Assembly: GCF_001642955.1 (NCBI RefSeq) | Contig: NZ_LWSK01000002.1 | Coordinates: forward strand, 124,001-188,000 | Direction: 5' to 3' | Source: Rubripirellula obstinata | GTDB taxonomy: Bacteria; Planctomycetota; Planctomycetia; Pirellulales; Pirellulaceae | Length of the DNA stretch: 64,000 bases | In this document: positions 1-64,000 of the stretch, one piece after another | Numbering within the stretch: position 1 is the first letter of the stretch | Layout of the letters: every line of letters starts with the position of its first letter | Position numbers and translations under genes: made by a program | The notes under the pieces: generated by a model | The model's input: only the letters and a program-made list of their open reading frames with translations | Told to the model about the DNA's origin: nothing | Database searches by the model: none

Positions 1-620
1 ACTCAATCCGTAAGCCAATTGTTTGATCGCGCCAAGCTTACTTTTTTTCAGCCGTGCATCGAACGCGTTGTCCATCGACTTCAACCGCTGCATCGTCCGG
101 GCTAGTTGCTGAAGCGGATCCGCAGATGTCGTGGATTGATCAGCGGAGACGATTCCGTTGGTGGGCGCTGTGACCGTCGGCCATTGCTGTTGCCAGGCAG
201 CGGAGACTTTTGGCCCGAAAGCTTCCAACCAAAGAACCGCATCGTCCATCCAACGGGAAATCGGTAACGTCAGATAGTGTTCGTTTAGCTTTTGGATTTT
301 TTGATCATGTTCATTGATCGATTTTGGCGAACCCATCATCGCATCGCCGCTGGAAAAACGCTGGACCGCCTTCGCGATTAACCAATCTGCTAGATCAGCA
401 ACAGTAAACGATGACTGACTACTGGTTTCATCGGAGCAACAGAGCGCGCAGTACAAAAGCAAAGCCGGATCGGACTCCAATGCAGTGATGACCGGTTGCC
501 GTAACCGATCAACATCACTGCCTTGACCCAACATGATTGCTGCAATCACATCGGTCGCGATGGCCGAACGTGGTAACCACCAACGATCCGACCCGCGTCT
601 GATACAAGGAAGCCACCTCA
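1..620 (-). CDS. Partial protein of unknown function downstream of a response regulator
   Basis: The reverse strand stays open from the window edge to about position 765, and the first ATG in this frame is at 620. The visible part, about 206 residues, begins MRWLPCIRRGSDRWWLPRSA and contains Trp- and Arg-rich stretches and predicted helices. No catalytic motif is visible because the C-terminal part lies outside the window. The reading frame stays open and plausibly coding upstream of the ATG, so a TTG start near 641 is possible. The gene follows the HTH-response regulator on the same strand within about 115 bp, so a partner role in signalling, perhaps as a sensor protein, is a reasonable guess. 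I do not recognise the family. Confidence 0.55.
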
Positions 621-733
621 TCGATTCCGTCCTCGGGACCGGCAAATTGCAAATGACGACCGAACTGCCAACGTCACAAGACTGAACAAGATCGCACTGA
701 ACAAGATCGAACTTAACAAGGTCGATCGGGCCC

Positions 734-1321
734 TTAATTGACGACCCCGCGTTCCATCTCTAGCAGGTCATAAGCTCGCAGAACCAAGTCGTCGATTGCA
801 AAAGGTTTTTGCATAAAGTCATTGGCACCGGCGGCTTTCAATGCGTCCACCTTGTTGTGTTCGACCATCCCGGAAATGCACAGAATTTTCACTGTATCCA
901 TCGTGGGATCGTTGCGAACGCGTTGGCAGACTTCTTTGCCGTTGATATCGGGAAGCATGACATCGAGCACGACCAGGTCAGGCCGAAACTCTTTGACGCC
1001 CATTCCGGCATCGAATCCGTTGTTGGCGGTGCGAATATCAAATCGCCCGTCACGCTGGAAACCGTCTTGGATCAGATCGACCAAATCTTGGTCGTCATCG
1101 ACAATTAGAAGCTTCTTCTTGCCGCTTTCCAGAGCGTCGGTCGGAATTCCATTGTCTTTCATGAACATGTAAAGCTGCTCACGCGGAATTCGACGGAACT
1201 TGCTGCCGGGGACGCGAAATCCTTTCAGCGATCCGTTGTCGAAACAACGAATGATTGTTTGTTGGCTGACCTTGCAAATCTTGGCCGCTTCGCCTGTCGT
1301 AAAGACCGTTTTCGTGGTCAT
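734..1321 (-). CDS. Response regulator with N-terminal excisionase/MerR-type HTH
   Basis: This 195-aa protein has two parts. Residues about 8-52 form a helix-turn-helix of the excisionase type (TTGEAAKICKVSQQTIIRCF, then SLKGFRVPGSKFRRIPREQL). Residues about 70-190 form a receiver domain with the acidic pocket IVDDDQD, phospho-acceptor Asp120 in LVVLDVMLP, and the conserved Lys in QKPF. Having the DNA-binding part before the receiver is opposite to most response regulators, but I know this arrangement from planctomycetes and related bacteria. A good Shine-Dalgarno (AGGGAGGAT) precedes the ATG. The role is inferred to be phosphorylation-controlled DNA binding. The target and cognate kinase are not visible. 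Confidence 0.85.
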   Translation of the reverse strand: MTTKTVFTTGEAAKICKVSQQTIIRCFDNGSLKGFRVPGSKFRRIPREQLYMFMKDNGIPTDALESGKKKLLIVDDDQDLVDLIQDGFQRDGRFDIRTANNGFDAGMGVKEFRPDLVVLDVMLPDINGKEVCQRVRNDPTMDTVKILCISGMVEHNKVDALKAAGANDFMQKPFAIDDLVLRAYDLLEMERGVVN

Positions 1322-1913
1322 GTCAGAACCATCCTCCCTGCTTGTCGGGACGTCGCTAAGTACACGACGGGGACGTCACGATGTGAACCGATGCCTTGGC
1401 CCCAAATCTAGAAACGGAGGGATACCGTCTAGCTAGGGGACGATTCCAACCGATGGAATCCATCCAAAGCGGACACTTGGTAATTCACCAATGGCCCTCC
1501 ATTAACAAACTTGCCGTCCCAACGCACTAGCACTTCGTCGTGCCAAACTGCGTTAAGGCCGCAGGCGACAAGAAGCTCCAAGCCTCTCTGCCTTTCCAAG
1601 CTTGCCTGTTCGCCGGATTCTATCGTTTTCCCCCATTCGGTCAAGATCGATTCGTTTGACGTAAGTCCAAGTGAATCATTGATTTAAGCGACTGATGGCC
1701 AGAAGCTGAGAATTAATTCCAACCAAAGCGATCAGTTTGCGACCTAACGGCTTCCGACCAGTATGCCTAAATCCAAGTCAAACTTCGGCACTATCAATCT
1801 CTAAGCAAAGATCCAGTTTCAATGAAAAAAGTTTCGAGGTCATGTGTGAATCTTCCTAGGAGTAATCAGATCCAAGCAACGTTTTTTAACCGACTGTATT
1901 AGCGGGATTTCGC
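1322..1913. other. Intergenic region, about 590 bp, no convincing gene
   Basis: This region separates the minus-strand regulator from the plus-strand surface protein and should hold both promoters. A 71-codon frame on the minus strand (1429-1644) opens with TTG and has no clear Shine-Dalgarno, and I recognise no motif in it, so I do not call it a gene. The last 100 bp before 1914 are AT-richer, with a run of T at about 1881-1886. No strong hairpin was seen. Confidence 0.4.
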
Positions 1914-3860
1914 GTGAATTTAAGAACAGGTTTATTGACTTCCAATTCAAGCGTTTCCAATCGCCGCCGGGTGAGGTTCGAGACCCTCGAAGGGAGACGT
2001 TTGCTGCACGGTAGCTCCGCCGCTCACACCGACGATTTTGGCCTCATCGGCTCGGTCGGCAATGACGCCAGCGATCACACTGCTGGCCAAGTTCAGTTTA
2101 CGCAAGCCTCCAGCGGAACTCCGGCTCGACCTCTGTTCCGAAACTCGATCGTTTCGACCAACCTGGACTTCATCACCGCCGACGATCCAAGCACGTTCGA
2201 GTCGATGGCTTACCTTGGGCGAGCCCGGCGTGAAATGCCAGACAGACGACCGGGTACTGGTTTGTTTGCCAACAACACCTTCATCTTCGAAGCGACGTTC
2301 AGCGACGGCAACCAAGTGCAAATCTGGTTACATCCTAATTTCGGCAGCCAACAAAACGCGGCGACCTACGCAAACTTGCTTCGCGGCCCGCTTGGCAAGT
2401 TGCCCGAATCGATGCGCGAGAATCTTAACCATGTTGTTGTTCACGTCGGTAACGAAACCGCGTTCGCGGAAAGCCAAGCAAATTTCTTCGTGCTGTATTC
2501 GCAAAACATGCTCACTCGCATCAGCAACAATGACTTAGAGGAAACGGTGTTCCACGAATCAGTCCACGCGGCGTTGGATGCAAACAATCTAAACACGTCG
2601 GCATGGTTGTCGGCCCAGCAAGGCGACAATGCCTTCATCACCGAATACGCGAGAGAGATTCCGGGCAAAGAAGACATGGCTGAAACCGCCATCTTCGCCT
2701 ACACGATGCTACAGCACCCCGGTCGGTTGCCCGCCTACGTCGAACAGTGGATGGAACAGAACAATCCAAACAAGCTGGCTTTCTTTGCCGATCTATACGC
2801 CGACGACCTGACCACGGTCGCTGAACCGCCATCCGATTTCGGTGACGCCCCCGATTCCTACGACACGACACTGGCATCCGATGGTGCTCGGCACGCTGCC
2901 GTTGGACCGATCCTTGGCACGTTGCGAGACGTTGATGAGGATGCCAGGGCACCGCTAAACGGAACCAGCGACAACGACGACGGTGTCATGTTTGGTGCGA
3001 TCGGAGTCAACGCATCGATGGCGGCTGTCAACATCGATGTGTCTAACGCGATTGACGAAGAGGCAAAAGTAGACGCCTGGATTGACTTCAACCGAGATGG
3101 AGATTTCGAAGATCCGGGTGAGAATGTCTTGCAGAACGTCACCGTCAACAACGGCATGCAAACTTTAAACTTCTTCTTGCCCAACTCGCTAACCGTTGGC
3201 GAAAACTATGCTCGCGTTCGGCTTAGCAGCGAGGGTGGACTCGGCCCAAACGGATTGGCAGCCGATGGCGAAGTGGAGGATTACGTGATCCAAATCCTCG
3301 CGCCACCTGTGGTTGAAAGCGTCGTTATTAATGACGGCGATAATCGACGTTCAGTGATCAACGAAGTTCGAATCACGTTTGATCAAGTCGTTGATATCGA
3401 CCTAACCACCGGCGACGCATTTGAATTCTTCAATCAAACCAGTGGCCAAATCGTTCAAGACATACCGGTGATCGACAACACCAGCGGCAAGACCGTCGTC
3501 GAAGTCACCTTCGCCCCCGGACCCAGCGTCAATCAGGGCGGCGGATTGCTGGACGGAGATTACCGGCTAACGATTGATCCCGAGCTGATAAAATTGTCAT
3601 CGCTTGACATGGACGGAGACACCGATGGGCAAGAAGGCGGTGTTTTTGTCTTTGGGGCAGGTCAAGTGGACAATTTCTATCGGGCTTACGGTGACTTCGA
3701 TCTAAGCGGCAGTGTGAACTTGGCCGACTTCGCAGCCTTTCGACAAGCGTTCGGAAACTCATTGGGTGACGCAAACTATCTCGATCAAATCGATGCCGAC
3801 TCCGATGGAATGATTGGTCTTACCGACTTTGCCAACTTCCGCGAAAACTTCGGCAACTAG
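1914..3860 (+). CDS. Secreted metallopeptidase-like protein with GEVED and dockerin domains
   Basis: This is a 648-aa protein with a GTG start. Residues about 18-32 (RRVRFETLEGRRLLHG) are the Arg-rich LE-x-R-x-LL motif that marks planctomycete exported surface proteins. At about residue 213, ETVFHESVHAALD contains an HExxH zinc motif. A downstream EDMAETA could supply a third, glutamate ligand, as in gluzincins. Residues about 309-461 form a GEVED domain (starting DFGDAPDSYDT, ending GEVEDYVIQI). A bacterial Ig-like stretch follows, and residues about 592-648 form a dockerin-like pair of calcium loops (DFDLSGSVNLADF, DADSDGMIGLTDF). The protein is probably extracellular and may be a protease, but neither activity nor substrate can be read from the sequence. 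Its stop lies 8 bp from the convergent mnmG stop. Confidence 0.85.
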   Translation: MNLRTGLLTSNSSVSNRRRVRFETLEGRRLLHGSSAAHTDDFGLIGSVGNDASDHTAGQVQFTQASSGTPARPLFRNSIVSTNLDFITADDPSTFESMAYLGRARREMPDRRPGTGLFANNTFIFEATFSDGNQVQIWLHPNFGSQQNAATYANLLRGPLGKLPESMRENLNHVVVHVGNETAFAESQANFFVLYSQNMLTRISNNDLEETVFHESVHAALDANNLNTSAWLSAQQGDNAFITEYAREIPGKEDMAETAIFAYTMLQHPGRLPAYVEQWMEQNNPNKLAFFADLYADDLTTVAEPPSDFGDAPDSYDTTLASDGARHAAVGPILGTLRDVDEDARAPLNGTSDNDDGVMFGAIGVNASMAAVNIDVSNAIDEEAKVDAWIDFNRDGDFEDPGENVLQNVTVNNGMQTLNFFLPNSLTVGENYARVRLSSEGGLGPNGLAADGEVEDYVIQILAPPVVESVVINDGDNRRSVINEVRITFDQVVDIDLTTGDAFEFFNQTSGQIVQDIPVIDNTSGKTVVEVTFAPGPSVNQGGGLLDGDYRLTIDPELIKLSSLDMDGDTDGQEGGVFVFGAGQVDNFYRAYGDFDLSGSVNLADFAAFRQAFGNSLGDANYLDQIDADSDGMIGLTDFANFRENFGN

Positions 3861-3868
3861 CACGGCGC

Positions 3869-5689
3869 CTACTTGGCTTCCAAGTGCGCCAGCACCAACG
3901 CCAAGTCAGCCGGTGTGATGCCGCTGATTCGTTTGGCTTGGTCCAGGCTTAGCGGTCGGACTTTGCAGAGTTTTTCGCGAGCCTCGGTTCGCAGCGAGCT
4001 TATTTTCTCGTAGTTGAAGGTCGGCGGAATTCGCTTTCCCGCCAAGCGATGTTGCTTTTCGACTTCCGCTTTTTGACGATCGACGTAACCCTGGTACTTC
4101 AAGTCATACAAACACTGCTGAGCCGCCGATGCTTCGATCTGATCCAGTCCCGGCGTGTGTCCGCACATGGTTTGCCAATCGACTTCGGGGCGGCGCATGT
4201 AAACGTCGCCGGGCGTGTTGTTAATGCGAACCGATTTTAACAATTCGATTCCTCGATCGACTTGCCGCATCTTTTCGGCGAACCGATCCCGACGATCCGC
4301 ACCGATCAAACCCAACCTGTCGGCGTCCGCGGTCAAACGACGGTCCGCATTGTCTTGACGCAGCAGCAAACGATATTCGGCGCGGCTGGTAAACATGCGA
4401 TAAGGTTCGTCCGTTCCGGCGGTCACCAAGTCATCGACCAGCACGCCGATGTAGGCTTGATCGCGAGTGGGCACCCAGGTCGATTGGCCGGCAACGGTGC
4501 GAGCCGCGTTTAGCCCCGCGATCAATCCTTGTCCGGCGGCCTCTTCGTAACCCGTTGTGCCATTGATCTGACCGGCGAAAAAGAGTCCTGACACCTTTTT
4601 TGATTCCAGGTGCGGCCACAATTGTGTCGGCGGACAGAAATCGTATTCGACGGCGTACCCGTAACGCATGATCGACGCGTTTTCCAAACCAGCAATCTGT
4701 TTGAACATTTGGTCCTGAACGTCACGCGGCAAACTGGTGGAGATTCCGTTGACGTAGACCTCTTGCGTTTCGTGCCCTTCGGGTTCCAAGAACAGTTGAT
4801 GTTTTGTCTTGTCGGCAAAGCGAACCACTTTGTCTTCGATCGAAGGACAATAACGCGGCCCCGTCGAATTGATCTGACCGGAATACATGGGTGCGCGATC
4901 CAAGTTCGCACGAATCAGATCGTGGACCGCTTCGTTGGTGTAGGTGATGTGACAGGGAATCTGTTCTTGCATCACTTTGTCGGTCAGGTACGAGAAACCC
5001 TGCGGATCGTCGTCACCGGGTTGCTCTTCCAGTTGGCTGTAGTCGATCGTTCGCGCGTTCAAACGTGGCGGCGTTCCCGTTTTGAAACGCTCGACTTCAA
5101 AACCAAACCGAGCCAACGCTCCGCTGATTCCCGACGTGGTTCCTTCACCGCCGCGACCGCCAGCGGTTTGTGCTTCGCCGGTGTGCATGATCGCTTTTAA
5201 GAACGTGCCGGTCGTCAACACGATCGTCGGTGCGAGATACTCGGCGTCACCACGAACTCGCACGCCGGTGACCTGGGGTGTCTCGCCTGATTCATCTATC
5301 AGTAAGTCTTCGACCGTTTCCTGACGTAGGTCCAAGTTCGGCTGCAGTTCGATTCGATGCTTGATGAATTGTTGATAGGCCTTTTTGTCGGCCTGCGCCC
5401 GAGGGCTGTGCATCGCTGGTCCCTTGCGACGATTGAGCATTCGGAATTGAATCGCGGTGGCATCGATAGCCTCGCCCATCAACCCGCCCAGTGCGTCGAC
5501 TTCGCGAACAATTTGCCCCTTCGCGACGCCACCGATGGCCGGATTGCATGACATCTGGCCGACCGTATCCAGATTGGTCGTCAGCAGCACGGTTTTGGCA
5601 CCGACGCGAGCCGCCGCAGCAGCGGCTTCGGTACCGGCATGACCGGCCCCGATCACGATCACGTCGTACTGATAAATGCTTGCGTTCAT
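3869..5689 (-). CDS. mnmG: tRNA uridine-5-carboxymethylaminomethyl synthesis enzyme MnmG
   Basis: This 606-aa FAD enzyme works with MnmE to install the cmnm5 group on U34 of several tRNAs in the cytoplasm. The N-terminus has the dinucleotide-binding loop GAGHAG (residues 14-19), followed by the family-specific TVGQMSCNPAIGGVAKGQIV. The stretches TGTFL and GRGGEGTTSGISGAL, the segment GQINGTTGYEEAAGQGLIAG and the C-terminal tRNA-binding region (TSRAEYRLLLRQDNADRRL) are all present. The length is close to the usual 620-630 residues. It is divergent from the gene at 5794 and convergent with the 648-aa surface protein. MnmE is not in the window. Confidence 0.97.
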   Translation of the reverse strand: MNASIYQYDVIVIGAGHAGTEAAAAAARVGAKTVLLTTNLDTVGQMSCNPAIGGVAKGQIVREVDALGGLMGEAIDATAIQFRMLNRRKGPAMHSPRAQADKKAYQQFIKHRIELQPNLDLRQETVEDLLIDESGETPQVTGVRVRGDAEYLAPTIVLTTGTFLKAIMHTGEAQTAGGRGGEGTTSGISGALARFGFEVERFKTGTPPRLNARTIDYSQLEEQPGDDDPQGFSYLTDKVMQEQIPCHITYTNEAVHDLIRANLDRAPMYSGQINSTGPRYCPSIEDKVVRFADKTKHQLFLEPEGHETQEVYVNGISTSLPRDVQDQMFKQIAGLENASIMRYGYAVEYDFCPPTQLWPHLESKKVSGLFFAGQINGTTGYEEAAGQGLIAGLNAARTVAGQSTWVPTRDQAYIGVLVDDLVTAGTDEPYRMFTSRAEYRLLLRQDNADRRLTADADRLGLIGADRRDRFAEKMRQVDRGIELLKSVRINNTPGDVYMRRPEVDWQTMCGHTPGLDQIEASAAQQCLYDLKYQGYVDRQKAEVEKQHRLAGKRIPPTFNYEKISSLRTEAREKLCKVRPLSLDQAKRISGITPADLALVLAHLEAK

Positions 5690-5793
5690 GATTTTGATTT
5701 CATTTTTAGACCCAAAATTGCCGAAGCCGATTGAATAGGTCTGTGTTTGAATAAGTTCTGTTCGTCGCTTTTAAAGTCGGGTTCGCTATCACG

Positions 5794-7806
5794 ATGTTGC
5801 CGACATACAAAACGTTCTTGGTCGTCGTCATCGCCGTCGCGGTGACACTGAATCCTATGCTGATCGACAAAGCGGGTGCTGTCGAGGTGATCGAGCCCGA
5901 CCAAAACGCCGGAAAACGCGTCGTGCAGCCGGGTTTTCAGACAACTGCTCAGGCTTCTGTTCAGCCAACGAGTGAGGATATAGGAATTGTCAGCGCAAGC
6001 GATCGGTTGCCGGCAAACTTCCAATTCCAAACCGCCAGCTCACGAATCACGCCACCCGGTGTGGCGTCGGGGCCCTCGGCTAGAGCGGTCGCGGCGAGGA
6101 TGCCAGCTCGAAAATCCCAGGCTGCTAAGCCTAGCCCTGACAGTTTCATTCTAGGGTCCAGGTCTTTCTCGATCCCGTTCACGATCGATTCCAGTGCTGC
6201 CGGTCCGGTCGAAGTTCATCTTTTCGCGGCACTGGCTGGATCAAAAAGCCAAACTGGATCAGAGACACAATGGAATTGGATCGAAGTAAAACGATCAGGC
6301 AATTCCAGTGCCCAGCAGTTTGAATACACCGCTGATTCGGACGGCGAATTCTGGTTTGCGACCTGGACAACCAACGCGTCTGATCCATCGGCCAGGCAAA
6401 GACCGGCGACCGATGAGATTCAACCGCAACGGAAAATCTTCGTCGATACGACTGTGCCCACGATTCAGCTTTCCGCCGAAAGCGACGGCGACGGCAGAGT
6501 CCAGGTGTTGGCCGACATCGACGACGCCACACCGATCGACGACATCGTGCTGCAATACGTCACCGACCAAATGAAAGATTGGAAGACGCTGGACGCTAGC
6601 CGAATCGCCAGCGGAAATCGAATTCAATTCCAACCGCTCGGCGATTGGGATCAGTTGTCAGTTCAATTGGTGGCAACCGACAAGGCGGGCAACCGTGGTG
6701 TGGCGAACCAATTGGTCCGCCGACCTCGGATCGCAACGGCACAGCCCGGGCCTCGCTACGCCGATTCGACGCTTGCCCCGTGGTCGCGTCCCTCGCCGAC
6801 GTACCGACGTCAATTTGCAACATCGGGTGAACAAGTTGCAACATCACGCCCGCCGGAAAACATCCTGCCACCGCCCGCGACGCCGGACCAGATCAGTAAC
6901 TTCGGACTAAACGGCCCAGAGAAACCTGCACCGAAAACCAAACCCAGCGCTGGCAACACTACTCCGGAAACCCTGCCAGCACCGACGCCATCGATCGACC
7001 CGACAGCGGACCTGGACAAGTATCGTCCGCGAACATTGAAGGATGCCTTTCGGCCTTTGTCTAAAAAAAGCCAGGCCCCCGAAAAAGAATCAGGCCTCAA
7101 AAAAGAAATAGTCTCTGGGTCCCAGCCCAAACGCACCATCGTCCGTCGGCCAAGTACGCCAGCGATTTCGCGTGTACCGGTTCGCTACAGCGACAGCGAA
7201 CGATTCAGCTTGGACTACGTGCTCGAAGCCGTTGACGCACGCGGTGTCGAAGCGATCGAACTGTACGGCAGCGTCGATGAAGGCGCGACCTGGAAGCTGT
7301 GGGGACGTGACCCTGATCGTCAAAGTCCCTTCGACATTGAAACTCGCGAAGAAGGCGTGTTCAGCTACCGCATCGTCGTCGTCGGCCGCAGCGGTCTGGC
7401 CAGCGCACGTCCGCTCGCCGGCGACCTGCCCGACATGGTGGTCGTCGTCGATAAACAGGCACCGGAAGTTCGCATCAGCGGAGCCCGTTACGGCGAGGGC
7501 GACCGCATCGGTGCGTTGGTCATTCGATATGACTGCATCGATGCCAACTTGAAAGAGCGTCCCATCACGTTGGCGTTCAGCGAAAATGCGGACGGACCGT
7601 GGACCACGATCGCAGGCGGACTCCGCAACGACGGCGACTACGTTTGGCCCGCCGATCCCGGTCTGCCTCGTGCGTTCTACTTGCGACTCGACGCGATGGA
7701 CAAAGCCGGCAACATCGGCACCTACACGCTGGACAAACCCATCGACGCCCAGGGCTTGGCTCCGCGAGCAAGAATCCGAGGGTTCCAGACACTGTCGGGT
7801 AATTGA
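5794..7806 (+). CDS. Secreted protein with Ig-like domains, function unknown
   Basis: This 670-aa protein has an N-terminal hydrophobic signal (FLVVVIAVAVTLNPMLI). Two beta-rich regions, at about residues 115-320 and 465-660, each end in the DKAGN signature typical of Ig-like or fibronectin-like extracellular modules. They are joined by a Pro/Lys-rich linker with several EKPAPKTKPS-type stretches. No catalytic motif is visible. It is divergent from mnmG, and the two share a 104-bp promoter region. It is probably a periplasmic or cell-surface structural or binding protein. I do not recognise a specific family. Confidence 0.75.
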   Translation: MLPTYKTFLVVVIAVAVTLNPMLIDKAGAVEVIEPDQNAGKRVVQPGFQTTAQASVQPTSEDIGIVSASDRLPANFQFQTASSRITPPGVASGPSARAVAARMPARKSQAAKPSPDSFILGSRSFSIPFTIDSSAAGPVEVHLFAALAGSKSQTGSETQWNWIEVKRSGNSSAQQFEYTADSDGEFWFATWTTNASDPSARQRPATDEIQPQRKIFVDTTVPTIQLSAESDGDGRVQVLADIDDATPIDDIVLQYVTDQMKDWKTLDASRIASGNRIQFQPLGDWDQLSVQLVATDKAGNRGVANQLVRRPRIATAQPGPRYADSTLAPWSRPSPTYRRQFATSGEQVATSRPPENILPPPATPDQISNFGLNGPEKPAPKTKPSAGNTTPETLPAPTPSIDPTADLDKYRPRTLKDAFRPLSKKSQAPEKESGLKKEIVSGSQPKRTIVRRPSTPAISRVPVRYSDSERFSLDYVLEAVDARGVEAIELYGSVDEGATWKLWGRDPDRQSPFDIETREEGVFSYRIVVVGRSGLASARPLAGDLPDMVVVVDKQAPEVRISGARYGEGDRIGALVIRYDCIDANLKERPITLAFSENADGPWTTIAGGLRNDGDYVWPADPGLPRAFYLRLDAMDKAGNIGTYTLDKPIDAQGLAPRARIRGFQTLSGN

Positions 7807-7811
7807 AGTAG

Positions 7812-7838
7812 GCCGTATTGAGTGGAGCGAAATACGGC
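7812..7838. terminator. Stem-loop between convergent genes
   Basis: GCCGTATT (7812-7819) pairs perfectly with AATACGGC (7831-7838) around an 11-nt loop, just after the stop at 7806 and before the convergent gene ending at 7855. There is no T-tract. It could stop transcription from either side. Its start (GTAGGCCGTA) resembles the longer palindrome at 44044. Confidence 0.5.
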
Positions 7839-7854
7839 ACGCGAACAAAACGGT

Positions 7855-8658
7855 CTAAGCCAACAGCTCAAGCACCTGATCGTGCAGCACTCCGTTGGTG
7901 CCGACGCCATCACCGCCTCGCGTCGTTTCGACGCCTTTCCAATCGGTGAACTTCCCGCCAGCTTCGGTAACGATCGGAGCGATCGCGGCAACGTCCCAGG
8001 CATTGCAAATCGGGTCAATCATCATTTCAGCGCGTCCGGTGGCGACTAACAAGTAACCGTAACCGTCGCCCCACGACCTTGTGATCCGAACCGATTTTTC
8101 TAAACGCTTGTATGCTTCGGCAGCATCGCGGTCGTCGAACGAATCGACTTCGCTGGTGACAAAAACCGCCTCGCTGATGTCGGACCTTGATGAGACGCTG
8201 GCGGGCTGCCAAGCCGTTCCTGTCGTTTTCGTCCAACTTCCTTGACCGACAACGGCGACAATGATTTCATCGAGCGCTGGAATAAAGATCACTCCACCCA
8301 GTGGTTCGCCTTGGTATTCGACCGCCAGCAAGGTTGAGTACAACGGAACGCCGCAAATGAACGACTTGGTTCCGTCGATCGGATCAACGATCCAGCGGTA
8401 GTCACTGGTACCTTTCGCTTCAGCAAACTCTTCGCCTTGCACGGTGTCGTTTGGAAACTGTTTTGCAATCAGGTCGCGGACCAATTGTTCGGCTTCGCGG
8501 TCAGCGATCGTGACGGGCGAGTCGTCTTTCTTGGCGTCATACTCTAGGTCGGGATGCCGGTAGTACTTCAGCGTATGTTTGCCAGCCGCCATCGCGATGT
8601 CGATCATCGCTGCACATCGCTGGTCGTGCATCGTGTTCCAAGTCGTTGGATCAGCCAT
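7855..8658 (-). CDS. hisN: Inositol-monophosphatase-family phosphatase, probably histidinol-phosphatase
   Basis: This 267-aa Mg-dependent phosphatase of the IMPase fold has GEEF (residues 75-78) and DPIDGTKSF (92-100), which provide the metal ligands. NAWDVAAIAPIVTEAGG near residue 220 is the C-terminal metal/substrate motif. The details (VDPIDGTKSFICGVPLYSTLLA) resemble HisN-type histidinol phosphatases more than SuhB or CysQ, but the substrate is inferred. It overlaps lspA by 8 bp on the same strand, which implies co-transcription and translational coupling. The downstream side ends at a hairpin shared with the convergent gene. Confidence 0.85.
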   Translation of the reverse strand: MADPTTWNTMHDQRCAAMIDIAMAAGKHTLKYYRHPDLEYDAKKDDSPVTIADREAEQLVRDLIAKQFPNDTVQGEEFAEAKGTSDYRWIVDPIDGTKSFICGVPLYSTLLAVEYQGEPLGGVIFIPALDEIIVAVVGQGSWTKTTGTAWQPASVSSRSDISEAVFVTSEVDSFDDRDAAEAYKRLEKSVRITRSWGDGYGYLLVATGRAEMMIDPICNAWDVAAIAPIVTEAGGKFTDWKGVETTRGGDGVGTNGVLHDQVLELLA

Positions 8659-9247
8659 CGTTGTCTTTGTTGTTATTCGAGTAGGAATCGGTCGCCGGTT
8701 CAGGTTCCTTGGCGAGCCAAAACGATTGGATCATCAGCATGCCTGCGCCGACGACTAATAATGAATCGGCAATGTTGAAGTTAGGCCAGGGGTCCAACAT
8801 CGGGAACCCTTCGATGCGAAACAAGATCCAGTCACGGACGCCACTTTTCCACTCAACCGGATACCCGGCTTGCCACCACATTCCAAGGCGATCGTACAGG
8901 TTGCCCAGAATTCCGCCCGAAATCATTCCCAGTGCCCACGTCAACCAAAGCGACGCCGCGGCACCAAACTTGAACAACCAAACGACGATTCCAATCCCGG
9001 CAACGATTGAAAAGATCGCAAAAAAAGTCCCCTTCCCTGCCCCCAATCCAAAGACCGCACCAATGTTGACCGCCGTTTGGATCCCAAAGATCTCGTCGAT
9101 CAACCAATAAGGCGGACTCATTCCCGGCAAACCTCGCTCGGAAAAGATAACAGCCTTGGTCCACAAATCAGCCGCCGCGCCCAGAATAGCCAGCACCAAA
9201 AACAGAACGATTCGCGAGCGTGGGTAGGAAGTCAACTGATTGTCCAT
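8651..9247 (-). CDS. lspA: Lipoprotein signal peptidase (signal peptidase II)
   Basis: This 198-aa inner-membrane aspartyl protease cleaves signal peptides from diacylglyceryl-modified prolipoproteins. Four hydrophobic segments are visible (residues about 13-35, 72-92, 95-115 and 160-180). The family motifs are NIGAVFGLG, GGILGNLYDRL with catalytic Asp119, and FNIADSLLVVG with catalytic Asp161. The segment around residues 125-145 is slightly longer than in E. coli LspA. It lies upstream of and overlaps the phosphatase gene. The window also encodes a likely substrate, the TPR lipoprotein at 17626. Confidence 0.95.
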   Translation of the reverse strand: MDNQLTSYPRSRIVLFLVLAILGAAADLWTKAVIFSERGLPGMSPPYWLIDEIFGIQTAVNIGAVFGLGAGKGTFFAIFSIVAGIGIVVWLFKFGAAASLWLTWALGMISGGILGNLYDRLGMWWQAGYPVEWKSGVRDWILFRIEGFPMLDPWPNFNIADSLLVVGAGMLMIQSFWLAKEPEPATDSYSNNNKDNDG

Positions 9248-9326
9248 TTTATGAAGTACGAGCTTTCAGCGGTAATCTAACCGGTGCAGTCCGTTGGCTG
9301 GAAGATCGACTGCTGGGAAATGAGTT

Positions 9327-9414
9327 GGCCCACGGATGGCTTTCGCAGCCCCACGGATATTGTGGGTAGTTCAGGGCGCAATATCCGTGGGTCTGCGAAA
9401 GCCATCCGTGGGCC
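9327..9414. repeat. Long inverted repeat between lspA and mutM
   Basis: Two arms of about 36 bp, 9327-9362 (starting GGCCCACGGATGGC) and 9379-9414 (ending GCCATCCGTGGGCC), are almost perfectly complementary around a 16-bp loop. The element sits in the divergent promoter region of lspA and mutM. If transcribed it would form a very stable hairpin. I see no ORF or target-site duplication. It belongs to the set of intergenic palindromes in this window but shares no sequence with the others. Confidence 0.85.
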
Positions 9415-9464
9415 ATTTCTTTCGCGACCTTGCCCGAAACCCAAATCGTTCCAACAATCACCTA

Positions 9465-10328
9465 ATGCCTGAACTACCCGAAGTCGAAACGATGCGTCGC
9501 GGTGTGCTGCCGATCATCGGTTGCCGGATCCGCAGCGCCGAGCGACCGCCCTGCCCTCGTCGTCCGATTGTGTTTACCCCGCGAATTGACGCCTTCGACC
9601 GCCGTGTTCGTGACCAACGTATTGCCGACGTGATCCGCCGTGGCAAGCGAGTGATGGTTGTTTTGGAAGACGAACAAACGATCGTGATGGAACCACGCAT
9701 GACTGGTTTGGTGCTGTTGTCCGATCCGCCAACGACCGACCATCTGCGATTGCGACTCAATCTGTCTGACGGATTGGCTCATCAATTGTTGTTCTGGGAT
9801 CGACGTGGATTAGGCACCGTTCGGCTGTTGAAGAAAAGCGAAATTGCGACCGTGGTCGATGCCAAACTAGGCGTCGACGCGCTGTCCATCACTGCCGATC
9901 AGCTACGCGATAAATTGGGCAAAAGCCGTCGAGCGATCAAGGTTGCCCTGCTAGACCAGTCCGCCGTTGCTGGCATTGGAAATTTGTACGCTGCCGAAAT
10001 TCTGTTCCTAGCCGGAATCGATCCACGCACGCGCTGTGACCAACTGACCGGCCCGCAATGGAAACGAATTCAAGCCTGCACCAGCGAAGTGTTGCTGGAA
10101 GCGATCCGGCACGAGGGCAGCACGTTATCCGATGGCACTTATCGCAATGCGATCAACGGTGAAGGCAGCTACCAGAACTATCACCGCGTGTACGATCGAG
10201 CCGATTCGACTTGCAGTCGATGTGGCTTGGCAGCGATCAGCCGAATTGTTCAATCCCAGCGAAGCACATTCTTTTGTCCCGTTTGTCAGCAGAAACGTGG
10301 TCAACACAAATCACTTGCCAACGGTTGA
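9465..10328 (+). CDS. mutM: Formamidopyrimidine-DNA glycosylase (Fpg/MutM)
   Basis: This 287-aa base-excision repair glycosylase/AP lyase removes 8-oxoguanine and formamidopyrimidines. I chose the ATG at 9465 because the mature enzyme must begin with catalytic Pro2-Glu3, seen here as MPELPEVETMRRG. The frame stays open upstream to 9336, but that part lies in the inverted repeat and is not protein-like. Other signatures are the Lys in RGKRVMVVLED, the helix-two-turn-helix GIGNLYAAEILFLAGIDP, and a C-terminal zinc finger with Cys-x2-Cys (CSRCG) and Cys-x2-Cys (CPVCQ). All catalytic and DNA-binding elements are intact. Divergent from lspA. Confidence 0.96.
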   Translation: MPELPEVETMRRGVLPIIGCRIRSAERPPCPRRPIVFTPRIDAFDRRVRDQRIADVIRRGKRVMVVLEDEQTIVMEPRMTGLVLLSDPPTTDHLRLRLNLSDGLAHQLLFWDRRGLGTVRLLKKSEIATVVDAKLGVDALSITADQLRDKLGKSRRAIKVALLDQSAVAGIGNLYAAEILFLAGIDPRTRCDQLTGPQWKRIQACTSEVLLEAIRHEGSTLSDGTYRNAINGEGSYQNYHRVYDRADSTCSRCGLAAISRIVQSQRSTFFCPVCQQKRGQHKSLANG

Positions 10329-10352
10329 TACAATAGACGGTGCGATCCAACC

Positions 10353-10425
10353 GTTAAACCGCGCGGGCATCGCCCCGCGAGTTGCGCGGCCCCGGACGCG
10401 CGGGGCGATGCCCACGCGGCTAAAC
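10353..10425. repeat. 73-bp palindromic repeat, GTTAAACCGCG family
   Basis: Arms 10353-10379 and 10399-10425 (GGGCATCGCCCCGCG against CGCGGGGCGATGCCC) are complementary with few mismatches. The same 73-bp element, with a different central loop, occurs at 13664-13736. It sits 24 bp after the mutM stop, where it could act as a transcript terminator or 3'-end stabiliser. Confidence 0.9.
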
Positions 10426-10454
10426 GAATAATCATTCATTTTAAGTTCACGTTC

Positions 10455-11495
10455 ATGAATCCTCTCGATCGACGTACATGGCTAAAAACCGCTGCCGCAG
10501 TAACCGCTGCTGGAGTGACTTCGTCATCGGCCCTGGCTGACAACGACCGCAAGGCTCGCTGGAACGACGCAGTCGAGAAAGGACTCAACTGGCTCGGTCG
10601 CACTCAGTCCTCACGCGGCCATTGGAACACGCAAGTCTATCCAACCGCGATGGCCGCCCTTGCTGGCACCGCTCTGATTTCATCGGGCAGCACGACCACC
10701 CAAGGCCCGTACGCGAAAGCTCTGGCGCGGGCGTCGGATTACTTGATCAGCAAGTCGCGCGATAACGGCTTGATCGGCGACCCGCAAACCGATTCACGCT
10801 ACACCTACGGTCACGGTTTTTCGATGCTGTTTTTGTCCCAGATTTTGGGCGAAGAAGGATTGTTGGATCGTCGCGAAGAATTGGTCGACGTGTTGACCAA
10901 GGCCGTCCAGTTCAGCGGCAACGCTCAAACCGCTGCAGGCGGATGGGGATACGTTTCGGCGAAGGAAGGAAATGACTTCGACGAAGGCTCCACGACGATC
11001 ACTCAAGTCCAAGGTCTACGTGGTTGTCGCAACGCCGGCATCCCGGTCAGCGGCAAGGTGATCGATTCGGCAAAGGAATACATCTACGGCTGCAAGAATC
11101 CTGATGGAGGAATCAGTTACAGCAGTCGGCAAAAAGGCAGCAGTCGGCCAGCGATCACGGCGGCAGCACTGGCGGCTCTCTACAACGCGGGCGATTACGA
11201 CAGCGAGCATGTCCCGGAGATGCTGACGTACACCAAGGATGCGTTGCACGACATCAGCGACGGCACGCGAGCCTTTGGACATTGGCATTACACCTACCTG
11301 TATTACAGCCAAGTCGTCTATCGCCAAGGTGATGAACTTTGGAAACCATTCCGAGATCGGATCTACGATCGCATCGTCAGCGAACAACGCCCCGACGGTT
11401 TATGGGAAGGTCAAATCCATCCGGTGTATGTGACAGCTTGCAATCTGATCATGCTGCAAATGGATCGCGGTTACTTACCGATCTATCAGCGGTAA
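10455..11495 (+). CDS. Tat-exported prenyltransferase/squalene-cyclase-repeat protein
   Basis: This 346-aa protein starts with a twin-arginine signal (DRRTWLKTAAAVTAAGV, cleavage near SSALA). The mature part has alpha/alpha-barrel repeats of the prenyltransferase/squalene-oxidase class: LNWLGRTQSSRGHWN, GGWGYVS, NPDGGISYSSRQKGSSRP and RPDGLWEG. The family contains cyclases and protein prenyltransferases, but many bacterial members are secreted proteins of unknown activity. The DxDD cyclase motif is not visible, so I do not assign an enzymatic function. The gene stands alone on the plus strand after the 73-bp palindrome. Confidence 0.8.
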   Translation: MNPLDRRTWLKTAAAVTAAGVTSSSALADNDRKARWNDAVEKGLNWLGRTQSSRGHWNTQVYPTAMAALAGTALISSGSTTTQGPYAKALARASDYLISKSRDNGLIGDPQTDSRYTYGHGFSMLFLSQILGEEGLLDRREELVDVLTKAVQFSGNAQTAAGGWGYVSAKEGNDFDEGSTTITQVQGLRGCRNAGIPVSGKVIDSAKEYIYGCKNPDGGISYSSRQKGSSRPAITAAALAALYNAGDYDSEHVPEMLTYTKDALHDISDGTRAFGHWHYTYLYYSQVVYRQGDELWKPFRDRIYDRIVSEQRPDGLWEGQIHPVYVTACNLIMLQMDRGYLPIYQR

Positions 11496-11503
11496 GAATC
11501 CTC

Positions 11504-11758
11504 TTAAACCGCCTTGTAAGCCACTTCCGGCTGCGATTTTGAAATTCCGTTCGGCAAACGAACCGCTCTGTGTTCTTCTTGCCCGTCAATCGTAATCACC
11601 AAAACGGCCTCCGAAGGCTGCATCTCTTCAGGATTACGCAGAACCGCTTTGCCATTACCCACCTGGGCTACGTCAAAGCTGTTACCATCAACTATCAGTT
11701 GCATTTCAACCGTTGTGGAATATCGCTCAGGAGATTTCTGAATCATGGATGACAGCAA
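11504..11758 (-). CDS. Small hypothetical protein, divergent from the mini-kinase
   Basis: This ORF has 84 codons from the first ATG at 11758, or 66 codons if translation starts at the Met at 11704 (MQLIVDGNSFDVAQVG). The second start seems more natural because the first places the beginning inside the divergent gene at 11745. The sequence looks beta-rich (QLIVDGNSFDV, AVLVITIDGQEEHRAV) and has no signal peptide, Cys motif or DNA-binding helix. It ends 8 bp from the convergent stop of the Tat-exported protein. Head-to-head placement with the kinase-like gene suggests shared regulation. I do not recognise the family. Confidence 0.6.
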   Translation of the reverse strand: MLSSMIQKSPERYSTTVEMQLIVDGNSFDVAQVGNGKAVLRNPEEMQPSEAVLVITIDGQEEHRAVRLPNGISKSQPEVAYKAV

Positions 11759-12239
11759 TGATTTGTTAGAGAAAGCAAATGAATACGCGGCATCGAATCG
11801 AATCTCGTTGGAAGAAAACCTATTGGGATTCGGACAAGATGGTTCTGTGTATCGTAGCAGTCGGGATACGGCGGTGAAGTCCTTTTACCGAGAAAGAAAT
11901 TACTTTACCGAACGAGATTGTTATTTTCGGCTGATGGATCTCGATTGGATTTCAGTCGGTGACTTTACGATTCCCAGATTCGTCAACCACGACGACGAGC
12001 TGATGATCGTTGAGATGAATATCGTTTCCCCACCGTACCTGATCGATTTCGGCAAAGCTCATCTGGACCGGCGACCTGATTTTTCGGACGAAGTCATGGA
12101 CGACTATTACCGGGAACGTGAAGAACTGTTCGAACCGGACCAATGGCCGATCGTGCTGGAGGCTGTCAGTGATTTGGAATCGATCGGAATCTACTATCTG
12201 GATCTTCGCCCCAGCAACGTCCGCTTTCGCGAATCTTGA
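11745..12239 (+). CDS. Miniature protein-kinase-like protein
   Basis: This 164-aa protein is preceded by AGGAG about 11 nt before the ATG. It carries kinase-like signatures: a glycine loop in LLGFGQDGSVY (about residues 26-36), the ATP-binding lysine in TAVKSF, and a catalytic-loop-like YYLDLRPSNVRF near the C-terminus (compare HRDLKPxN, with His replaced by Tyr). The protein stops five residues after this, so the usual DFG segment and C-lobe are missing. A DFG (YLIDFGKAHL) occurs before the loop, in the wrong order. Compact proteins of this build exist in planctomycetes. Whether they phosphorylate anything is unknown. Divergent from the small ORF at 11504. Confidence 0.7.
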   Translation: MDDSNDLLEKANEYAASNRISLEENLLGFGQDGSVYRSSRDTAVKSFYRERNYFTERDCYFRLMDLDWISVGDFTIPRFVNHDDELMIVEMNIVSPPYLIDFGKAHLDRRPDFSDEVMDDYYREREELFEPDQWPIVLEAVSDLESIGIYYLDLRPSNVRFRES

Positions 12240-12258
12240 TTTGGCTTGAATCCAAACG

Positions 12259-13548
12259 CTACTTCTTTGAAACATCGAACGCGAAGATCAATTCTTGATC
12301 ACGTAAAAACAGCGTTCCACCGGCGATGATTGGGGTCGCCCAAATCGCTCCCTTATCGCGATCGAACTTGGTCTGCTGGGGCAACGTCAACATGCCTCGC
12401 GGTTCCCATTGTTCACGACTGGGTTCCACCAAATAGCACGTTCCATCAGTATCGTTGTAGCAATACAGTCGGCCATCGGCGTAACTGATCGAACCGCTGC
12501 GGTTACGACCAACTCGATTTCGCCACAGCGTTTCGCCTGTTTCCAGATCCTGCGCCATCCAAACACCGCCGTCCACTTTAGTGAATCCGTAGATCACGCC
12601 GTCGACCAAGACCACTCCACCGTGGTGATTCCGCATCGTCTTACCAGCTAAATGATACAACGGCTTGGCTCGGATTCCGCCGTCCGCTTTTGGCGTCAAT
12701 TTCAACAGCGTGTTTCCGGCACCGTAATCACTGGTGTGGTAAACCAAATCGTCGTGGATAATCGGTGTCGAAACGACAGCGACATCATTACCAGTCATGT
12801 CATCGGAGAACGCAACGTCACCGCTTTCGCAGTCAAACGCGATCAATCCCGACTGAGCCGCCGTCAGATAAAAACGGCAATCACCCACTTGGCCAACGAC
12901 CGCCGAAACGTACTGAGCCGCTTCCGAAAACTCTTTGCTATGCCAAACTTCTTCGCCAGATTCTCGATCCAGCGCGACCATAAACTTTTCACCGCCAGGT
13001 GTAACAACGACGCGATCGCCATCAACTAGCGGCGACTCACTGTAACCCCAACGCGGAATTTCGCTATCGTAAACTTCCACCAAATCAACCGACCACGACA
13101 CTTCGCCTGATTCCTTATCCAGCGAAGCGACGACGCCCAAATCAGTCATCGCGTAAACATCATCGCCATCGATCGTCGGCGTTCCCCGCGGCCCTTCGCC
13201 CCATTGTTGGTTGTAGTCACGTCGTTTGCTGGCACGTGCGATGGGCGTTTTCCAAATCAATTTCCCATCTTTTGAATTCAAGCAAATCACAAAGCAATTG
13301 TCTTCATCCGCACCCATCGTGTAGAGCTTTCCATCGGCCACCGCCATCGTCGAAAAGCCTTCTTCGGCCTTGTCGAACGTCCACTTTAGCTTTGGCCCTT
13401 TCTTGGGCCACGATTGCCGCAGATTTTGCTTAGCAGCATGCCCGTCTCGCTCTGGCCCATGCCACTGCGGCCAATCACCTTCCTCGGCAACGACAGCGGA
13501 CGCGAACAGAATGCAGAACAACAGAAAACAACCCAGACAGTGTTTCAT
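12259..13548 (-). CDS. Secreted PQQ-like beta-propeller protein
   Basis: This 429-aa protein starts at the ATG at 13548. A GTG three codons upstream (13557) is the alternative. The signal peptide is KHCLGCFLLFCILFASAVVA, followed by EEGDWPQWHGPERDG, a typical start for planctomycete PQQ-repeat proteins. Repeated blades are visible: KLYTMGADEDNCFVICLNSKDGKLIW, GVVASLDKESGEVSW, KFMVALDRESGEEVWH and GVWMAQDLETGETLWRN. These proteins resemble the propeller of quinoprotein dehydrogenases and BamB, but the residues needed for PQQ binding cannot be judged here. It is probably a periplasmic or surface binding scaffold. Convergent with the mini-kinase. Confidence 0.85.
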   Translation of the reverse strand: MKHCLGCFLLFCILFASAVVAEEGDWPQWHGPERDGHAAKQNLRQSWPKKGPKLKWTFDKAEEGFSTMAVADGKLYTMGADEDNCFVICLNSKDGKLIWKTPIARASKRRDYNQQWGEGPRGTPTIDGDDVYAMTDLGVVASLDKESGEVSWSVDLVEVYDSEIPRWGYSESPLVDGDRVVVTPGGEKFMVALDRESGEEVWHSKEFSEAAQYVSAVVGQVGDCRFYLTAAQSGLIAFDCESGDVAFSDDMTGNDVAVVSTPIIHDDLVYHTSDYGAGNTLLKLTPKADGGIRAKPLYHLAGKTMRNHHGGVVLVDGVIYGFTKVDGGVWMAQDLETGETLWRNRVGRNRSGSISYADGRLYCYNDTDGTCYLVEPSREQWEPRGMLTLPQQTKFDRDKGAIWATPIIAGGTLFLRDQELIFAFDVSKK

Positions 13549-13663
13549 GGAAGCCACAAAGGTCGAACGAAAAGGTAATGAGTCGGGAAGCCGTCAATGT
13601 ACATTCAAAACAAACGGCGCATTGGCTGTCTAGGCCGTTAGCAAATGATTCCGCTACAAAACA

Positions 13664-13736
13664 GTTTAACCGCGTGGGCATCGCCCCGCGCGTTCGTTCC
13701 GCGTGGACGCGCGGGGCGATGCCCACGCGGTTAAAC
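13664..13736. repeat. 73-bp palindromic repeat, second copy
   Basis: GTTTAACCGCGTGGGCATCG at 13664 and its complement ending at 13736 are nearly perfect. It is the same family and length as 10353-10425. It lies three bases beyond the stop of the ABC exporter gene, so it falls at the 3' end of that transcript. Confidence 0.92.
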
Positions 13737-13739
13737 GAA

Positions 13740-15695
13740 CTAGGGTTCGCTCATTTGCAGATGCACCATGTCGCGATACTTTCCGCCGCGTGCCAGTAAT
13801 TCTTCGTGCGTGCCGACTTCGACGATCCTGCCCTCGTCGAGCACGACGATCTTGTCGGCTCCGGTGATAGTGCTGAGGCGGTGGGCAATCACAAAGGCCG
13901 TTCGATTTGTTAAGAGTTCCTTCAAACTGCTTTGGATCAACCGCTCGCTTTCGCTGTCCAAGTTGCTGGTTGCTTCATCCAGAATCAGAATCTTTGGGTC
14001 CGCCAAGATGGCTCGGGCGATCGCCAACCGTTGACGTTGGCCCCCGGAAAGTTTGACGCCGCGTTCACCGACTAGCGTGTCGTAACCGTCAGGCATCCGC
14101 TCGATGAATTCATCAGCCGCAGCGGCGGTGGCCGCGGCCTTCATCTCCGCCTCCGTCCAATGCCGACGCGAATAGCCGATGTTTTCTCGAATCGTTCCGT
14201 CGAACAAAAATACATCCTGTTCCACCATCCCCAGCAGACCGCGATAGCTGCCCAATTCGATGTCTCGCAGGTCACGACCATCCAACGTGATGCTGCCCGA
14301 ACTTGGATCATAAAACCGCGAAATCAAATTCGTCAGCGTCGTCTTCCCTGCCCCGCTACGCCCAACCAACGCGACCGTTTCGCCCGCGTTGACTTCTAAC
14401 GACAAATCCGACAGAACCGATTGCTCGCTGCCGGGATAAGCAAACGACACATCGCGAATCGACATCGCTCCTTGAACATCGAATCGATCGATTGAAATTG
14501 GGTCGTTACGCGACGGCAACTCCTCTTCGACTTCCAACACATCAAGCACGCGGTCCAGACCAGCCAGGTTGTTCTGAAACGTCACGGCACTGCCCGCCAT
14601 CGTTGCCAAAGGATCCAGCAGCATCGTTAGGTAGACCAAGAACATCATCAGGTCACCGAGCGTTAGTTGCGATTCAATAATCTGGTAGCCGCCGTAGAGC
14701 AGCAGTCCGGTCGAGGCGAGTGGAATGATCACCTCCCAAATCATTTCGATGATGCGAGTCCACCACCACGTAAACAATTGCTGGCGGACCAGAAAATCAC
14801 CCTCGCGAACAAACCGCGACGATTCATTTCGACTTCGCCCAAACGTTCGCACGACACGGATCCCGCCGAACGTTTCGGTCGCCCCCGCATCAATCCGTTG
14901 ACGCTGTTTGCGAATGTCGCGGTACAGTGGTCGAATTCGATTGATCCAAGTTCGGTGCGTCACCCAAACGATCGGCAGCAACAACAAACCGCCGACCATC
15001 AACTTCCAATCGACCAGCATCAGAATGATCAAGCTGCCAACGAACTGCACGATCGCCCGCCACGGGTTGTACAGCATGCTAAAAATCAGCTCGCCAACAC
15101 CGCCAGCGTCCTCACGGATCAGACTGGCGACACCACCGCTTTTCATTCCGTAGACTTGGTGCAGCGGCAGTCGAATCGAATGTTCAAAAACTCGCCGGCG
15201 AACCGACACCTGAGTCTGATTGACCGACTTGGTTGCACTCCACCGCCCCGCCAAGTTGACGATCGTCGAAATCCCGGTGACGACAATCACGGTCACCGCG
15301 ATCACGACCAGCAACCCCATTCGCGAATCGGGCAACGACAGCGATTCCAGCCAGACCGGCAGCGGTTTTGGCGGATCGGTCAGCGCACAATCGATGGCCA
15401 ACTTGGTGCCCAGCGGCGGCACCAACCGTAGGGCGATGCCGATTGTCAGAAAGAACAGAGCCGCGAAAATTTGTCCACGATGTGGAGCCGTCAGGCTCCA
15501 GAACGCCCGAAACAGCTCCCAAAACCCACGATCGCGTTCACCGATCTTCTTATTGCTTTTCTCGCGACCATGCGGAGATTGACCATTTTTCGGGTCGCCA
15601 CCTTTGGCATTCCTCGAATCGCCACCCTTGGCATTCCGCTGGCGGACGGTTTCTCGGTACTCGGTAAATCGGCTTCGACTTGGATCACTAGGCAT
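13740..15695 (-). CDS. ABC transporter, fused membrane and ATPase domains (exporter type)
   Basis: This 651-aa half-transporter would act as a dimer. After a hydrophilic, Lys/Gly-rich N-terminus with a short repeat (RNAKGGDSRNAKGGDPKNG), residues about 70-350 hold six membrane segments of a type-1 exporter. The ATPase follows, with Walker A GRSGAGKTT (about 447), Q-loop GMVEQDVFLFDGTIRENIGY, signature LSGGQRQRLAIARAIL (about 548), Walker B ILILDEATS and the H-loop IAHRLST. All catalytic elements are intact, so it should pump. The substrate, which could be lipid, drug or peptide, cannot be told from sequence. It is flanked by palindromes at both ends. Confidence 0.93.
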   Translation of the reverse strand: MPSDPSRSRFTEYRETVRQRNAKGGDSRNAKGGDPKNGQSPHGREKSNKKIGERDRGFWELFRAFWSLTAPHRGQIFAALFFLTIGIALRLVPPLGTKLAIDCALTDPPKPLPVWLESLSLPDSRMGLLVVIAVTVIVVTGISTIVNLAGRWSATKSVNQTQVSVRRRVFEHSIRLPLHQVYGMKSGGVASLIREDAGGVGELIFSMLYNPWRAIVQFVGSLIILMLVDWKLMVGGLLLLPIVWVTHRTWINRIRPLYRDIRKQRQRIDAGATETFGGIRVVRTFGRSRNESSRFVREGDFLVRQQLFTWWWTRIIEMIWEVIIPLASTGLLLYGGYQIIESQLTLGDLMMFLVYLTMLLDPLATMAGSAVTFQNNLAGLDRVLDVLEVEEELPSRNDPISIDRFDVQGAMSIRDVSFAYPGSEQSVLSDLSLEVNAGETVALVGRSGAGKTTLTNLISRFYDPSSGSITLDGRDLRDIELGSYRGLLGMVEQDVFLFDGTIRENIGYSRRHWTEAEMKAAATAAAADEFIERMPDGYDTLVGERGVKLSGGQRQRLAIARAILADPKILILDEATSNLDSESERLIQSSLKELLTNRTAFVIAHRLSTITGADKIVVLDEGRIVEVGTHEELLARGGKYRDMVHLQMSEP

Positions 15696-15747
15696 GCTTT
15701 ATTGTTAGCCGGGTGTCGATAGCAGAGATAGTGGGCGGGGCTTTGTC

Positions 15748-15835
15748 GTAGGCCGGAACAAGCGCAGCGAAGTTCCGGCAACCCAACGTAGTACAATGCA
15801 ATTGCCTGAACTTCGCTGCGCTTGTTCCGGCCTAC
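15748..15835. repeat. Palindromic repeat, GTAGGCCGGAACAAGC family
   Basis: Outer arms begin GTAGGCCGGAACAAGC and end GCTTGTTCCGGCCTAC, with complementary inner stems and a loop containing CAATGCAATTGCC. The element at 47677-47772 has the same outer arms and loop but a different, still self-complementary inner stem. It lies between the glycyl-tRNA synthetase stop (15840) and the ABC exporter start (15695). Confidence 0.92.
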
Positions 15836-15839
15836 GTCA

Positions 15840-17456
15840 CTAAGCCGAACCGATTCGGCTTTCCAAATCACCCAGCAAATCGTCAATTTTCACGCGGGTT
15901 TGTTCCAGCGTGTCGCGGTCGCGGATGGTCACGGTTTGGTCCTTCAGCGTGTCCGTATCGACCGTGATGCAGTACGGTGTGCCGGCTTCGTCTTGGCGAC
16001 GGTAGCGACGTCCGACCGCACCTTTTTCGTCGTAGAAGACATTGAACTTGTCTTTCAACGTGCCGTAGATCTCTTTCGCCACTTCGGGCATGCCGTCTTT
16101 TTTGACCAGCGGAAAAATGGCCGCTTTGATCGGCGCGAGTCTCGGGTGCAACTTCATGACCGTGCGAGTTTGCATGTTGCCATTTTCGTCGGGTGCTTCG
16201 TCCTCGGTGTACGCTTCACACAGAAACGCCAACACACCACGGTCGGCACCGGCCGATGGCTCGATCACATGCGGAGTGAACTTTTCGTTGGTCAGTTCGT
16301 CGCGGTAGGACAAGTCTTTGCCGCTGCCACGATACTTTGGTTTACCCTTTTCATTGAGTTCCACCGTCATCGGGTTGGTCGATGGATCCAGCTTGCCTTC
16401 CATGTGCGATCGCAAGTCAAAATCGCCTCGGTGGGCGATGCCTTCGAGTTCGCCATATTCGCCTTCGGGCAAGAACGGGAATGCGTACTCGATGTCCGCC
16501 GTGCCGACGCTGTAATGAGCAAGTTCCTCGGCGTGATGTTCTCGCATGATCAACGAATCGTCGGACAAGCCCAGGTTTTTGTACCAAGCCAGACGACGGT
16601 CTCGCCAATAGCGATACCAATCCTGCGATGTATCCGGGTGACAGAAAAACTCGATTTCCATTTGCTCGAATTCACGCGATCGGAAGGTAAAGTTTCGCGG
16701 CGTGATCTCGTTGCGGAAACTCTTGCCGACTTGACCGATGCCGAACGGAATTTTCACTCGGCTGCTGTCAACCACATTTTTGAAGTTGACGAAGATGCCT
16801 TGCGCGGTTTCGGGACGCAGGAACGTCACATCGTCTTCGCCGCCCAACGCACCCAAAGTGGTTTTGAACATCAAATTGAATTCACGCGGCTCGGTCAGCG
16901 AATCCAATTTCTTGGCGTCCGGCCCCAACACATCGGTCGTGTTGTCCAACTGGTCCAGGGTGATTGATTCGTCGCTAACGGTTAGCTTATCTGCGTCCTT
17001 GGGGCGGAACTTGAAAAACTTCATCGCCCGGCGACGCACTTCGTCGGCTTCCTGTTCTTGTTCGGCCAGCGTGGTCACAAACACTTTTTGGTCTTTGGCT
17101 TCGCACCAACGACCGCGAACTTGATCGAACCGATACCGCTTTTTAGATTCGCGACAATCGATCATTTGGTCACAAAACAGATCGAAGTGCCCGCTGTTTT
17201 TCCAGACTTGTGGATGCATGATGATCGTGCAATCCAACCCAACCATCTCGAACGTGGTCGGCGCGGTCGCAGGTTGAATCAGTTCGTTGTGGCCGGCGAT
17301 CATGTCGTGCCACCAAGCGTCCTTCAAGTTACGTTTCAGTTCGACGCCAAGCGGACCGTAGTCCCAAAATCCTTGGACCCCGCCATAGATTTCGCTGGAT
17401 TGAAACAGGAAGCCACGTCGCTTGCACAGCGACACAATTTTGTCCATCGATTTCAT
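15840..17456 (-). CDS. glyS: Glycine--tRNA ligase, single-chain alpha2 type
   Basis: This 538-aa class II synthetase charges tRNA-Gly. The N-terminus (KIVSLCKRRGFLFQSSEIYG, then GVQGFWDYGPLG) is diagnostic for the archaeal/eukaryotic-like homodimeric GlyRS rather than the alpha2beta2 form. The motif 2 region FRNEITPRNFTFRSREFEQM, the motif 3 region (EPSAGADRGVLAFL) and the C-terminal anticodon-binding part (LAPIKAAIFPLVKKDGMPEV) are all present. The start may be the ATG at 17456 or the second Met three codons later; neither has a strong Shine-Dalgarno. The sequence appears complete. Confidence 0.95.
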   Translation of the reverse strand: MKSMDKIVSLCKRRGFLFQSSEIYGGVQGFWDYGPLGVELKRNLKDAWWHDMIAGHNELIQPATAPTTFEMVGLDCTIIMHPQVWKNSGHFDLFCDQMIDCRESKKRYRFDQVRGRWCEAKDQKVFVTTLAEQEQEADEVRRRAMKFFKFRPKDADKLTVSDESITLDQLDNTTDVLGPDAKKLDSLTEPREFNLMFKTTLGALGGEDDVTFLRPETAQGIFVNFKNVVDSSRVKIPFGIGQVGKSFRNEITPRNFTFRSREFEQMEIEFFCHPDTSQDWYRYWRDRRLAWYKNLGLSDDSLIMREHHAEELAHYSVGTADIEYAFPFLPEGEYGELEGIAHRGDFDLRSHMEGKLDPSTNPMTVELNEKGKPKYRGSGKDLSYRDELTNEKFTPHVIEPSAGADRGVLAFLCEAYTEDEAPDENGNMQTRTVMKLHPRLAPIKAAIFPLVKKDGMPEVAKEIYGTLKDKFNVFYDEKGAVGRRYRRQDEAGTPYCITVDTDTLKDQTVTIRDRDTLEQTRVKIDDLLGDLESRIGSA

Positions 17457-17462
17457 GGGGGT

Positions 17463-17621
17463 AGCTTTTAGCGATTAGCTGTTAGCGATTAGCTGTTAGC
17501 TTGGAGGGTGACAGTGACAGTCAGTTTTGCTGAGTCGCAAAAGATAAGCGATGGGACCAAACTGGTCGAGCGAGCACGCTCAAATGAAAAGCTAATCGCT
17601 AACGGCTAATCGCTAAGAGCT
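17463..17621. repeat. Inverted repeat of TTAGCGATTAGC units
   Basis: Arm 17463-17494 contains tandem TTAGCGATTAGC units, and arm 17590-17621 is its complement with two mismatches. About 95 bp of unique sequence separates them. The element fills the gap between the glycyl-tRNA synthetase start and the TPR lipoprotein stop. No gene lies within it. Confidence 0.85.
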
Positions 17622-17625
17622 TCTT

Positions 17626-18357
17626 CTAGTACTGCCGAACCATGCCGCTTTGGCTGGCGATTTGGGTGCCATTTCGTGCAGAAGTGGCCTCAAAATTGGC
17701 ACTGATTTGTCGGCTCAGTGCGGCCACTCGCTCGACCGCCATCGGCTGACCGTTGTTCAAAGCCAAGGATCGCTGGTAGTTTTGCAGCGCCTGATTCAGG
17801 TCGCCTGACTGTTCACGAAGTCGGCCCAACGCCAACCAAGCTCGGCTGTTGTTGGGATCTTTTTGGACGGCATCTTCCAGATACTTCAGCGCCGTCGATG
17901 GGTCGCTGACCTCTTCGTACAACCGAGCGAGCTCGATTCGCGGCTCGGCAAAGTTTGGATTTTGGGCGGCCCAGTTCTTCATCAACGCGAAAGCTCGATC
18001 CGGACGACCGGTGTCCACCAACAAAACCGCCAGCCCTCGATGGCACTCGACGTGGTTGGGGTCGTGGTCCAAGCATTCGTTGTACAAAGCCTCGGCCTGC
18101 GTCAATTGCTGGTTGTCGCCGCGTTGGTTGCCCAGACGATGATTCGTCGCCGCCAAATTGTAGTAGCCGTCCGCGTTGGTCGGATCCGATGCGATCACCT
18201 TCTGGAACCGCTGCAGTGCCGCCGAATACTGCCCCTGTTCGTAGAGCCTCGCGCCGGTGGAGTTTTGTCCACTAGCAGCCCATTGGCAGCCGGGCATCGA
18301 CAGCAAAAGCGTCAGGCTTGCAGCCGAGATCGTGAGTTGAGCTTTCAGATTTGCCAT
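17626..18357 (-). CDS. TPR-repeat lipoprotein
   Basis: This 243-aa protein has an N-terminal export signal ending in LLLSMPGCQW. The Cys at residue 24 fits a relaxed lipobox, so it is probably lipidated. Several tetratricopeptide units follow (for example ARLYEQGQYSAALQRFQKVIASDPTNADGYYNLA interrupted by short links, then EALYNECLDHDPNHVECHRGLA, ALKYLEDAVQKDPNNSRAWLALG and ALQNYQRSLALNNGQPMAVERV). TPRs bind other proteins, so a role as an assembly or scaffold factor in the cell envelope is likely. The partner is unknown. It is divergent from the giant surface protein across about 400 bp. Confidence 0.85.
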   Translation of the reverse strand: MANLKAQLTISAASLTLLLSMPGCQWAASGQNSTGARLYEQGQYSAALQRFQKVIASDPTNADGYYNLAATNHRLGNQRGDNQQLTQAEALYNECLDHDPNHVECHRGLAVLLVDTGRPDRAFALMKNWAAQNPNFAEPRIELARLYEEVSDPSTALKYLEDAVQKDPNNSRAWLALGRLREQSGDLNQALQNYQRSLALNNGQPMAVERVAALSRQISANFEATSARNGTQIASQSGMVRQY

Positions 18358-18754
18358 GAGCGAGGTTTCCGCGTACGCGTTGATTTAGACGAGCCGACGG
18401 TATCAATCAGGGCACAGCCGTCGCAATACCGGAACTTTCCAGGCTTGCCGGGCGTCCAAACGCTGACCAAAGGCCGGTCGATTGCAACGAATATCGGCAT
18501 CCTCCGATGGTCGTTTTGGCAACAAACAGGCTAGATCACGTCTCCCACGCGATTTCCATTGCTTGCCCAGACCCCCTAACTACACTCCAAAGCTGGTTCT
18601 GGTCTACCTACAGATGCGTCAAATCGCATATGTAACCCACAGGCTTTTCCCCGACGATTCCCCGACCTAAACCCCTGACAGATCCGTTCGCTGATTCACG
18701 CAAGGCATTTCCAGGCGTAAATCGACGCACCTGATTCATATTAAGGCATCCTTG
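18358..18754. promoter_or_regulatory. Divergent promoter region, about 400 bp
   Basis: This non-coding stretch lies between the TPR lipoprotein (minus) and the giant surface protein (plus) and must drive both. An AAGG about 10 nt before 18755 may be the ribosome-binding site of the giant gene. No hairpin or clear operator was seen. Confidence 0.4.
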
Positions 18755-21700
18755 ATGACTCTCCGAGACTCGCGTCTTCGCAGTGCTAACGAACCGACCC
18801 AACGCAAAGCTTCTATCCGAGGCTTGTCGGACCGATTGAAACGAAAGCGTCGTCGCAAGGATCGCCGACTTTTGAGCGAAACGCTCGAGCAACGGCAGCT
18901 ACTTGCCGGGCCCGATTTGATCGGAATTCAGCCCAACGAAGGTTCGTTGCTGGCCGATGGCACAGTTTTGAACGTCTCGCCCAACGAACTGGTGTTCCGT
19001 TTCGACGACAACACCGAAATCGATGAATCGTCGCTTTCAGGGATTCGGATCACGCGAGCCGGCGAAGACGGAGTATTCGAATCAGCGACGGCCACATCGG
19101 ACTTGGGGACCGGCGGCGCGATTCTGGTCGAATTCAGATCGATTCAAACCGGCAGTCTTGGCAACGACGTTGAGTTGAACTTTACGTCAAGCTTCCGAAC
19201 CGGTTCCAGCCTGCCACAAATTTCGGTCACCGGCAAAACGGTTTCGATCGACGTCAACAACAACCCAGGCCAACCGACGCGCGTCCTGGATCTGATTTCG
19301 GCAATCGCCAACAACCCGGCGTCGGCCGGTTTGGTCGAAGCCGTCCAGGTCAGCGGTTCATCGCAAACCGACATTGGAACGCGAGTCCCCGACGACTTGA
19401 ACCTAACGTTGATCGGTGCCAACGCGGCCGAAGCCGTTACTGATTTCAACACCGGCGGCGCGGTCCGACTTCGCATCGTTTCTCAATTGCCGGGCGTCGA
19501 TGGACGCGGCACGATCGTTGAACTGGAACGTCGCAACTTTGGTGGACCTGCCAACCCGGTGGTCATCGTGACTGATCAAACCATCCGGGTTCAGTTGAAC
19601 AGTGCCCCCGGGTCTGAATCGACTGCGGCTGACTTCGTTAACGCGATCAACAACAATCCTGAATCAGCAGCACTGATCACCACGGCGGTGCAAGAAGGCG
19701 ACATCAATGTTCGCATCGGTGGCGGGACCACTGCGTTTGCTCCCTTGACGCTTAGCGGCGTGACCGACGTTGTGGTCAATCCTGGTTTTGTTGGGCTGGG
19801 TGATTCACCGCGCGAAGTCGTGTTCCGTTTCGCTGAACCACTGCCTGACGACACCTACCAAATCGACATCCTTGGCAGTTCCGCTAGCGGACTGCGTGGC
19901 GTCGATGGCGAACTCTTTCAAGACGGAACCGATCTGACGCAGCGATTTGAGATCAACCTTGGGCCCAAGGTCGTCGCGGTCGTTCCCGAACCCGTTCGAC
20001 GTTCAGCCAACGGTTCGCTCAGTCCCGAGATCGGGAAAATCGAAGTTCACTTCAACGACGACGACTTGAACCTTAGCTTGGCTCAAACGCCCAGCTTCTA
20101 CCAACTCATCTTCACCAATGACACGGCGACCAATGTTGACGATGAACCGGTCATCCCAGCCAGCGTTTCCTACAACAATGTGACCAACATTGCGACGCTC
20201 GATTTCGGTCGTCCTTTGTCACGCATCCCTGACCCAAACAATGCCGGTCAATTTCTTGAAGGGGCCGCCCGTTTACGAGTCGGCACTAGCGAAGGCCTGC
20301 CGGCTCAGCCCACCGAAGTCTCGCTCGCTGTATCGTCATCGAACGTTATCGAACCAGGCGATACGTTTGACAGTGCGTTTGATTTGAACTCGCAGTGGTC
20401 TGTCGGAGCGACCACCACTTCGTCGGCTCGCCTGTCCAGCGAAATTTTTAACACCCAACCTTTCGAACTCGATCTGCCGGGCCCCGACTTGCCGGGCAGC
20501 CGAAACATTCGTCCCGACGATCCATCGCGACTGACACGAACCGTGCCACTGGATTACGTGCGTAATGGTGCCGATGTCGTCGATGGAATTTCCGTCATTC
20601 AATATGACTTTGCGCCATCATGGTTGGGCGATGACCCCAACGCGCCGGGCATCCTGGAAGACCGGACTTATTTCAATACGATCAGCGAACAACAAAGAGA
20701 ACGTGTTCGCGAAGTCATGCAACTGTACAGCGAGTACTTGGGCATCAGCTTCGTCGAGGTCGAAGGCGCTCCTACCAGCGACGCATTCATCTCGATCGCC
20801 GTTGGCGATTTGTACGGCGGTGACGAACGAGCCACCAGTGGTGATGGTGACATCGCCGTTGTCACTCGTGACCGTGATGGCGACGGGATCGCTGACCTTG
20901 GCGTTTTAGATTTCCAAGACTTTGACGAATCGACCGACGATCAATTCGGCGGCGAATTTTTCCGCGGTGCGTTCTTTGTCGTCGGGCAATTGTTGGGCTA
21001 CGGCTACGCTGATGACCTGCCGCAACCTGTCACGCAAAGCACTGACTTTATCTTCACACCGGGCACGGACAACGAACCCGCTTTCCCGGCGCTGGCGGAC
21101 ATCCTGCACGGACAATTCCTGTACCGCCCCGACAGCACCGACATTGATCTGTATCGGTTCACGCTTGGTTCGCGAGGCCAATTGTCCATCGAGACGATTG
21201 CCGAACGATTAGCCGATGCCAGCCTGCTGGACACCAGCCTGCGACTGTATCGCGACACGGGAAACGGCGCGTTTGAAGAGATCGCTCAGAACGACGATTA
21301 CTTCAGCAACGATTCGCTGATTGATCTGGAAGTCGAAGCGGGAACGTATGTCATCGGTGTCAGTGCGCGCGGCAACACCAATTACGATCCGGCCGTCGAA
21401 GGATCTGGGTTTGGTGGTTTGACCGAAGGCGATTACGAGCTGGCGATCGATTTCAAACCCAGCATCACTAACGCAATTTTGGACACGACCGGCGTGGCAC
21501 TTGATGGCGACGGCGACAATCGTCCCGGCGGTGTCTTTGATTTCTGGTTTGTCCCCAGCGACAGCAACAACACGATCTATGTGGACAAAGCCGCGCCCGC
21601 GGGCGGCGGACCGCTTGGCAGCGTTGGCAATCCCTTCCGCGAAATCGACATGGCACTCGCAGCCGCCGATCCTGGCGACACCGTTCGAGTGATCGGTAAC

Positions 21701-24700
21701 GGGGGCACCGACGGCCGAGTCGAAACGGTGACCGACAACTTCAGCTACCAAATTGGCTTTGCCAACAACGGAACTGCACTGGTCGATGGAACCTCATTGA
21801 ACTTGCCTCAGGGCGTTCGAATGGTCATCGATTCCGGTGCCATCTTGAAACTAAGCGGCAGTCGAATCGGAGTCGGCAGCGTTTCGCCGTTGATCGACGC
21901 CAGCGACTCGGCGCTGCAAGTCTTAGGCACTCCGTCGATCATCACTGCGACCGGACAACCCGCTCGCGATGCGACCAACAATATCATTCCCGGCAGCGTC
22001 TACTTCACCAGCATCAACGACACAACGTTGGGCATGGGCAATTCGTCACAGGTGATCCGCCAACCGGGCCCTGGTGATTGGGGCGGCATCGATTTCCGCG
22101 GCGACTTGGACGCTGCCGATGAATCACGGCGCAACCGCGAACTCGAAGGCGTCTTCCTAAACCACATTCAAATGGCCGACATCCGCTACGGCGGTGGTGC
22201 GGTTTCGATCGGCGGACGATCCGTAGTCGTTTCCCCAGTCGATATGGCGGTTACTCGTGCCACCGTGATCAATTCACGCATCCGCGACAGCGCCGATGCA
22301 GCGATCGCGGCGACGCCAGACACCTTCACCGAAACCCGCTTCACCGATCCGTTCTATCAGTCCGGCAATCTGTTTACACCGGATTACACCCGAGTCGGCC
22401 CGGACATTTCCGGCAACACGATCATTGATAACAGTATCAATGGATTGTTCATTCGCGTGGTGACACGAACGGGCGACGTGTTGGAAACGATCGGCACCGC
22501 TGCTCGGTTTGACGATACCGACATCGTTCACGTGTTGGCCGAAAACTTGATCATCGAAGGCACCGCCGGTGGCCCGATCTTGCAATCATCGGCTCCGTCA
22601 TCCTTGTTGGTGAAATCCGATCCAGTCAACGCTGATGGCAACATCGCCCCCGGTCGGTACACGTACCGAATTACCAACGTCAATTCATCCGGCATTGAAT
22701 CCGCGGCCAGCCAACCGACCGTCAGCGTCACGACCACGCAAACCGGTGGCATCCGGTTGCAGCAATTGCCAGCGATCACATCCGGAAACGACTTCGTTTC
22801 GCGACGGTTGTACCGAGCCACGATCGACCCGACCTCTGGATTGCCCGGCCAATTCCAATTGGTTGCGCAGCTAAACGCCAGCAGCACGTCGTTTACTGAT
22901 CGCCAAGCAACCGGAACGACCGTGTTGTCGATCAACGATACCGTCCTTCGCAGCCGGTTGGACGCCAGTTTGAAGATCGATCCAGGTACGGTCATCAAGA
23001 TTGACGGCGCTCGGATCGAGGCACGTTTTGGTGCCAACTTGATTGCCGAAGGGTTGCCAAGTCAGCCGATTGTTTTCACTTCGCTGGAAGATCAACGCTA
23101 CGGTGGCGGCGGAACTTTTGACACAAACGATCGTGGTGAATCAGGCGAATTGAATCCTGGCGATTGGGGCGGTCTGTACATCGGTCACGCGTCGTCGGCC
23201 AGCATTGACCAAGCGGTCGTCGCGGGTGCCGGCGGTACAACGCGAGTCGAAGGTGGGTTTGCTTCCTTCAACGCCATTGAAATTCATCAAGGTCGGCTGC
23301 GGTTGACCAACAGCGTGCTGGAACAAAATGCCGATGGCCGTGGCGATTTGTTTGGTGACCGAGTCGGCCGCGGTGACAACGCGTCAGGCACCATTTTTGT
23401 TCGTGCTGCCGCACCCGTGATCACGGGTAACTCTTTCGTTGGTGGCGAAGGCGCTGCTCTGTCACTGGATATCAATTCGCTTTCCAGCATTGAAGTCGTT
23501 GATCCGGGTCGCAGCACCGGGATGATCGATCGTTCCGCAACGGTCGGCAATTCGGGGCCGCTGATCGAAGACAATATCTTGTCAGGCAATGCAATCAACG
23601 GTTTGATCGTTCGCGGCGGCCAATTGGCAACCGCCGGCGTTTGGGACGATGTCGATATCGTTCACGTTGTTAACGATTCCATTGAAATCCCCAACCAACA
23701 CATCTTTGGCGGATTGAAACTGCAAAGCGATGCTCGCGGCAGTTTGGTCGTCAAATTCGAGAGCACCGAAACCTCGACCGCTGGCATTGTCGTTGGTGGT
23801 TCACTGGTCTCGGCAACCGAACAATTCCGCGACATCCCCGATCGCATCGGCGGCTCGTTGCAGGTCGTTGGCCATCCAGATTTCCCCGTCATTCTAACGA
23901 CGCTTGCCGATGATTCAGCCGGTGCCGGATTTACGCTTGACGGTGTCGCGCAGGTTGACACCAACAATGACGGAATCATTGGCGTCGATTTGTCTGAACA
24001 GCGCAACGACGGTCTGGTTCGTTTGCCGACTGGACCCGAAGTCGATCAGGGCAACTTAATCGATAATGATGTTAGTCAAGAAATCCCAGGATTCTTCTCG
24101 ACGCTGATCGGAAACGGCAACGATGTCCTCAACAGCGGAGTCACGGTCCAAGAGGCGTCCACTGCACAAATTTTGATCGATGAAGACTTTGTGACTCGGT
24201 ACACCACGTTCGTGACTACGACGACCGGCGTCGTGAACCTGGCTGCGACGACGATTACGCAAGAAGCCACGTTGATTGCCAACGACATGGTGGAAAGCCG
24301 TGGTACCTTCACCGGTCCCAACGGAGAAGTGACCTGGATCGCAACGTCATCGTTCGTCAATGGAACGACGCGACTGAACAGCTTGATTGAACTTGACGGT
24401 GGCGAAGCTGCGTTGGGTGACATTAGTGTTGTTTCGTACTTGGATGAGGATGTCGGAACCGTCGATGACATTTTGGTGACCAGAGGCACACCGGGCGAAG
24501 CCGATTTCCGCGCTTTCACGATCAACTCAGTTTCGCGTGTTGGATTTTCGCAAGGCGGTTTTTACATTGACGACGGCGTGAACCTCGCCAACGCAACCTA
24601 CGAAGGCTGGGCTGCAGACCAGTTCAATGAATTGGAAACCGCGATCATTGACGGCACGCAAACCTTTAGCGTTCCCGGCGATATCGACTTGGTTGATTTG

Positions 24701-27700
24701 CCTCAGCAAACCGACGCCGACTTTGGAATCAGTTTTGGTCCAGCCGATGTGACAACCGCGTTTTCCTGGGTCGTTGATCCGACCGCGACCAACGCACGCG
24801 TGACTAGCTTCCTGGAAGTCCTAGCAACCGACGCGGCGGTTGGACCAGCGTTGCCACAACCTGGTGCTTGGAACGGGATCGTTGTTCGTGAAGCTGCCGA
24901 CGACCGTAATGTGGTTGCGGTTGCTGAATCAGAACCGGTTCGCACAGCTTTCATCGACAACAATTCAATCCCCAGCCAATCTCAGTTCGTTGGTGAACTT
25001 GCACCTAGCGAAAAAGCGGGCGATGAGAATCGCCGGCTCGGTTTCATCGTCGATGGTGCCATCACCCAGCGCAGCGACGTCGATGTTTACTCATTCATTG
25101 GGCAAAGCGGCACCGAAGTTTGGCTCGACATTGACCGCACCGGCAACCAGCTCGATTCGGTCGTCGAACTCATCGACGCCAACGGTCGAGTTCTCGTATC
25201 GTCCAATGATTCGCAGCTCGCCGAAACCAATCCTGCTGCTTTGTTTGTCGCATCAAACGTCAACCCCGACGCCGCGCAAGCGATGTCCGTGGTCACCGAA
25301 CGAGTCAATTCGCAAGAGATCACGATCAGTGAATCGATCGTCGACGCGACCGCCGGAGTGATCACGCTTGGCATCGCTGGCGAAGACACGATCGACATTC
25401 CCGTGGCCGCATTCTTAGTTGACCCGGCTCTTGCAATCGAAACCGCATTGGAAACCGCGTACCCCGACCAACTCGGCGACATTACCGCTTCGCTGAACCG
25501 TCGATCGGCTCGAGAATTCAGTGCGAGCAATCCCGGAATCATTTCCCGATTCGGTGATGACTTTGTCATTCAATTGCGATTCGATGGTGCCGCGTTTGTC
25601 GGCCGCACGGTTCCCACCATTCTGGTCAGCACCGTTGGCGTCGTTGGCACCACCGCCGTGACCGCCACCGTCACCGAGCGGACGCTGGGCTCGCAAACCC
25701 AAGACGCTTATTCCAGCAATCCCAAAGATGCGGGGCTACGAGTTCGCTTGCCAGGCGAAAACGGAACACGCAATCTGTATCACGTTCGCGTTCGCAGCAG
25801 CAACACAACCAATCCGCTGGACTTTGCAACACTGACCGATCCCAACCAAGTTGGCGACGGTTTGTCCCAGGGCAAATACCAATTGCAAATTCGTCTATCA
25901 GAAGTGGACGAACGAGCCGGCACCCAGTTCAATTTTGCCGACGTGCGTTACGCAACCAACGGTCTGCAGATTATCGGTCAACCGTTGCACTCGCCACTGC
26001 TTGGTGAAGAGTACGAAGTCCCCGGTGACAATGGCTCGCTTGCCAATGCCCAACCACTCGGTGATTTTGGCAATGCGAATGATTCAGCCGCCAATTCAAA
26101 CTTGTTGCAGACCGACAACGCATCGAAGTCGTTCGCCGGCAGCCTGGACAGTGCGACGGACGTGGACTGGTATTCGTTCACGGTCAACTACGAAGACATC
26201 ACGCGTTTCGACGGTGATGCAGAACTGTTTTTCTCCACCGTCTTTGACCTAGATTATGCCGCCGGTTTTGCTCGGGCCGACATGGCGATCTATGTCTTTA
26301 ACGCAGCCGGCGAACTGATCTTGGTTGGCGGTGACAGTAACATCGCCGACGACTTGCCCGGCTTGGCTTCATCAAGCAACACCAACGACCTCAGCCGTGG
26401 CAGTGCCGCGCCCGAAGATCCGTACATCGGTGCAGCCGAACTTAGCGAAGGCAACTACTTCGTTGCAGTATCGAACCAACAACAAGTCCCAGCACCGCTG
26501 GACCAGTTCTTCAACGCCGATTCAGCCAACCCGCTGCTTCGCCTAGAACCGATCGACTCGGTCACTCGCATTGCCGAAGACCGCATTGGATTCAGTGGTG
26601 GCGGAACGGCAACGCTACCCACCACGCCGTTGTTGTTCGACAATGAATCGATCATTGACTATTCGCTCGACGACGTGCTGCTGTACGTCAACACCGGCAG
26701 CAGCTTGGTGCTAGTGAATCCATTCACCGGTCAAAACTACGGAACGGTCGGAACCTTTGACGACGAAATTGAAGAAGTTGCCTTCCGAGCCAATGGCGAA
26801 CTGTTCGCTTACAGCGGATTCGGTAACCGCGTACGTGATGACAACAATTGGTTTTACTATCGAATTGACACGGGAACCGCCGCACTTAGCGCACCGCTAG
26901 GACTTCCGGGTGCTGGCGTTGACACGTTTAGCCAAGCATTCGACGACGAAGGCGTTCCATCTGTGGCCGTTGGCGACGTGGGTCTTGATGTCGAAGGAAC
27001 GACGATTGCGTCCTTTGGCGGAAGCGAGTCCGGGTTCTTTGTTGCGAATCGGCCCGCCGACTTTAATGGCGTTGTAGGTCGTTATAGCACCAATATCTTG
27101 TACGATTTCATTCCGGAAACCGGGGTTGCGAGCGGCAACGACGTTGTCTTCGTCAACGGTATTCTTACGGGTGCCGGAACGATTCCTCGGGAAATTGGAC
27201 AGATTCAAACTGCCCCCCAAGGCGGAATCTCGTCGCAGCTTGGAATCACCGCACCAGTGGAAACCAACGCCGCCGGTGTGCGAGTGCCTTCGCTGGTTGA
27301 TGGTGACACCTTCACGCTGACCGACGGCACCGACACGATCACGTTTGAGATTGAATCAGGCGTCACACTTTCGACATCCGGAACTGCTGTCTTCGACGGC
27401 GATCAAGTCACCGTTGACACTCAAGTCTTTGAGTTCAATACAGGTGCCCGATTGCAGCTTTCCCAAGCAGCACCCGCCGGCAACTTGGCGGATGGAACGA
27501 TCGTCGAATTGGTGGGAGACGGTGGCAACATCGTTCAGTTTGAATTCACTCGCGACGACGTCGTCGGACTCAACAGTGTTCCTATCGTCACGCTTAATGA
27601 AATTGGACAACCACTCGCTGCTGACCTGATCGCATCGTCGTTTGCGAATCAGATCAACGCTAACATCCCTGGATTGCAAGCGGTAGCGATCGGTGACGAA

Positions 27701-30700
27701 GTCACGTTCAACGGAGCCGTTGCCCCGTCGATCAACGTCGTCGGCGATGGCGTTACTCAACTGGGTGACGGTACGGTTTCCGCAGGTGCGATCGCCGTCA
27801 ACGTTTCCGAGTTCTCCAACTCGGCAACGCTGATATCGCGACTGGCCGGCGCGATGCGTTCAGTTGGAATTTCGGTTGTCGCTGACGGATCTCAATTATC
27901 GCTTCCTGGTGGTAACGCGGTCACGCTTAACACGACTGCTTTGACACAATCGGGCGACGCAGGCACTGGAACTAATGAAACCGTCTTGGCATTCCCAGGT
28001 GACACCGCGGCCACGGTGGCTCAGCGGATTTCGCTGGCGGTTGCTGATGCCTTCGGTGCCGGTTCAAACATCGCCATCACTCCATCAACTGCATCAGGAC
28101 GATCGCTTAACATCACGGGCGGTTTCCTTGACGCTGCACCAATTTCGGCCAACGGCGCTCTTGTCGCCGGCGGTTTGGGTCAAGACGGAATTGTGACTGG
28201 AATCGAGTTGGTGACCGAAACCAACGGAGCCCAGAGTCTCTACGCTTTGGACACCAACGGTGGGTTGTACGTGATCGCTGGCGGCGAGCTTTCCACGTCG
28301 GGCGCACGACAAATTGGGACGCCTGTTGCAACGGCGACCGACCTGATTCGAATCGGCCAAACAGGCGTCACGTTCTCCGGTCTACGAAGTGGCCCCGTCA
28401 GTTTCAATGGCGGGGAACTTCGGCAAACCTTGTTTGGTATCACCACGGCTGGCGACATTTACGCTTTCAACACCGCTGGTGAATTGCAGAACATTTTTGC
28501 CGGTGGACGAAGCGTGATTTCGACCGGCGTTGGAGGTGCTCGCGGATTGGACTTCAGCACGCTTGGATTCAACCTCTGGCACACCACCAACCAACGCGGT
28601 GCCGATCCAGGACACGGTATCAATGAAATTTTCAACGGCACCCGCGGATCATCGCCGGGCGGATCTAGCTTAGCGTTCACCTACGAAGCGGGTGCGTTCA
28701 ACGGTCTGTATCCGACCGCTGAACGTCCTGTTGTCCTCAATAATGACGGTTCAGTCGCGAACCCTCGACAAGATGGCGCGGCGGTCGAAGACACTTACAA
28801 CTTGCCGGGCGGTGCCAAGGGCGTCATTCAAAGTAATGCGTTCAGTCTGGATGGTTACTCGGCCGATGATGAGCCGATGTTGTACTTCAACTACTTCCTG
28901 GAAACCGACGGTTCTGATTCGATCAGCGGCGACCGTGACGCATTGCGGGTCTATGTCATCACCAGTGATGGTGCCCAACACTTGGTCGCCAGCAACAACA
29001 CCGCTCGCGGCGTTGGACTGTTCGACGATGAATTTGATGACCCAGCAGCAGTTGGCCAGTACGACGACGACATCGATGTCGATGTCCAACAACTCTTTGA
29101 CAACACCGATTCATGGCGTCAAGCACGCGTGCCCGTTGGCAGCTTTGCCGGGCAAGCGGGACTGAGTCTGCGAATCGAATTCTCAACCGCCGGCACCACC
29201 GACACCGGTTCGCTCCGCTTGCGAACCACCGCCGGCGATCAGCTTGTCGATGGCGACACCTTCCGCATTGGTGGCGAGACCTTTGCGATTGATCTGTCAC
29301 CAGCGATCAGCGTTCCTAGCGGCCCGCAATTGTCGGCACTCTACGCCGACCCAACGGCTCTGGCCACGATCACCATCGATGGTCAAACCTATGTTCTTGA
29401 TGACGGCAACCGAACGGGAATCACAACCGAAAATCGCATCGAATTGATCACGGGATCGACGACTTCGGTTTCGCAATTGACGGCGTCCGAAATTGCGGGA
29501 CTGGTGACCGAAGCGGTCCGTCTGTCACCGCCGCCAAACACGATCGTCAACAACCTGAATTTCAGCGAGCGTCAGGACAGCGATCCGGTAGCGATTGTTG
29601 GACGCGATGACCGAACGTTTGAAGCGATCTCGCTGCCCTATTCTGGTGGCAATGTGACGCTGGTTGGGCAAGGCCAATTGGGCAACGATTCCGTCGTCGG
29701 TGACTTTAACAATCCGGCATCCGCCGCCGTTAATGCGACCAACGTTGATGACGTGGACCTGTTCCGAATCGAGCTAGAAGAACTCAGCACATTGGATGTT
29801 GATGTCACGGGCGTCAATCAATTTGCGACTCCGTTTGATGTCGCGATCCGATTGTTTGATGCCAGCGGTGTTGAGCTGTTTGCTCAGCCGACTGAGAACA
29901 ACACCAAGTCGTTTAACATCGCCGAAACCGGCACCTACTTCATCGGTATCAGCGGACTGGCCAACGCGGTTTACAGCCCGCTGTTTGACAGTGCAACGAC
30001 TCCCGACGACACCGCGGGCACCTACCAAGCAACCTTCGCGATCGGTTCCAACGTCGCCATTCAGTCGGTTGGAAACCTTGTCGAATTGCAGGGGCTTGAA
30101 AGTGTTTCGGCAACACCGGGCAACCTGTTTACCATCTCTGGTCAAAACACGGTTGCTGGAATCTCGGTTCCAATCAGTCGTTTGATGACGGCTTCGCAAG
30201 TCGCTGCGGAAGTCCAACAAGTTTTGGCCGATCGTTTTGCCAACGGGATCACCGAAGTCTTGCCAACCGACGGCAGTTCGGTCTTGATTCCATCGTTGAC
30301 CATTGATGATCCAGGACCGTTTGTGAACAGTTCACAACGTTCGGGCGATCAATTCGGATCAGGTGCCGTTGGCGGTGCAGAAAACAATGAATTTGAAGGT
30401 GTCTACTTAGACGACTTCATCATCGGGTTTGCCGAACGTGGCGAAATTGCGACGGGATCCGCTGCCGCACCCGGCGACTTCATTACCGACCTGCGCAGCG
30501 AATTCCCCAACCCCGCCAACCCGACCAGCCAATTGGATACGGGCAGCTACCAAGTCGAAATTCGCGGTGCGTCCGAATACGTCAACTCGGGTGCGGGATC
30601 ACAGTTCCGAACCTTCGACACTAACACGCGTTTGTCAGAATCGCGGTTCCTGGATGCATTGCCTGCGAGTGAGATTCGCGATGGTTCGACGTTCGAGATC

Positions 30701-33700
30701 TTTGACGGCCGAAACACCGTCACTTTTGAATTCGACCAACTTGATTCAGACGGAAATTCCGACGGCGCGACACCGGGCAACGTTCAGGTTCCGTTCACGC
30801 TAACGACCGTTCAACCAGGCAGTGAATCCATTGATCCGATCACCAATCTGCCGATTGCCGGAACAGGGATTGTTCGGCCCGAAACCGCCGCGGAAGTTGC
30901 CGCCAATATCATCGCGGCAATTTCACGATCCGAAGTTCAATCGGTGATCAACGTTCCCGCATTGCCTGTCAGCGGTATCGATGGCGGCACGACTTCACGC
31001 GTCAATCTGTTCGCTGATGTTGTTGTCAACAATGACGGCGGCGCGCTTGCCGGCGTGGGACGCAATGACCTGCGTGGAGACGACAACGCGGATCGTGATG
31101 TCCAAGGCGTGATCATGGTTGAAAACAGTCGCTTCTTATTCAATTCAGAATACGGAATCGCATTGGATCATGGTTTGACGGCGACTGTTGCCGGAACCGA
31201 GGGACCAGCGGTCGTTCGTTACCCACGCAACTTGGTGGAACTAAATACTGAAAGCATCAAGCCGGGTGTGATCGTGCAAAGCAACGTCATCGCCTTCAAC
31301 GGAACCGGTGGTTTGCAGATCAATGGCATTGGTTTAGGAGCAGGCGAAACGCAAAGCGATCCAATCGCGTTTGACCGAATCGTCAACAACACGATCATCG
31401 GCGGATCGATCACCCCGGGCCCCGAAGCACCGGCTGCGACGATTCAAGGCGTCTTGTTTGAACAAGGTTTGATCTCGTTTGCCGATAGCATCGTCGCCTA
31501 CGAACCTGACCTTGGTAGTGCAGAGCCGAATACGATCTTCCAAAATCAAGCTGCGATCTTGGGTGCTCCTGAATTGCCTGGACGTGGTGGCGAACCGGTC
31601 GATGGGGACAGCACGTTGTCACTTGGACTGGGCGGGTCAGTCACGATCCAATTCACCAACAACCTGCTGACCGGCAGCGGTGATTCACGAGGCGATTTGA
31701 TCGTCTTTGAAACCGGAGCCGTGGAATCGGTCTCGGTCGAAATCAGTCGCGACGGGGAATTCTTTGAGAACGTGGGAACCGTTGGCGGGCTGACCAACAC
31801 CGTTGATCTGGACGCGTTCGGATTTGGAACTCAGGACCAATTCGCATTCGTGCGTCTGACCGATTTGCGTCAAGGCGACAACACCAGTGCAACACTGGGT
31901 GCTGACATCGACGCCGTCGGCGCGATCAGCTCGGTCTCGGTAGATTCCTTTGATCCCGGCGGGATTGGAATCGAGTTGGTCGGCAATGCGGCACCAGCGT
32001 TGCTGAACAACATCATTTCTAATTCGGCGACCGGCATCTCCGTTGATGCCAACAACGCGCTGACGATTTTGGGTGCGAACACCTATTACCGAAACACCAC
32101 CAACGTGCCCGATGGCGTCGGGGTTGGTGAATTCGCACAAGAATTGTCGGATGCCGAAGTTGTCTTTGTGGGTGCGTCGGAACTGGTGTTTGCACCGGCC
32201 GCCGGCTCTGAAATTATCGATAGTTCGATTGATTCGCTTCAAGACCGGGCCAGTTTAACCACGGTCAAGAATCCGCTGGGCCTTCCGCCTTCGCCGATCT
32301 TGGCACCTCGCTTGGATGTCAACGGACAACTTCGCGTCGATGATCCGAATGTTGAAACGCCAAGCGGTCTGGGCGAACGCGTCTTTAAAGATCGTGGTGC
32401 ATCGGATCGTGGCGACCTGGTTGGACCACGTATCGTTTTGTTGACGCCGTTGGCGGACAACCTTGATGTCCAGTCGGGCGTGGTCAGTGTCTTTGGTCAG
32501 GCACCATCATTCTTTGACATCCAATTAATCGATGGTTTGGCTCCCGCCGATGTCGTGCCGGGAACCGGTATCGACGACCGCAGTGTTTCCAGTGCTTCGG
32601 TGCTGTTGCTAAGAGACAATGTCGCGTTGACCGAAGGAATCGATTACCGATTCGGTTACAACCCAAGCACCAACGTGATCCGCTTGACGCCGATCGCAGG
32701 CGTTTGGGAACAGGATTCAACCTATGTGATTCGAGTCTTAGATGGCAGCGATGCGATTGTTCAATCGACCGATGGTGATCAGTACACCGACGGCGACGTG
32801 TTCAGCCTGCTGGACCTGCAAAACCAAACGACTCGGTTTGAATACGAAACCGGAATCGTGTTGAACTTTGACGAAGAAACGTTGGCTGATGATGCGGCAG
32901 ATGGCATCATCTTTGAAGCCTTTGACGGCACCAACACTGTCATCTTTGAACTTGATAACGACGGTTTGTTCGACCCGCTCAACACACCGGTCACCGTGCC
33001 TTTGGCCGGCAACGACGCGCTGCTTGCGGTTGCACTTGCGGATGCAATCAATGCATCGATTTTGAATCTGACTGCGACTGCCGATGGACTAAGCGTCCAG
33101 TTGCAAGGTACGAATCCGTTGTCATCGATCACCGCTAGCACTGGTTTGGTGATTTCCGGAGCCATCGGAACCGAACAAGGGTTTGGCATTCAAATTCCGA
33201 CCGAAGGTGCGGATGTCGCCGCCTCGGTGGTCGATGGACAATCGTTTGTCGTCCGACGCGGCACCGTGGTTGAAAGAATCTTTGAATTCGACAGCGACAA
33301 CGTTCTCGAAAATGTGGGTGCTACGCCGATTGCATTGCCAGTGGGAATCACGCTGGACCAATTGGCGTTGCAAATGGTCAACGCGATCGGTGGTTCCGGT
33401 CTTGGTTTGGCTCCTGAAAATGCTGGTTTCGGCCGCGTTGTTTTGGGTGGCGATTCGACCTACTCGATTGAACTGGTCGATAGCACGTTGACTCAAATTG
33501 GCTTTGCTGGCCAATCAGCCACGGTTCCGATTGTGGTTGGAATTGATCAGACCGATCTGCAAATCGCTGAAGTGATCTCTGATGCCATCACCGGTGCCGG
33601 TATCCCCGGCGTCGCAACCTCGGTTGCCGACAGACGCATTTTCTTGGAAGGAACCGGTGGCGTAAACGGAGTCGGTGCGGTTGACACGGTCACGGTTTCC

Positions 33701-34894
33701 GATGAAGTCGGTAACCAGTTGCAAAGCAATCAAGCCGGCGGCCGAACCGAACTAACCATCTTTGTCGGTGGCGGATTCGATTACGGCGATGCACCAGCAC
33801 CGTACCTTTCGTCGGCAGTCGATGGCGGACCACGTCACGCGGTCGATCCTGGTTTCGCAATCGGAGTAAACGTCAGCCCGGATTCTGATGCCAAATTGCC
33901 TAACGGCGACGATGATGACGGCGTCACGATTGGCAACGTAAGGTCTGGCTTCTCGTCCAACCTGACGGTCCAAATCACCAACGACCAGAACACTCCGTTC
34001 TTCCTGGATGCTTGGTTCGATTGGAATCGAAACGGCGTTTTTGAAGCCAGCGAAGTTCAACGATTTGGGTCCGCTGGTTTGGGGCGTGCGGTCTTGGCAA
34101 CAGGCGTCAACAACATCTTGCTTGCGGCACCTGCGACTGCGGTGGCCGGCGAAACTTACGCTCGATTCCGACTAACACCTGCACAGAATGTGGGAACTGT
34201 CACTGCCACCGGCGACGCGGTTGATCTAAGCGGTCAGCTTCAAATTGGCGAAGTCGAAGATGTGCAATTCGTGATCGCAAATAACCCTTTCCAAAATACC
34301 AAGACGGATAATGTCAACGTTCCGGCTCAGGATCTGCGAAATGATGTCAACGATAGTGGTTCGGTGACGCCGTTGGATGCGTTGAACGTGGTCAATGCGT
34401 TGTCGCGAAATGGTGGCAGTAGTATCCGATTGGACAGCGCTGTGCTGCCCACCGGGTTGCCACCGTTCCCCGATGTCAATGGCGATGGTGTGGTGACCAC
34501 ATTGGATGCCTTGAACGTTATCAACTACCTGGCCAGGACATTGTCCAACGCCAATGGCGAACAAGTGTTTGCAACCCAAGCCGAGGGCGAACAAGTTCAG
34601 ATCGTTTCGCAAACCGTTTCGGATGCCGACGCGATTGGATATGCACCAGTCGCCAGCGGTGTGATGGCGTCCGGTTCGACTCGGATCGGTGATTTGTTGA
34701 TCGCCGAAACTCAGGAAACAACCACAACAAGTTCGATCGAACCAGCGGTCGCTGAAAAGACCAGCGTGTTTGATTCGGCCGAATCCGTGAAGCTAGACTC
34801 GATCGTTGATTCACTTGCCCAGGACACATCGTCGGCAAGATCGTCGGAGCTGGAAGGTTCCGATGTTCGCGATCAGGTGTTTGCTTCGTTTTAA
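18755..34894 (+). CDS. Giant (5379 aa) multidomain surface protein with pseudo-metallopeptidase, PPC, beta-helix, GEVED and dockerin domains
   Basis: A TTG directly before the chosen ATG (18755) could also start translation. The N-terminus is very basic, then has the LEQRQLLAG export-type motif (residues 43-51). Residues about 650-760 resemble a zinc metallopeptidase, but the expected HExxHxxGxxH is FVVGQLLGYGY (741-751), with no zinc ligand left. A PPC domain (about 778-902) follows. From about 936 there are right-handed beta-helix regions with NTIYVDK and two GDWGG motifs (about 1107 and 1469). More PPC-like modules lie near 2080-2150, 2450-2485 and 3660-3720. A GEVED domain (about 5008-5176) and a dockerin-like calcium-loop pair (about 5192-5264) close the protein. 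It is probably a large extracellular adhesin or matrix protein. The frame is intact throughout. Confidence 0.93.
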   Translation: MTLRDSRLRSANEPTQRKASIRGLSDRLKRKRRRKDRRLLSETLEQRQLLAGPDLIGIQPNEGSLLADGTVLNVSPNELVFRFDDNTEIDESSLSGIRITRAGEDGVFESATATSDLGTGGAILVEFRSIQTGSLGNDVELNFTSSFRTGSSLPQISVTGKTVSIDVNNNPGQPTRVLDLISAIANNPASAGLVEAVQVSGSSQTDIGTRVPDDLNLTLIGANAAEAVTDFNTGGAVRLRIVSQLPGVDGRGTIVELERRNFGGPANPVVIVTDQTIRVQLNSAPGSESTAADFVNAINNNPESAALITTAVQEGDINVRIGGGTTAFAPLTLSGVTDVVVNPGFVGLGDSPREVVFRFAEPLPDDTYQIDILGSSASGLRGVDGELFQDGTDLTQRFEINLGPKVVAVVPEPVRRSANGSLSPEIGKIEVHFNDDDLNLSLAQTPSFYQLIFTNDTATNVDDEPVIPASVSYNNVTNIATLDFGRPLSRIPDPNNAGQFLEGAARLRVGTSEGLPAQPTEVSLAVSSSNVIEPGDTFDSAFDLNSQWSVGATTTSSARLSSEIFNTQPFELDLPGPDLPGSRNIRPDDPSRLTRTVPLDYVRNGADVVDGISVIQYDFAPSWLGDDPNAPGILEDRTYFNTISEQQRERVREVMQLYSEYLGISFVEVEGAPTSDAFISIAVGDLYGGDERATSGDGDIAVVTRDRDGDGIADLGVLDFQDFDESTDDQFGGEFFRGAFFVVGQLLGYGYADDLPQPVTQSTDFIFTPGTDNEPAFPALADILHGQFLYRPDSTDIDLYRFTLGSRGQLSIETIAERLADASLLDTSLRLYRDTGNGAFEEIAQNDDYFSNDSLIDLEVEAGTYVIGVSARGNTNYDPAVEGSGFGGLTEGDYELAIDFKPSITNAILDTTGVALDGDGDNRPGGVFDFWFVPSDSNNTIYVDKAAPAGGGPLGSVGNPFREIDMALAAADPGDTVRVIGNGGTDGRVETVTDNFSYQIGFANNGTALVDGTSLNLPQGVRMVIDSGAILKLSGSRIGVGSVSPLIDASDSALQVLGTPSIITATGQPARDATNNIIPGSVYFTSINDTTLGMGNSSQVIRQPGPGDWGGIDFRGDLDAADESRRNRELEGVFLNHIQMADIRYGGGAVSIGGRSVVVSPVDMAVTRATVINSRIRDSADAAIAATPDTFTETRFTDPFYQSGNLFTPDYTRVGPDISGNTIIDNSINGLFIRVVTRTGDVLETIGTAARFDDTDIVHVLAENLIIEGTAGGPILQSSAPSSLLVKSDPVNADGNIAPGRYTYRITNVNSSGIESAASQPTVSVTTTQTGGIRLQQLPAITSGNDFVSRRLYRATIDPTSGLPGQFQLVAQLNASSTSFTDRQATGTTVLSINDTVLRSRLDASLKIDPGTVIKIDGARIEARFGANLIAEGLPSQPIVFTSLEDQRYGGGGTFDTNDRGESGELNPGDWGGLYIGHASSASIDQAVVAGAGGTTRVEGGFASFNAIEIHQGRLRLTNSVLEQNADGRGDLFGDRVGRGDNASGTIFVRAAAPVITGNSFVGGEGAALSLDINSLSSIEVVDPGRSTGMIDRSATVGNSGPLIEDNILSGNAINGLIVRGGQLATAGVWDDVDIVHVVNDSIEIPNQHIFGGLKLQSDARGSLVVKFESTETSTAGIVVGGSLVSATEQFRDIPDRIGGSLQVVGHPDFPVILTTLADDSAGAGFTLDGVAQVDTNNDGIIGVDLSEQRNDGLVRLPTGPEVDQGNLIDNDVSQEIPGFFSTLIGNGNDVLNSGVTVQEASTAQILIDEDFVTRYTTFVTTTTGVVNLAATTITQEATLIANDMVESRGTFTGPNGEVTWIATSSFVNGTTRLNSLIELDGGEAALGDISVVSYLDEDVGTVDDILVTRGTPGEADFRAFTINSVSRVGFSQGGFYIDDGVNLANATYEGWAADQFNELETAIIDGTQTFSVPGDIDLVDLPQQTDADFGISFGPADVTTAFSWVVDPTATNARVTSFLEVLATDAAVGPALPQPGAWNGIVVREAADDRNVVAVAESEPVRTAFIDNNSIPSQSQFVGELAPSEKAGDENRRLGFIVDGAITQRSDVDVYSFIGQSGTEVWLDIDRTGNQLDSVVELIDANGRVLVSSNDSQLAETNPAALFVASNVNPDAAQAMSVVTERVNSQEITISESIVDATAGVITLGIAGEDTIDIPVAAFLVDPALAIETALETAYPDQLGDITASLNRRSAREFSASNPGIISRFGDDFVIQLRFDGAAFVGRTVPTILVSTVGVVGTTAVTATVTERTLGSQTQDAYSSNPKDAGLRVRLPGENGTRNLYHVRVRSSNTTNPLDFATLTDPNQVGDGLSQGKYQLQIRLSEVDERAGTQFNFADVRYATNGLQIIGQPLHSPLLGEEYEVPGDNGSLANAQPLGDFGNANDSAANSNLLQTDNASKSFAGSLDSATDVDWYSFTVNYEDITRFDGDAELFFSTVFDLDYAAGFARADMAIYVFNAAGELILVGGDSNIADDLPGLASSSNTNDLSRGSAAPEDPYIGAAELSEGNYFVAVSNQQQVPAPLDQFFNADSANPLLRLEPIDSVTRIAEDRIGFSGGGTATLPTTPLLFDNESIIDYSLDDVLLYVNTGSSLVLVNPFTGQNYGTVGTFDDEIEEVAFRANGELFAYSGFGNRVRDDNNWFYYRIDTGTAALSAPLGLPGAGVDTFSQAFDDEGVPSVAVGDVGLDVEGTTIASFGGSESGFFVANRPADFNGVVGRYSTNILYDFIPETGVASGNDVVFVNGILTGAGTIPREIGQIQTAPQGGISSQLGITAPVETNAAGVRVPSLVDGDTFTLTDGTDTITFEIESGVTLSTSGTAVFDGDQVTVDTQVFEFNTGARLQLSQAAPAGNLADGTIVELVGDGGNIVQFEFTRDDVVGLNSVPIVTLNEIGQPLAADLIASSFANQINANIPGLQAVAIGDEVTFNGAVAPSINVVGDGVTQLGDGTVSAGAIAVNVSEFSNSATLISRLAGAMRSVGISVVADGSQLSLPGGNAVTLNTTALTQSGDAGTGTNETVLAFPGDTAATVAQRISLAVADAFGAGSNIAITPSTASGRSLNITGGFLDAAPISANGALVAGGLGQDGIVTGIELVTETNGAQSLYALDTNGGLYVIAGGELSTSGARQIGTPVATATDLIRIGQTGVTFSGLRSGPVSFNGGELRQTLFGITTAGDIYAFNTAGELQNIFAGGRSVISTGVGGARGLDFSTLGFNLWHTTNQRGADPGHGINEIFNGTRGSSPGGSSLAFTYEAGAFNGLYPTAERPVVLNNDGSVANPRQDGAAVEDTYNLPGGAKGVIQSNAFSLDGYSADDEPMLYFNYFLETDGSDSISGDRDALRVYVITSDGAQHLVASNNTARGVGLFDDEFDDPAAVGQYDDDIDVDVQQLFDNTDSWRQARVPVGSFAGQAGLSLRIEFSTAGTTDTGSLRLRTTAGDQLVDGDTFRIGGETFAIDLSPAISVPSGPQLSALYADPTALATITIDGQTYVLDDGNRTGITTENRIELITGSTTSVSQLTASEIAGLVTEAVRLSPPPNTIVNNLNFSERQDSDPVAIVGRDDRTFEAISLPYSGGNVTLVGQGQLGNDSVVGDFNNPASAAVNATNVDDVDLFRIELEELSTLDVDVTGVNQFATPFDVAIRLFDASGVELFAQPTENNTKSFNIAETGTYFIGISGLANAVYSPLFDSATTPDDTAGTYQATFAIGSNVAIQSVGNLVELQGLESVSATPGNLFTISGQNTVAGISVPISRLMTASQVAAEVQQVLADRFANGITEVLPTDGSSVLIPSLTIDDPGPFVNSSQRSGDQFGSGAVGGAENNEFEGVYLDDFIIGFAERGEIATGSAAAPGDFITDLRSEFPNPANPTSQLDTGSYQVEIRGASEYVNSGAGSQFRTFDTNTRLSESRFLDALPASEIRDGSTFEIFDGRNTVTFEFDQLDSDGNSDGATPGNVQVPFTLTTVQPGSESIDPITNLPIAGTGIVRPETAAEVAANIIAAISRSEVQSVINVPALPVSGIDGGTTSRVNLFADVVVNNDGGALAGVGRNDLRGDDNADRDVQGVIMVENSRFLFNSEYGIALDHGLTATVAGTEGPAVVRYPRNLVELNTESIKPGVIVQSNVIAFNGTGGLQINGIGLGAGETQSDPIAFDRIVNNTIIGGSITPGPEAPAATIQGVLFEQGLISFADSIVAYEPDLGSAEPNTIFQNQAAILGAPELPGRGGEPVDGDSTLSLGLGGSVTIQFTNNLLTGSGDSRGDLIVFETGAVESVSVEISRDGEFFENVGTVGGLTNTVDLDAFGFGTQDQFAFVRLTDLRQGDNTSATLGADIDAVGAISSVSVDSFDPGGIGIELVGNAAPALLNNIISNSATGISVDANNALTILGANTYYRNTTNVPDGVGVGEFAQELSDAEVVFVGASELVFAPAAGSEIIDSSIDSLQDRASLTTVKNPLGLPPSPILAPRLDVNGQLRVDDPNVETPSGLGERVFKDRGASDRGDLVGPRIVLLTPLADNLDVQSGVVSVFGQAPSFFDIQLIDGLAPADVVPGTGIDDRSVSSASVLLLRDNVALTEGIDYRFGYNPSTNVIRLTPIAGVWEQDSTYVIRVLDGSDAIVQSTDGDQYTDGDVFSLLDLQNQTTRFEYETGIVLNFDEETLADDAADGIIFEAFDGTNTVIFELDNDGLFDPLNTPVTVPLAGNDALLAVALADAINASILNLTATADGLSVQLQGTNPLSSITASTGLVISGAIGTEQGFGIQIPTEGADVAASVVDGQSFVVRRGTVVERIFEFDSDNVLENVGATPIALPVGITLDQLALQMVNAIGGSGLGLAPENAGFGRVVLGGDSTYSIELVDSTLTQIGFAGQSATVPIVVGIDQTDLQIAEVISDAITGAGIPGVATSVADRRIFLEGTGGVNGVGAVDTVTVSDEVGNQLQSNQAGGRTELTIFVGGGFDYGDAPAPYLSSAVDGGPRHAVDPGFAIGVNVSPDSDAKLPNGDDDDGVTIGNVRSGFSSNLTVQITNDQNTPFFLDAWFDWNRNGVFEASEVQRFGSAGLGRAVLATGVNNILLAAPATAVAGETYARFRLTPAQNVGTVTATGDAVDLSGQLQIGEVEDVQFVIANNPFQNTKTDNVNVPAQDLRNDVNDSGSVTPLDALNVVNALSRNGGSSIRLDSAVLPTGLPPFPDVNGDGVVTTLDALNVINYLARTLSNANGEQVFATQAEGEQVQIVSQTVSDADAIGYAPVASGVMASGSTRIGDLLIAETQETTTTSSIEPAVAEKTSVFDSAESVKLDSIVDSLAQDTSSARSSELEGSDVRDQVFASF

Positions 34895-35197
34895 GAGCGT
34901 TTTGAGAATGGGACAGCGTTCGTTTGATCAACAACGTCAGTCCTGGAGGGACGAAAGCACGGTGCCGGGTGCTGACGCACCCGGCAAAGGGCTGTCACCG
35001 CTCCGCGGCTTTTTCGGCTGACTATCTTGCGAGGCCGGCTAAACTGCGGTGACATTTCCGGATTTGCGGCGTTTAACAACTGGATCGTGATTGGCGAAGT
35101 TGTCAGGGATGACAGAGCGGACAGACACATCGTTCCGATGGTCAAACTGTTGGTGAGAGTTTCTCGCTTACTTATTTCCTAAAACAAATTCGACAGC
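34895..35197. other. Intergenic region with stem-loop
   Basis: About 300 bp lie between two giant surface genes on the same strand. Shortly after the first stop, GCCGGGTGC (34964-34972) pairs perfectly with GCACCCGGC (34977-34985) around a 4-nt loop. This is a strong hairpin without a T-tract, suitable as a terminator or 3' stabiliser. The rest is AT-richer toward 35197 and presumably holds the next promoter. No convincing ORF is present. Confidence 0.5.
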
Positions 35198-37807
35198 ATG
35201 CGGCGAAAGCCTAATCGTAACGTGAAATCCGGGCGCAAACCCAAACGCAAACTCAGCGTGCAATCGCTGGAGTCACGGCGGTTGCTGGCAGCGGATTCGA
35301 TTGGCGTCACGCCCGAAGACACTGGCGAATTCTTGCTGGGGACGGTCGCGGTTACCCCCGTTTTCTTTGAAAGCGACGGGACGCTCGATCCCAGCACCGA
35401 AGACTGGGACGCGAACGAAATCGATCAGATTTTGGACAAGGTGCATGAAAGCGTCGATTGGTGGAGCGATACGCTTGATGAACTCGGCACCGTTCACACG
35501 CTCGATTTCGTCGTCGATGATCTCTACGCTCGGAATCCGGTAGAAACGCCTTACGAACCCATCAGCCGTCCAAGCAGCCAATTCAATCGCTACGTCGGTG
35601 ATTTCTTGACTGAACAGGGTTACGGCGATGCCACATCGATTGAAGATGGTGTCAAACGGTTCAACCACGACCAACGTTTGAAGCATCAAACCGATTGGGC
35701 GTTCACGATCTTCGTGCTCGATTCGTCGAACGACCTGGATGGAGTCTTCCCACGCGGCAGCGAATTCACGGGCGCGTTTGCCTATCCGGGCGGATTGTTT
35801 TACATCACGCCTTCGACGCGGCCGACGTCAACGTACACCCACGAAATGGGACACATTTTTTGGGCCCGTGATGAGTACAGCGGTGGAGCTTCCTGGGATT
35901 CCCACCGCGGTTATTACAACACTCAAAACCTGAACAGTTTACAGAACAATCCAGATCCAAACTTTGTCCCCGAGCCCAGCATCATGCTGGGCGGATTCAG
36001 TTTGCAACAAGCGTTTGAGCAGAACCGCAGCCCCGCGACGACGCTGGCGATGGTGGGCTGGCAAGACAGCGACGGCGATGGCATTTTTGACGTCGCCGAC
36101 GTTCCGCTAGAACTCGATGCCGTTGGCTATTTTGATCCCATCGAATCGGTCTATCGATTGAAAGGCACCGCGTCGGCAGTCGCCCTGGTCAACCAAAACT
36201 CTTGGGGAACGCAAAGCGATATCACGCTGAATCGGATCAGCGAACTGCAATACCGACTCGATGACGGTCCGTGGTTGGTAGCAGCGTCGCCGGATCAGCC
36301 GACGGTTGACTTTGACCTGACCATTGAAATTGCCGAGTCAGACTTTTCGACAATCCACTGGCGAGCCGTCGATCAGTCCGTCGGTGTCGTCAGCCCAACG
36401 ATCACTGGCACGACAACCTCGCCGGCAATCAGCAATACCAGCGTCTCGGGCATCGCGTTTGTTGACCAGAATTCCGACAGCTTGCGCGATCTGGATGAAT
36501 CCAGCCTCGGTGCAAGCACCGTGATCATCAGCAACCCGGACGGTTCACCTCTGTTTGCAGGTGCTTCATTGGCAGCGGATTTTCCCGCGGGCGATCTTCC
36601 GAGTGATCTATCGGAATTTCAAACAGACGCAACACTGTCAGCCGTCGGCACCGTCTTTGACAACAAGATTGCGTCACTGGAATCAGCCGACGCGGGTAAC
36701 GTGACTGTCTTTCAATCCTTCAATCTGCAGCAGCAACGATATACCGAGCGATGGACCAGCGGTGGCGCGGCGGAAGTCTCTTTCGCAGTAGCGTTGGATC
36801 AACCGGTTGGACAAGTTTCCGTCGATGCGATCGGTTTGGATGCGTCGTCGTTCGCTCGATTGGAAGCCTTTGATTCGATCGGAAACTTGGTTGCTCGAAC
36901 CACCAGCGAAGCGATCGCAATGCAGGAAAGCATTGAGGTCCAGATCACCGATTCCTCGGGACGCATTTCAGAGATTCGCGTCACCGGACACGCTGGGACC
37001 GGGATCGCGATCAGCGGTCTGCGATTTGGTCACGCCGGATCGGTGGCTACGGATGCCAGCGGAGTGTGGCGAGTCACGGATCTTCCGCAGGGTTCGTATC
37101 GAGTCGAGGTGGTTCCCGAATTGGTCATCCACCAATTTCCAGAGTCTTCGATGCTGATCGAAGTGAGCAATGGATCGAGTGACATGATTGTTTCAGCCGC
37201 AGCCCGAGTCGACAGTCCGCGGCACAACGAGAATCTTCCGGCTGACACGAATCGTGACGGTGTCGTCGATGCACTCGACGCGTTGCTGGTGATCAATGAC
37301 ATCAGCAGGAATGACACCCGTATTTTGTCACCCACAGAAGTCGGTGGCGATGACATCGATGTCAGTAACGACGGAATGGTCTCGGCCCTGGACGCCTTGC
37401 TGGTCATCAATCGGATCGCTGGACAGCAATCTGATGGACAGATGTCTCCTGCGTTTGGCGTTGGTCCCGGTCCATCCGCGGAAGCCGAGGCTGTGGCGAC
37501 CACGACCGGGCGCCAAATGGCGAACTTTCTGCCCCCGGAAATCCAGTTGGATCAAAACGCCCTGTTAAACCAAAACGCTCAGTTGGATCAAAACGACAAC
37601 GGCGAACCGCCAATGTTGAACTTTGACGGTAATCGAGCTTATCGGGATGGCTTGGCCCCTGCCGAAAGTATCGATGCTGCCCAGGCCGATGATAGAAACA
37701 ACGAGATCGAGGCTGAGTCGGAATCCTCCAATAATCGAGTTTCCCGACAAATTGAGGAACCTTTCGACGGTTTGGGAATCCAAACATTTTCAACTGAGAC
37801 TGATTAG
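35198..37807 (+). CDS. Secreted HExxH metallopeptidase-like dockerin protein
   Basis: This 869-aa protein starts with an Arg/Lys-rich segment and LESRRLLAAD (residues about 25-34). Residues about 50-240 form a peptidase-like domain with TYTHEMGHIFWARDEYSGG near 214. HExxH followed by DEY is the arrangement seen in M64- and CLCA-type zinc peptidases. Residues about 410-450 (VSGIAFVDQNSDSLRDLDESSLG) resemble an SdrD-type B domain. A beta-rich region and a dockerin-like pair (DTNRDGVVDALDALLVIND, DVSNDGMVSALDALLVINR, about 680-740) follow. The acidic, Asn/Gln-rich C-terminus has short QLDQN repeats. It is likely an extracellular calcium-binding protease; the substrate is unknown. Confidence 0.85.
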   Translation: MRRKPNRNVKSGRKPKRKLSVQSLESRRLLAADSIGVTPEDTGEFLLGTVAVTPVFFESDGTLDPSTEDWDANEIDQILDKVHESVDWWSDTLDELGTVHTLDFVVDDLYARNPVETPYEPISRPSSQFNRYVGDFLTEQGYGDATSIEDGVKRFNHDQRLKHQTDWAFTIFVLDSSNDLDGVFPRGSEFTGAFAYPGGLFYITPSTRPTSTYTHEMGHIFWARDEYSGGASWDSHRGYYNTQNLNSLQNNPDPNFVPEPSIMLGGFSLQQAFEQNRSPATTLAMVGWQDSDGDGIFDVADVPLELDAVGYFDPIESVYRLKGTASAVALVNQNSWGTQSDITLNRISELQYRLDDGPWLVAASPDQPTVDFDLTIEIAESDFSTIHWRAVDQSVGVVSPTITGTTTSPAISNTSVSGIAFVDQNSDSLRDLDESSLGASTVIISNPDGSPLFAGASLAADFPAGDLPSDLSEFQTDATLSAVGTVFDNKIASLESADAGNVTVFQSFNLQQQRYTERWTSGGAAEVSFAVALDQPVGQVSVDAIGLDASSFARLEAFDSIGNLVARTTSEAIAMQESIEVQITDSSGRISEIRVTGHAGTGIAISGLRFGHAGSVATDASGVWRVTDLPQGSYRVEVVPELVIHQFPESSMLIEVSNGSSDMIVSAAARVDSPRHNENLPADTNRDGVVDALDALLVINDISRNDTRILSPTEVGGDDIDVSNDGMVSALDALLVINRIAGQQSDGQMSPAFGVGPGPSAEAEAVATTTGRQMANFLPPEIQLDQNALLNQNAQLDQNDNGEPPMLNFDGNRAYRDGLAPAESIDAAQADDRNNEIEAESESSNNRVSRQIEEPFDGLGIQTFSTETD

Positions 37808-37963
37808 GGAATTTGAGCCAGCGGTTGATAAACAGGGCAAAGCAAGTAGCATGGGCGATCTACCCGGCCCTTAGTACAGAACTCTGAACGACCACTTTGC
37901 CCGCTGCATACGAATATCGCGTGCGACTTCCCCCACTATCACACCATCTTCCAGAGATAAAAG

Positions 37964-40900
37964 ATGAGAAACTTGCGTCAACTGCTTAGTCGCTTCGGAA
38001 CCACGTCATCCCGAGAGCGGCTTCGACGCGGTCAACGTCCATCGCCAACGAAGAATCGCCGGGCTTTGGTCAGTGAGTCTTTGGAGAAGCGCGAATTGCT
38101 GGCTGGCGACATTTTGCTGGCCCACAATTACCTGAACCCAGCCGACGTTGATGACAACATGCAAATCACCGCCAGCGACGCGCTGCGAGTGATCAATGCC
38201 ATTTCACGAAGCAACAGTGGCGGGATCGAGGTCACCGAAGCCGGACAGGTTGACGGTTACATGGACGTCAATGCTGATGGTTGGGTTACCGCCAGTGACG
38301 CGCTTTCGGTGATCAACGCAGTGTCACGTGGGGAAGCCGCTAGCGCGGGCGTGCAACTGTTCTTGAACCTTCGCGACGTCAACGACGCAGCCCTGACGAC
38401 GGAGACCGATCGCACGGCCACGATCAACACCGATGACGTCTTTTATCTTGAAGTCAGCTACAGCGATGAGCGAACCTTCGGTGCTGACATTGGTGCGTTC
38501 CAAGTCGTGACCGACATTTTGGTCGACCAGGCTGACGTGCTGACGCCGATCGTTACCGACACCGACGAAATCAATATCGAAAGCAGCCTGCGAAGTGCAA
38601 CGTCGGGCACGGCAACATTCTCGCTTGAAGGTTCAACCGAAGAGGTCACCCTAACATTGGACGAATTGTCTGATCTCGACCAAGCGATCAAGAACGCCGT
38701 GGTCACGCTGGGCGATTACGATCCGGACACCATTGTTGTCACGCCGTTGCAAGGTGAACCGCTAGGTCGGTTCCCCGGACAAGTCACCCCAACGCCCACC
38801 AACGATTCCAACTTCCAGTTCCGAATTCGTTACAACGACTTTGATCTAGCGAACCAGGATCTTCCTGATCTGCAAGTCTCGTTCGACATGGACGTCACCG
38901 TTCGCTCCGAAGTGATTTCGACTTCGCCATTGGATGAGAATGGCAACATCCGCGGCAGTGCCGTTGGTTTGAACTTGGACACCCGCAGCCGAACCGCTCC
39001 GGCAGCCAGTCCGTTTGGTCGCGAGATTTACAACTCGCTCACTTTGGGTACCTACATTGCCGACGATGGCAACGGCGGAAGTCTGTTTGATAACTTCTTG
39101 GCCGTTGGACCTCTTTCGGGTGCAGGCATCGAGGGAGCCGTTCCTGGTTTTGAAGAACCCTTTGATACGTTCAGCATCCCGCTTCGAATCAACAGCGCCG
39201 TTCAAAATCTGACGTTCTCGTTAGGACTGGCCGGCGGCGGCGATGACTTTTTGCTCTACGGTGAAGAAGGCGACGAAGCCATCCTGACCGACAATCAGAT
39301 CGAATTCGATCCGGTCCTTAGTTCCTTTACCCTGAATGTCGTTGATCCCAACGGCGGGAATGGCGATCCGATTGTTGCTGCTGCAATCACGGAAACGTTC
39401 AATGAAGATCAAGCCGTCATGATGGTCGATCTGCTGACCGGTGCCAGCGACCCCGACGGCGACACGCTTTCAATCAGCACACCGGCGATTTCTGGCAATC
39501 AAGCTGGCGTTTCAGTCGTCGGCAACACGCTGAATGTGGACCCGAGTGCTTATGGTGCTCTAAACGATGGTGAAAGTGAAGTCATCACACTGACGTACAA
39601 CGTGCTGGACGGCGAAGGCGGAATGGTCGCGCAAACCGCAACGATCACGATCACCGGAATCACCGATGTTGATCCAAACCAAGATCCAGTCGTTGCCGCA
39701 CCGATCACTCAAACGTTCAACGAAGACCAGGCCGCTACCACGGTTGATCTTCTGATGGGTGCAAGCGATCCCGACAGTGACACGCTTTCAATCAGCACAC
39801 CGACCATCACGGGCGACCCTCAATCCGGCGTCTCAGTTAGCGGCACAACGTTGAACGTGACGCCTTCTGTGTACGGCGCGTTGAATGATGGCGAAAGCCA
39901 AGTCATTTCCGTCGCGTACAACGTGCTGGACGGGAACGGCGGAAGCGTCGCTCAAACAGCAACCATCACGATCACCGGTATCACCGACGTTGATCCAAAC
40001 CAAGATCCTGTGGTCAGTGCGACCATCACTCAAACGGTCAGCGAAGATGACGCAGCGTCAACGATTGACTTGTTGACCGGTGCAAGCGATCCCGACGGCG
40101 ACACGCTTTCGATCAGCACACCTGTCGTTACCGATGACCCTCAATCCGCAGTCTCGATCAGCGGCACAACGTTGACCGTGACACCATCGGTGTACGGCGA
40201 TTTGAATGACGGCGAAAGCCAAGTTGTTACCGTCAGCTACAACGTGCTGGACGGAAACGGTGGCAGCGTCGCTCAAACGGCAACCATTACGATCACCGGA
40301 GTCACCGACGTTGACCCGAACCAAGATCCGGTTGTCAGTGCTGCGATCACTCGAATGGTCAATGAGGATCAAGCACCATCGACGATTGACCTGCTAGAAA
40401 ATGCCAGCGATCCCGACGGTGACACGCTGTCAATCAGCGCACCGACCGTCACGGGCGATCCACAATCCGGCGTCTCGGTCAGTGGTACCACTTTGACTTT
40501 GACACCGTCTGCTTACGGTTCACTCAACGACGGTGAAACTCAGACCATCACGGTCAACTACAACGTGTTGGACGGAAACGGTGGCAGCGCCGCTCAAACG
40601 GCAACGATCACGATCACCGGTATCACCGACATTGTGAATCAGGATCCAGTCGTTTCCGCTCCGATCGCTCAAACGTTTTCCGAAAATGATTCAGCCACGA
40701 CAGTGAATCTGTTGTCCGGAGCAAACGACCCGGACGGCGACCCGCTTTCAATCAGCACACCAAGCATCACCGGTGATCAAAGCGGCATTTCGGTCAGCGG
40801 ATCGACCCTGACCGTGACACCTTCGGCCTACAGCGGCCTGACCGACGATCAAAATGAAGTCATCACGCTGACCTACGACATCACCGACGGCAATGGTGGC

Positions 40901-41965
40901 AGCGTTACACAAACCGCAACGATCACAATCACGGGAATCAATGACGCTCCCGTGGCAAACAACGATTCAGCAACTGCGGTTCGCGGTGTTGCAACGACGA
41001 TCGATGTGCTTGGCAATGACAATGCCGGACCGGCTGGCGAAGATCAATCGCTCACCGTGATCGCTGCGGCATCTGAGCAAGGTACGGTTGACATCAACTC
41101 CGATGGCACCCTGACCTTTACTTCCACGGGCAGCTTTGCGGGTGAAGCGACGATCAATTACACCATCGAAGATTCCGATGGTGCTACGGATTCAGCCGTT
41201 GTGACAGTTACCGTGACCGATTTCGTTCCAGTCACACTGAGCGGGTCTCTGTTTATCGATAACGTCGAGAGCACGTCCAACCCGGTTCGCGACGGTATCA
41301 AGAACGGCCCTGACGCTGGAATCGGCGGAATCCAAGTGCGACTTGTTTCCAGCACCGGAACCACGGTTGCCTCCACACTGACTTCGCTTAGCGGCGACTA
41401 CGCGTTTACTGACGTCTCGCCAGGCAACTACACCGTCGTCTACGACCTGCCCGACACCATCCGTACGCTGGGCAGCACAACCTCAAGCGTTGTCGTCGAT
41501 CCAAGTTCAAGCACGGCACCGACCATTCCAGGTCTGAGCGTCGCTGGAACTCAAAACACAGGCTTGGAAACGATCAACCTGTTGTCATCCAATTACCTTC
41601 GCCGAAATGGTTCCGTCGCTGGCATGTCCAATGGCGGTCTTGAAGGTGGTTCGGTTAGCTTCGACGCCAATGGCAACCAGGAAATGTTCATCGCCGGCGA
41701 AGGCTTTGAAGATGTCGTCTTTGGCGAAGTGATTTTGAGTAGCTTTGGTGATACAGCGGTCATGGTGATTGTTCGCGAAGGAGCCTCGGCACCCGAAGCG
41801 GCAACCCTGGACAGCGAGTTCTTTATTCAGGCTGCCGGTAGCCGATCGATTCAATTTTTCGGCGGCGTCGATGACTTCGACTTTAATGAAGTCGATGGTG
41901 CACTCGGATCCGTTGACCTCGCACGCTACCAAGCAGCCGTCGACCGAGCACTGTCAGAACTGTAA
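37964..41965 (+). CDS. Surface protein with N-terminal dockerin and tandem cadherin-like repeats
   Basis: This 1333-aa protein has the export-type motif LEKRELLAGD near residue 39. Directly after it comes a dockerin-like pair (DVDDNMQITASDALRVINAI, DVNADGWVTASDALSVINAV, residues about 60-120), unlike its neighbours, which have it at the C-terminus. A beta-sandwich region follows. Five tandem repeats of about 107 aa of the cadherin-like/VCBS type lie at about residues 465-1000, each with a variant of NEDQA, SDPDGDTLSIS and TATITITGITD. A SdrD B-like domain (SGSLFIDNVESTSNPVRDGI) lies near 1090. No enzymatic motif was seen. It is probably an adhesive or structural extracellular protein. Confidence 0.9.
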   Translation: MRNLRQLLSRFGTTSSRERLRRGQRPSPTKNRRALVSESLEKRELLAGDILLAHNYLNPADVDDNMQITASDALRVINAISRSNSGGIEVTEAGQVDGYMDVNADGWVTASDALSVINAVSRGEAASAGVQLFLNLRDVNDAALTTETDRTATINTDDVFYLEVSYSDERTFGADIGAFQVVTDILVDQADVLTPIVTDTDEINIESSLRSATSGTATFSLEGSTEEVTLTLDELSDLDQAIKNAVVTLGDYDPDTIVVTPLQGEPLGRFPGQVTPTPTNDSNFQFRIRYNDFDLANQDLPDLQVSFDMDVTVRSEVISTSPLDENGNIRGSAVGLNLDTRSRTAPAASPFGREIYNSLTLGTYIADDGNGGSLFDNFLAVGPLSGAGIEGAVPGFEEPFDTFSIPLRINSAVQNLTFSLGLAGGGDDFLLYGEEGDEAILTDNQIEFDPVLSSFTLNVVDPNGGNGDPIVAAAITETFNEDQAVMMVDLLTGASDPDGDTLSISTPAISGNQAGVSVVGNTLNVDPSAYGALNDGESEVITLTYNVLDGEGGMVAQTATITITGITDVDPNQDPVVAAPITQTFNEDQAATTVDLLMGASDPDSDTLSISTPTITGDPQSGVSVSGTTLNVTPSVYGALNDGESQVISVAYNVLDGNGGSVAQTATITITGITDVDPNQDPVVSATITQTVSEDDAASTIDLLTGASDPDGDTLSISTPVVTDDPQSAVSISGTTLTVTPSVYGDLNDGESQVVTVSYNVLDGNGGSVAQTATITITGVTDVDPNQDPVVSAAITRMVNEDQAPSTIDLLENASDPDGDTLSISAPTVTGDPQSGVSVSGTTLTLTPSAYGSLNDGETQTITVNYNVLDGNGGSAAQTATITITGITDIVNQDPVVSAPIAQTFSENDSATTVNLLSGANDPDGDPLSISTPSITGDQSGISVSGSTLTVTPSAYSGLTDDQNEVITLTYDITDGNGGSVTQTATITITGINDAPVANNDSATAVRGVATTIDVLGNDNAGPAGEDQSLTVIAAASEQGTVDINSDGTLTFTSTGSFAGEATINYTIEDSDGATDSAVVTVTVTDFVPVTLSGSLFIDNVESTSNPVRDGIKNGPDAGIGGIQVRLVSSTGTTVASTLTSLSGDYAFTDVSPGNYTVVYDLPDTIRTLGSTTSSVVVDPSSSTAPTIPGLSVAGTQNTGLETINLLSSNYLRRNGSVAGMSNGGLEGGSVSFDANGNQEMFIAGEGFEDVVFGEVILSSFGDTAVMVIVREGASAPEAATLDSEFFIQAAGSRSIQFFGGVDDFDFNEVDGALGSVDLARYQAAVDRALSEL
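39358..40965 (+). repeat. Five tandem intragenic repeats, about 322 bp each
   Basis: Units start near 39370, 39694, 40016, 40338 and 40660. DNA similarity between the central units is high: GGCGACACGCTTTCAATCAG recurs almost unchanged. This implies recent duplication or gene conversion. They encode the cadherin-like modules, and the fifth unit is the most divergent. Confidence 0.85.
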
Positions 41966-42031
41966 GCTTTGACGGTTTCAAAACGCCTGCCCAGTTAAGC
42001 TCTGCTATTAAGCAAAGCAAGGTTGTTCAAT

Positions 42032-42398
42032 GTAGCTGATCCCGCCAGGGTTCAGTTCTGCATAAACTTGAATTCGACTGAACCCTGGCGGGATCAGCTA
42101 CGAAAGTTTGGGCAATCCAACTTTGTCCCATGCAATTGCCGGAACTGCGCCGAAGCGGCTTGTTCCGGCCTACAAAAGCGACGTGGGCCAGATTACACAG
42201 CCGTCATCAAACCATCACAGGCACAACAAACGACCAAGAAACCGAGCACCCAATTTTTTTGACGCCAATTTTTTTGTCTAAATCCTCCCCACAACACGAC
42301 CGGCGCTTGGCCCGACGCTCGACTACAGAGACAGAGTGCTGTCGTCCCGTCCGGGTCTAAACTAAGCAACGGTCCCAAAATAACTCCCCGGTTTTCCC
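42032..42398. repeat. 367-bp dispersed repeat, copy A
   Basis: The unit starts with a 70-bp palindrome (42032-42101, arms GTAGCTGATCCCGCCAGGGT and complement). It continues with the right half of the GTAGGCCGGAACAAGC-type palindrome (ending at 42172), then about 226 bp of unique-looking sequence with the doubled motif CAATTTTTTTGACG/CAATTTTTTTGTCT. The same arrangement occurs at 47997-48359, with a variant at 47638-47996. No credible ORF is present. It fills the gap between the cadherin-like gene and the symporter gene. Confidence 0.85.
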
Positions 42399-42468
42399 GT
42401 AGCTGATCCCGCCAGGGTTCAGTTTTGCATAAACTTGAATTCGACTGAACCCTGGCGGGCCCAGCTAC
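42399..42468. repeat. 70-bp palindrome, GTAGCTGATCCCGCC family
   Basis: Arms of about 24 bp start GTAGCTGATCCCGCCAGGG and end at 42468 in CAGCTAC, with two changes near the outer end of the right arm. It directly follows copy A of the 367-bp repeat and is a second copy of the palindrome at 42032-42101. Confidence 0.88.
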
Positions 42469-42520
42469 ATCCAGGTCGCGTTAGCATTCTCTTTGTGGTT
42501 GGTTGTTAAATACTTTTCAG

Positions 42521-42556
42521 ACGCATCGTTTGTGAATCCACGCGGTGCGTTTTTTT
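42521..42556 (+). terminator. Terminator-like hairpin with T-tract before the symporter gene
   Basis: ACGCATCG (42521-42528) pairs with CGGTGCGT (42543-42550), with one G-T pair, around a 14-nt loop, and seven T residues follow (42550-42556). The form is that of an intrinsic terminator on the plus strand. It lies only about 40 bp before the symporter ATG, so it either ends upstream read-through or acts as an attenuator. Confidence 0.5.
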
Positions 42557-42597
42557 ATGTGATGTAGCCGCGTGCCCTCACGCATACTAAAACCAAC

Positions 42598-43998
42598 ATG
42601 ACTTTCGCATTCATCCTGACCGCGATCTTGCTGGCGATCGCAGTTGGGATCCGACGGCTGATTCCGTTGCTCGGGGTGCTGTTCATTCCCGCCTCGGTCA
42701 TCGCAGGCATCGTTGGATTCGCTGCGATTCAGATTGCTACGTTTGCGTTTGAATCTGACCAGATGATTGAACTCTCGTCCGAGTGGAAATCCTGGCCGGG
42801 AATGCTGATCGCTGTCGTGTTCGCCGGCATGTTGCTGGGCCGGCCATCTTCATCCGCCTCCGATTCGATCATCCGTGCGGGACGTCAAGGATTGATGGTT
42901 TGGATTATCGTGCTGGGACAGACAGCGATTGGTTTGCTGGCCACTTGGTTGATCATCCAACCGATGTTCGGCGTTCCAAGTGCATTCGGAATGCTAATTG
43001 AAACCGGGTTTGCCGGCGGTCACGGAACCGCAGCGGCGATGGGCGAAGTCTTCGCAAGCGAACAAGTCGAACTGGATGCTGGTTTGGACCTGGGCGTTTT
43101 GATGGCGACCGTGGGCCTGGTCTACGGAATTGTCTCGGGAGTGTTCTGGGTCAATGTCGGCATCCGTCGCGGTTGGACGAGGAAAGAGGCTTCGGGCTCC
43201 ACCGCTTCGTCAAAAACGCAGTCCACTGAGCCGATTGAGAAGTCATCGATCGGAACCGCCGTTGTTAAACCGGACCTCATCGACCCGCTTCTTTTGCAGG
43301 TGATCTGGCTGACACTGGCGATGGCGGTGGGATGGTGTTTGCAATGGTCGGTCGGATCCTTGGCGGGACTGATCGAACACTTCTTTTTGTCGGGCTCACC
43401 TGATTCAAACTTGACCGATCGAACCAGTGCGTCGGCGATCGTTGGCAGCTTTCCGCTATTCATCTACACGCTCTTTGGCGGTTGGGCCGTTCGTCTTGGC
43501 TTAACCAAAATCGGATCCGGAAACCTGATTGATTCGATGACAGTCAATCGCATCACATCATCGGCGATGGACGTCTTGATCGTTGCAGCGATCGCATCGC
43601 TAAACGTCACTGTCGTCTCCGGCCAACTCAGTGGTTTAGTGGTCTTGGTTTTGGCCGCGATCCTATGGACTGCGTTTTGTTTGGCTTGGCTGTCACCACG
43701 AATTTTGCCGACCGAACACTGGTTCGAGCTGGGACTGATCAACTATGGGATGTCTACCGGCACCACGGCAACCGGTTTTGTGCTGCTGAAACTGGTTGAT
43801 CCCGAATTGCAATCCGGCGCAGCGGAAGACTACGCCTTGGCCGCGCCGTTGTCGTCGCCATTCATTGGCGGAGGCATGATTACGATCGGTTTGCCCATTC
43901 TGATTCTGCCTCTCGTCCCGCTGCCCGCCGTGATCGCAGTCCTAGTTGCAATCATCATCGGATTGATCGTCACCGGAATCAAAGTTGCCAGGCGGTAG
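42598..43998 (+). CDS. GltS-like sodium/glutamate symporter family protein
   Basis: This 466-aa integral membrane protein has about ten or more hydrophobic segments and a hydrophilic central loop (residues about 195-225, Ser/Thr/Lys-rich). The motif GFAGGHGTAAAMGEVF (about 139-154) and its inverted counterpart NYGMSTGTTATGFVLLKLVDP (about 381-401) match the two re-entrant pore motifs of the sodium:glutamate symporter family. It is longer than E. coli GltS (about 400 aa). The substrate is inferred from the family only. The gene is isolated between repeat elements. Confidence 0.75.
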   Translation: MTFAFILTAILLAIAVGIRRLIPLLGVLFIPASVIAGIVGFAAIQIATFAFESDQMIELSSEWKSWPGMLIAVVFAGMLLGRPSSSASDSIIRAGRQGLMVWIIVLGQTAIGLLATWLIIQPMFGVPSAFGMLIETGFAGGHGTAAAMGEVFASEQVELDAGLDLGVLMATVGLVYGIVSGVFWVNVGIRRGWTRKEASGSTASSKTQSTEPIEKSSIGTAVVKPDLIDPLLLQVIWLTLAMAVGWCLQWSVGSLAGLIEHFFLSGSPDSNLTDRTSASAIVGSFPLFIYTLFGGWAVRLGLTKIGSGNLIDSMTVNRITSSAMDVLIVAAIASLNVTVVSGQLSGLVVLVLAAILWTAFCLAWLSPRILPTEHWFELGLINYGMSTGTTATGFVLLKLVDPELQSGAAEDYALAAPLSSPFIGGGMITIGLPILILPLVPLPAVIAVLVAIIIGLIVTGIKVARR

Positions 43999-44043
43999 GC
44001 GTTCGCACCGATGGCACGCAGGGCGTTGCCTGGGAACCAGAAA

Positions 44044-44119
44044 GTAGGCCGTAGCGAGCCATAGCGAGTTACGGCGGTGCGCACATTGCCGTAACTCGCT
44101 ATGGCTTGCTACGGCCTAC
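44044..44119. repeat. Palindromic repeat, GTAGGCCGTAGC family
   Basis: GTAGGCCGTAGCGAGCCATA (44044 on) and its complement ending at 44119 form arms of about 32 bp with one mismatch around a loop of 12 bp. It lies between the convergent symporter and ROK genes and is probably a bidirectional 3'-end structure. Confidence 0.9.
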
Positions 44120-44127
44120 GTTAATTC

Positions 44128-45183
44128 TTAGAGCGTGCCACCGTAGGCATAGGCGAGCGAGCCCAACACCGACGCATCATCACGGCAGACTGAGAACGAA
44201 ATTGCATCGAAGTCGCGAAAGCCGTCCAACGCATGAGCATGATACGACTCTTTCACGTTGGCCAAATATCGATCGCGAACCTGAGTTGCCATCTCAGTCA
44301 CACCGCCACCAATGACCAATCGATCGTGGTCACCAATGTACTGAACGTTCAGCAAAACAATCCCGAGTGCTTTCGCCTGATCGTCCATCAGTTCTAACGC
44401 CAAATCATCGCCCGCACCGGCTAGCTCTCGCAACTGCTTCGCCTTGTCCTTCGCGGTTCCTTCGATTGCGTTAAGCGAATGATCTTTCCATTGATCAAGC
44501 GTCAAGCGATAGGACAACTGGTGCGTCAGCGCCGTCAACGAAATCGCAGACTCGGCGGCGCAGAACGTGTTGCCAACCTTTAGTTCACGATCATGCGAGT
44601 ATCGGAACGCATCGACTGGCAACAAGATGTGTCCCGCGTGCCCTGCCCTGCCCTTGCCTCCTTGAACCGGATGCCCTTTCCGAACTTCACCTCCACCAAG
44701 GCCCGTTCCGACGGCAATCATAAACAAGGTATCGAATTGCTCTGTTTTGTCGGCTACTGGTGAATCAGCCCAGTTCAAATGCCCGGTGCGTATCGCATAC
44801 TCACCAACCGCTGCCGCCTGTCCGTCACCAATGTAAACCACTGGTGTTGGCTGAGCGATCTTGGCAAACGCTTGTTCCAGCTTCAACCGAATCGGACATT
44901 GATCCCAAAGCAGCGGATTCAGGTTTGGCGTCTTCAGCAAAACACCATCCATCGTTGCTGGGCCTGGAGTCGCAAGGGAGATCGCGCTGACATCAGCAGG
45001 CGATTTACCGAGCAAATCTAATTCCGCAACGATCTGCGCAACGATGTCATCAATCGCCGCATCGGGGCCTTCGGCTGAACGGGTGGGAAACTGATCTGAA
45101 ATGCAAAGAACCTTTCGCCCGGCCTCGCCGATCGCGATGGTGCAGGTGGTCCCGCCAACATCAATTCCAACAACAACAGACAA
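44128..45183 (-). CDS. ROK-family protein (glucokinase-like)
   Basis: This 351-aa protein starts with TTG at 45183; AAGGTG 7 nt upstream supports this start. The N-terminal phosphate-binding loop GIDVGGTTCTIAIGE, the segment VYIGDGQAAAVGEYA and the glycine-rich IAVGTGLGGGEVRKGHPVQGG are ASKHA/ROK features. The ROK zinc motif (CxCGxxGCxE) is missing: the corresponding place reads AGHAGHILLPVDAFRYSHDR. It could therefore be an atypical sugar kinase or a non-catalytic member. There is no HTH, so it is not a NagC-type repressor. It probably acts in the cytoplasm on a hexose. Confidence 0.82.
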   Translation of the reverse strand: MSVVVGIDVGGTTCTIAIGEAGRKVLCISDQFPTRSAEGPDAAIDDIVAQIVAELDLLGKSPADVSAISLATPGPATMDGVLLKTPNLNPLLWDQCPIRLKLEQAFAKIAQPTPVVYIGDGQAAAVGEYAIRTGHLNWADSPVADKTEQFDTLFMIAVGTGLGGGEVRKGHPVQGGKGRAGHAGHILLPVDAFRYSHDRELKVGNTFCAAESAISLTALTHQLSYRLTLDQWKDHSLNAIEGTAKDKAKQLRELAGAGDDLALELMDDQAKALGIVLLNVQYIGDHDRLVIGGGVTEMATQVRDRYLANVKESYHAHALDGFRDFDAISFSVCRDDASVLGSLAYAYGGTL

Positions 45184-45258
45184 TTGAGTTCACCTTTTGA
45201 GGAATGGAAATCTAAGAATAGAAAACACGCTACTTGCATCGAAGATGGCAATCTCTTT

Positions 45259-45326
45259 GTGAGCCGCGATCGCGTAAGCGGCCGGGCAATGCGATATGCC
45301 CGGCCGCTCACGCGATCGCGGCTCAC
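45259..45326. repeat. 68-bp near-perfect palindrome
   Basis: GTGAGCCGCGATCGCGTAAG (45259 on) and its complement ending at 45326 form arms of about 30 bp with one mismatch and an 8-bp loop. It lies between RNase R (stop at 45350) and the ROK gene (start at 45183), both on the minus strand. Confidence 0.9.
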
Positions 45327-45349
45327 CAACCAATCTGCTCGGGCGACGC

Positions 45350-47605
45350 CTAACGTTTGCGTTTCTTCTTTTTCTCGCGGCGTTCGGTCTTTCGCTTCGA
45401 CTTATAGTTCGGTTTTGGCTTCGCTTTCTTGCCCGAACCGGACACCTCGTTGGACGCTGTGTGATTTTTGATCACGTCAAGATACAACTGCCGATCTTGC
45501 AAATCGACCTTGGCAATTTTAACCGTCAATTGGTCACCTAGGCGATAGCGGTTGCCCTCTTTGAAGCCGACCAACATGTTTCCGCGTCGTTCAAACTTAT
45601 ACTTGTCGTCGGGCAAACTGGTGACCGGGATAAAGCCATCCACTGGCAGCTTAACACAGCGGGCGTTCAACCCGTCGGCGAACGCGCGGCTGACAACCGC
45701 CTCCATCGTATCGCCAATATGCTTGCTCAAGAAATGCAACAACTTCAACTCAATCAACTCGCGCTCAGCCTTCTGCGCGTTGCGTTCCATATCGCTGCAA
45801 TGATGACCAAGTTTCAGCAGCATGCCGAACGAATCATCAGGCGTCTTTTCGCCGTCCAACAGTTTCTGAACCAAGCGGTGGACCGTTAAATCGGGATAGC
45901 GCCGAATCGGACTAGTGAAATGACAGTAATGTTCCATGTCCAACGCGTAGTGCCCGTCGGGCTGCGGACCGTAAACGGCCTTGTTCATGCTTTTCAGCAC
46001 GGCAAAGTTCACGGCGTCTTCCAGAGGTGTTCCGGCAACCGTATCGAGCACTTTCTGAATCTCGAATCTGCTTTCAACCGAATCGATTTTGATGCCAATG
46101 TCTTTGACGAAGTTCGTCAACTGACGAAGCTTTCGTCGTTCAGGTGGCGGATGGATGCGATGCAGAAAATTCAGCTTCATATCATCCAGCCAAGCCGCGA
46201 CCGCTTGGTTGGCTGCCAGCATGAACTCTTCGATGATCTGATGGCTTTCGGTGTGTTCCACACGACGAGCACCTTTGACCTTGCCCGCTCGATCAAGATC
46301 CAGCTTGATGTCGGGCATGTCCATCGACAACGAACCACCCTTGAATCGTGACTTGCGAATCTGCATCGCTAATTGATGCATCCGGCCAAGCAAATCGCAT
46401 ACTTCACTGCCCCACTTTTCGACATATTTTTCAGGGCTGGCCAAGTACTGATCGACCTGTTCGTAATTCAAACGCAAATCGCTGTGGATCGCGGCGTTGT
46501 GAACCTCGGTATGCGTGACCGTTAAGTCGTCAAGCATTTCGATCTCGACCGTTTTCACCAAACGCATTTTGTCAGGCTGAAGTGACGCCAAGTGGTTGCT
46601 GATGATTTCGGGGATCATCGGGACAACTCGATCTGGCAGATAAACGCTGGTCGCTCGTGCTCGCGCCTCCTCGTCGATGGCTCCACCGATCGGAACAAAG
46701 TGGCTGACGTCGGCGATGTGAACCCACAACCGCCATCGACCTTTTTCGCGTTCCAGCGAAATCGCGTCGTCAAAGTCGCGCGCGTCAAACGGGTCGATCG
46801 TGATCGTCAACAACTTGGTCAAATCTTTGCGATCCGCCGGGACTTCGTCGTCACTGAACTGATCGGATTGTTCACGCGATGCATTCAGGACTGCTTCGGG
46901 GAATTCATCGGGCAGCGCGTACTGACGCATGATGGTCAGCGTATCGATTGCTGGATTCTTGCTGCTGCCCAATCGTTCCAGGATCACGGCTTCGCCACCG
47001 TTTCCATCGTCGTCGGGATACTCGACCAGTTCGACAAAGACCTTATCGTCGTTTTCCAGTGGCATTCCGCGGACGTCGCCGACCGAGACTGGTTTTTTGT
47101 AAGGCACGCCGTCAAGAAAGACGACCGGACTCTTGCCTGACATTTTGAAAGTGCCGGTGAACTGCCGACGTGCCCGCTGGACGACCTGGGTGACAACGGC
47201 TTCATCGTCGCCTCGCCGGCCGGCTTGGATTTTGATCTCGACCAAATCGCCTTCCAGCGCCCCCATCGTCTTGCCGGGCGGTACGAAGTAATCGGTGGGA
47301 ATGTCGCCACCGTCTTCGGCGTGATTGGGGCGAACAAATCCGAAGCTGCCGCCAAGTGCTCGGCGAAAAGTACCACGAATCGAATCGCTTGGTCCGCCGA
47401 CACTGCCGACGCTAAACACCAAGTGATTGGATCCGTACACCAACCGGCCTTCGTTGACCAACTGCTTCACAACTCGACGGACCTCGCGGTAGCCGTCGTC
47501 GTTCAGCTTCAAATCGGTTGCGATTTGTTTTGGTTTGCAGGGCCGGTATTCGGGCGAGACAACCAACCGCATGATGCGATCGGCTAATTCTTGATTGATA
47601 TTCAT
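45350..47605 (-). CDS. rnr: Ribonuclease R (RNB-family 3'-5' exoribonuclease)
   Basis: This 751-aa enzyme degrades structured RNA in the cytoplasm. I start it at the ATG at 47605 (MNINQELADRIMRLV). The frame stays open to 47734, but that part is repeat DNA. In order come an N-terminal HTH-like region, cold-shock/OB domains (about 60-230), the RNB catalytic domain with DPFDARDFDDAIS (about 271) carrying the metal-binding Asp cluster, and an S1 domain (about 635-705, GDTMEAVVSRAFADGLNARC). A Lys/Arg-rich tail typical of RNase R closes it (KPKPNYKSKRKTERREKKKK). All active-site acids are present. Confidence 0.95.
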   Translation of the reverse strand: MNINQELADRIMRLVVSPEYRPCKPKQIATDLKLNDDGYREVRRVVKQLVNEGRLVYGSNHLVFSVGSVGGPSDSIRGTFRRALGGSFGFVRPNHAEDGGDIPTDYFVPPGKTMGALEGDLVEIKIQAGRRGDDEAVVTQVVQRARRQFTGTFKMSGKSPVVFLDGVPYKKPVSVGDVRGMPLENDDKVFVELVEYPDDDGNGGEAVILERLGSSKNPAIDTLTIMRQYALPDEFPEAVLNASREQSDQFSDDEVPADRKDLTKLLTITIDPFDARDFDDAISLEREKGRWRLWVHIADVSHFVPIGGAIDEEARARATSVYLPDRVVPMIPEIISNHLASLQPDKMRLVKTVEIEMLDDLTVTHTEVHNAAIHSDLRLNYEQVDQYLASPEKYVEKWGSEVCDLLGRMHQLAMQIRKSRFKGGSLSMDMPDIKLDLDRAGKVKGARRVEHTESHQIIEEFMLAANQAVAAWLDDMKLNFLHRIHPPPERRKLRQLTNFVKDIGIKIDSVESRFEIQKVLDTVAGTPLEDAVNFAVLKSMNKAVYGPQPDGHYALDMEHYCHFTSPIRRYPDLTVHRLVQKLLDGEKTPDDSFGMLLKLGHHCSDMERNAQKAERELIELKLLHFLSKHIGDTMEAVVSRAFADGLNARCVKLPVDGFIPVTSLPDDKYKFERRGNMLVGFKEGNRYRLGDQLTVKIAKVDLQDRQLYLDVIKNHTASNEVSGSGKKAKPKPNYKSKRKTERREKKKKRKR

Positions 47606-47637
47606 GCGTGCAGGATAGAGCAATTCGACCGGGAAAT

Positions 47638-47996
47638 GTAGCTGATCGCGCCAGCGTTCAGTCACCACTAGTTTCTGTAGGCCGGAACAAGCCGCTTCGG
47701 CGCAGTTCCGGCAATCCAACGCTGTCCCATGCAATTGCCGGAACTGCGCCGAAGCGGCTTGTTCCGGCCTACAAAAGCGACGGGGCCAGATTGCACAACA
47801 GCCGTCACTCCTTCACAGGCACAACAAACGCCCAAGAAACCGAGCACCCAATTTTTTTGTCGCCAATTTTTTTGTCTAAATCCTCCCCACAATACGACCG
47901 GCGTCTGGCCCCACGCCCGACTACAGAGACAAAGTGCTGTCATCCCGTCCGGGGCTAAAGTAAGCAACGGTCCCAAAACAACTCCCCGGTTTTCCC
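47638..47996. repeat. Dispersed repeat, copy B (variant)
   Basis: The element begins with only the left arm of the GTAGCTGATC palindrome (47638-47661, with two changes) and a 15-bp spacer. A full palindrome of the GTAGGCCGGAACAAGC family follows (47677-47772, arms of about 39 bp). The last 224 bp (47773-47996) match the body of copies A and C. Copies A and C have the reverse arrangement of complete and half palindromes. Confidence 0.85.
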
Positions 47997-48359
47997 GTAG
48001 CTGATCCCGCCAGGGTTCAGTTCTGCATCAGCTTGAATTCGACTGAACCCTGGCGGGATCAGCTACGAAAGTTTCGGCAATCCAACGTTGTCCCATGCAA
48101 TTGCCGGAACTGCGCCGAAGCGGCTTGTTCCGGCCTACAAAAGCGACGGGGCCAGATTACACAACGGCTTTCACCCCTTCACAGGCACAACAAACGACCA
48201 AGAAACCGAGCCCCCAATTTTTTTGACGCCAATTTTTTTGTCTAGATCCTCCCCACAATACGACCGGCGATTGGCCCGACGCTCGACTACAGAGACAGAG
48301 TGCTGTCGTCCTGTCCGAGTCCAAAGTAAGCAACGGTCCCGAAACAACTTCCCAGCTAC
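47997..48359. repeat. Dispersed repeat, copy C
   Basis: It starts with a complete 70-bp palindrome (47997-48066), then the half palindrome (to 48138) and the body with CAATTTTTTTGACGCCAATT. It ends at CCCAGCTAC (48351-48359), a remnant of the next palindrome. It is in direct tandem with copy B, with a body-to-body period of about 366 bp. Confidence 0.85.
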
Positions 48360-48551
48360 GAAAGACTTCGCCAAACACGGAACTTGTGTCAGGACAGTTG
48401 CTAAGGCCAAGACCGGCAAGCCTATTGCAAGAATTCTAAGATCCTTTTGCATTTTGCCCCGATCGGCGCGCCTCTGCGAGCTAACCTTCGGGGCCTCGTC
48501 TATTGGGTGGCAGTCACCTGAACCGACGATTTTCCTTTGTAAAGCGACACC
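48360..48551 (+). promoter_or_regulatory. Upstream region of the SPFH operon
   Basis: About 190 bp of non-repeated sequence follow copy C and must contain the promoter of the two SPFH genes. The short inverted motif GCCCCGA/TCGGGGC-like around 48456-48500 could form a weak hairpin. No clear -35/-10 pair or strong ribosome-binding site was found. Confidence 0.3.
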
Positions 48552-50210
48552 ATGCCTGACAATACTGTTTTTCCACCCGACAGCGATTACCGCAAATATC
48601 TCTCTAAAATGGGTGGCATCGCCGCGGCCGTCTTCGTTGGTTTAGCGGTGGTGATCGGATTAGCGATATGGGCGTTCATGTTTTGTCGCATCGAAGTTCC
48701 GTCTCGCAAGATCGCCGTGCTGACCAAAAAGACCGGTGCCGAGCTGACCAACGAGATTGAAATCGTCTCCGAAGCCGAATTCGGCAACTACAAAGGCATC
48801 CAAGAAAAGGTGCTGGCCGAAGGTCGATATTTCTATAACCCGTGGAAATGGGATTGGGACATCGTCGATCAAGTCGAGGTTCCTGAGAACCGACTTGGCG
48901 TTCGCATCCGACTGTATGGCGAAAATCTTGGCTACGGAAACCTGATCGCCGACGATACGACTCAAAAAGGAATCTTCGCCGAAGTGCTTCGCCCCGGACG
49001 TTACCCGCTCAACGCGATCACCTACGAAGCCGGCACGGTTCCAGATCCCGATCGAACCAACTACATCGAACTGGTTGAACTGCACAAACCCATTGTCATC
49101 CCCGCTGGTTTCAAAGGCGTCGTCACGATGCTCTCTGCACCGATGGCGGATGACCCCAACCAACTGATTGTCGAAGACGGCAGCAGAGGCGTTCAGAAAC
49201 AAACACTCGATCCCGGTGTCTATTACATCAACCCCTACGTCAAACGCATTTCACTGGTCGATTGCCGAAGCCAGCGGTTCGACCTTTCCACAGGCGGCGG
49301 GATGGGTTTCCCAAGCCGCGATGGTTTCTGGGTCAAACTTGATGGGCGGATCGAATTCCGAGTCGATCCAGAACGTGCCGCGGAAGTGTTTGTGACGTAC
49401 AACGATTCCGACAATGACGAAACCAACAATGCGGTGGTCGAAGAAGAGATCATCTCGAAGATCATCCTTCCCAACGCTCGATCGTTTTGCCGGCTTCGAG
49501 GCAGCGACAATTCTGGACGCGATTTCATCTTGGGTGAAAAACGACTGGAATTCCAACTCGACTTCCAACGCACGCTCGAAGCGACCTGTCAAAGGCAAGG
49601 AATCGAAATCATTCAAGCACTGATCACTCGAATTTCACCTCCACAACAAATCGCGTCGCCGGTTCGACAACGTCAAATCGCCGCCCAGGAAGCTCAGCAA
49701 TTCGTCAAGCAAATCGAACAACAACTCAGCGAACAGCAGTTAAAAATCGAACAGGAAATGGTGAAACGAAAACAAGTGCTGGTCGCTGTTGATCAAGAGG
49801 TCGTCAAGCTGACCACCGAAGCACAACGGGCTCAAGAAGTCGCCGTCATCGAAGCTCAGCAACGTCGCAAGGTTGCCGAGGTTGAATTGATGGCGGCCGA
49901 AGATCAAGCCGGTGCGATCACCGCACGCGGCGAAGCGGCCGCGGAAGTCATCAAGTTTCAAAACGATGCCGAAGCCGCCGGCTGGCGAAAATCAGTCGAA
50001 GCCTACGACGGCGACGGCGATCAATACGCTCGCTGGGTGATGCTAAAGAAGATGGCACCTGCGTTCCGCCAAATGATGGTCAACACCGCCGACAGTCCGC
50101 TGATGGACATCTTTACTGAATTCAATGTTGACCCCAAGACAGCAGCGGACAGCACCACAGCATCGACTGAAACAACCAACAGCAAGACCGAAACCGGAGA
50201 AAACGAATGA
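48552..50210 (+). CDS. SPFH/band-7 membrane protein, first of a pair
   Basis: This 552-aa protein has one N-terminal membrane helix (about residues 16-40, GIAAAVFVGLAVVIGLAIWAF). An SPFH (stomatin/prohibitin/flotillin/HflK) domain follows, spanning about 40-370 with RFDLSTGGGMGFPSRDGFWVKLD. A long charged coiled coil (about 375-480) is rich in Gln, Glu and Lys and includes KQIEQQLSEQQLKIEQEMVKR with the AEAA-type flotillin pattern. Such proteins form oligomeric membrane scaffolds and often regulate proteases or lipid microdomains. Its stop overlaps the next start (ATGA), so the two are translationally coupled and probably form a hetero-oligomer like HflK/HflC. Confidence 0.85.
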   Translation: MPDNTVFPPDSDYRKYLSKMGGIAAAVFVGLAVVIGLAIWAFMFCRIEVPSRKIAVLTKKTGAELTNEIEIVSEAEFGNYKGIQEKVLAEGRYFYNPWKWDWDIVDQVEVPENRLGVRIRLYGENLGYGNLIADDTTQKGIFAEVLRPGRYPLNAITYEAGTVPDPDRTNYIELVELHKPIVIPAGFKGVVTMLSAPMADDPNQLIVEDGSRGVQKQTLDPGVYYINPYVKRISLVDCRSQRFDLSTGGGMGFPSRDGFWVKLDGRIEFRVDPERAAEVFVTYNDSDNDETNNAVVEEEIISKIILPNARSFCRLRGSDNSGRDFILGEKRLEFQLDFQRTLEATCQRQGIEIIQALITRISPPQQIASPVRQRQIAAQEAQQFVKQIEQQLSEQQLKIEQEMVKRKQVLVAVDQEVVKLTTEAQRAQEVAVIEAQQRRKVAEVELMAAEDQAGAITARGEAAAEVIKFQNDAEAAGWRKSVEAYDGDGDQYARWVMLKKMAPAFRQMMVNTADSPLMDIFTEFNVDPKTAADSTTASTETTNSKTETGENE

Positions 50211-51790
50211 GCATCTCACGTAATAAATCGATGGCCGGGTTGGTGTTCAGTTTGCTCTGGATCTGCCTGATGGCGTTCATGGTTTTCCAGTGGTTCTTTT
50301 GCCGCATCTATGTGCCAGACGGCCATTCGCTGCAACTGCGTTACAAAGGCGGGATCGTCCTGGGTGGCGAGAGTCCGCCGCCGGGATCGATGGCCAAAGA
50401 TGGTCAAGTTGGCGTTCAAGAAGAGATGCGTGGCCCCGGTCGTCATTTCTATAATCCGATCTACTGGGAACGCACGATCGTGCCCGACTTCCTAGTCATG
50501 CCCGGACAAATCGCCGTCGTCACCAGCAAAGTCGGTTCACCACTGCCGCAAGGAAAATTCCTGGTCGATGGTGATCTGGATGGTGCCGATCGCGCGGTCC
50601 ACAAAGGGATCCTTCGCAAAGTGTTTGGCCCGGGCCGTTACCGAGCCAATCCGTATGCGTTTGAATTCAACATTGTCGGTCGCGAAGCTGTCAAAGTTGG
50701 ACGGCAAGAAAAGGTTGGCGGCTGGGTCGAAATTCCGACCGGTTACGTCGGCGTCGTCACCATGCAAACCGACAACCCCAAGCTAAACCTGTTTCCAGGC
50801 ATTCAAGACAAAGTCTTGCAGCCCGGTTTGTATCCGATCAATCCAAAAGAACAACAAGTTGACGTCGTCAACATCGGCTTCAACGAAACCAGCATTCAGG
50901 TCGCTGAACAAATCGATGCCAACGGAAAACCACGGCACGATGAACAGGGCGAACCGCTGGCCGTCGCCGAAACGGGAATCAACTTCCCCAGCAACGATGG
51001 TTTCGATATCCAGTTGGACTTCAGTGCAATCTGGGGCGTGATGCCCAAAGACGCTTCAGAAATTGTCCGCACGTTTGGAAACATTCCCGCGGTCGAAGAA
51101 AAAGTAATCGAACCGCAAAGTGAATCGATCTGTCGAAACAACGGATCGAAAATGGGGGCCGTGGAATTGCTGATCGGCGAATCGCGTGAAGCGTTTCAAA
51201 CCGACGTCAGCGATGAGTTCAAGGAAGTCCTCGCCACGAAGCATATCACACTGATGTATGGACTGGTTCGGCACATCTACATCCCGCAAGCCGTTCGTTT
51301 GCCAATTCAAACCGGATACGTTTCAGACGAAATGAAGCTGACGCGTGATGAGGAAACCAAGACCGCACGTATCGAAGCGGACTTGCGTGAAGCTGAATCA
51401 AAAGTCGAATTGGAAGCCGAACGCGTTCGCGTCGATACCGACCGTTTGCGTGCCGGCGTGATGGCCGAAGGCGAAAAGAAGGCACGAGAAATCGCTGCCG
51501 CCACCGAGCAATTGGTCGCCAAGATCGATCGTGAATCCGCTGACTTGAATGCTAAAAAGACGGTCATGCTAGGACGCGCCGAAGCGGAAGCCAATCAACT
51601 CGGCCAAGAAGCCACCGCGGACAAGTTCCGTCTTGCGGTCGAGGCCTTCGGGTCACCATCGGCGTTCAACAAATGGGAATTCGCGGAACAGTTGCCCAAG
51701 GATCTGGATTTGAAACTGTTCTATGCAGGCGAAGGAACGCTATGGACGGATTTGGATAACATCACACCGACGTTGCCAATCAAAAAGTAG
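50207..51790 (+). CDS. SPFH/band-7 membrane protein, second of a pair
   Basis: This 527-aa protein has an N-terminal membrane helix (about residues 10-30, GLVFSLLWICLMAFMVFQWFF), an SPFH domain (about 35-370, including NFPSNDGFDIQLDFSAIWGV), and a helical, charged tail (about 375-470, ADLREAESKVELEAERVRVD). It is clearly related to the preceding protein. The 4-bp overlap with that gene implies co-translation. A shared membrane complex is inferred. The cytoplasmic or periplasmic side and the partner protease cannot be decided. Confidence 0.85.
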   Translation: MSISRNKSMAGLVFSLLWICLMAFMVFQWFFCRIYVPDGHSLQLRYKGGIVLGGESPPPGSMAKDGQVGVQEEMRGPGRHFYNPIYWERTIVPDFLVMPGQIAVVTSKVGSPLPQGKFLVDGDLDGADRAVHKGILRKVFGPGRYRANPYAFEFNIVGREAVKVGRQEKVGGWVEIPTGYVGVVTMQTDNPKLNLFPGIQDKVLQPGLYPINPKEQQVDVVNIGFNETSIQVAEQIDANGKPRHDEQGEPLAVAETGINFPSNDGFDIQLDFSAIWGVMPKDASEIVRTFGNIPAVEEKVIEPQSESICRNNGSKMGAVELLIGESREAFQTDVSDEFKEVLATKHITLMYGLVRHIYIPQAVRLPIQTGYVSDEMKLTRDEETKTARIEADLREAESKVELEAERVRVDTDRLRAGVMAEGEKKAREIAAATEQLVAKIDRESADLNAKKTVMLGRAEAEANQLGQEATADKFRLAVEAFGSPSAFNKWEFAEQLPKDLDLKLFYAGEGTLWTDLDNITPTLPIKK

Positions 51791-51820
51791 CGCCCGGCTG
51801 TTTTGTACGCTGATTTTTTC

Positions 51821-51916
51821 GGGCAAAACGATGGAGGGGAAAAACGATGGTGCGCGGCCGTGATTCGCGGCCGGGTATTCATCACAATATCGTTTTGCCC
51901 CTCCATCGTTTTGCCC
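51821..51916. repeat. Palindrome, GGGCAAAACGATGG family
   Basis: GGGCAAAACGATGGAGGGG (51821 on) matches the complement of the end (CCCCTCCATCGTTTTGCCC, to 51916). Inside is a second AAAACGAT/ATCGTTTT pair and a GCGGCCG inverted repeat. It lies between the SPFH operon and the convergent dehydrogenase gene. A decayed copy in the same orientation lies at 53036-53126. Confidence 0.85.
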
Positions 51917-51937
51917 AACTTTCTATTTCGTATCGGC

Positions 51938-52918
51938 TTACAGCGTTACTGGGCATCTGAGCGATTTGCCTTGGATGCCGGCGATGATGTTATCGACCGC
52001 GATCTCTGTCATTGCGCTGCGTGCTGTTGTGGTTGCGCTGCCGATGTGTGGCAGAATCAGACAGCGTTGATGCTGAACCAGCGGATGCGACGCGGGTAAT
52101 GGTTCCGGCGTTGTGACGTCCAAGCCAGCCGTGAAAATCTTGCATGTGTCCAATGCATCCAACAATGCGTCCTGGTCAATGATCTCGCCGCGCGCCGTGT
52201 TGACTAACACGACATTAGATTTCATTTTCGCGAATGCTTCGGCGTCAATTAGTTTTCGGGTTGCCTCGCAAAGGGCGACGTGGATTGAGATGAAGTCACT
52301 TTCGCGAAGCAGTTCATCCAGTTCGACACGACGACCAGAAAGCGACTCGTTGACGTCCGTCTGATCGCGCCGGGAAGTGTAGATCAGATTCATTTTCCAT
52401 CCGCCCACCATACGGTTCGCCAATGCTTTTCCGATGCGGCCCATTCCGATAATCCCCAGCGTCTTGCCACTGGGTTCGACGCCGAGCAGCCCTGCCGGTT
52501 CCCAATTCTGCCATCGTCCACTTGTCACGTCATCGGCTGCTTCGGCAACTCGTCGAGACGCGGCCAACATTAAGGTCGCGGCCAAGTCGGCTGTTGCATC
52601 GGTCAACACATCGGGTGTGTTGCCAACCTGAATGCCTCTCTGCTTTGCGGCCGCCAAATCGATATTGTTGTAACCCACCGCATAGTTGCTGATCACCTTT
52701 AACTGCGGACCAGCAGCATCCATCACGCGGCCGTCCACGGCATCGCTCAACAGAGTCAAGATCGCATCACAACCTCGAACCACGTCGGACAATTCATCCG
52801 GCGTCGGCGCATCAGCCTTCGGCCAAATCGTCACATCGGCCTCCGCCGCCAATCGATCAAGTGCCACCCCAGGCAGTTGCCGGCTAAAAAACACTTTTCT
52901 TGGTTTAGAATCTGACAT
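51938..52918 (-). CDS. D-isomer-specific 2-hydroxyacid dehydrogenase (glyoxylate/hydroxypyruvate reductase-like)
   Basis: This is 326 aa from the ATG at 52918, which has GGGGAG upstream. An ATG six codons earlier (52936) is the alternative. The N-terminal substrate domain has KVISNYAVGYNNIDL. The Rossmann part has GIIGMGRIGKALANRM. The catalytic Arg lies in VNTARGEIID, and the catalytic Glu and His in TPEPLPASHPLV and LPHIGSATTTAR. The pattern fits the glyoxylate/hydroxypyruvate reductase (GyaR/GRHPR) branch, which reduces glyoxylate or hydroxypyruvate to glycolate or D-glycerate with NAD(P)H. The exact substrate is inferred. Confidence 0.9.
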   Translation of the reverse strand: MSDSKPRKVFFSRQLPGVALDRLAAEADVTIWPKADAPTPDELSDVVRGCDAILTLLSDAVDGRVMDAAGPQLKVISNYAVGYNNIDLAAAKQRGIQVGNTPDVLTDATADLAATLMLAASRRVAEAADDVTSGRWQNWEPAGLLGVEPSGKTLGIIGMGRIGKALANRMVGGWKMNLIYTSRRDQTDVNESLSGRRVELDELLRESDFISIHVALCEATRKLIDAEAFAKMKSNVVLVNTARGEIIDQDALLDALDTCKIFTAGLDVTTPEPLPASHPLVQHQRCLILPHIGSATTTARSAMTEIAVDNIIAGIQGKSLRCPVTL

Positions 52919-53035
52919 TTCTCTACTCCCCAACATTTCCCTACTCCCTCGGCAAACGACACCAACGAAGCAGTGGTTTTAATGCTTGTCAGCTACCCAT
53001 GCCAGACCGAAGCAAAGACCTTTCGCGGGCTACTT

Positions 53036-53126
53036 AGTCCGCTGATTTTCTGGGCAAAACGATGAAGGGGCAAAACGATGATTCGCGGCCGTCATTCAGT
53101 CTGGTATTCAGCGCAACATCGTTTTC
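53036..53126. repeat. Decayed copy of the GGGCAAAACGATG palindrome
   Basis: CCGCTGATTTTCTGGGCAAA and what follows match 51809-51900 in order (repeat arm, GCGGCCG, GGTATTCA, ACATCGTTTT). The outer right arm is missing, so the hairpin is incomplete. The two copies flank the dehydrogenase gene in direct orientation. Confidence 0.7.
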
Positions 53127-53272
53127 ACTTTTACTGCGCAACGCATGCGCCGAAAATTGTTGAGTCAGATCATCAACCATCTAGTTGTTCCCTGAGCCGC
53201 AGGCTTCCGACGCGTCGGAAAAAAGGTGCCGGGGGGATACATGCTCAAAACTTGGCAAGACTATAGGTGGCA

Positions 53273-55154
53273 AGACCGACGTGCTTGCTCGGCAGCGAAC
53301 GTAGCATGGCGGCCCTCCGCCGTGTTTATGCCTGGTCGGCAGCGAACGTTGGCGGGTGCCGCCATCGGCGAATTGTTGTATTTCTAAGCTGCCTGCTCGG
53401 CAGCGAACGATAGAGCCCGTCAGCCTTGCATCGGCTGGCGTTTCTAAGCTGCCTGCTCGGCAGCGAACATTTGCCTAGCCCTGTTCGGTGCGCCGCTGTA
53501 TTTCTAAGCTGCCTGCTCGGCAGCGAACGTGCAGTGTCGCGGATGATCGATGGCGCGGGTTTTTCTAAGCTGCCTGCTCGGCAGCGAACCGGCACTTTCG
53601 TCTGTCGCGCACTCCAAAGAATTTCTAAGCTGCCTGCTCGGCAGCGAACAGCCTTAGCCACGCTTGCCGATTTCAATTCATTTTCTAAGCTGCCTGCTCG
53701 GCAGCGAACTTGCCTTCGGTTTCCTTGAGCAGCTTCAGGTATTTCTAAGCTGCCTGCTCGGCAGCGAACAATGGCAACTCCACATTCAGACGCAGTCCTT
53801 TTTTCTAAGCTGCCTGCTCGGCAGCGAACGACATGATTTCCCAACTTGCTGCCTTAGCAATTTTCTAAGCTGCCTGCTCGGCAGCGAACAAGGCACACCT
53901 AGTTTTTCGAGCCGCCGATACATTTCTAAGCTGCCTGCTCGGCAGCGAACAGTCAAATTCGCCGGCGGGACACCAAGCGAGCTTTCTAAGCTGCCTGCTC
54001 GGCAGCGAACAAGTTCCGCATTCACGTAGCCTCTACGATGGTTTTCTAAGCTGCCTGCTCGGCAGCGAACCGCATGCGGATCCTATGTTTGTGATGATGG
54101 GGTTTCTAAGCTGCCTGCTCGGCAGCGAACACGACACGCATTAGAACGCGTACCTTTGTCAGCTTTCTAAGCTGCCTGCTCGGCAGCGAACCGTTTGACG
54201 AATGCCACGTTTACCTACCGCGATTTCTAAGCTGCCTGCTCGGCAGCGAACAACGGGCCTTGGGAGTACTTTGCGGACCGTGATTTCTAAGCTGCCTGCT
54301 CGGCAGCGAACAACGGGCCTTGGGAGTACTTTGCGGACCGTGATTTCTAAGCTGCCTGCTCGGCAGCGAACATTGATCCTGCATTGTTAGCAGTACCAAA
54401 CAGCTTTCTAAGCTGCCTGCTCGGCAGCGAACGTATTCCGCCAATTGAGCGGCGACATCATCGACTTTCTAAGCTGCCTGCTCGGCAGCGAACAACGAAA
54501 GGGAATGACGTGTTGGTTTTATCAATTTCTAAGCTGCCTGCTCGGCAGCGAACCTCGGAGGGTCGCGCGAAAGCACGCAAAAATCTTTCTAAGCTGCCTG
54601 CTCGGCAGCGAACCAACCGAGAACCATCCTTGCTCGCCGGTAACTTTTCTAAGCTGCCTGCTCGGCAGCGAACTTGCTGAATCTTGTCGTAGATTTCCCG
54701 TCGGTTTTCTAAGCTGCCTGCTCGGCAGCGAACAATGTTGTACCGGAGGTGGCGTCCGGCCTGATTTTTCTAAGCTGCCTGCTCGGCAGCGAACATGCCA
54801 GTGTTATTGCTTTCGTACTGGAACGGTTTCTAAGCTGCCTGCTCGGCAGCGAACAACTGGCGAAGCTTGATTCGCTGCCTGAATCGTTTCTAAGCTGCCT
54901 GCTCGGCAGCGAACAACAACACCAGCGAACCGAACGATCGCGATGTTTTCTAAGCTGCCTGCTCGGCAGCGAACGCTCAATTGCCGTAGATAGCGGTGGC
55001 TGAACATTTCTAAGCTGCCTGCTCGGCAGCGAACCGATGGCTGCCGGAGCACGTTGTGCGCTTTGCTTTCTAAGCTGCCTGCTCGGCAGCGAACGCATTC
55101 GATTGTTTCGCGGTAATTGCGTTAACTTTCTAAGCTGCCTGCTCGGCAGCGAAC
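53273..55154 (-). CRISPR. Type I-F CRISPR array, 30 conserved repeats plus two degenerate ones
   Basis: Thirty near-identical 28-bp repeats start at 53381 and end at 55154, with a period of 60 or 61 bp (spacers 32-33 nt). On the plus strand each reads TTTCTAAGCTGCC...GGCAGCGAAC. In crRNA orientation (minus strand) it is GTTCGCTGCC...CTTAGAAA, close to the known I-F consensus, with a GCTGCC/GGCAGC stem and GAGCA loop. The orientation puts the leader at 55155-55282, next to cas6f. Two degraded repeats (about 53273-53300 and 53320-53347) mark the old, trailing end. The spacers at 54252-54283 and 54312-54343 are identical. Spacer targets are not known to me. Confidence 0.98.
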
Positions 55155-55282
55155 TCGCCTTCTCTGGGTAGAAACAACGTGAAAGGCGGTGTGGATCACG
55201 ACTTGGGTGGTGCGACCCTTTTTTGGTAATGATCGAAGAAGGCATGTTTTTACGATGTTTTCTCGACTCTTAGGAAAAAGGG
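55155..55282 (-). promoter_or_regulatory. Probable CRISPR leader
   Basis: This 128-bp sequence lies between the cas6f stop and the first (newest) repeat. It is AT-rich on the cas6f side, with runs AAAAC and CCAAAAAAGGG on the minus strand. It should hold the crRNA promoter and the integration signals. No clear IHF site (WATCAANNNNTTR) was found by eye. Confidence 0.6.
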
Positions 55283-55927
55283 TTAAAACTCTGGAACGGC
55301 CGTCGTTCCACTTAAACCGTAGGTACTGAAGCACCAATCCTCTCCAGCTTCGGCCATGCTGCGCTCGATGTATAGTCGAAATCGCTGGGCTGTACTGTGA
55401 CTTCGCATGTTGACGTAAGGCAATTGCGAATACCGTGGTTTGAACGTTGCGTACTCGGCCTGTGCCGTGGCCTGATCAAGCCCTTTTCGCTTCATTTGAC
55501 GCCGAATCAATCGGTCTCGCGAACTCTTGGTTTGGCAACGTTTGTAAACGGCATAGCGATTGATCTTTCGCTCCAGCTTTCGCACCGAAGTCAAATGAAC
55601 ATAGTCCAGCAGCCGCGAAAGACGGTTCGACAAGTTCAATTGCAACAAATCATCGTCACTCCGCGCGAACACCCGAATCTTGCTGCCAATCGGAGGCCCT
55701 TGCAATTCATCATGGGTGGTTTTCTGGGACGCGTCGGTCATCACGTCTTCTTGCGATGCTTCTCGGTACTCTGGAAAACTCAATCCGATCCGACAATCCT
55801 GCGTTCCAGCAGCCGACTCGACCAATGCCAAATGGATTTCGTCCATCACTTTTCCCAATACAAAGCCAATGCTGATTTCATGATCGGGTAGGCAAGTGAC
55901 TTCCTGATAGTAATAGGTTGGATTCAT
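55283..55927 (-). CDS. cas6f: Type I-F crRNA endoribonuclease Cas6f (Csy4)
   Basis: This 214-aa protein cuts the CRISPR transcript at the base of the repeat hairpin and stays bound to the crRNA 3' end. I start it at the ATG at 55927 (MNPTYYYQEVTCLPDHEIS), 13 bp after the csy3 stop. The longer frame to 55969 would overlap csy3. The segment GKVMDEIHLALV contains His32, which corresponds to catalytic His29 of Pseudomonas Csy4, followed by RIGLSFPEY as in the family (IGVSFP). Arg-rich stretches (RDRLIRRQMKRKGLD) should contact the hairpin. It is somewhat longer than the usual 185-190 residues. It is the last gene of the cas operon. Confidence 0.93.
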   Translation of the reverse strand: MNPTYYYQEVTCLPDHEISIGFVLGKVMDEIHLALVESAAGTQDCRIGLSFPEYREASQEDVMTDASQKTTHDELQGPPIGSKIRVFARSDDDLLQLNLSNRLSRLLDYVHLTSVRKLERKINRYAVYKRCQTKSSRDRLIRRQMKRKGLDQATAQAEYATFKPRYSQLPYVNMRSHSTAQRFRLYIERSMAEAGEDWCFSTYGLSGTTAVPEF

Positions 55928-55940
55928 TGAACCGATCTTT

Positions 55941-56948
55941 CTACTTGGATGATTTGCCAAACACGCCACCGCGAACCAACATCGCCATCACATAGTGAGC
56001 TTGGTCAGGTTCCAGCTTTCCACCCTGGCCAAATTGATCGAACAATGTATAGAAGTCATTCTTCTCGGTCGGCTTGCGATAGGCGGTGCCTAGGTTGGTC
56101 ACCGCGCCATACGCTTCGACCGCGATCGGGCGCAGCGGTTCGTCTTGATACCATGTGTCAATCGTGCGGATCGCGTTGCCGATTTTCTGCGAGTGCATCC
56201 CTGCCACTCCATCGGTCGAATACAGCACCTTGCTCTTGTCGCCCTTCTCTGTCACCAATTCTTCGCTGGGGTAGACTTCTTGCCCCTTTCCAAGCCTTGA
56301 ATACGCAACGACATCGAACAATGCAAACTCTTGCTCGCCGCATAAACTGGCAGCAATGATCGATGCCAACTCGGATGTCGCTGTTGAATCGAAACCGACC
56401 AGGCCAATCTCTTTGGCGTCGAACGTCGATGACTTTCGATCATCACCATCAATCTTCGTGACAACGATTTCAATCGATTCGGCACCGACTCGATTTCTCC
56501 ACAAGAAGCGACCATTGGCTAGGTTAGTTGCGTAACGCTGTGCCAGTTCCGTAAACCCAGTGGTTTGAATGTAGTCAGCCGCAGCATCACGGTAAGTCGT
56601 TTGGAAACTCGCTAAATTGCATGCCGAAGGTTCTTCGACGCCGCTGAGCACCTTTAGCGTGAACTGAAGCTTCAGCGTGTCGCAATCGGCGGGCAACGAA
56701 CAAATATCGACCGTTTGCAAATTTGGCTTTTCAACTTCCGCATCCAGCTTGGCGGGATCGCTTTCCAATTTCGTTGAAAGACGATTGGAAATCGTGCCAC
56801 GAACAGATTTTTCTTGCAGCGTGAGTGGTTTTCCGTCTTGCTCGTGTCGCTGATTCCAATCGATGCCCGAAAAGCGCCCATCCGATGGGACAAGTTTCTT
56901 CTCGAAGGCGAGTACTGACGGAATCGTCGAGACCGTTTTTTTAGCCAT
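55941..56948 (-). CDS. csy3: Type I-F surveillance-complex backbone protein Cas7f (Csy3)
   Basis: This 335-aa protein, the normal length for Csy3, starts at the ATG at 56948 (MAKKTVSTIPSVLAFEKKLVP) with AAGGAAAT upstream. The open frame reaches 57011, but that would overlap csy2. Six copies in I-F complexes form the helical filament along the crRNA spacer. Family stretches include RFLWRNRVGAESIEIVV and GVAGMHSQKIGNAIRTID. It follows csy2 after 17 bp and is followed by cas6f after 13 bp, so the genes are co-transcribed. Confidence 0.95.
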   Translation of the reverse strand: MAKKTVSTIPSVLAFEKKLVPSDGRFSGIDWNQRHEQDGKPLTLQEKSVRGTISNRLSTKLESDPAKLDAEVEKPNLQTVDICSLPADCDTLKLQFTLKVLSGVEEPSACNLASFQTTYRDAAADYIQTTGFTELAQRYATNLANGRFLWRNRVGAESIEIVVTKIDGDDRKSSTFDAKEIGLVGFDSTATSELASIIAASLCGEQEFALFDVVAYSRLGKGQEVYPSEELVTEKGDKSKVLYSTDGVAGMHSQKIGNAIRTIDTWYQDEPLRPIAVEAYGAVTNLGTAYRKPTEKNDFYTLFDQFGQGGKLEPDQAHYVMAMLVRGGVFGKSSK

Positions 56949-56965
56949 GTTAGATTTCCTTAAGG

Positions 56966-57835
56966 TTAGTTGATTACCGGGACTGAGGGAGAACTTGAAT
57001 TTTGAACACACGCATAGATGTCGCCGTCGTGGTGATAGCGCCAGATCAATTCGGAAAGGCGTTGGATACGAGTCGCCATCACGAACTCGCCCAGCGTGAC
57101 GATGCTTTCAGCAAAACGATGAGGCGTGGATGCGTCGCGTGCCTGGGCTGCAGGACCGACTGGATTGATCGCATGAAAACCGGTCGCGATCGGCACGACC
57201 CATCCCAGTCGATGACGCTGGGATGACCAACTAACCTTACCGTCTTCCGCGATCGTCGAACGATGTTGCACCCGTAAATGACGATGCAGCGCCATCATCG
57301 CGTCATCACCGCCCTGCACTGCCTCGATCATCCAATCGCGGCGATCCATCAATGCATACCCGGGCATCAGCGAGCGAATCGACCTTCGGTCATCGCTGAT
57401 GAACTCCAGTTTCGGCTTGACCAATAGATCTCCGCCCGCCAGCTTCATTCTGGCAAACAAAATATCGCCCAAACGATCTGCATCGCGTTGGCCTCGGGTC
57501 AGCCCGCGGACCTCCAGCACCAACGAAACCGTCATGTGACAGCGTCCTTCTTCGATGAAGGACGATCGCTGGCCTTTTTCATTGAGCGGATTGGCGGTCA
57601 GTTGCAGGGTACGGGAATAGCCGGCTTGATGATCGAGCATCTCGAATTGGTGACTGACAATTCCGACACCGTCGATTTGAAAATCGCCGCTGGGTCCACC
57701 GCCGTTAAAATGACGCTGCAGAGCGTGTCCGAAACCCAAGAACGCAGTCACGGCCGGAAAACCGAATGTCAGTGGACTCGACAGTGCATTGGCACCACGA
57801 ACCTGCAATCGGCGAATGACTAGATACTGACTCAT
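56966..57835 (-). CDS. csy2: Type I-F surveillance-complex protein Cas5f (Csy2)
   Basis: This 289-aa protein binds the crRNA 5' handle together with Csy1. The N-terminus (YLVIRRLQVRGANALSSPLT, then FGFPAVTAFLGFGHALQR) is characteristic of Csy2. Further recognisable parts are the central VSLVLEVRGL and the C-terminal GFHAINPVGP and TPHRFAESIVTLGEF. Its start overlaps the csy1 stop by 4 bp, which points to translational coupling and a 1:1 Csy1-Csy2 pair. Confidence 0.95.
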   Translation of the reverse strand: MSQYLVIRRLQVRGANALSSPLTFGFPAVTAFLGFGHALQRHFNGGGPSGDFQIDGVGIVSHQFEMLDHQAGYSRTLQLTANPLNEKGQRSSFIEEGRCHMTVSLVLEVRGLTRGQRDADRLGDILFARMKLAGGDLLVKPKLEFISDDRRSIRSLMPGYALMDRRDWMIEAVQGGDDAMMALHRHLRVQHRSTIAEDGKVSWSSQRHRLGWVVPIATGFHAINPVGPAAQARDASTPHRFAESIVTLGEFVMATRIQRLSELIWRYHHDGDIYACVQNSSSPSVPVIN

Positions 57836-59058
57836 AGTATGTCCTCCGGCATTTGACGGGCGTATGCTTTCAGTTCTTCCGCAAACGCCGTTTCTTCCGT
57901 TTGACCAAGCACCGCCGCGTCACCGAGATTCTTGCGTAGCTTGCGATACGTCACCACCGTCCATTTGGAAAATGACTCGGCAATCTCTTGCTGCCAATCA
58001 TCATGGTCCTCTCTTTGGTCCAATCGGCCCGAATCAAGCCACAATTTCTGTGCGATTGGCAATCGAACGGATTCATGGTCGCTCCATCCTGGATCGAGTT
58101 GTTGCAACACGACCGCGCGGCAAAACACCCATTCAAATATCGATTCGAACCATTGCTGGCGAGCCTTGCGAATATTGATGTTGGTGTAGTCGCTGCGAAA
58201 GATTCGGTGCAGCGCCGTGTAGATGAACTTTAATTGGTCGTCCCAACGAAGCGTTTCAAAAAAATCACGTTTGGGAATACGCACATGATCTCGGGCTAGC
58301 GTCGGTGGCAGCGATGGGAGCAACCACGCTTCACCGGCATTGTTGCTATTAAGTTTGCTGATGTTCTGCGGCTGGGTGCCTCCGTACCGGACGGTCAGCA
58401 ATCCGAATAGATCATCCAATCCCGTCTCTGACGCTTCGCCTTTCTTACGAGCCTCTCGCGCGGCTTTGGCTTCCTCAGAAAACTTCATGTCCCGAATGCG
58501 GTTTCGATTCTCGGTGACCAATCCTGAAGGCGTCAGAACCGATAGCAGGTGATAGTCATCGCCCACAGGAAAATAGACTTGCTTGACGCCGCCATCGGTC
58601 TTCTGCACGATGTCGCTGGACTTGATTTCCAGCAATCCTTGCCGCCACTGATCGAACACATCTTGTTCGACGCCCAGCATGCCCCGCAGCACTGCCGAGT
58701 TTGATTCCAGATGATCCAGGACGCTGCGCTCATCTGAAAGCACGATAGAAAGAAATGCGTAAACATCAAGCGCGGCAGCATTGCCCAATACATCATGGGG
58801 TGCCGCAACATTACCACTGCGGACATACCCGTCCGGTACTCTTTGCCCGACGTACAGGACTGGCGTGATCTTAGCGTCGGGGTGACTGAATTTCCCCGGA
58901 TGCGAAACCATGCTGAGTTGTCCGGCGCGACGTGCAGCACTGGCAACCCAATTTGCAATTTGGAAATCGCTTTCAATTTCTTCAACCGACTTGCCGCCCG
59001 GCTTCTTCAGCTTCGTCTGCTTGCGTTCATCAAGAAAAGCAACAATTTCATTAGTCAT
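57832..59058 (-). CDS. csy1: Type I-F large subunit Cas8f (Csy1)
   Basis: This 408-aa protein is the PAM-recognising large subunit of the I-F complex, close to the usual length of about 430. The N-terminus is helical and basic (DERKQTKLKKPGGKSVEEIE). The segments SHPGKFSHPDAKITPVLY and GNAAALDVYAFLSIVL are family features, and the C-terminal half has NISKLNSNNAGEAWLLPSLP. The ribosome-binding region is AGGGGG before the ATG. It is the first gene after the 276-bp gap and starts the csy1-csy2-csy3-cas6f unit. Confidence 0.94.
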   Translation of the reverse strand: MTNEIVAFLDERKQTKLKKPGGKSVEEIESDFQIANWVASAARRAGQLSMVSHPGKFSHPDAKITPVLYVGQRVPDGYVRSGNVAAPHDVLGNAAALDVYAFLSIVLSDERSVLDHLESNSAVLRGMLGVEQDVFDQWRQGLLEIKSSDIVQKTDGGVKQVYFPVGDDYHLLSVLTPSGLVTENRNRIRDMKFSEEAKAAREARKKGEASETGLDDLFGLLTVRYGGTQPQNISKLNSNNAGEAWLLPSLPPTLARDHVRIPKRDFFETLRWDDQLKFIYTALHRIFRSDYTNINIRKARQQWFESIFEWVFCRAVVLQQLDPGWSDHESVRLPIAQKLWLDSGRLDQREDHDDWQQEIAESFSKWTVVTYRKLRKNLGDAAVLGQTEETAFAEELKAYARQMPEDIL

Positions 59059-59334
59059 TGATCTCAGCCCCCTGTGATTAGTGTTAGCTGCCTGTTCGGT
59101 AGATCAGTTTTTGTTACGTACAAAACATTTCTAAGCGGTCGAGCATCGCAGTTCAATGACTACCGAATCTGGAACACTCATCTTCCCTAATCGCACACTA
59201 ATAACCAGCCTCGTAGCATCGCGTGAACAACAATTGACGTAACCTCGTCCACTACCAAAATGTCGCACTTGTTTTTATGCGATGCTTATTGGTCCCTTGC
59301 GTGCTCTCATTTGCGAGCCTGCGACCTGAAACGG
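59059..59334 (-). promoter_or_regulatory. Gap inside the cas operon with CRISPR-repeat-like segments
   Basis: The cas1-cas3 and csy1-4 blocks are otherwise overlapping or nearly so, but 276 bp separate cas3 from csy1. Two repeat-like parts lie here. At 59080-59107, 18 of 28 positions match the CRISPR repeat, including AGCTGCCTG and TCGG. At 59128-59136, TTTCTAAGC matches the repeat end exactly. On the minus strand, TTGAAC (59156-59151), 17 nt and TAGAAA (59133-59128) form a plausible promoter overlapping the second repeat-like part. An imperfect palindrome (59107-59126, GTTTT...AAAAC) lies between. It may drive csy1-4, encode a small regulatory RNA, or both; the RNA function is inferred. Confidence 0.5.
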
Positions 59335-62300
59335 CTACTCTCTTCTCGCCCCCGACACACCCGTCCAAACGAATCCGCGATTTCCTTCGTCGTCTCGAAG
59401 ACGAATTTCTCCGAGAAACTCGCAGGTTTGCCGCCTGCCCTTGTCCAATTTCTCCTGCTGGATCTCGATCAACTGCGCGTAGTCGAGCGACAGCCACAAA
59501 CGGTCACGGCAAGAATCTGGCAGTTCATCGATTCTTAGATTGCTGACCGTTTTTCCCAGCGGACCGTCTGATTTGCCAGTGTCAGGATCGACATGCCGAA
59601 AAACCAAATCCTCGGTCTCGCCAAGGTGCAATTTGTACGCGGAATCTTGTTCTGATTGACGAAACCGAGATGCCGGCTGCGCAAGATCAGTCAAGTAGTA
59701 CGCGCACTGTGTCCAGCCTTGCACAAATGCGGGCCGATAGTCGGGCTGCGTAAGAATGTTCCGCAAGACTCGATGTTCCAAATGAACCAAATTTGATTCC
59801 GGCAACAATTCATCAGGGCATTCGATTCGGCTAGACGCGTCGAGCCTTTCTGCCAACTTCGTCGTGTCAACAAGGTCATCAACGCGTTTGGTAAGCAATT
59901 GATATCCGCCGCCTCGATTGGATTGCCCACCCTCAAAACCAGGTCGGTGGAAAACAATTTCAGCAGTCGTCGTGAACGCTTTAAAGTTCAATTGCGGCAA
60001 TATGATGTTGGGTGACGGATTCTCTGCATTGGTTAGCCTATGTCGTCTCACACGCCCAGCCATTTGGATGATCGAACGCATCGATGATGGCTCAATCACA
60101 GCCCAATCGTAATCGTGATCACGACCAACTTCGGCGACTGGACTTGCGACCACCGCGAATATCACATGCGGCTTATCGCTGCGGTCGATATGCGATCGAA
60201 TCACCGGGTGATCAAACGGTGAACGACCCTGTTTTCGATTTAGGACAGCATCAAGGTGTTTTTCCTGCTCCGACCTCAACAACAATACTTGTCGGGCATG
60301 ATACGTCATCGCCCGCAATTCAATGTCATCGGGTAGCTCGCACGTCAACAGGTGTTTGGCTAAGTCAATGCACGGCTCCACATTGGCCAATCGAAGCACG
60401 CCGACCGAAACGTGCTTGCCGGTCTGTCCGTCGATCAACGCATGCCGCCGATGCAAGTCGATCGCTGCAGCAGTCATTTGACGAAACCAGTTCTGTTGCA
60501 GTGTGTGGTCTTCGGTCGGCACCGGGTCAGCGATCTGTCGCACCTCCGCTCGACAAGCGATTTTGGTTTCCTTATTCAGATTCTTCACTCGCTTTTGAAC
60601 AAACTCACGATGCTGTTCCGCGAACTCATCGTCATTGGCGACACGTGCCGTTTTCGCGACATATTCGTCTACCCAGAAACCAGCAACCGTTGCCTGCCGA
60701 TTGCGAAACTTGGCGAACAGTGCCCAGCCCGACGCGTAAGCGTGAAATAATCCCTCCGAGATCGCGGGAGGAATCGTGGCTGAGGAGATCATGACTTTTC
60801 GGCCAAGCATCCCAGCCAAATGAACCAACCGTGCGATCGCCGGCATGTCGGAGTGGTCAAAATCGTCCACTTCGTCGATCACCAAGTCCGCTGCCAACAA
60901 TCGCAGCATCGGTAAAATCTGCCTGCCGCCCCGCGTATTTTCCACCGCTGGCATCAAGTGGTCGATCGTGCAAACCAGCACCGGGCTTTTCAGCAATTGA
61001 CGACTCTTGGCATCGGGCAGCTTTGTGCTGATGGCATCGTCGGGGATAAGATCGTCGTAGGCGAATTCGAATCCCGCACTCAAGTCGATGTGTGATTCGG
61101 AACCGGTAGTTTCGTTGGCGACATCATTGCCGTTGTTCTCCACATTGGCTTCACCTCTCTGAGCATGCAACGCACGAACGGCGGCTGATCCGACCAAAAT
61201 GGCGAGCTCGTTTTGATCGAGTCTCAACTTCTCTCGATACTCGTCGCCAGTCTGTAGCGTCAGCGTCCGCAGCCCCAAGGCTAAAGAGTACCGCAGCCCC
61301 TGGGGACTAATCGCGTCCATGATCTTGGCATTGGCGAACGTCTTGCCTTTGCCGGTGCTGGCCATGTTGACGGCAAAGAATCCCATTTCGTCAATGGAGT
61401 AATCTTGCTGCCACCGACGTAGCGAATCGACCGCTTTGTTTTGCCATTGATAGGGAGCCGGAGATGGCTTGCGGAGCGGCCGAATATTTTGCGCGGTTGG
61501 CAATTCCGTTTCAAACTTCGGCAGTAAATGGCTGGCATTGACTGCTGCTTCGGTGACATAAACCAAGTGCTCATCAAGCCGCTGTCGCATCGCCCCCTTT
61601 TTTGAAATGACACGACCAGTACGTGATTCATTCGCATCTCGGCTGTACGTGTTTGCGAAGGGTGGCCAATCACCAGGCCAAGATTTGCTTTCGGGCTTAG
61701 AAGAATACTGATGATCCCCGAGCATCAACGTCATTCGTGAAAGCGTTAACAACAATCGCTGACACTCAGCCAATGAGTCGATCCTCGTCCGCCCAAAATG
61801 CTGTATCTCATCGCCCAGTTTTCTCCCCCATCGCGACGCCTCTTTACACCAGGCCGAAGAAATCCAAGGGAGTTCGTGCTTGAACTTCCAGTGCTTCGCA
61901 ATGTCCAACGGGAACTCTGGTGTTTTCTCGAAACCAGTCGTCACATCAATTTGCTCCAACAGATTGCTCTCGTCGCGGACACACGACTCGCCGAACCCAT
62001 CCAAATTTAATCGTGGCAAACGATGGTGCGAGAGAATCAACCAAGCAATCCAATTGGTCAGCGTTGAGTGTGCAAGGTCAAATGGGTAGGTATTTGACTG
62101 CGCAATGTTCTTAGCCGTGTCCTGGATCACGCGAGATTGCTTCTTTCGATCTTTTGCGGACGTTTCCCGCAATCGAGCCAAATCCATCAACCATTGGGCG
62201 TCATCTTTTCCTTCCACGAAAGCCAAGAACAACAACATCGAAACCCACTCGTGACGAACCGGATCTCGCTTGTCGGATCCGGGCTTAGGTGGATTCTTTA

Positions 62301-62706
62301 GCATTGCTTGGAAAGGATCCCATGCTTTGCCAAAATCATGAAATAGTCCAGCGATCGCAACGATTGACTTTAGCATCGAAAGGTACTGCCAATCGTCCTC
62401 GTCATGTTCTCGCAATAGATCTCGCCCAGTTCGATTGACTGGCACATTCCCCTGAGTGTCAAACCGGTCCCGATTACCGACGATCCAAAGCAGTTCGGTT
62501 CGCCGCGTGCCGCGAATGCGGTGACAGGCGACTGCCGTCGTTTTACGGGCAGTCTTGGACAACCGCGATCGAACCGCCTGCAGACCTTGTTCGGTCATTA
62601 CGGCTTGCCATGTTCGCTGACCAATTCGATGCGCGTAAGCGTCCAACACTTGCCGAGTCAATTTCAACGATTTCTTTTGGCATTCCGAAACGAACGTCAC
62701 AATCAC
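59335..62706 (-). CDS. cas3: Type I-F Cas2-Cas3 fusion nuclease-helicase
   Basis: This 1123-aa protein joins three parts. Residues about 1-95 are the Cas2-like adaptor, which lets it assemble with Cas1. The HD nuclease follows (GLFHDFGKAWDPF, His123-Asp124; a further His in RHEWVSML). The superfamily-2 helicase has Walker A MASTGKGKTF (about 447), DEVD box LVIDEVDDFDHSD (about 610), motif III SSATIP and the C-terminal QMAGRVRRHR (about 883). All active-site elements look intact. The protein would help acquire spacers and degrade DNA marked by the Csy complex. Its start overlaps the cas1 stop by 4 bp, and the next gene on the strand comes after a 276-bp gap. Confidence 0.96.
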   Translation of the reverse strand: MIVTFVSECQKKSLKLTRQVLDAYAHRIGQRTWQAVMTEQGLQAVRSRLSKTARKTTAVACHRIRGTRRTELLWIVGNRDRFDTQGNVPVNRTGRDLLREHDEDDWQYLSMLKSIVAIAGLFHDFGKAWDPFQAMLKNPPKPGSDKRDPVRHEWVSMLLFLAFVEGKDDAQWLMDLARLRETSAKDRKKQSRVIQDTAKNIAQSNTYPFDLAHSTLTNWIAWLILSHHRLPRLNLDGFGESCVRDESNLLEQIDVTTGFEKTPEFPLDIAKHWKFKHELPWISSAWCKEASRWGRKLGDEIQHFGRTRIDSLAECQRLLLTLSRMTLMLGDHQYSSKPESKSWPGDWPPFANTYSRDANESRTGRVISKKGAMRQRLDEHLVYVTEAAVNASHLLPKFETELPTAQNIRPLRKPSPAPYQWQNKAVDSLRRWQQDYSIDEMGFFAVNMASTGKGKTFANAKIMDAISPQGLRYSLALGLRTLTLQTGDEYREKLRLDQNELAILVGSAAVRALHAQRGEANVENNGNDVANETTGSESHIDLSAGFEFAYDDLIPDDAISTKLPDAKSRQLLKSPVLVCTIDHLMPAVENTRGGRQILPMLRLLAADLVIDEVDDFDHSDMPAIARLVHLAGMLGRKVMISSATIPPAISEGLFHAYASGWALFAKFRNRQATVAGFWVDEYVAKTARVANDDEFAEQHREFVQKRVKNLNKETKIACRAEVRQIADPVPTEDHTLQQNWFRQMTAAAIDLHRRHALIDGQTGKHVSVGVLRLANVEPCIDLAKHLLTCELPDDIELRAMTYHARQVLLLRSEQEKHLDAVLNRKQGRSPFDHPVIRSHIDRSDKPHVIFAVVASPVAEVGRDHDYDWAVIEPSSMRSIIQMAGRVRRHRLTNAENPSPNIILPQLNFKAFTTTAEIVFHRPGFEGGQSNRGGGYQLLTKRVDDLVDTTKLAERLDASSRIECPDELLPESNLVHLEHRVLRNILTQPDYRPAFVQGWTQCAYYLTDLAQPASRFRQSEQDSAYKLHLGETEDLVFRHVDPDTGKSDGPLGKTVSNLRIDELPDSCRDRLWLSLDYAQLIEIQQEKLDKGRRQTCEFLGEIRLRDDEGNRGFVWTGVSGARRE

Positions 62707-63674
62707 GGCATCGCCTCGCCACCCGGCATCGCATCACCACGCTGCGCAGCCGCCTTGACGACATCGAACATGAAATCGAGCGATTGGTGCCGCGTCATCG
62801 CTTCTAAGCATTCTTCACGAAACTCACGTTCCAACAAACCTTCGGCGGAAGCGATGAACGCCAGCGGCAGAATTATTGCATCCTTGACCAAGTCTGCGAC
62901 GTCAAACACCAATGCGCCTCGGCGGGTCTTGCCGTGCATCACAGCAAAACCATGCGGGATACCAAGGCACCACAAACATGTGGCCGCTGATCCATAGGCC
63001 AAGTAGTTCCCATGGCTAAGAAACTGGTTGGCAAGATCCGTCTTATCGGGATCTCGAACAAATCCTTGCTGGCCCGTCGCGTTGGCAGCGTGCTTATACA
63101 ATTCCTTCGCCAATCGACCTTCCGCTGTCAACAACTGAGTAACATTCTCGGCGTTCTTGGCGTGCTGCTGGTGGGCCGCGAAAGCGCGGTCGAGCCTCAT
63201 GTCCTCGACATCGAACCCATACTCTTTGAATCGCGAATCTTTGCCCCAAATGGCCTTTAAAAACTCGATGCGTTTTGATTGAAAGAACCGTGCAATCTGC
63301 AAACGCTTACGATCGTCGAACCAGAACTTCAGCCATGCCTGAACATACTCGGTTGGTCGGTACTCGGATTGAGGCGAGAACCACTCGACTTCGGTGGATG
63401 AAATCAACGGAGTTCCTCCACCACCGCAGAACCCGATCATGACACCAGCCTCGGCCATCATGCGCACCGCTGCCTGCGTGATCGATGTCCCAGTCCCCAG
63501 CAACACGGCGGTGGTGTTAGCAACGGGAATATTCCAATAGGCGTTCTCTTTCTGCCCTTTCTCAGCCCTCAGGAACAAGACGCGCCCTTCCTTAACCAGG
63601 ACACGGCAATGTTCGAGATACTGCAAGTTCCCACGCTTCGAGTGTAGTATCTCTCTCGGTTTTCTTGATTGCAT
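62703..63674 (-). CDS. cas1: CRISPR integrase Cas1 (type I-F)
   Basis: This 323-aa protein inserts new spacers at the leader end, in complex with the Cas2 part of Cas2-3. The N-terminus (KPREILHSKRGNLQYLEHCRV) and the segment NTTAVLLGTGTSITQAAVRM are typical of I-F Cas1. The active site is intact: Glu185 in LLTAEGRLAK, His247 in FAVMHGKTRRG and Asp258/Asp261 in LVFDVADLVKD. It heads the operon. No good ribosome-binding site is seen, and a TATAAC only 8 nt before the ATG hints at a leaderless transcript (inferred). Confidence 0.96.
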   Translation of the reverse strand: MQSRKPREILHSKRGNLQYLEHCRVLVKEGRVLFLRAEKGQKENAYWNIPVANTTAVLLGTGTSITQAAVRMMAEAGVMIGFCGGGGTPLISSTEVEWFSPQSEYRPTEYVQAWLKFWFDDRKRLQIARFFQSKRIEFLKAIWGKDSRFKEYGFDVEDMRLDRAFAAHQQHAKNAENVTQLLTAEGRLAKELYKHAANATGQQGFVRDPDKTDLANQFLSHGNYLAYGSAATCLWCLGIPHGFAVMHGKTRRGALVFDVADLVKDAIILPLAFIASAEGLLEREFREECLEAMTRHQSLDFMFDVVKAAAQRGDAMPGGEAMP

Positions 63675-63728
63675 GAATCGTTATATCGACAAGATGTGGA
63701 GATCAGCTTTCTAGCAATGGAAAAATCA

Positions 63729-63845
63729 ACTTAAACTTAAACTCGAACTTAAACTCGAACTTAAACTTAAACCGCTGATTCGGCTTGATTGTTGATCGAA
63801 TTAAGAAACGTTTAAGTTTAAGTTCGAGTTTAAGTTTAAGTTTAA
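63729..63845. repeat. Inverted array of ACTTAA/ACTCGA hexamers
   Basis: From 63729 to 63772 the sequence is built of hexamers ACTTAA and ACTCGA. From 63810 to 63845 it is built of the complementary TTTAAG and TTCGAG units. The arms can pair over about 35 bp around a 37-bp loop. The element lies between divergent cas1 and the partial gene at 63861 and may include their promoters. Confidence 0.88.
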
Positions 63846-63860
63846 TTTGGGTTTGATGAC

Positions 63861-64000
63861 ATGAAAAAACTCACACACGAATCTCTGACTGTTTACCAGC
63901 GTTCGATTGAGTTTGTCGCTTGGTCGGCGGCGTTATGCGAATCGAACGACCGCATTGTCGGTGAGATTCAAAGCCAATTCAAACGGGCGTTTATTTCCAT
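63861..64000 (+). CDS. Partial protein, probable four-helix-bundle (S23/Avd-like) family
   Basis: The first 46 codons are visible before the window ends (MKKLTHESLTVYQRSIEFVA, then WSAALCESNDRIVGEIQSQF). The pattern L-x-VYQ-x(3)-EF at the start and amphipathic helices match the four-helix-bundle family found in 23S rRNA intervening sequences, which also includes the Avd accessory protein of diversity-generating retroelements. Only the N-terminus is present, so the assignment is tentative. Whether a reverse transcriptase follows is unknown. Confidence 0.5.
   Translation, partial: MKKLTHESLTVYQRSIEFVAWSAALCESNDRIVGEIQSQFKRAFIS

Follow-up and report, generated by a model that had tools for sequence, protein, structure and literature searches.

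Type I CRISPR-Cas loci, those of subtype I-F1 included, reportedly carry regulatory mini-arrays in which two standalone repeat-like parts enclose a spacer with partial complementarity to a cas promoter, above all that of cas8. This work is ascribed to Shmakov et al. 2023, and an I-F1 case is said to have been tested experimentally there. Self-repressing mini-arrays are thus already known as a kind, and crRNA-like RNAs by which cas genes repress themselves are summarised in two further reports, where the CreR guides of subtypes I-B, I-E and V-A are partly complementary to a cas promoter (PMC12737573, PMC13131331). Among related elements, the first repeat of CreTA (psiR1) is outlined as more diverged than the second (psiR2) (PMC9458426), and RacrIF1 and solitary repeat units are presented as mimics of the I-F repeat outside an array, RacrIF1 being phage-borne and not itself a guide (PMC10651486). 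Viral mini-arrays and a protein repressor are the subjects, in outline, of PMC11656645 and PMC10810281.

The locus analysed here lies in a 64-kb stretch of Rubripirellula obstinata DNA (NZ_LWSK01000002.1, positions 124,001 to 188,000; hereafter the window). Like the mini-arrays of Shmakov et al. 2023, it possesses two standalone repeat-like parts around a spacer; unlike them, its stems are broken and no target was found. Units in three other loci (L026, L068 and L018) differ from those mini-arrays in another respect, being situated between the target and csy1 and thus presumably embedded in the leader. In comparison with CreR, the present units belong to subtype I-F and have short spacers, and the R. 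obstinata copy is apparently inactive. The greater divergence of the first repeat in CreTA recurs in the stems of 26 of the loci surveyed below and in R. obstinata, where the psiR1 counterpart has lost its stem; however, no toxin is known at the R. obstinata locus and the target in its relatives is the csy1 promoter region. RacrIF1 shares with the R. obstinata unit the mimicry of an I-F repeat outside an array, but the latter resides in a cas operon and has a handle-spacer-stem layout.

We consider the unit to be probably a decayed CreR-type autorepressor whose regulatory loop is likely defunct in this organism. Other I-F loci lend strong support to the kind of element, a mini-CRISPR autorepressing csy1-4. 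The titles and abstract openings of part of the literature matches contain no planctomycete I-F mini-arrays or leader-embedded units, which the text of Shmakov et al. 2023 may hold. Unless included there, two features may be new: the embedding of the unit in the leader of planctomycete-type loci, and the two clusters of spacer length described below.

A repeat-like unit between cas3 and csy1

The window holds a complete type I-F cas locus on the minus strand (cas1f, cas3f, csy1, csy2, csy3, csy4; Table 1), which belongs to subtype I-F1 by its cas1, cas3f and csy1-4 genes, 28-nt repeat and period of approximately 60 nt. We take the cas3f gene (59335-62706) to be a cas2-cas3 fusion. Only one long gap, 59059-59334, separates the cas genes. 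An earlier note on this DNA had proposed that this gap contains a mini-CRISPR or an operator, and its coordinates for the gap and for all parts proved correct. In the gap, read along the operon strand, one copy of a repeat dispersed in the genome (59205-59159) is followed by a CRISPR repeat end (59136-59128), 20 nt, a repeat-like 28-mer (59107-59080) and then csy1 (59058).

Table 1. Features of the R. obstinata type I-F locus, numbered from the first letter of the window.
Feature	Position	Strand	Description
cas1f	62703-63674	-	TIGR03637
cas3f	59335-62706	-	TIGR02562
csy1 (cas8f)	57832-59058	-	TIGR02564, E 1.1e-66
csy2	56966-57835	-	TIGR02565
csy3 (cas7f)	55941-57011	-	TIGR02566
csy4 (cas6f)	55283-55969	-	TIGR02563
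CRISPR array	53282-55154	-	repeat GTTCGCTGCCGAGCAGGCAGCTTAGAAA as read on the crRNA strand; period mostly 60-61 nt; degenerate units at the distal end
cas3-csy1 intergenic gap	59059-59334	-	between the Cas3f and Csy1 ORFs; csy1 leader side is the low-coordinate end
Dispersed genomic repeat copy, 47 bp	59159-59205	-	TTATTAGTGTGCGATTAGGGAAGATGAGTGTTCCAG...; adjoins the mini-array; 92% match to contig C46
First-repeat remnant (R1)	59128-59136	-	G20 plus 8-nt 5' handle CTTAGAAA; equals the array repeat end
Spacer or would-be guide, 20 nt	59108-59127	-	TGTTTTGTACGTAACAAAAA
Second repeat-like copy (R2)	59080-59107	-	18/28 overall, core 15/18, handle 4/8
R2 stem-loop part	59088-59102	-	CTACCGAACAGGCAG; 4/5 pairs, one A-C mismatch
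Inverted half-unit of dispersed repeat	59076-59085	+	GATTAGTGTT; overlaps TAATCACA
PAM and protospacer of the earlier note	59186-59195	+	CC-TAATCGCA; within the dispersed repeat; chance level

The repeat end GCTTAGAAA at 59136-59128 is identical to the end of the array repeat, as had been noted; upstream of this remnant (59128-59136) no repeat stem is present in register. The minus-strand spacing of about 20 nt that had been likened to a repeat-spacer-repeat unit is likewise borne out by a spacer of 20 nt (59127-59108). R2, read on the minus strand (CTGATCTACCGAACAGGCAGCTAACACT), shares 18 of its 28 positions with the array repeat GTTCGCTGCCGAGCAGGCAGCTTAGAAA, including, according to the earlier note, most of the stem. 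This overall score is not special, since it also occurs outside the array at 58665-58692 (plus strand) and 62742-62769 (minus strand) in the window and arose 27 times in 4000 when the dinucleotides of the gap were shuffled. The core score of 15/18, however, has no equal in the 64 kb apart from the array itself, the runner-up having 13, and was attained by none of 4000 shuffles, and a joint handle-plus-stem score was equalled by a single shuffle in 4000.

Several features of a CreR-type element are found here, namely two repeat-like parts outside the array but within the cas locus, a location before cas8f/csy1, and a spacer of 20 nt, within the range of 18-28 nt seen in 29 of the 31 target-bearing units described below. 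Stems cleavable by Cas6f are not among them: R1 forms 2/5 pairs in register and R2 4/5, as against 5/5 pairs in 28/31 R1 and 30/31 R2 stems of the intact units (from the best 80 of 550 loci). Immediately ahead of the handle, a 4-bp pairing CGGT...ACCG that encloses a large loop, spotted by eye, is a candidate that could replace the R1 stem, and the surviving R2 core together with the exact 9-nt repeat end could indicate some residual use. Predicted folding does not decide the matter: z values were 0.41 for R. obstinata, -0.47 for L068, -0.80 for L018 and -1.70 for L026, such that the R. obstinata unit does not exceed shuffles, L068 and L018 do not clearly do so either, and R. obstinata is not separated from its relatives. 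The R2 hairpin is part of the predicted lowest-energy fold in L068 and L018 and absent from that of L026 and R. obstinata.

Elsewhere in and around the locus, two consecutive array units at 54223-54371 share one spacer sequence (89-nt copies at 100% identity, offset by 60 nt), and the degenerate repeat units at the distal array end (53282-53362) are spaced at 47 and 61 nt. A short 12-nt tandem repeat resembling AACTTAAACTCG occupies 63728-63772, directly upstream of cas1, and a 52-nt sequence present at 51815-51866 and 53046-53097 (87% identity) flanks a 2-hydroxyacid dehydrogenase-like gene.

Mini-arrays before csy1 in other type I-F loci

Loci for comparison were drawn from a Csy3 profile scan, the best 80 of 550 being joined by L018 and R. 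obstinata to give 82; exclusion of two without a Csy1 match and three with too little DNA before csy1 left 77, a few of which have less than 600 nt of upstream DNA. Units were chosen by repeat likeness alone and a target was sought afterwards. Selection of targets used the 15 non-flipped positions (guide positions 1-17 except 6 and 12) with a threshold of at least 12/15, leaving positions 6, 12 and from 18 onwards outside the selection. Among the 77 loci (from the best 80 of 550), a unit was called in 46, and in 31 a CC-flanked site before csy1 agreed with the guide at 12 or more of the 15 positions; the loci are not independent (they include two Legionella and several Selenomonas and Vreelandella) and these counts are descriptive. 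With GG, AA or TT as control PAMs, the same 31 loci reached at most 11/15. No unit was called in the other 31 of the 77 (again from the best 80 of 550), which counts against the element being general. The unit-bearing loci without a target at this threshold number 15 of 46, mostly with low repeat scores; R. obstinata is one of them, L081, whose spacer is 32 nt long, resembles a genuine array, and a score of 11 is attained by L095, also with 32 nt, and by L105.

Over the 31 matched loci, guide positions 1-5 always agree with the target, positions 6 and 12 agree in 45%, positions 7-11 and 13-17 in 74-100%, and positions from 18 onwards in 19-45%. Spacers fall into two clusters, of 18-20 nt (16/31) and 24-28 nt (13/31), with one of 15 and one of 37 nt. 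The array length of 32 nt occurs in none of the 31 target-bearing units (from the best 80 of 550), and 20 nt, the length found in R. obstinata, is the commonest. Examples from the clusters are L028, L030, L036, L045, L047, L059 and L067, with pairing over approximately 17 nt. A promoter-like pair scoring at least 8/12 starts no more than 3 nt from the target in 21/31 loci, compared with 519/6200 sites placed at random in these regions; the ten loci without such an abutting pair include L018 (4/12). In a cruder test, the target overlapped the single best promoter of the region in 10/31 loci against 4.9 expected.

Handle identity to the array averages 7.6/8 in the first repeat of the 31 loci and 3.7/8 (range 0-8) in the second. 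In the 26 of these loci that have their own array, the R1 stems contain 13 compensatory pair changes in 11 loci with 4/130 pairs broken, and the R2 stems contain no compensatory change with 1/130 broken. The compensatory changes in R1 indicate selection on the RNA stem in loci that have an intact unit. Upstream of csy1, L058 and L061 (Wohlfahrtiimonas) have a single repeat-like unit, AAACTCTGCTGAAAAAGCAGCTTAGCGG, for which no target was found and which is perhaps another decayed or divergent unit.

Close relatives of the R. obstinata gap proved scarce. Csy1 was found in 5/241 genomes of the family, R. obstinata included. Apart from R. obstinata, none of the genomes in this set that belong to its genus has Csy1, and no close relative of the gap was found; an intact ancestor of the R. 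obstinata unit can consequently only be inferred. An even draw of 392 genomes across the phylum contained Csy1 once, in R. obstinata itself, a plasmid search with Csy1 returned 16 records, and a first scan of genome contigs with Csy1 alone returned nothing. The comparison with planctomycete relatives that the earlier note had recommended gave a divided answer. A clear repeat-spacer-repeat is present in the cas3-csy1 gap of L068 (same contig as L016) and of L018, and there is no mini-array in L027 (= L015) and L094 (= L017) (Rhodopirellula maiorica), where chance seed runs of 10 and 9 were found without a handle. L027 is about as near to the R. obstinata Csy1 as L068 is, yet lacks the unit.

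Among the first 18 positions of the 26-nt L068 guide, all but 6 and 12 match CC-TTTTTAGTTTTATTGGTT; among the first 17 positions of the 28-nt L018 guide, all but position 6 match CC-TAGTATTTCGTTAGTTT. Non-flipped matches at the CC site amount to 15/15 in L068, 15/15 in L018 and 14/15 in L026. When all guide starts were scanned against all CC sites in six loci, these three pairs ranked top locally, and each guide begins directly after the handle. L026 is filed as a Candidatus Neomarinimicrobiota MAG and its Csy3 is 69% identical to that of R. obstinata, the highest among the matches listed; mis-binning or transfer is a possible explanation of its placement.

On the operon strand, the mini-array of L026, L068 and L018 follows the target and precedes csy1, which would place it in the csy1 leader; the remaining 28 of the 31 loci (from the best 80 of 550) have their mini-array upstream of the target. 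The guide starts at -69 relative to csy1 in R. obstinata, -70 in L026, -75 in L068 and -160 in L018, and the second repeat at -49 in R. obstinata, -44 in L026 and -49 in L068. Thus, the R. obstinata unit occupies the leader position seen in L026 and L068, and the L018 unit is located elsewhere.

Guide and target in R. obstinata

The guide at the place expected from the intact units, TGTTTTGTACGTAACAAAAA (59127-59108), finds no comparable target. Its best CC-flanked site near csy1 agrees at just 8/15 positions, below the levels of the 31 matched loci, and across the genome a pattern of PAM plus guide with up to two mismatches gave 7 matches, the guide itself included, compared with 12 for a reversed control. 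The match of spacer to PAM-flanked cas promoter site that marks CreR-type elements is accordingly missing, both locally and at genome level. One of the 7 genome places is the guide itself and five fall within stop-free frames of more than 300 codons; the remaining one (L025) has frames of 156 and 171 codons only and may be a promoter site. When the PAM was relaxed to C at -1 or -2, agreement rose to at most 9/15, and with any PAM to at most 12/15 elsewhere, at a place where the palindromic spacer matches itself beside a TT flank. The single promoter listed by a scan of the gap is on the plus strand; for the operon strand, a looser score reached 8/12 at best. The search for targets is blind to guides with a very short or unusual match.

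The earlier note had assigned the guide differently, to the sequence TAATCACA following the second repeat (59080-59073, minus strand), which was to bind CC-TAATCGCA (59186-59195, plus strand) and repress csy1. Both sequences are present, seven non-flipped seed positions agree next to a CC PAM, and the target strand has the same orientation as in L026, L068 and L018. However, intact units carry their matched guide between the repeats, after the first handle, and the R2 handle that would precede TAATCACA is degenerate (4/8), as is usual in the 31 loci. The register is also one base off, as that note had itself cautioned, and no third repeat was found downstream to terminate the crRNA. When every guide start was compared with every CC site within 800 nt around the csy1 start, the pair came sixth among the ten pairs listed, five others scoring equal or higher and three having longer seed runs, and a guide after R2 gave no supported target in either the canonical or a shifted register. 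Moreover, both halves lie in pieces of the dispersed repeat; since TAATCACA overlaps an inverted half-unit and TAATCGCA is inside the repeat copy, their likeness has another source, and we regard this pairing as extremely improbable. What survives of the proposal is its kind, seen with a matched CC site in 31/77 I-F loci (from the best 80 of 550), and not the guide and target that it named. Nor is present autorepression of csy1 in R. obstinata supported, because the guide in the expected place is without a comparable PAM-flanked target.

Three other explanations of the unit were weighed against decay. A mini-array that still works would yield an RNA loading a Csy complex with four Cas7 subunits, either directed at an unrecognised target (a gene, a mobile element or a site paired through a very short seed) or acting by titration of Csy subunits. 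The exact repeat end, the 20-nt spacer and the retained R2 core are in keeping with this, as are the full family matches of all csy genes and a site elsewhere in the genome with 17 of the 20 guide bases, the single other place found at up to three mismatches. That site has TT in the place of the PAM, though, CC-flanked genome sites are not above the reversed control, and the absent R1 stem and mismatched R2 are unlike nearly all 31 intact units; we think continued function unlikely. The spacer is also a near-perfect palindrome (GTTTTGTACGTAACAAAAAC, 59107-59126), and inverted pieces of the dispersed repeat flank the mini-array on both sides. The palindrome with these inverted repeats might instead be a repressor site or parts of a mobile palindromic element, the repeat likeness being accidental. 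This is very unlikely in our judgement, given that the core and joint likeness to the repeat are significant and occur at the position of the L026 and L068 units, and that the 20-mer has just one further genomic place at three or fewer mismatches. Chance resemblance without any mini-array ancestry would accommodate the guide that lacks a target and the overall score of 18/28, which recurs at two further places in the window and arose in 27 of 4000 shuffles. It does not sit well with the core and joint scores (0 and 1 of 4000 shuffles) or with the agreement of order, strand and position with L026 and L068, and is highly improbable. Decay thus remains the preferred reading, and the loop is probably defunct in R. 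obstinata given the lack of a comparable target, the loss of the R1 stem, the mismatch in R2 and the adjoining dispersed repeat.

Proposed mechanism of the intact element and its probable loss

In Aggregatibacter I-F1, complexes with shortened spacers are described as containing fewer Cas7 subunits according to L = 6N - 4, such that 20 nt corresponds to 4 and 26 nt to 5 (PMC7296934). The same account reports that I-F complexes with 20- and 26-nt spacers bind CC-flanked targets more weakly than wild type, their affinity declining with spacer length, and form R-loops, that those shortened by 6 or 12 nt relative to wild type leave Cas2/3 untriggered, and that binding by truncated complexes in vivo drops with spacer length (PMC7296934). 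The spacer clusters of 18-20 and 24-28 nt found here are near these 20- and 26-nt forms for 4 and 5 Cas7.

Where the element is intact, Cas6f (Csy4) would process the csy1 leader transcript to a short crRNA-like guide; from the R. obstinata unit, such a processed RNA would start with CUUAGAAA at 59135 and end at 59088. The short guide would assemble a shortened Csy complex that binds through approximately 17 interrupted base pairs and a CC PAM, and we infer that this complex, positioned beside the csy1 promoter, would block transcription. Cas3 would stay untriggered because the R-loop would be too short. The 31 loci together point to a design rule of guides mostly of 18-20 or 24-28 nt, some 17 interrupted base pairs and a site beside the promoter; if true, this would explain how a nuclease-recruiting complex can act on its own chromosome without cutting it. 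Our results suggest that the I-F self-repression circuit reaches planctomycetes, that it can be leader-embedded there and that it can be lost.

In R. obstinata, the promoter and target region appears to have been rearranged and the regulatory loop lost, so that csy1-4 would probably be expressed without autorepression. It is a guess that the arrival of the dispersed repeat caused this loss. A more elaborate scheme, in which planctomycete-type I-F loci keep the guide in the csy1 mRNA leader, Cas6f cuts this guide out of the message encoding the effector, a complex of 4 or 5 Cas7 silences guide and effector alike, and the R. obstinata module is still alive but was retargeted after the dispersed repeat arrived, is as a whole distinctly unlikely.

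The dispersed repeat belongs to a partly palindromic family, ATTAGTGTGCGATTAGCGAAGATTAGTGTTCC, with further copies on contigs C46, C266 and C108 of R. obstinata; positions recorded for the family include L006 (1500-1550), L008 (1500-1533 and 1966-1997) and L009 (1475-1537). Searched as a pattern with up to two mismatches, it occurs in 4/59 other relatives, three of them among 21 further genomes of the genus and the fourth from a different family. A second, different repeated piece is present in the gap at 59215-59241, where 27 bp match contig C221 at 96%.
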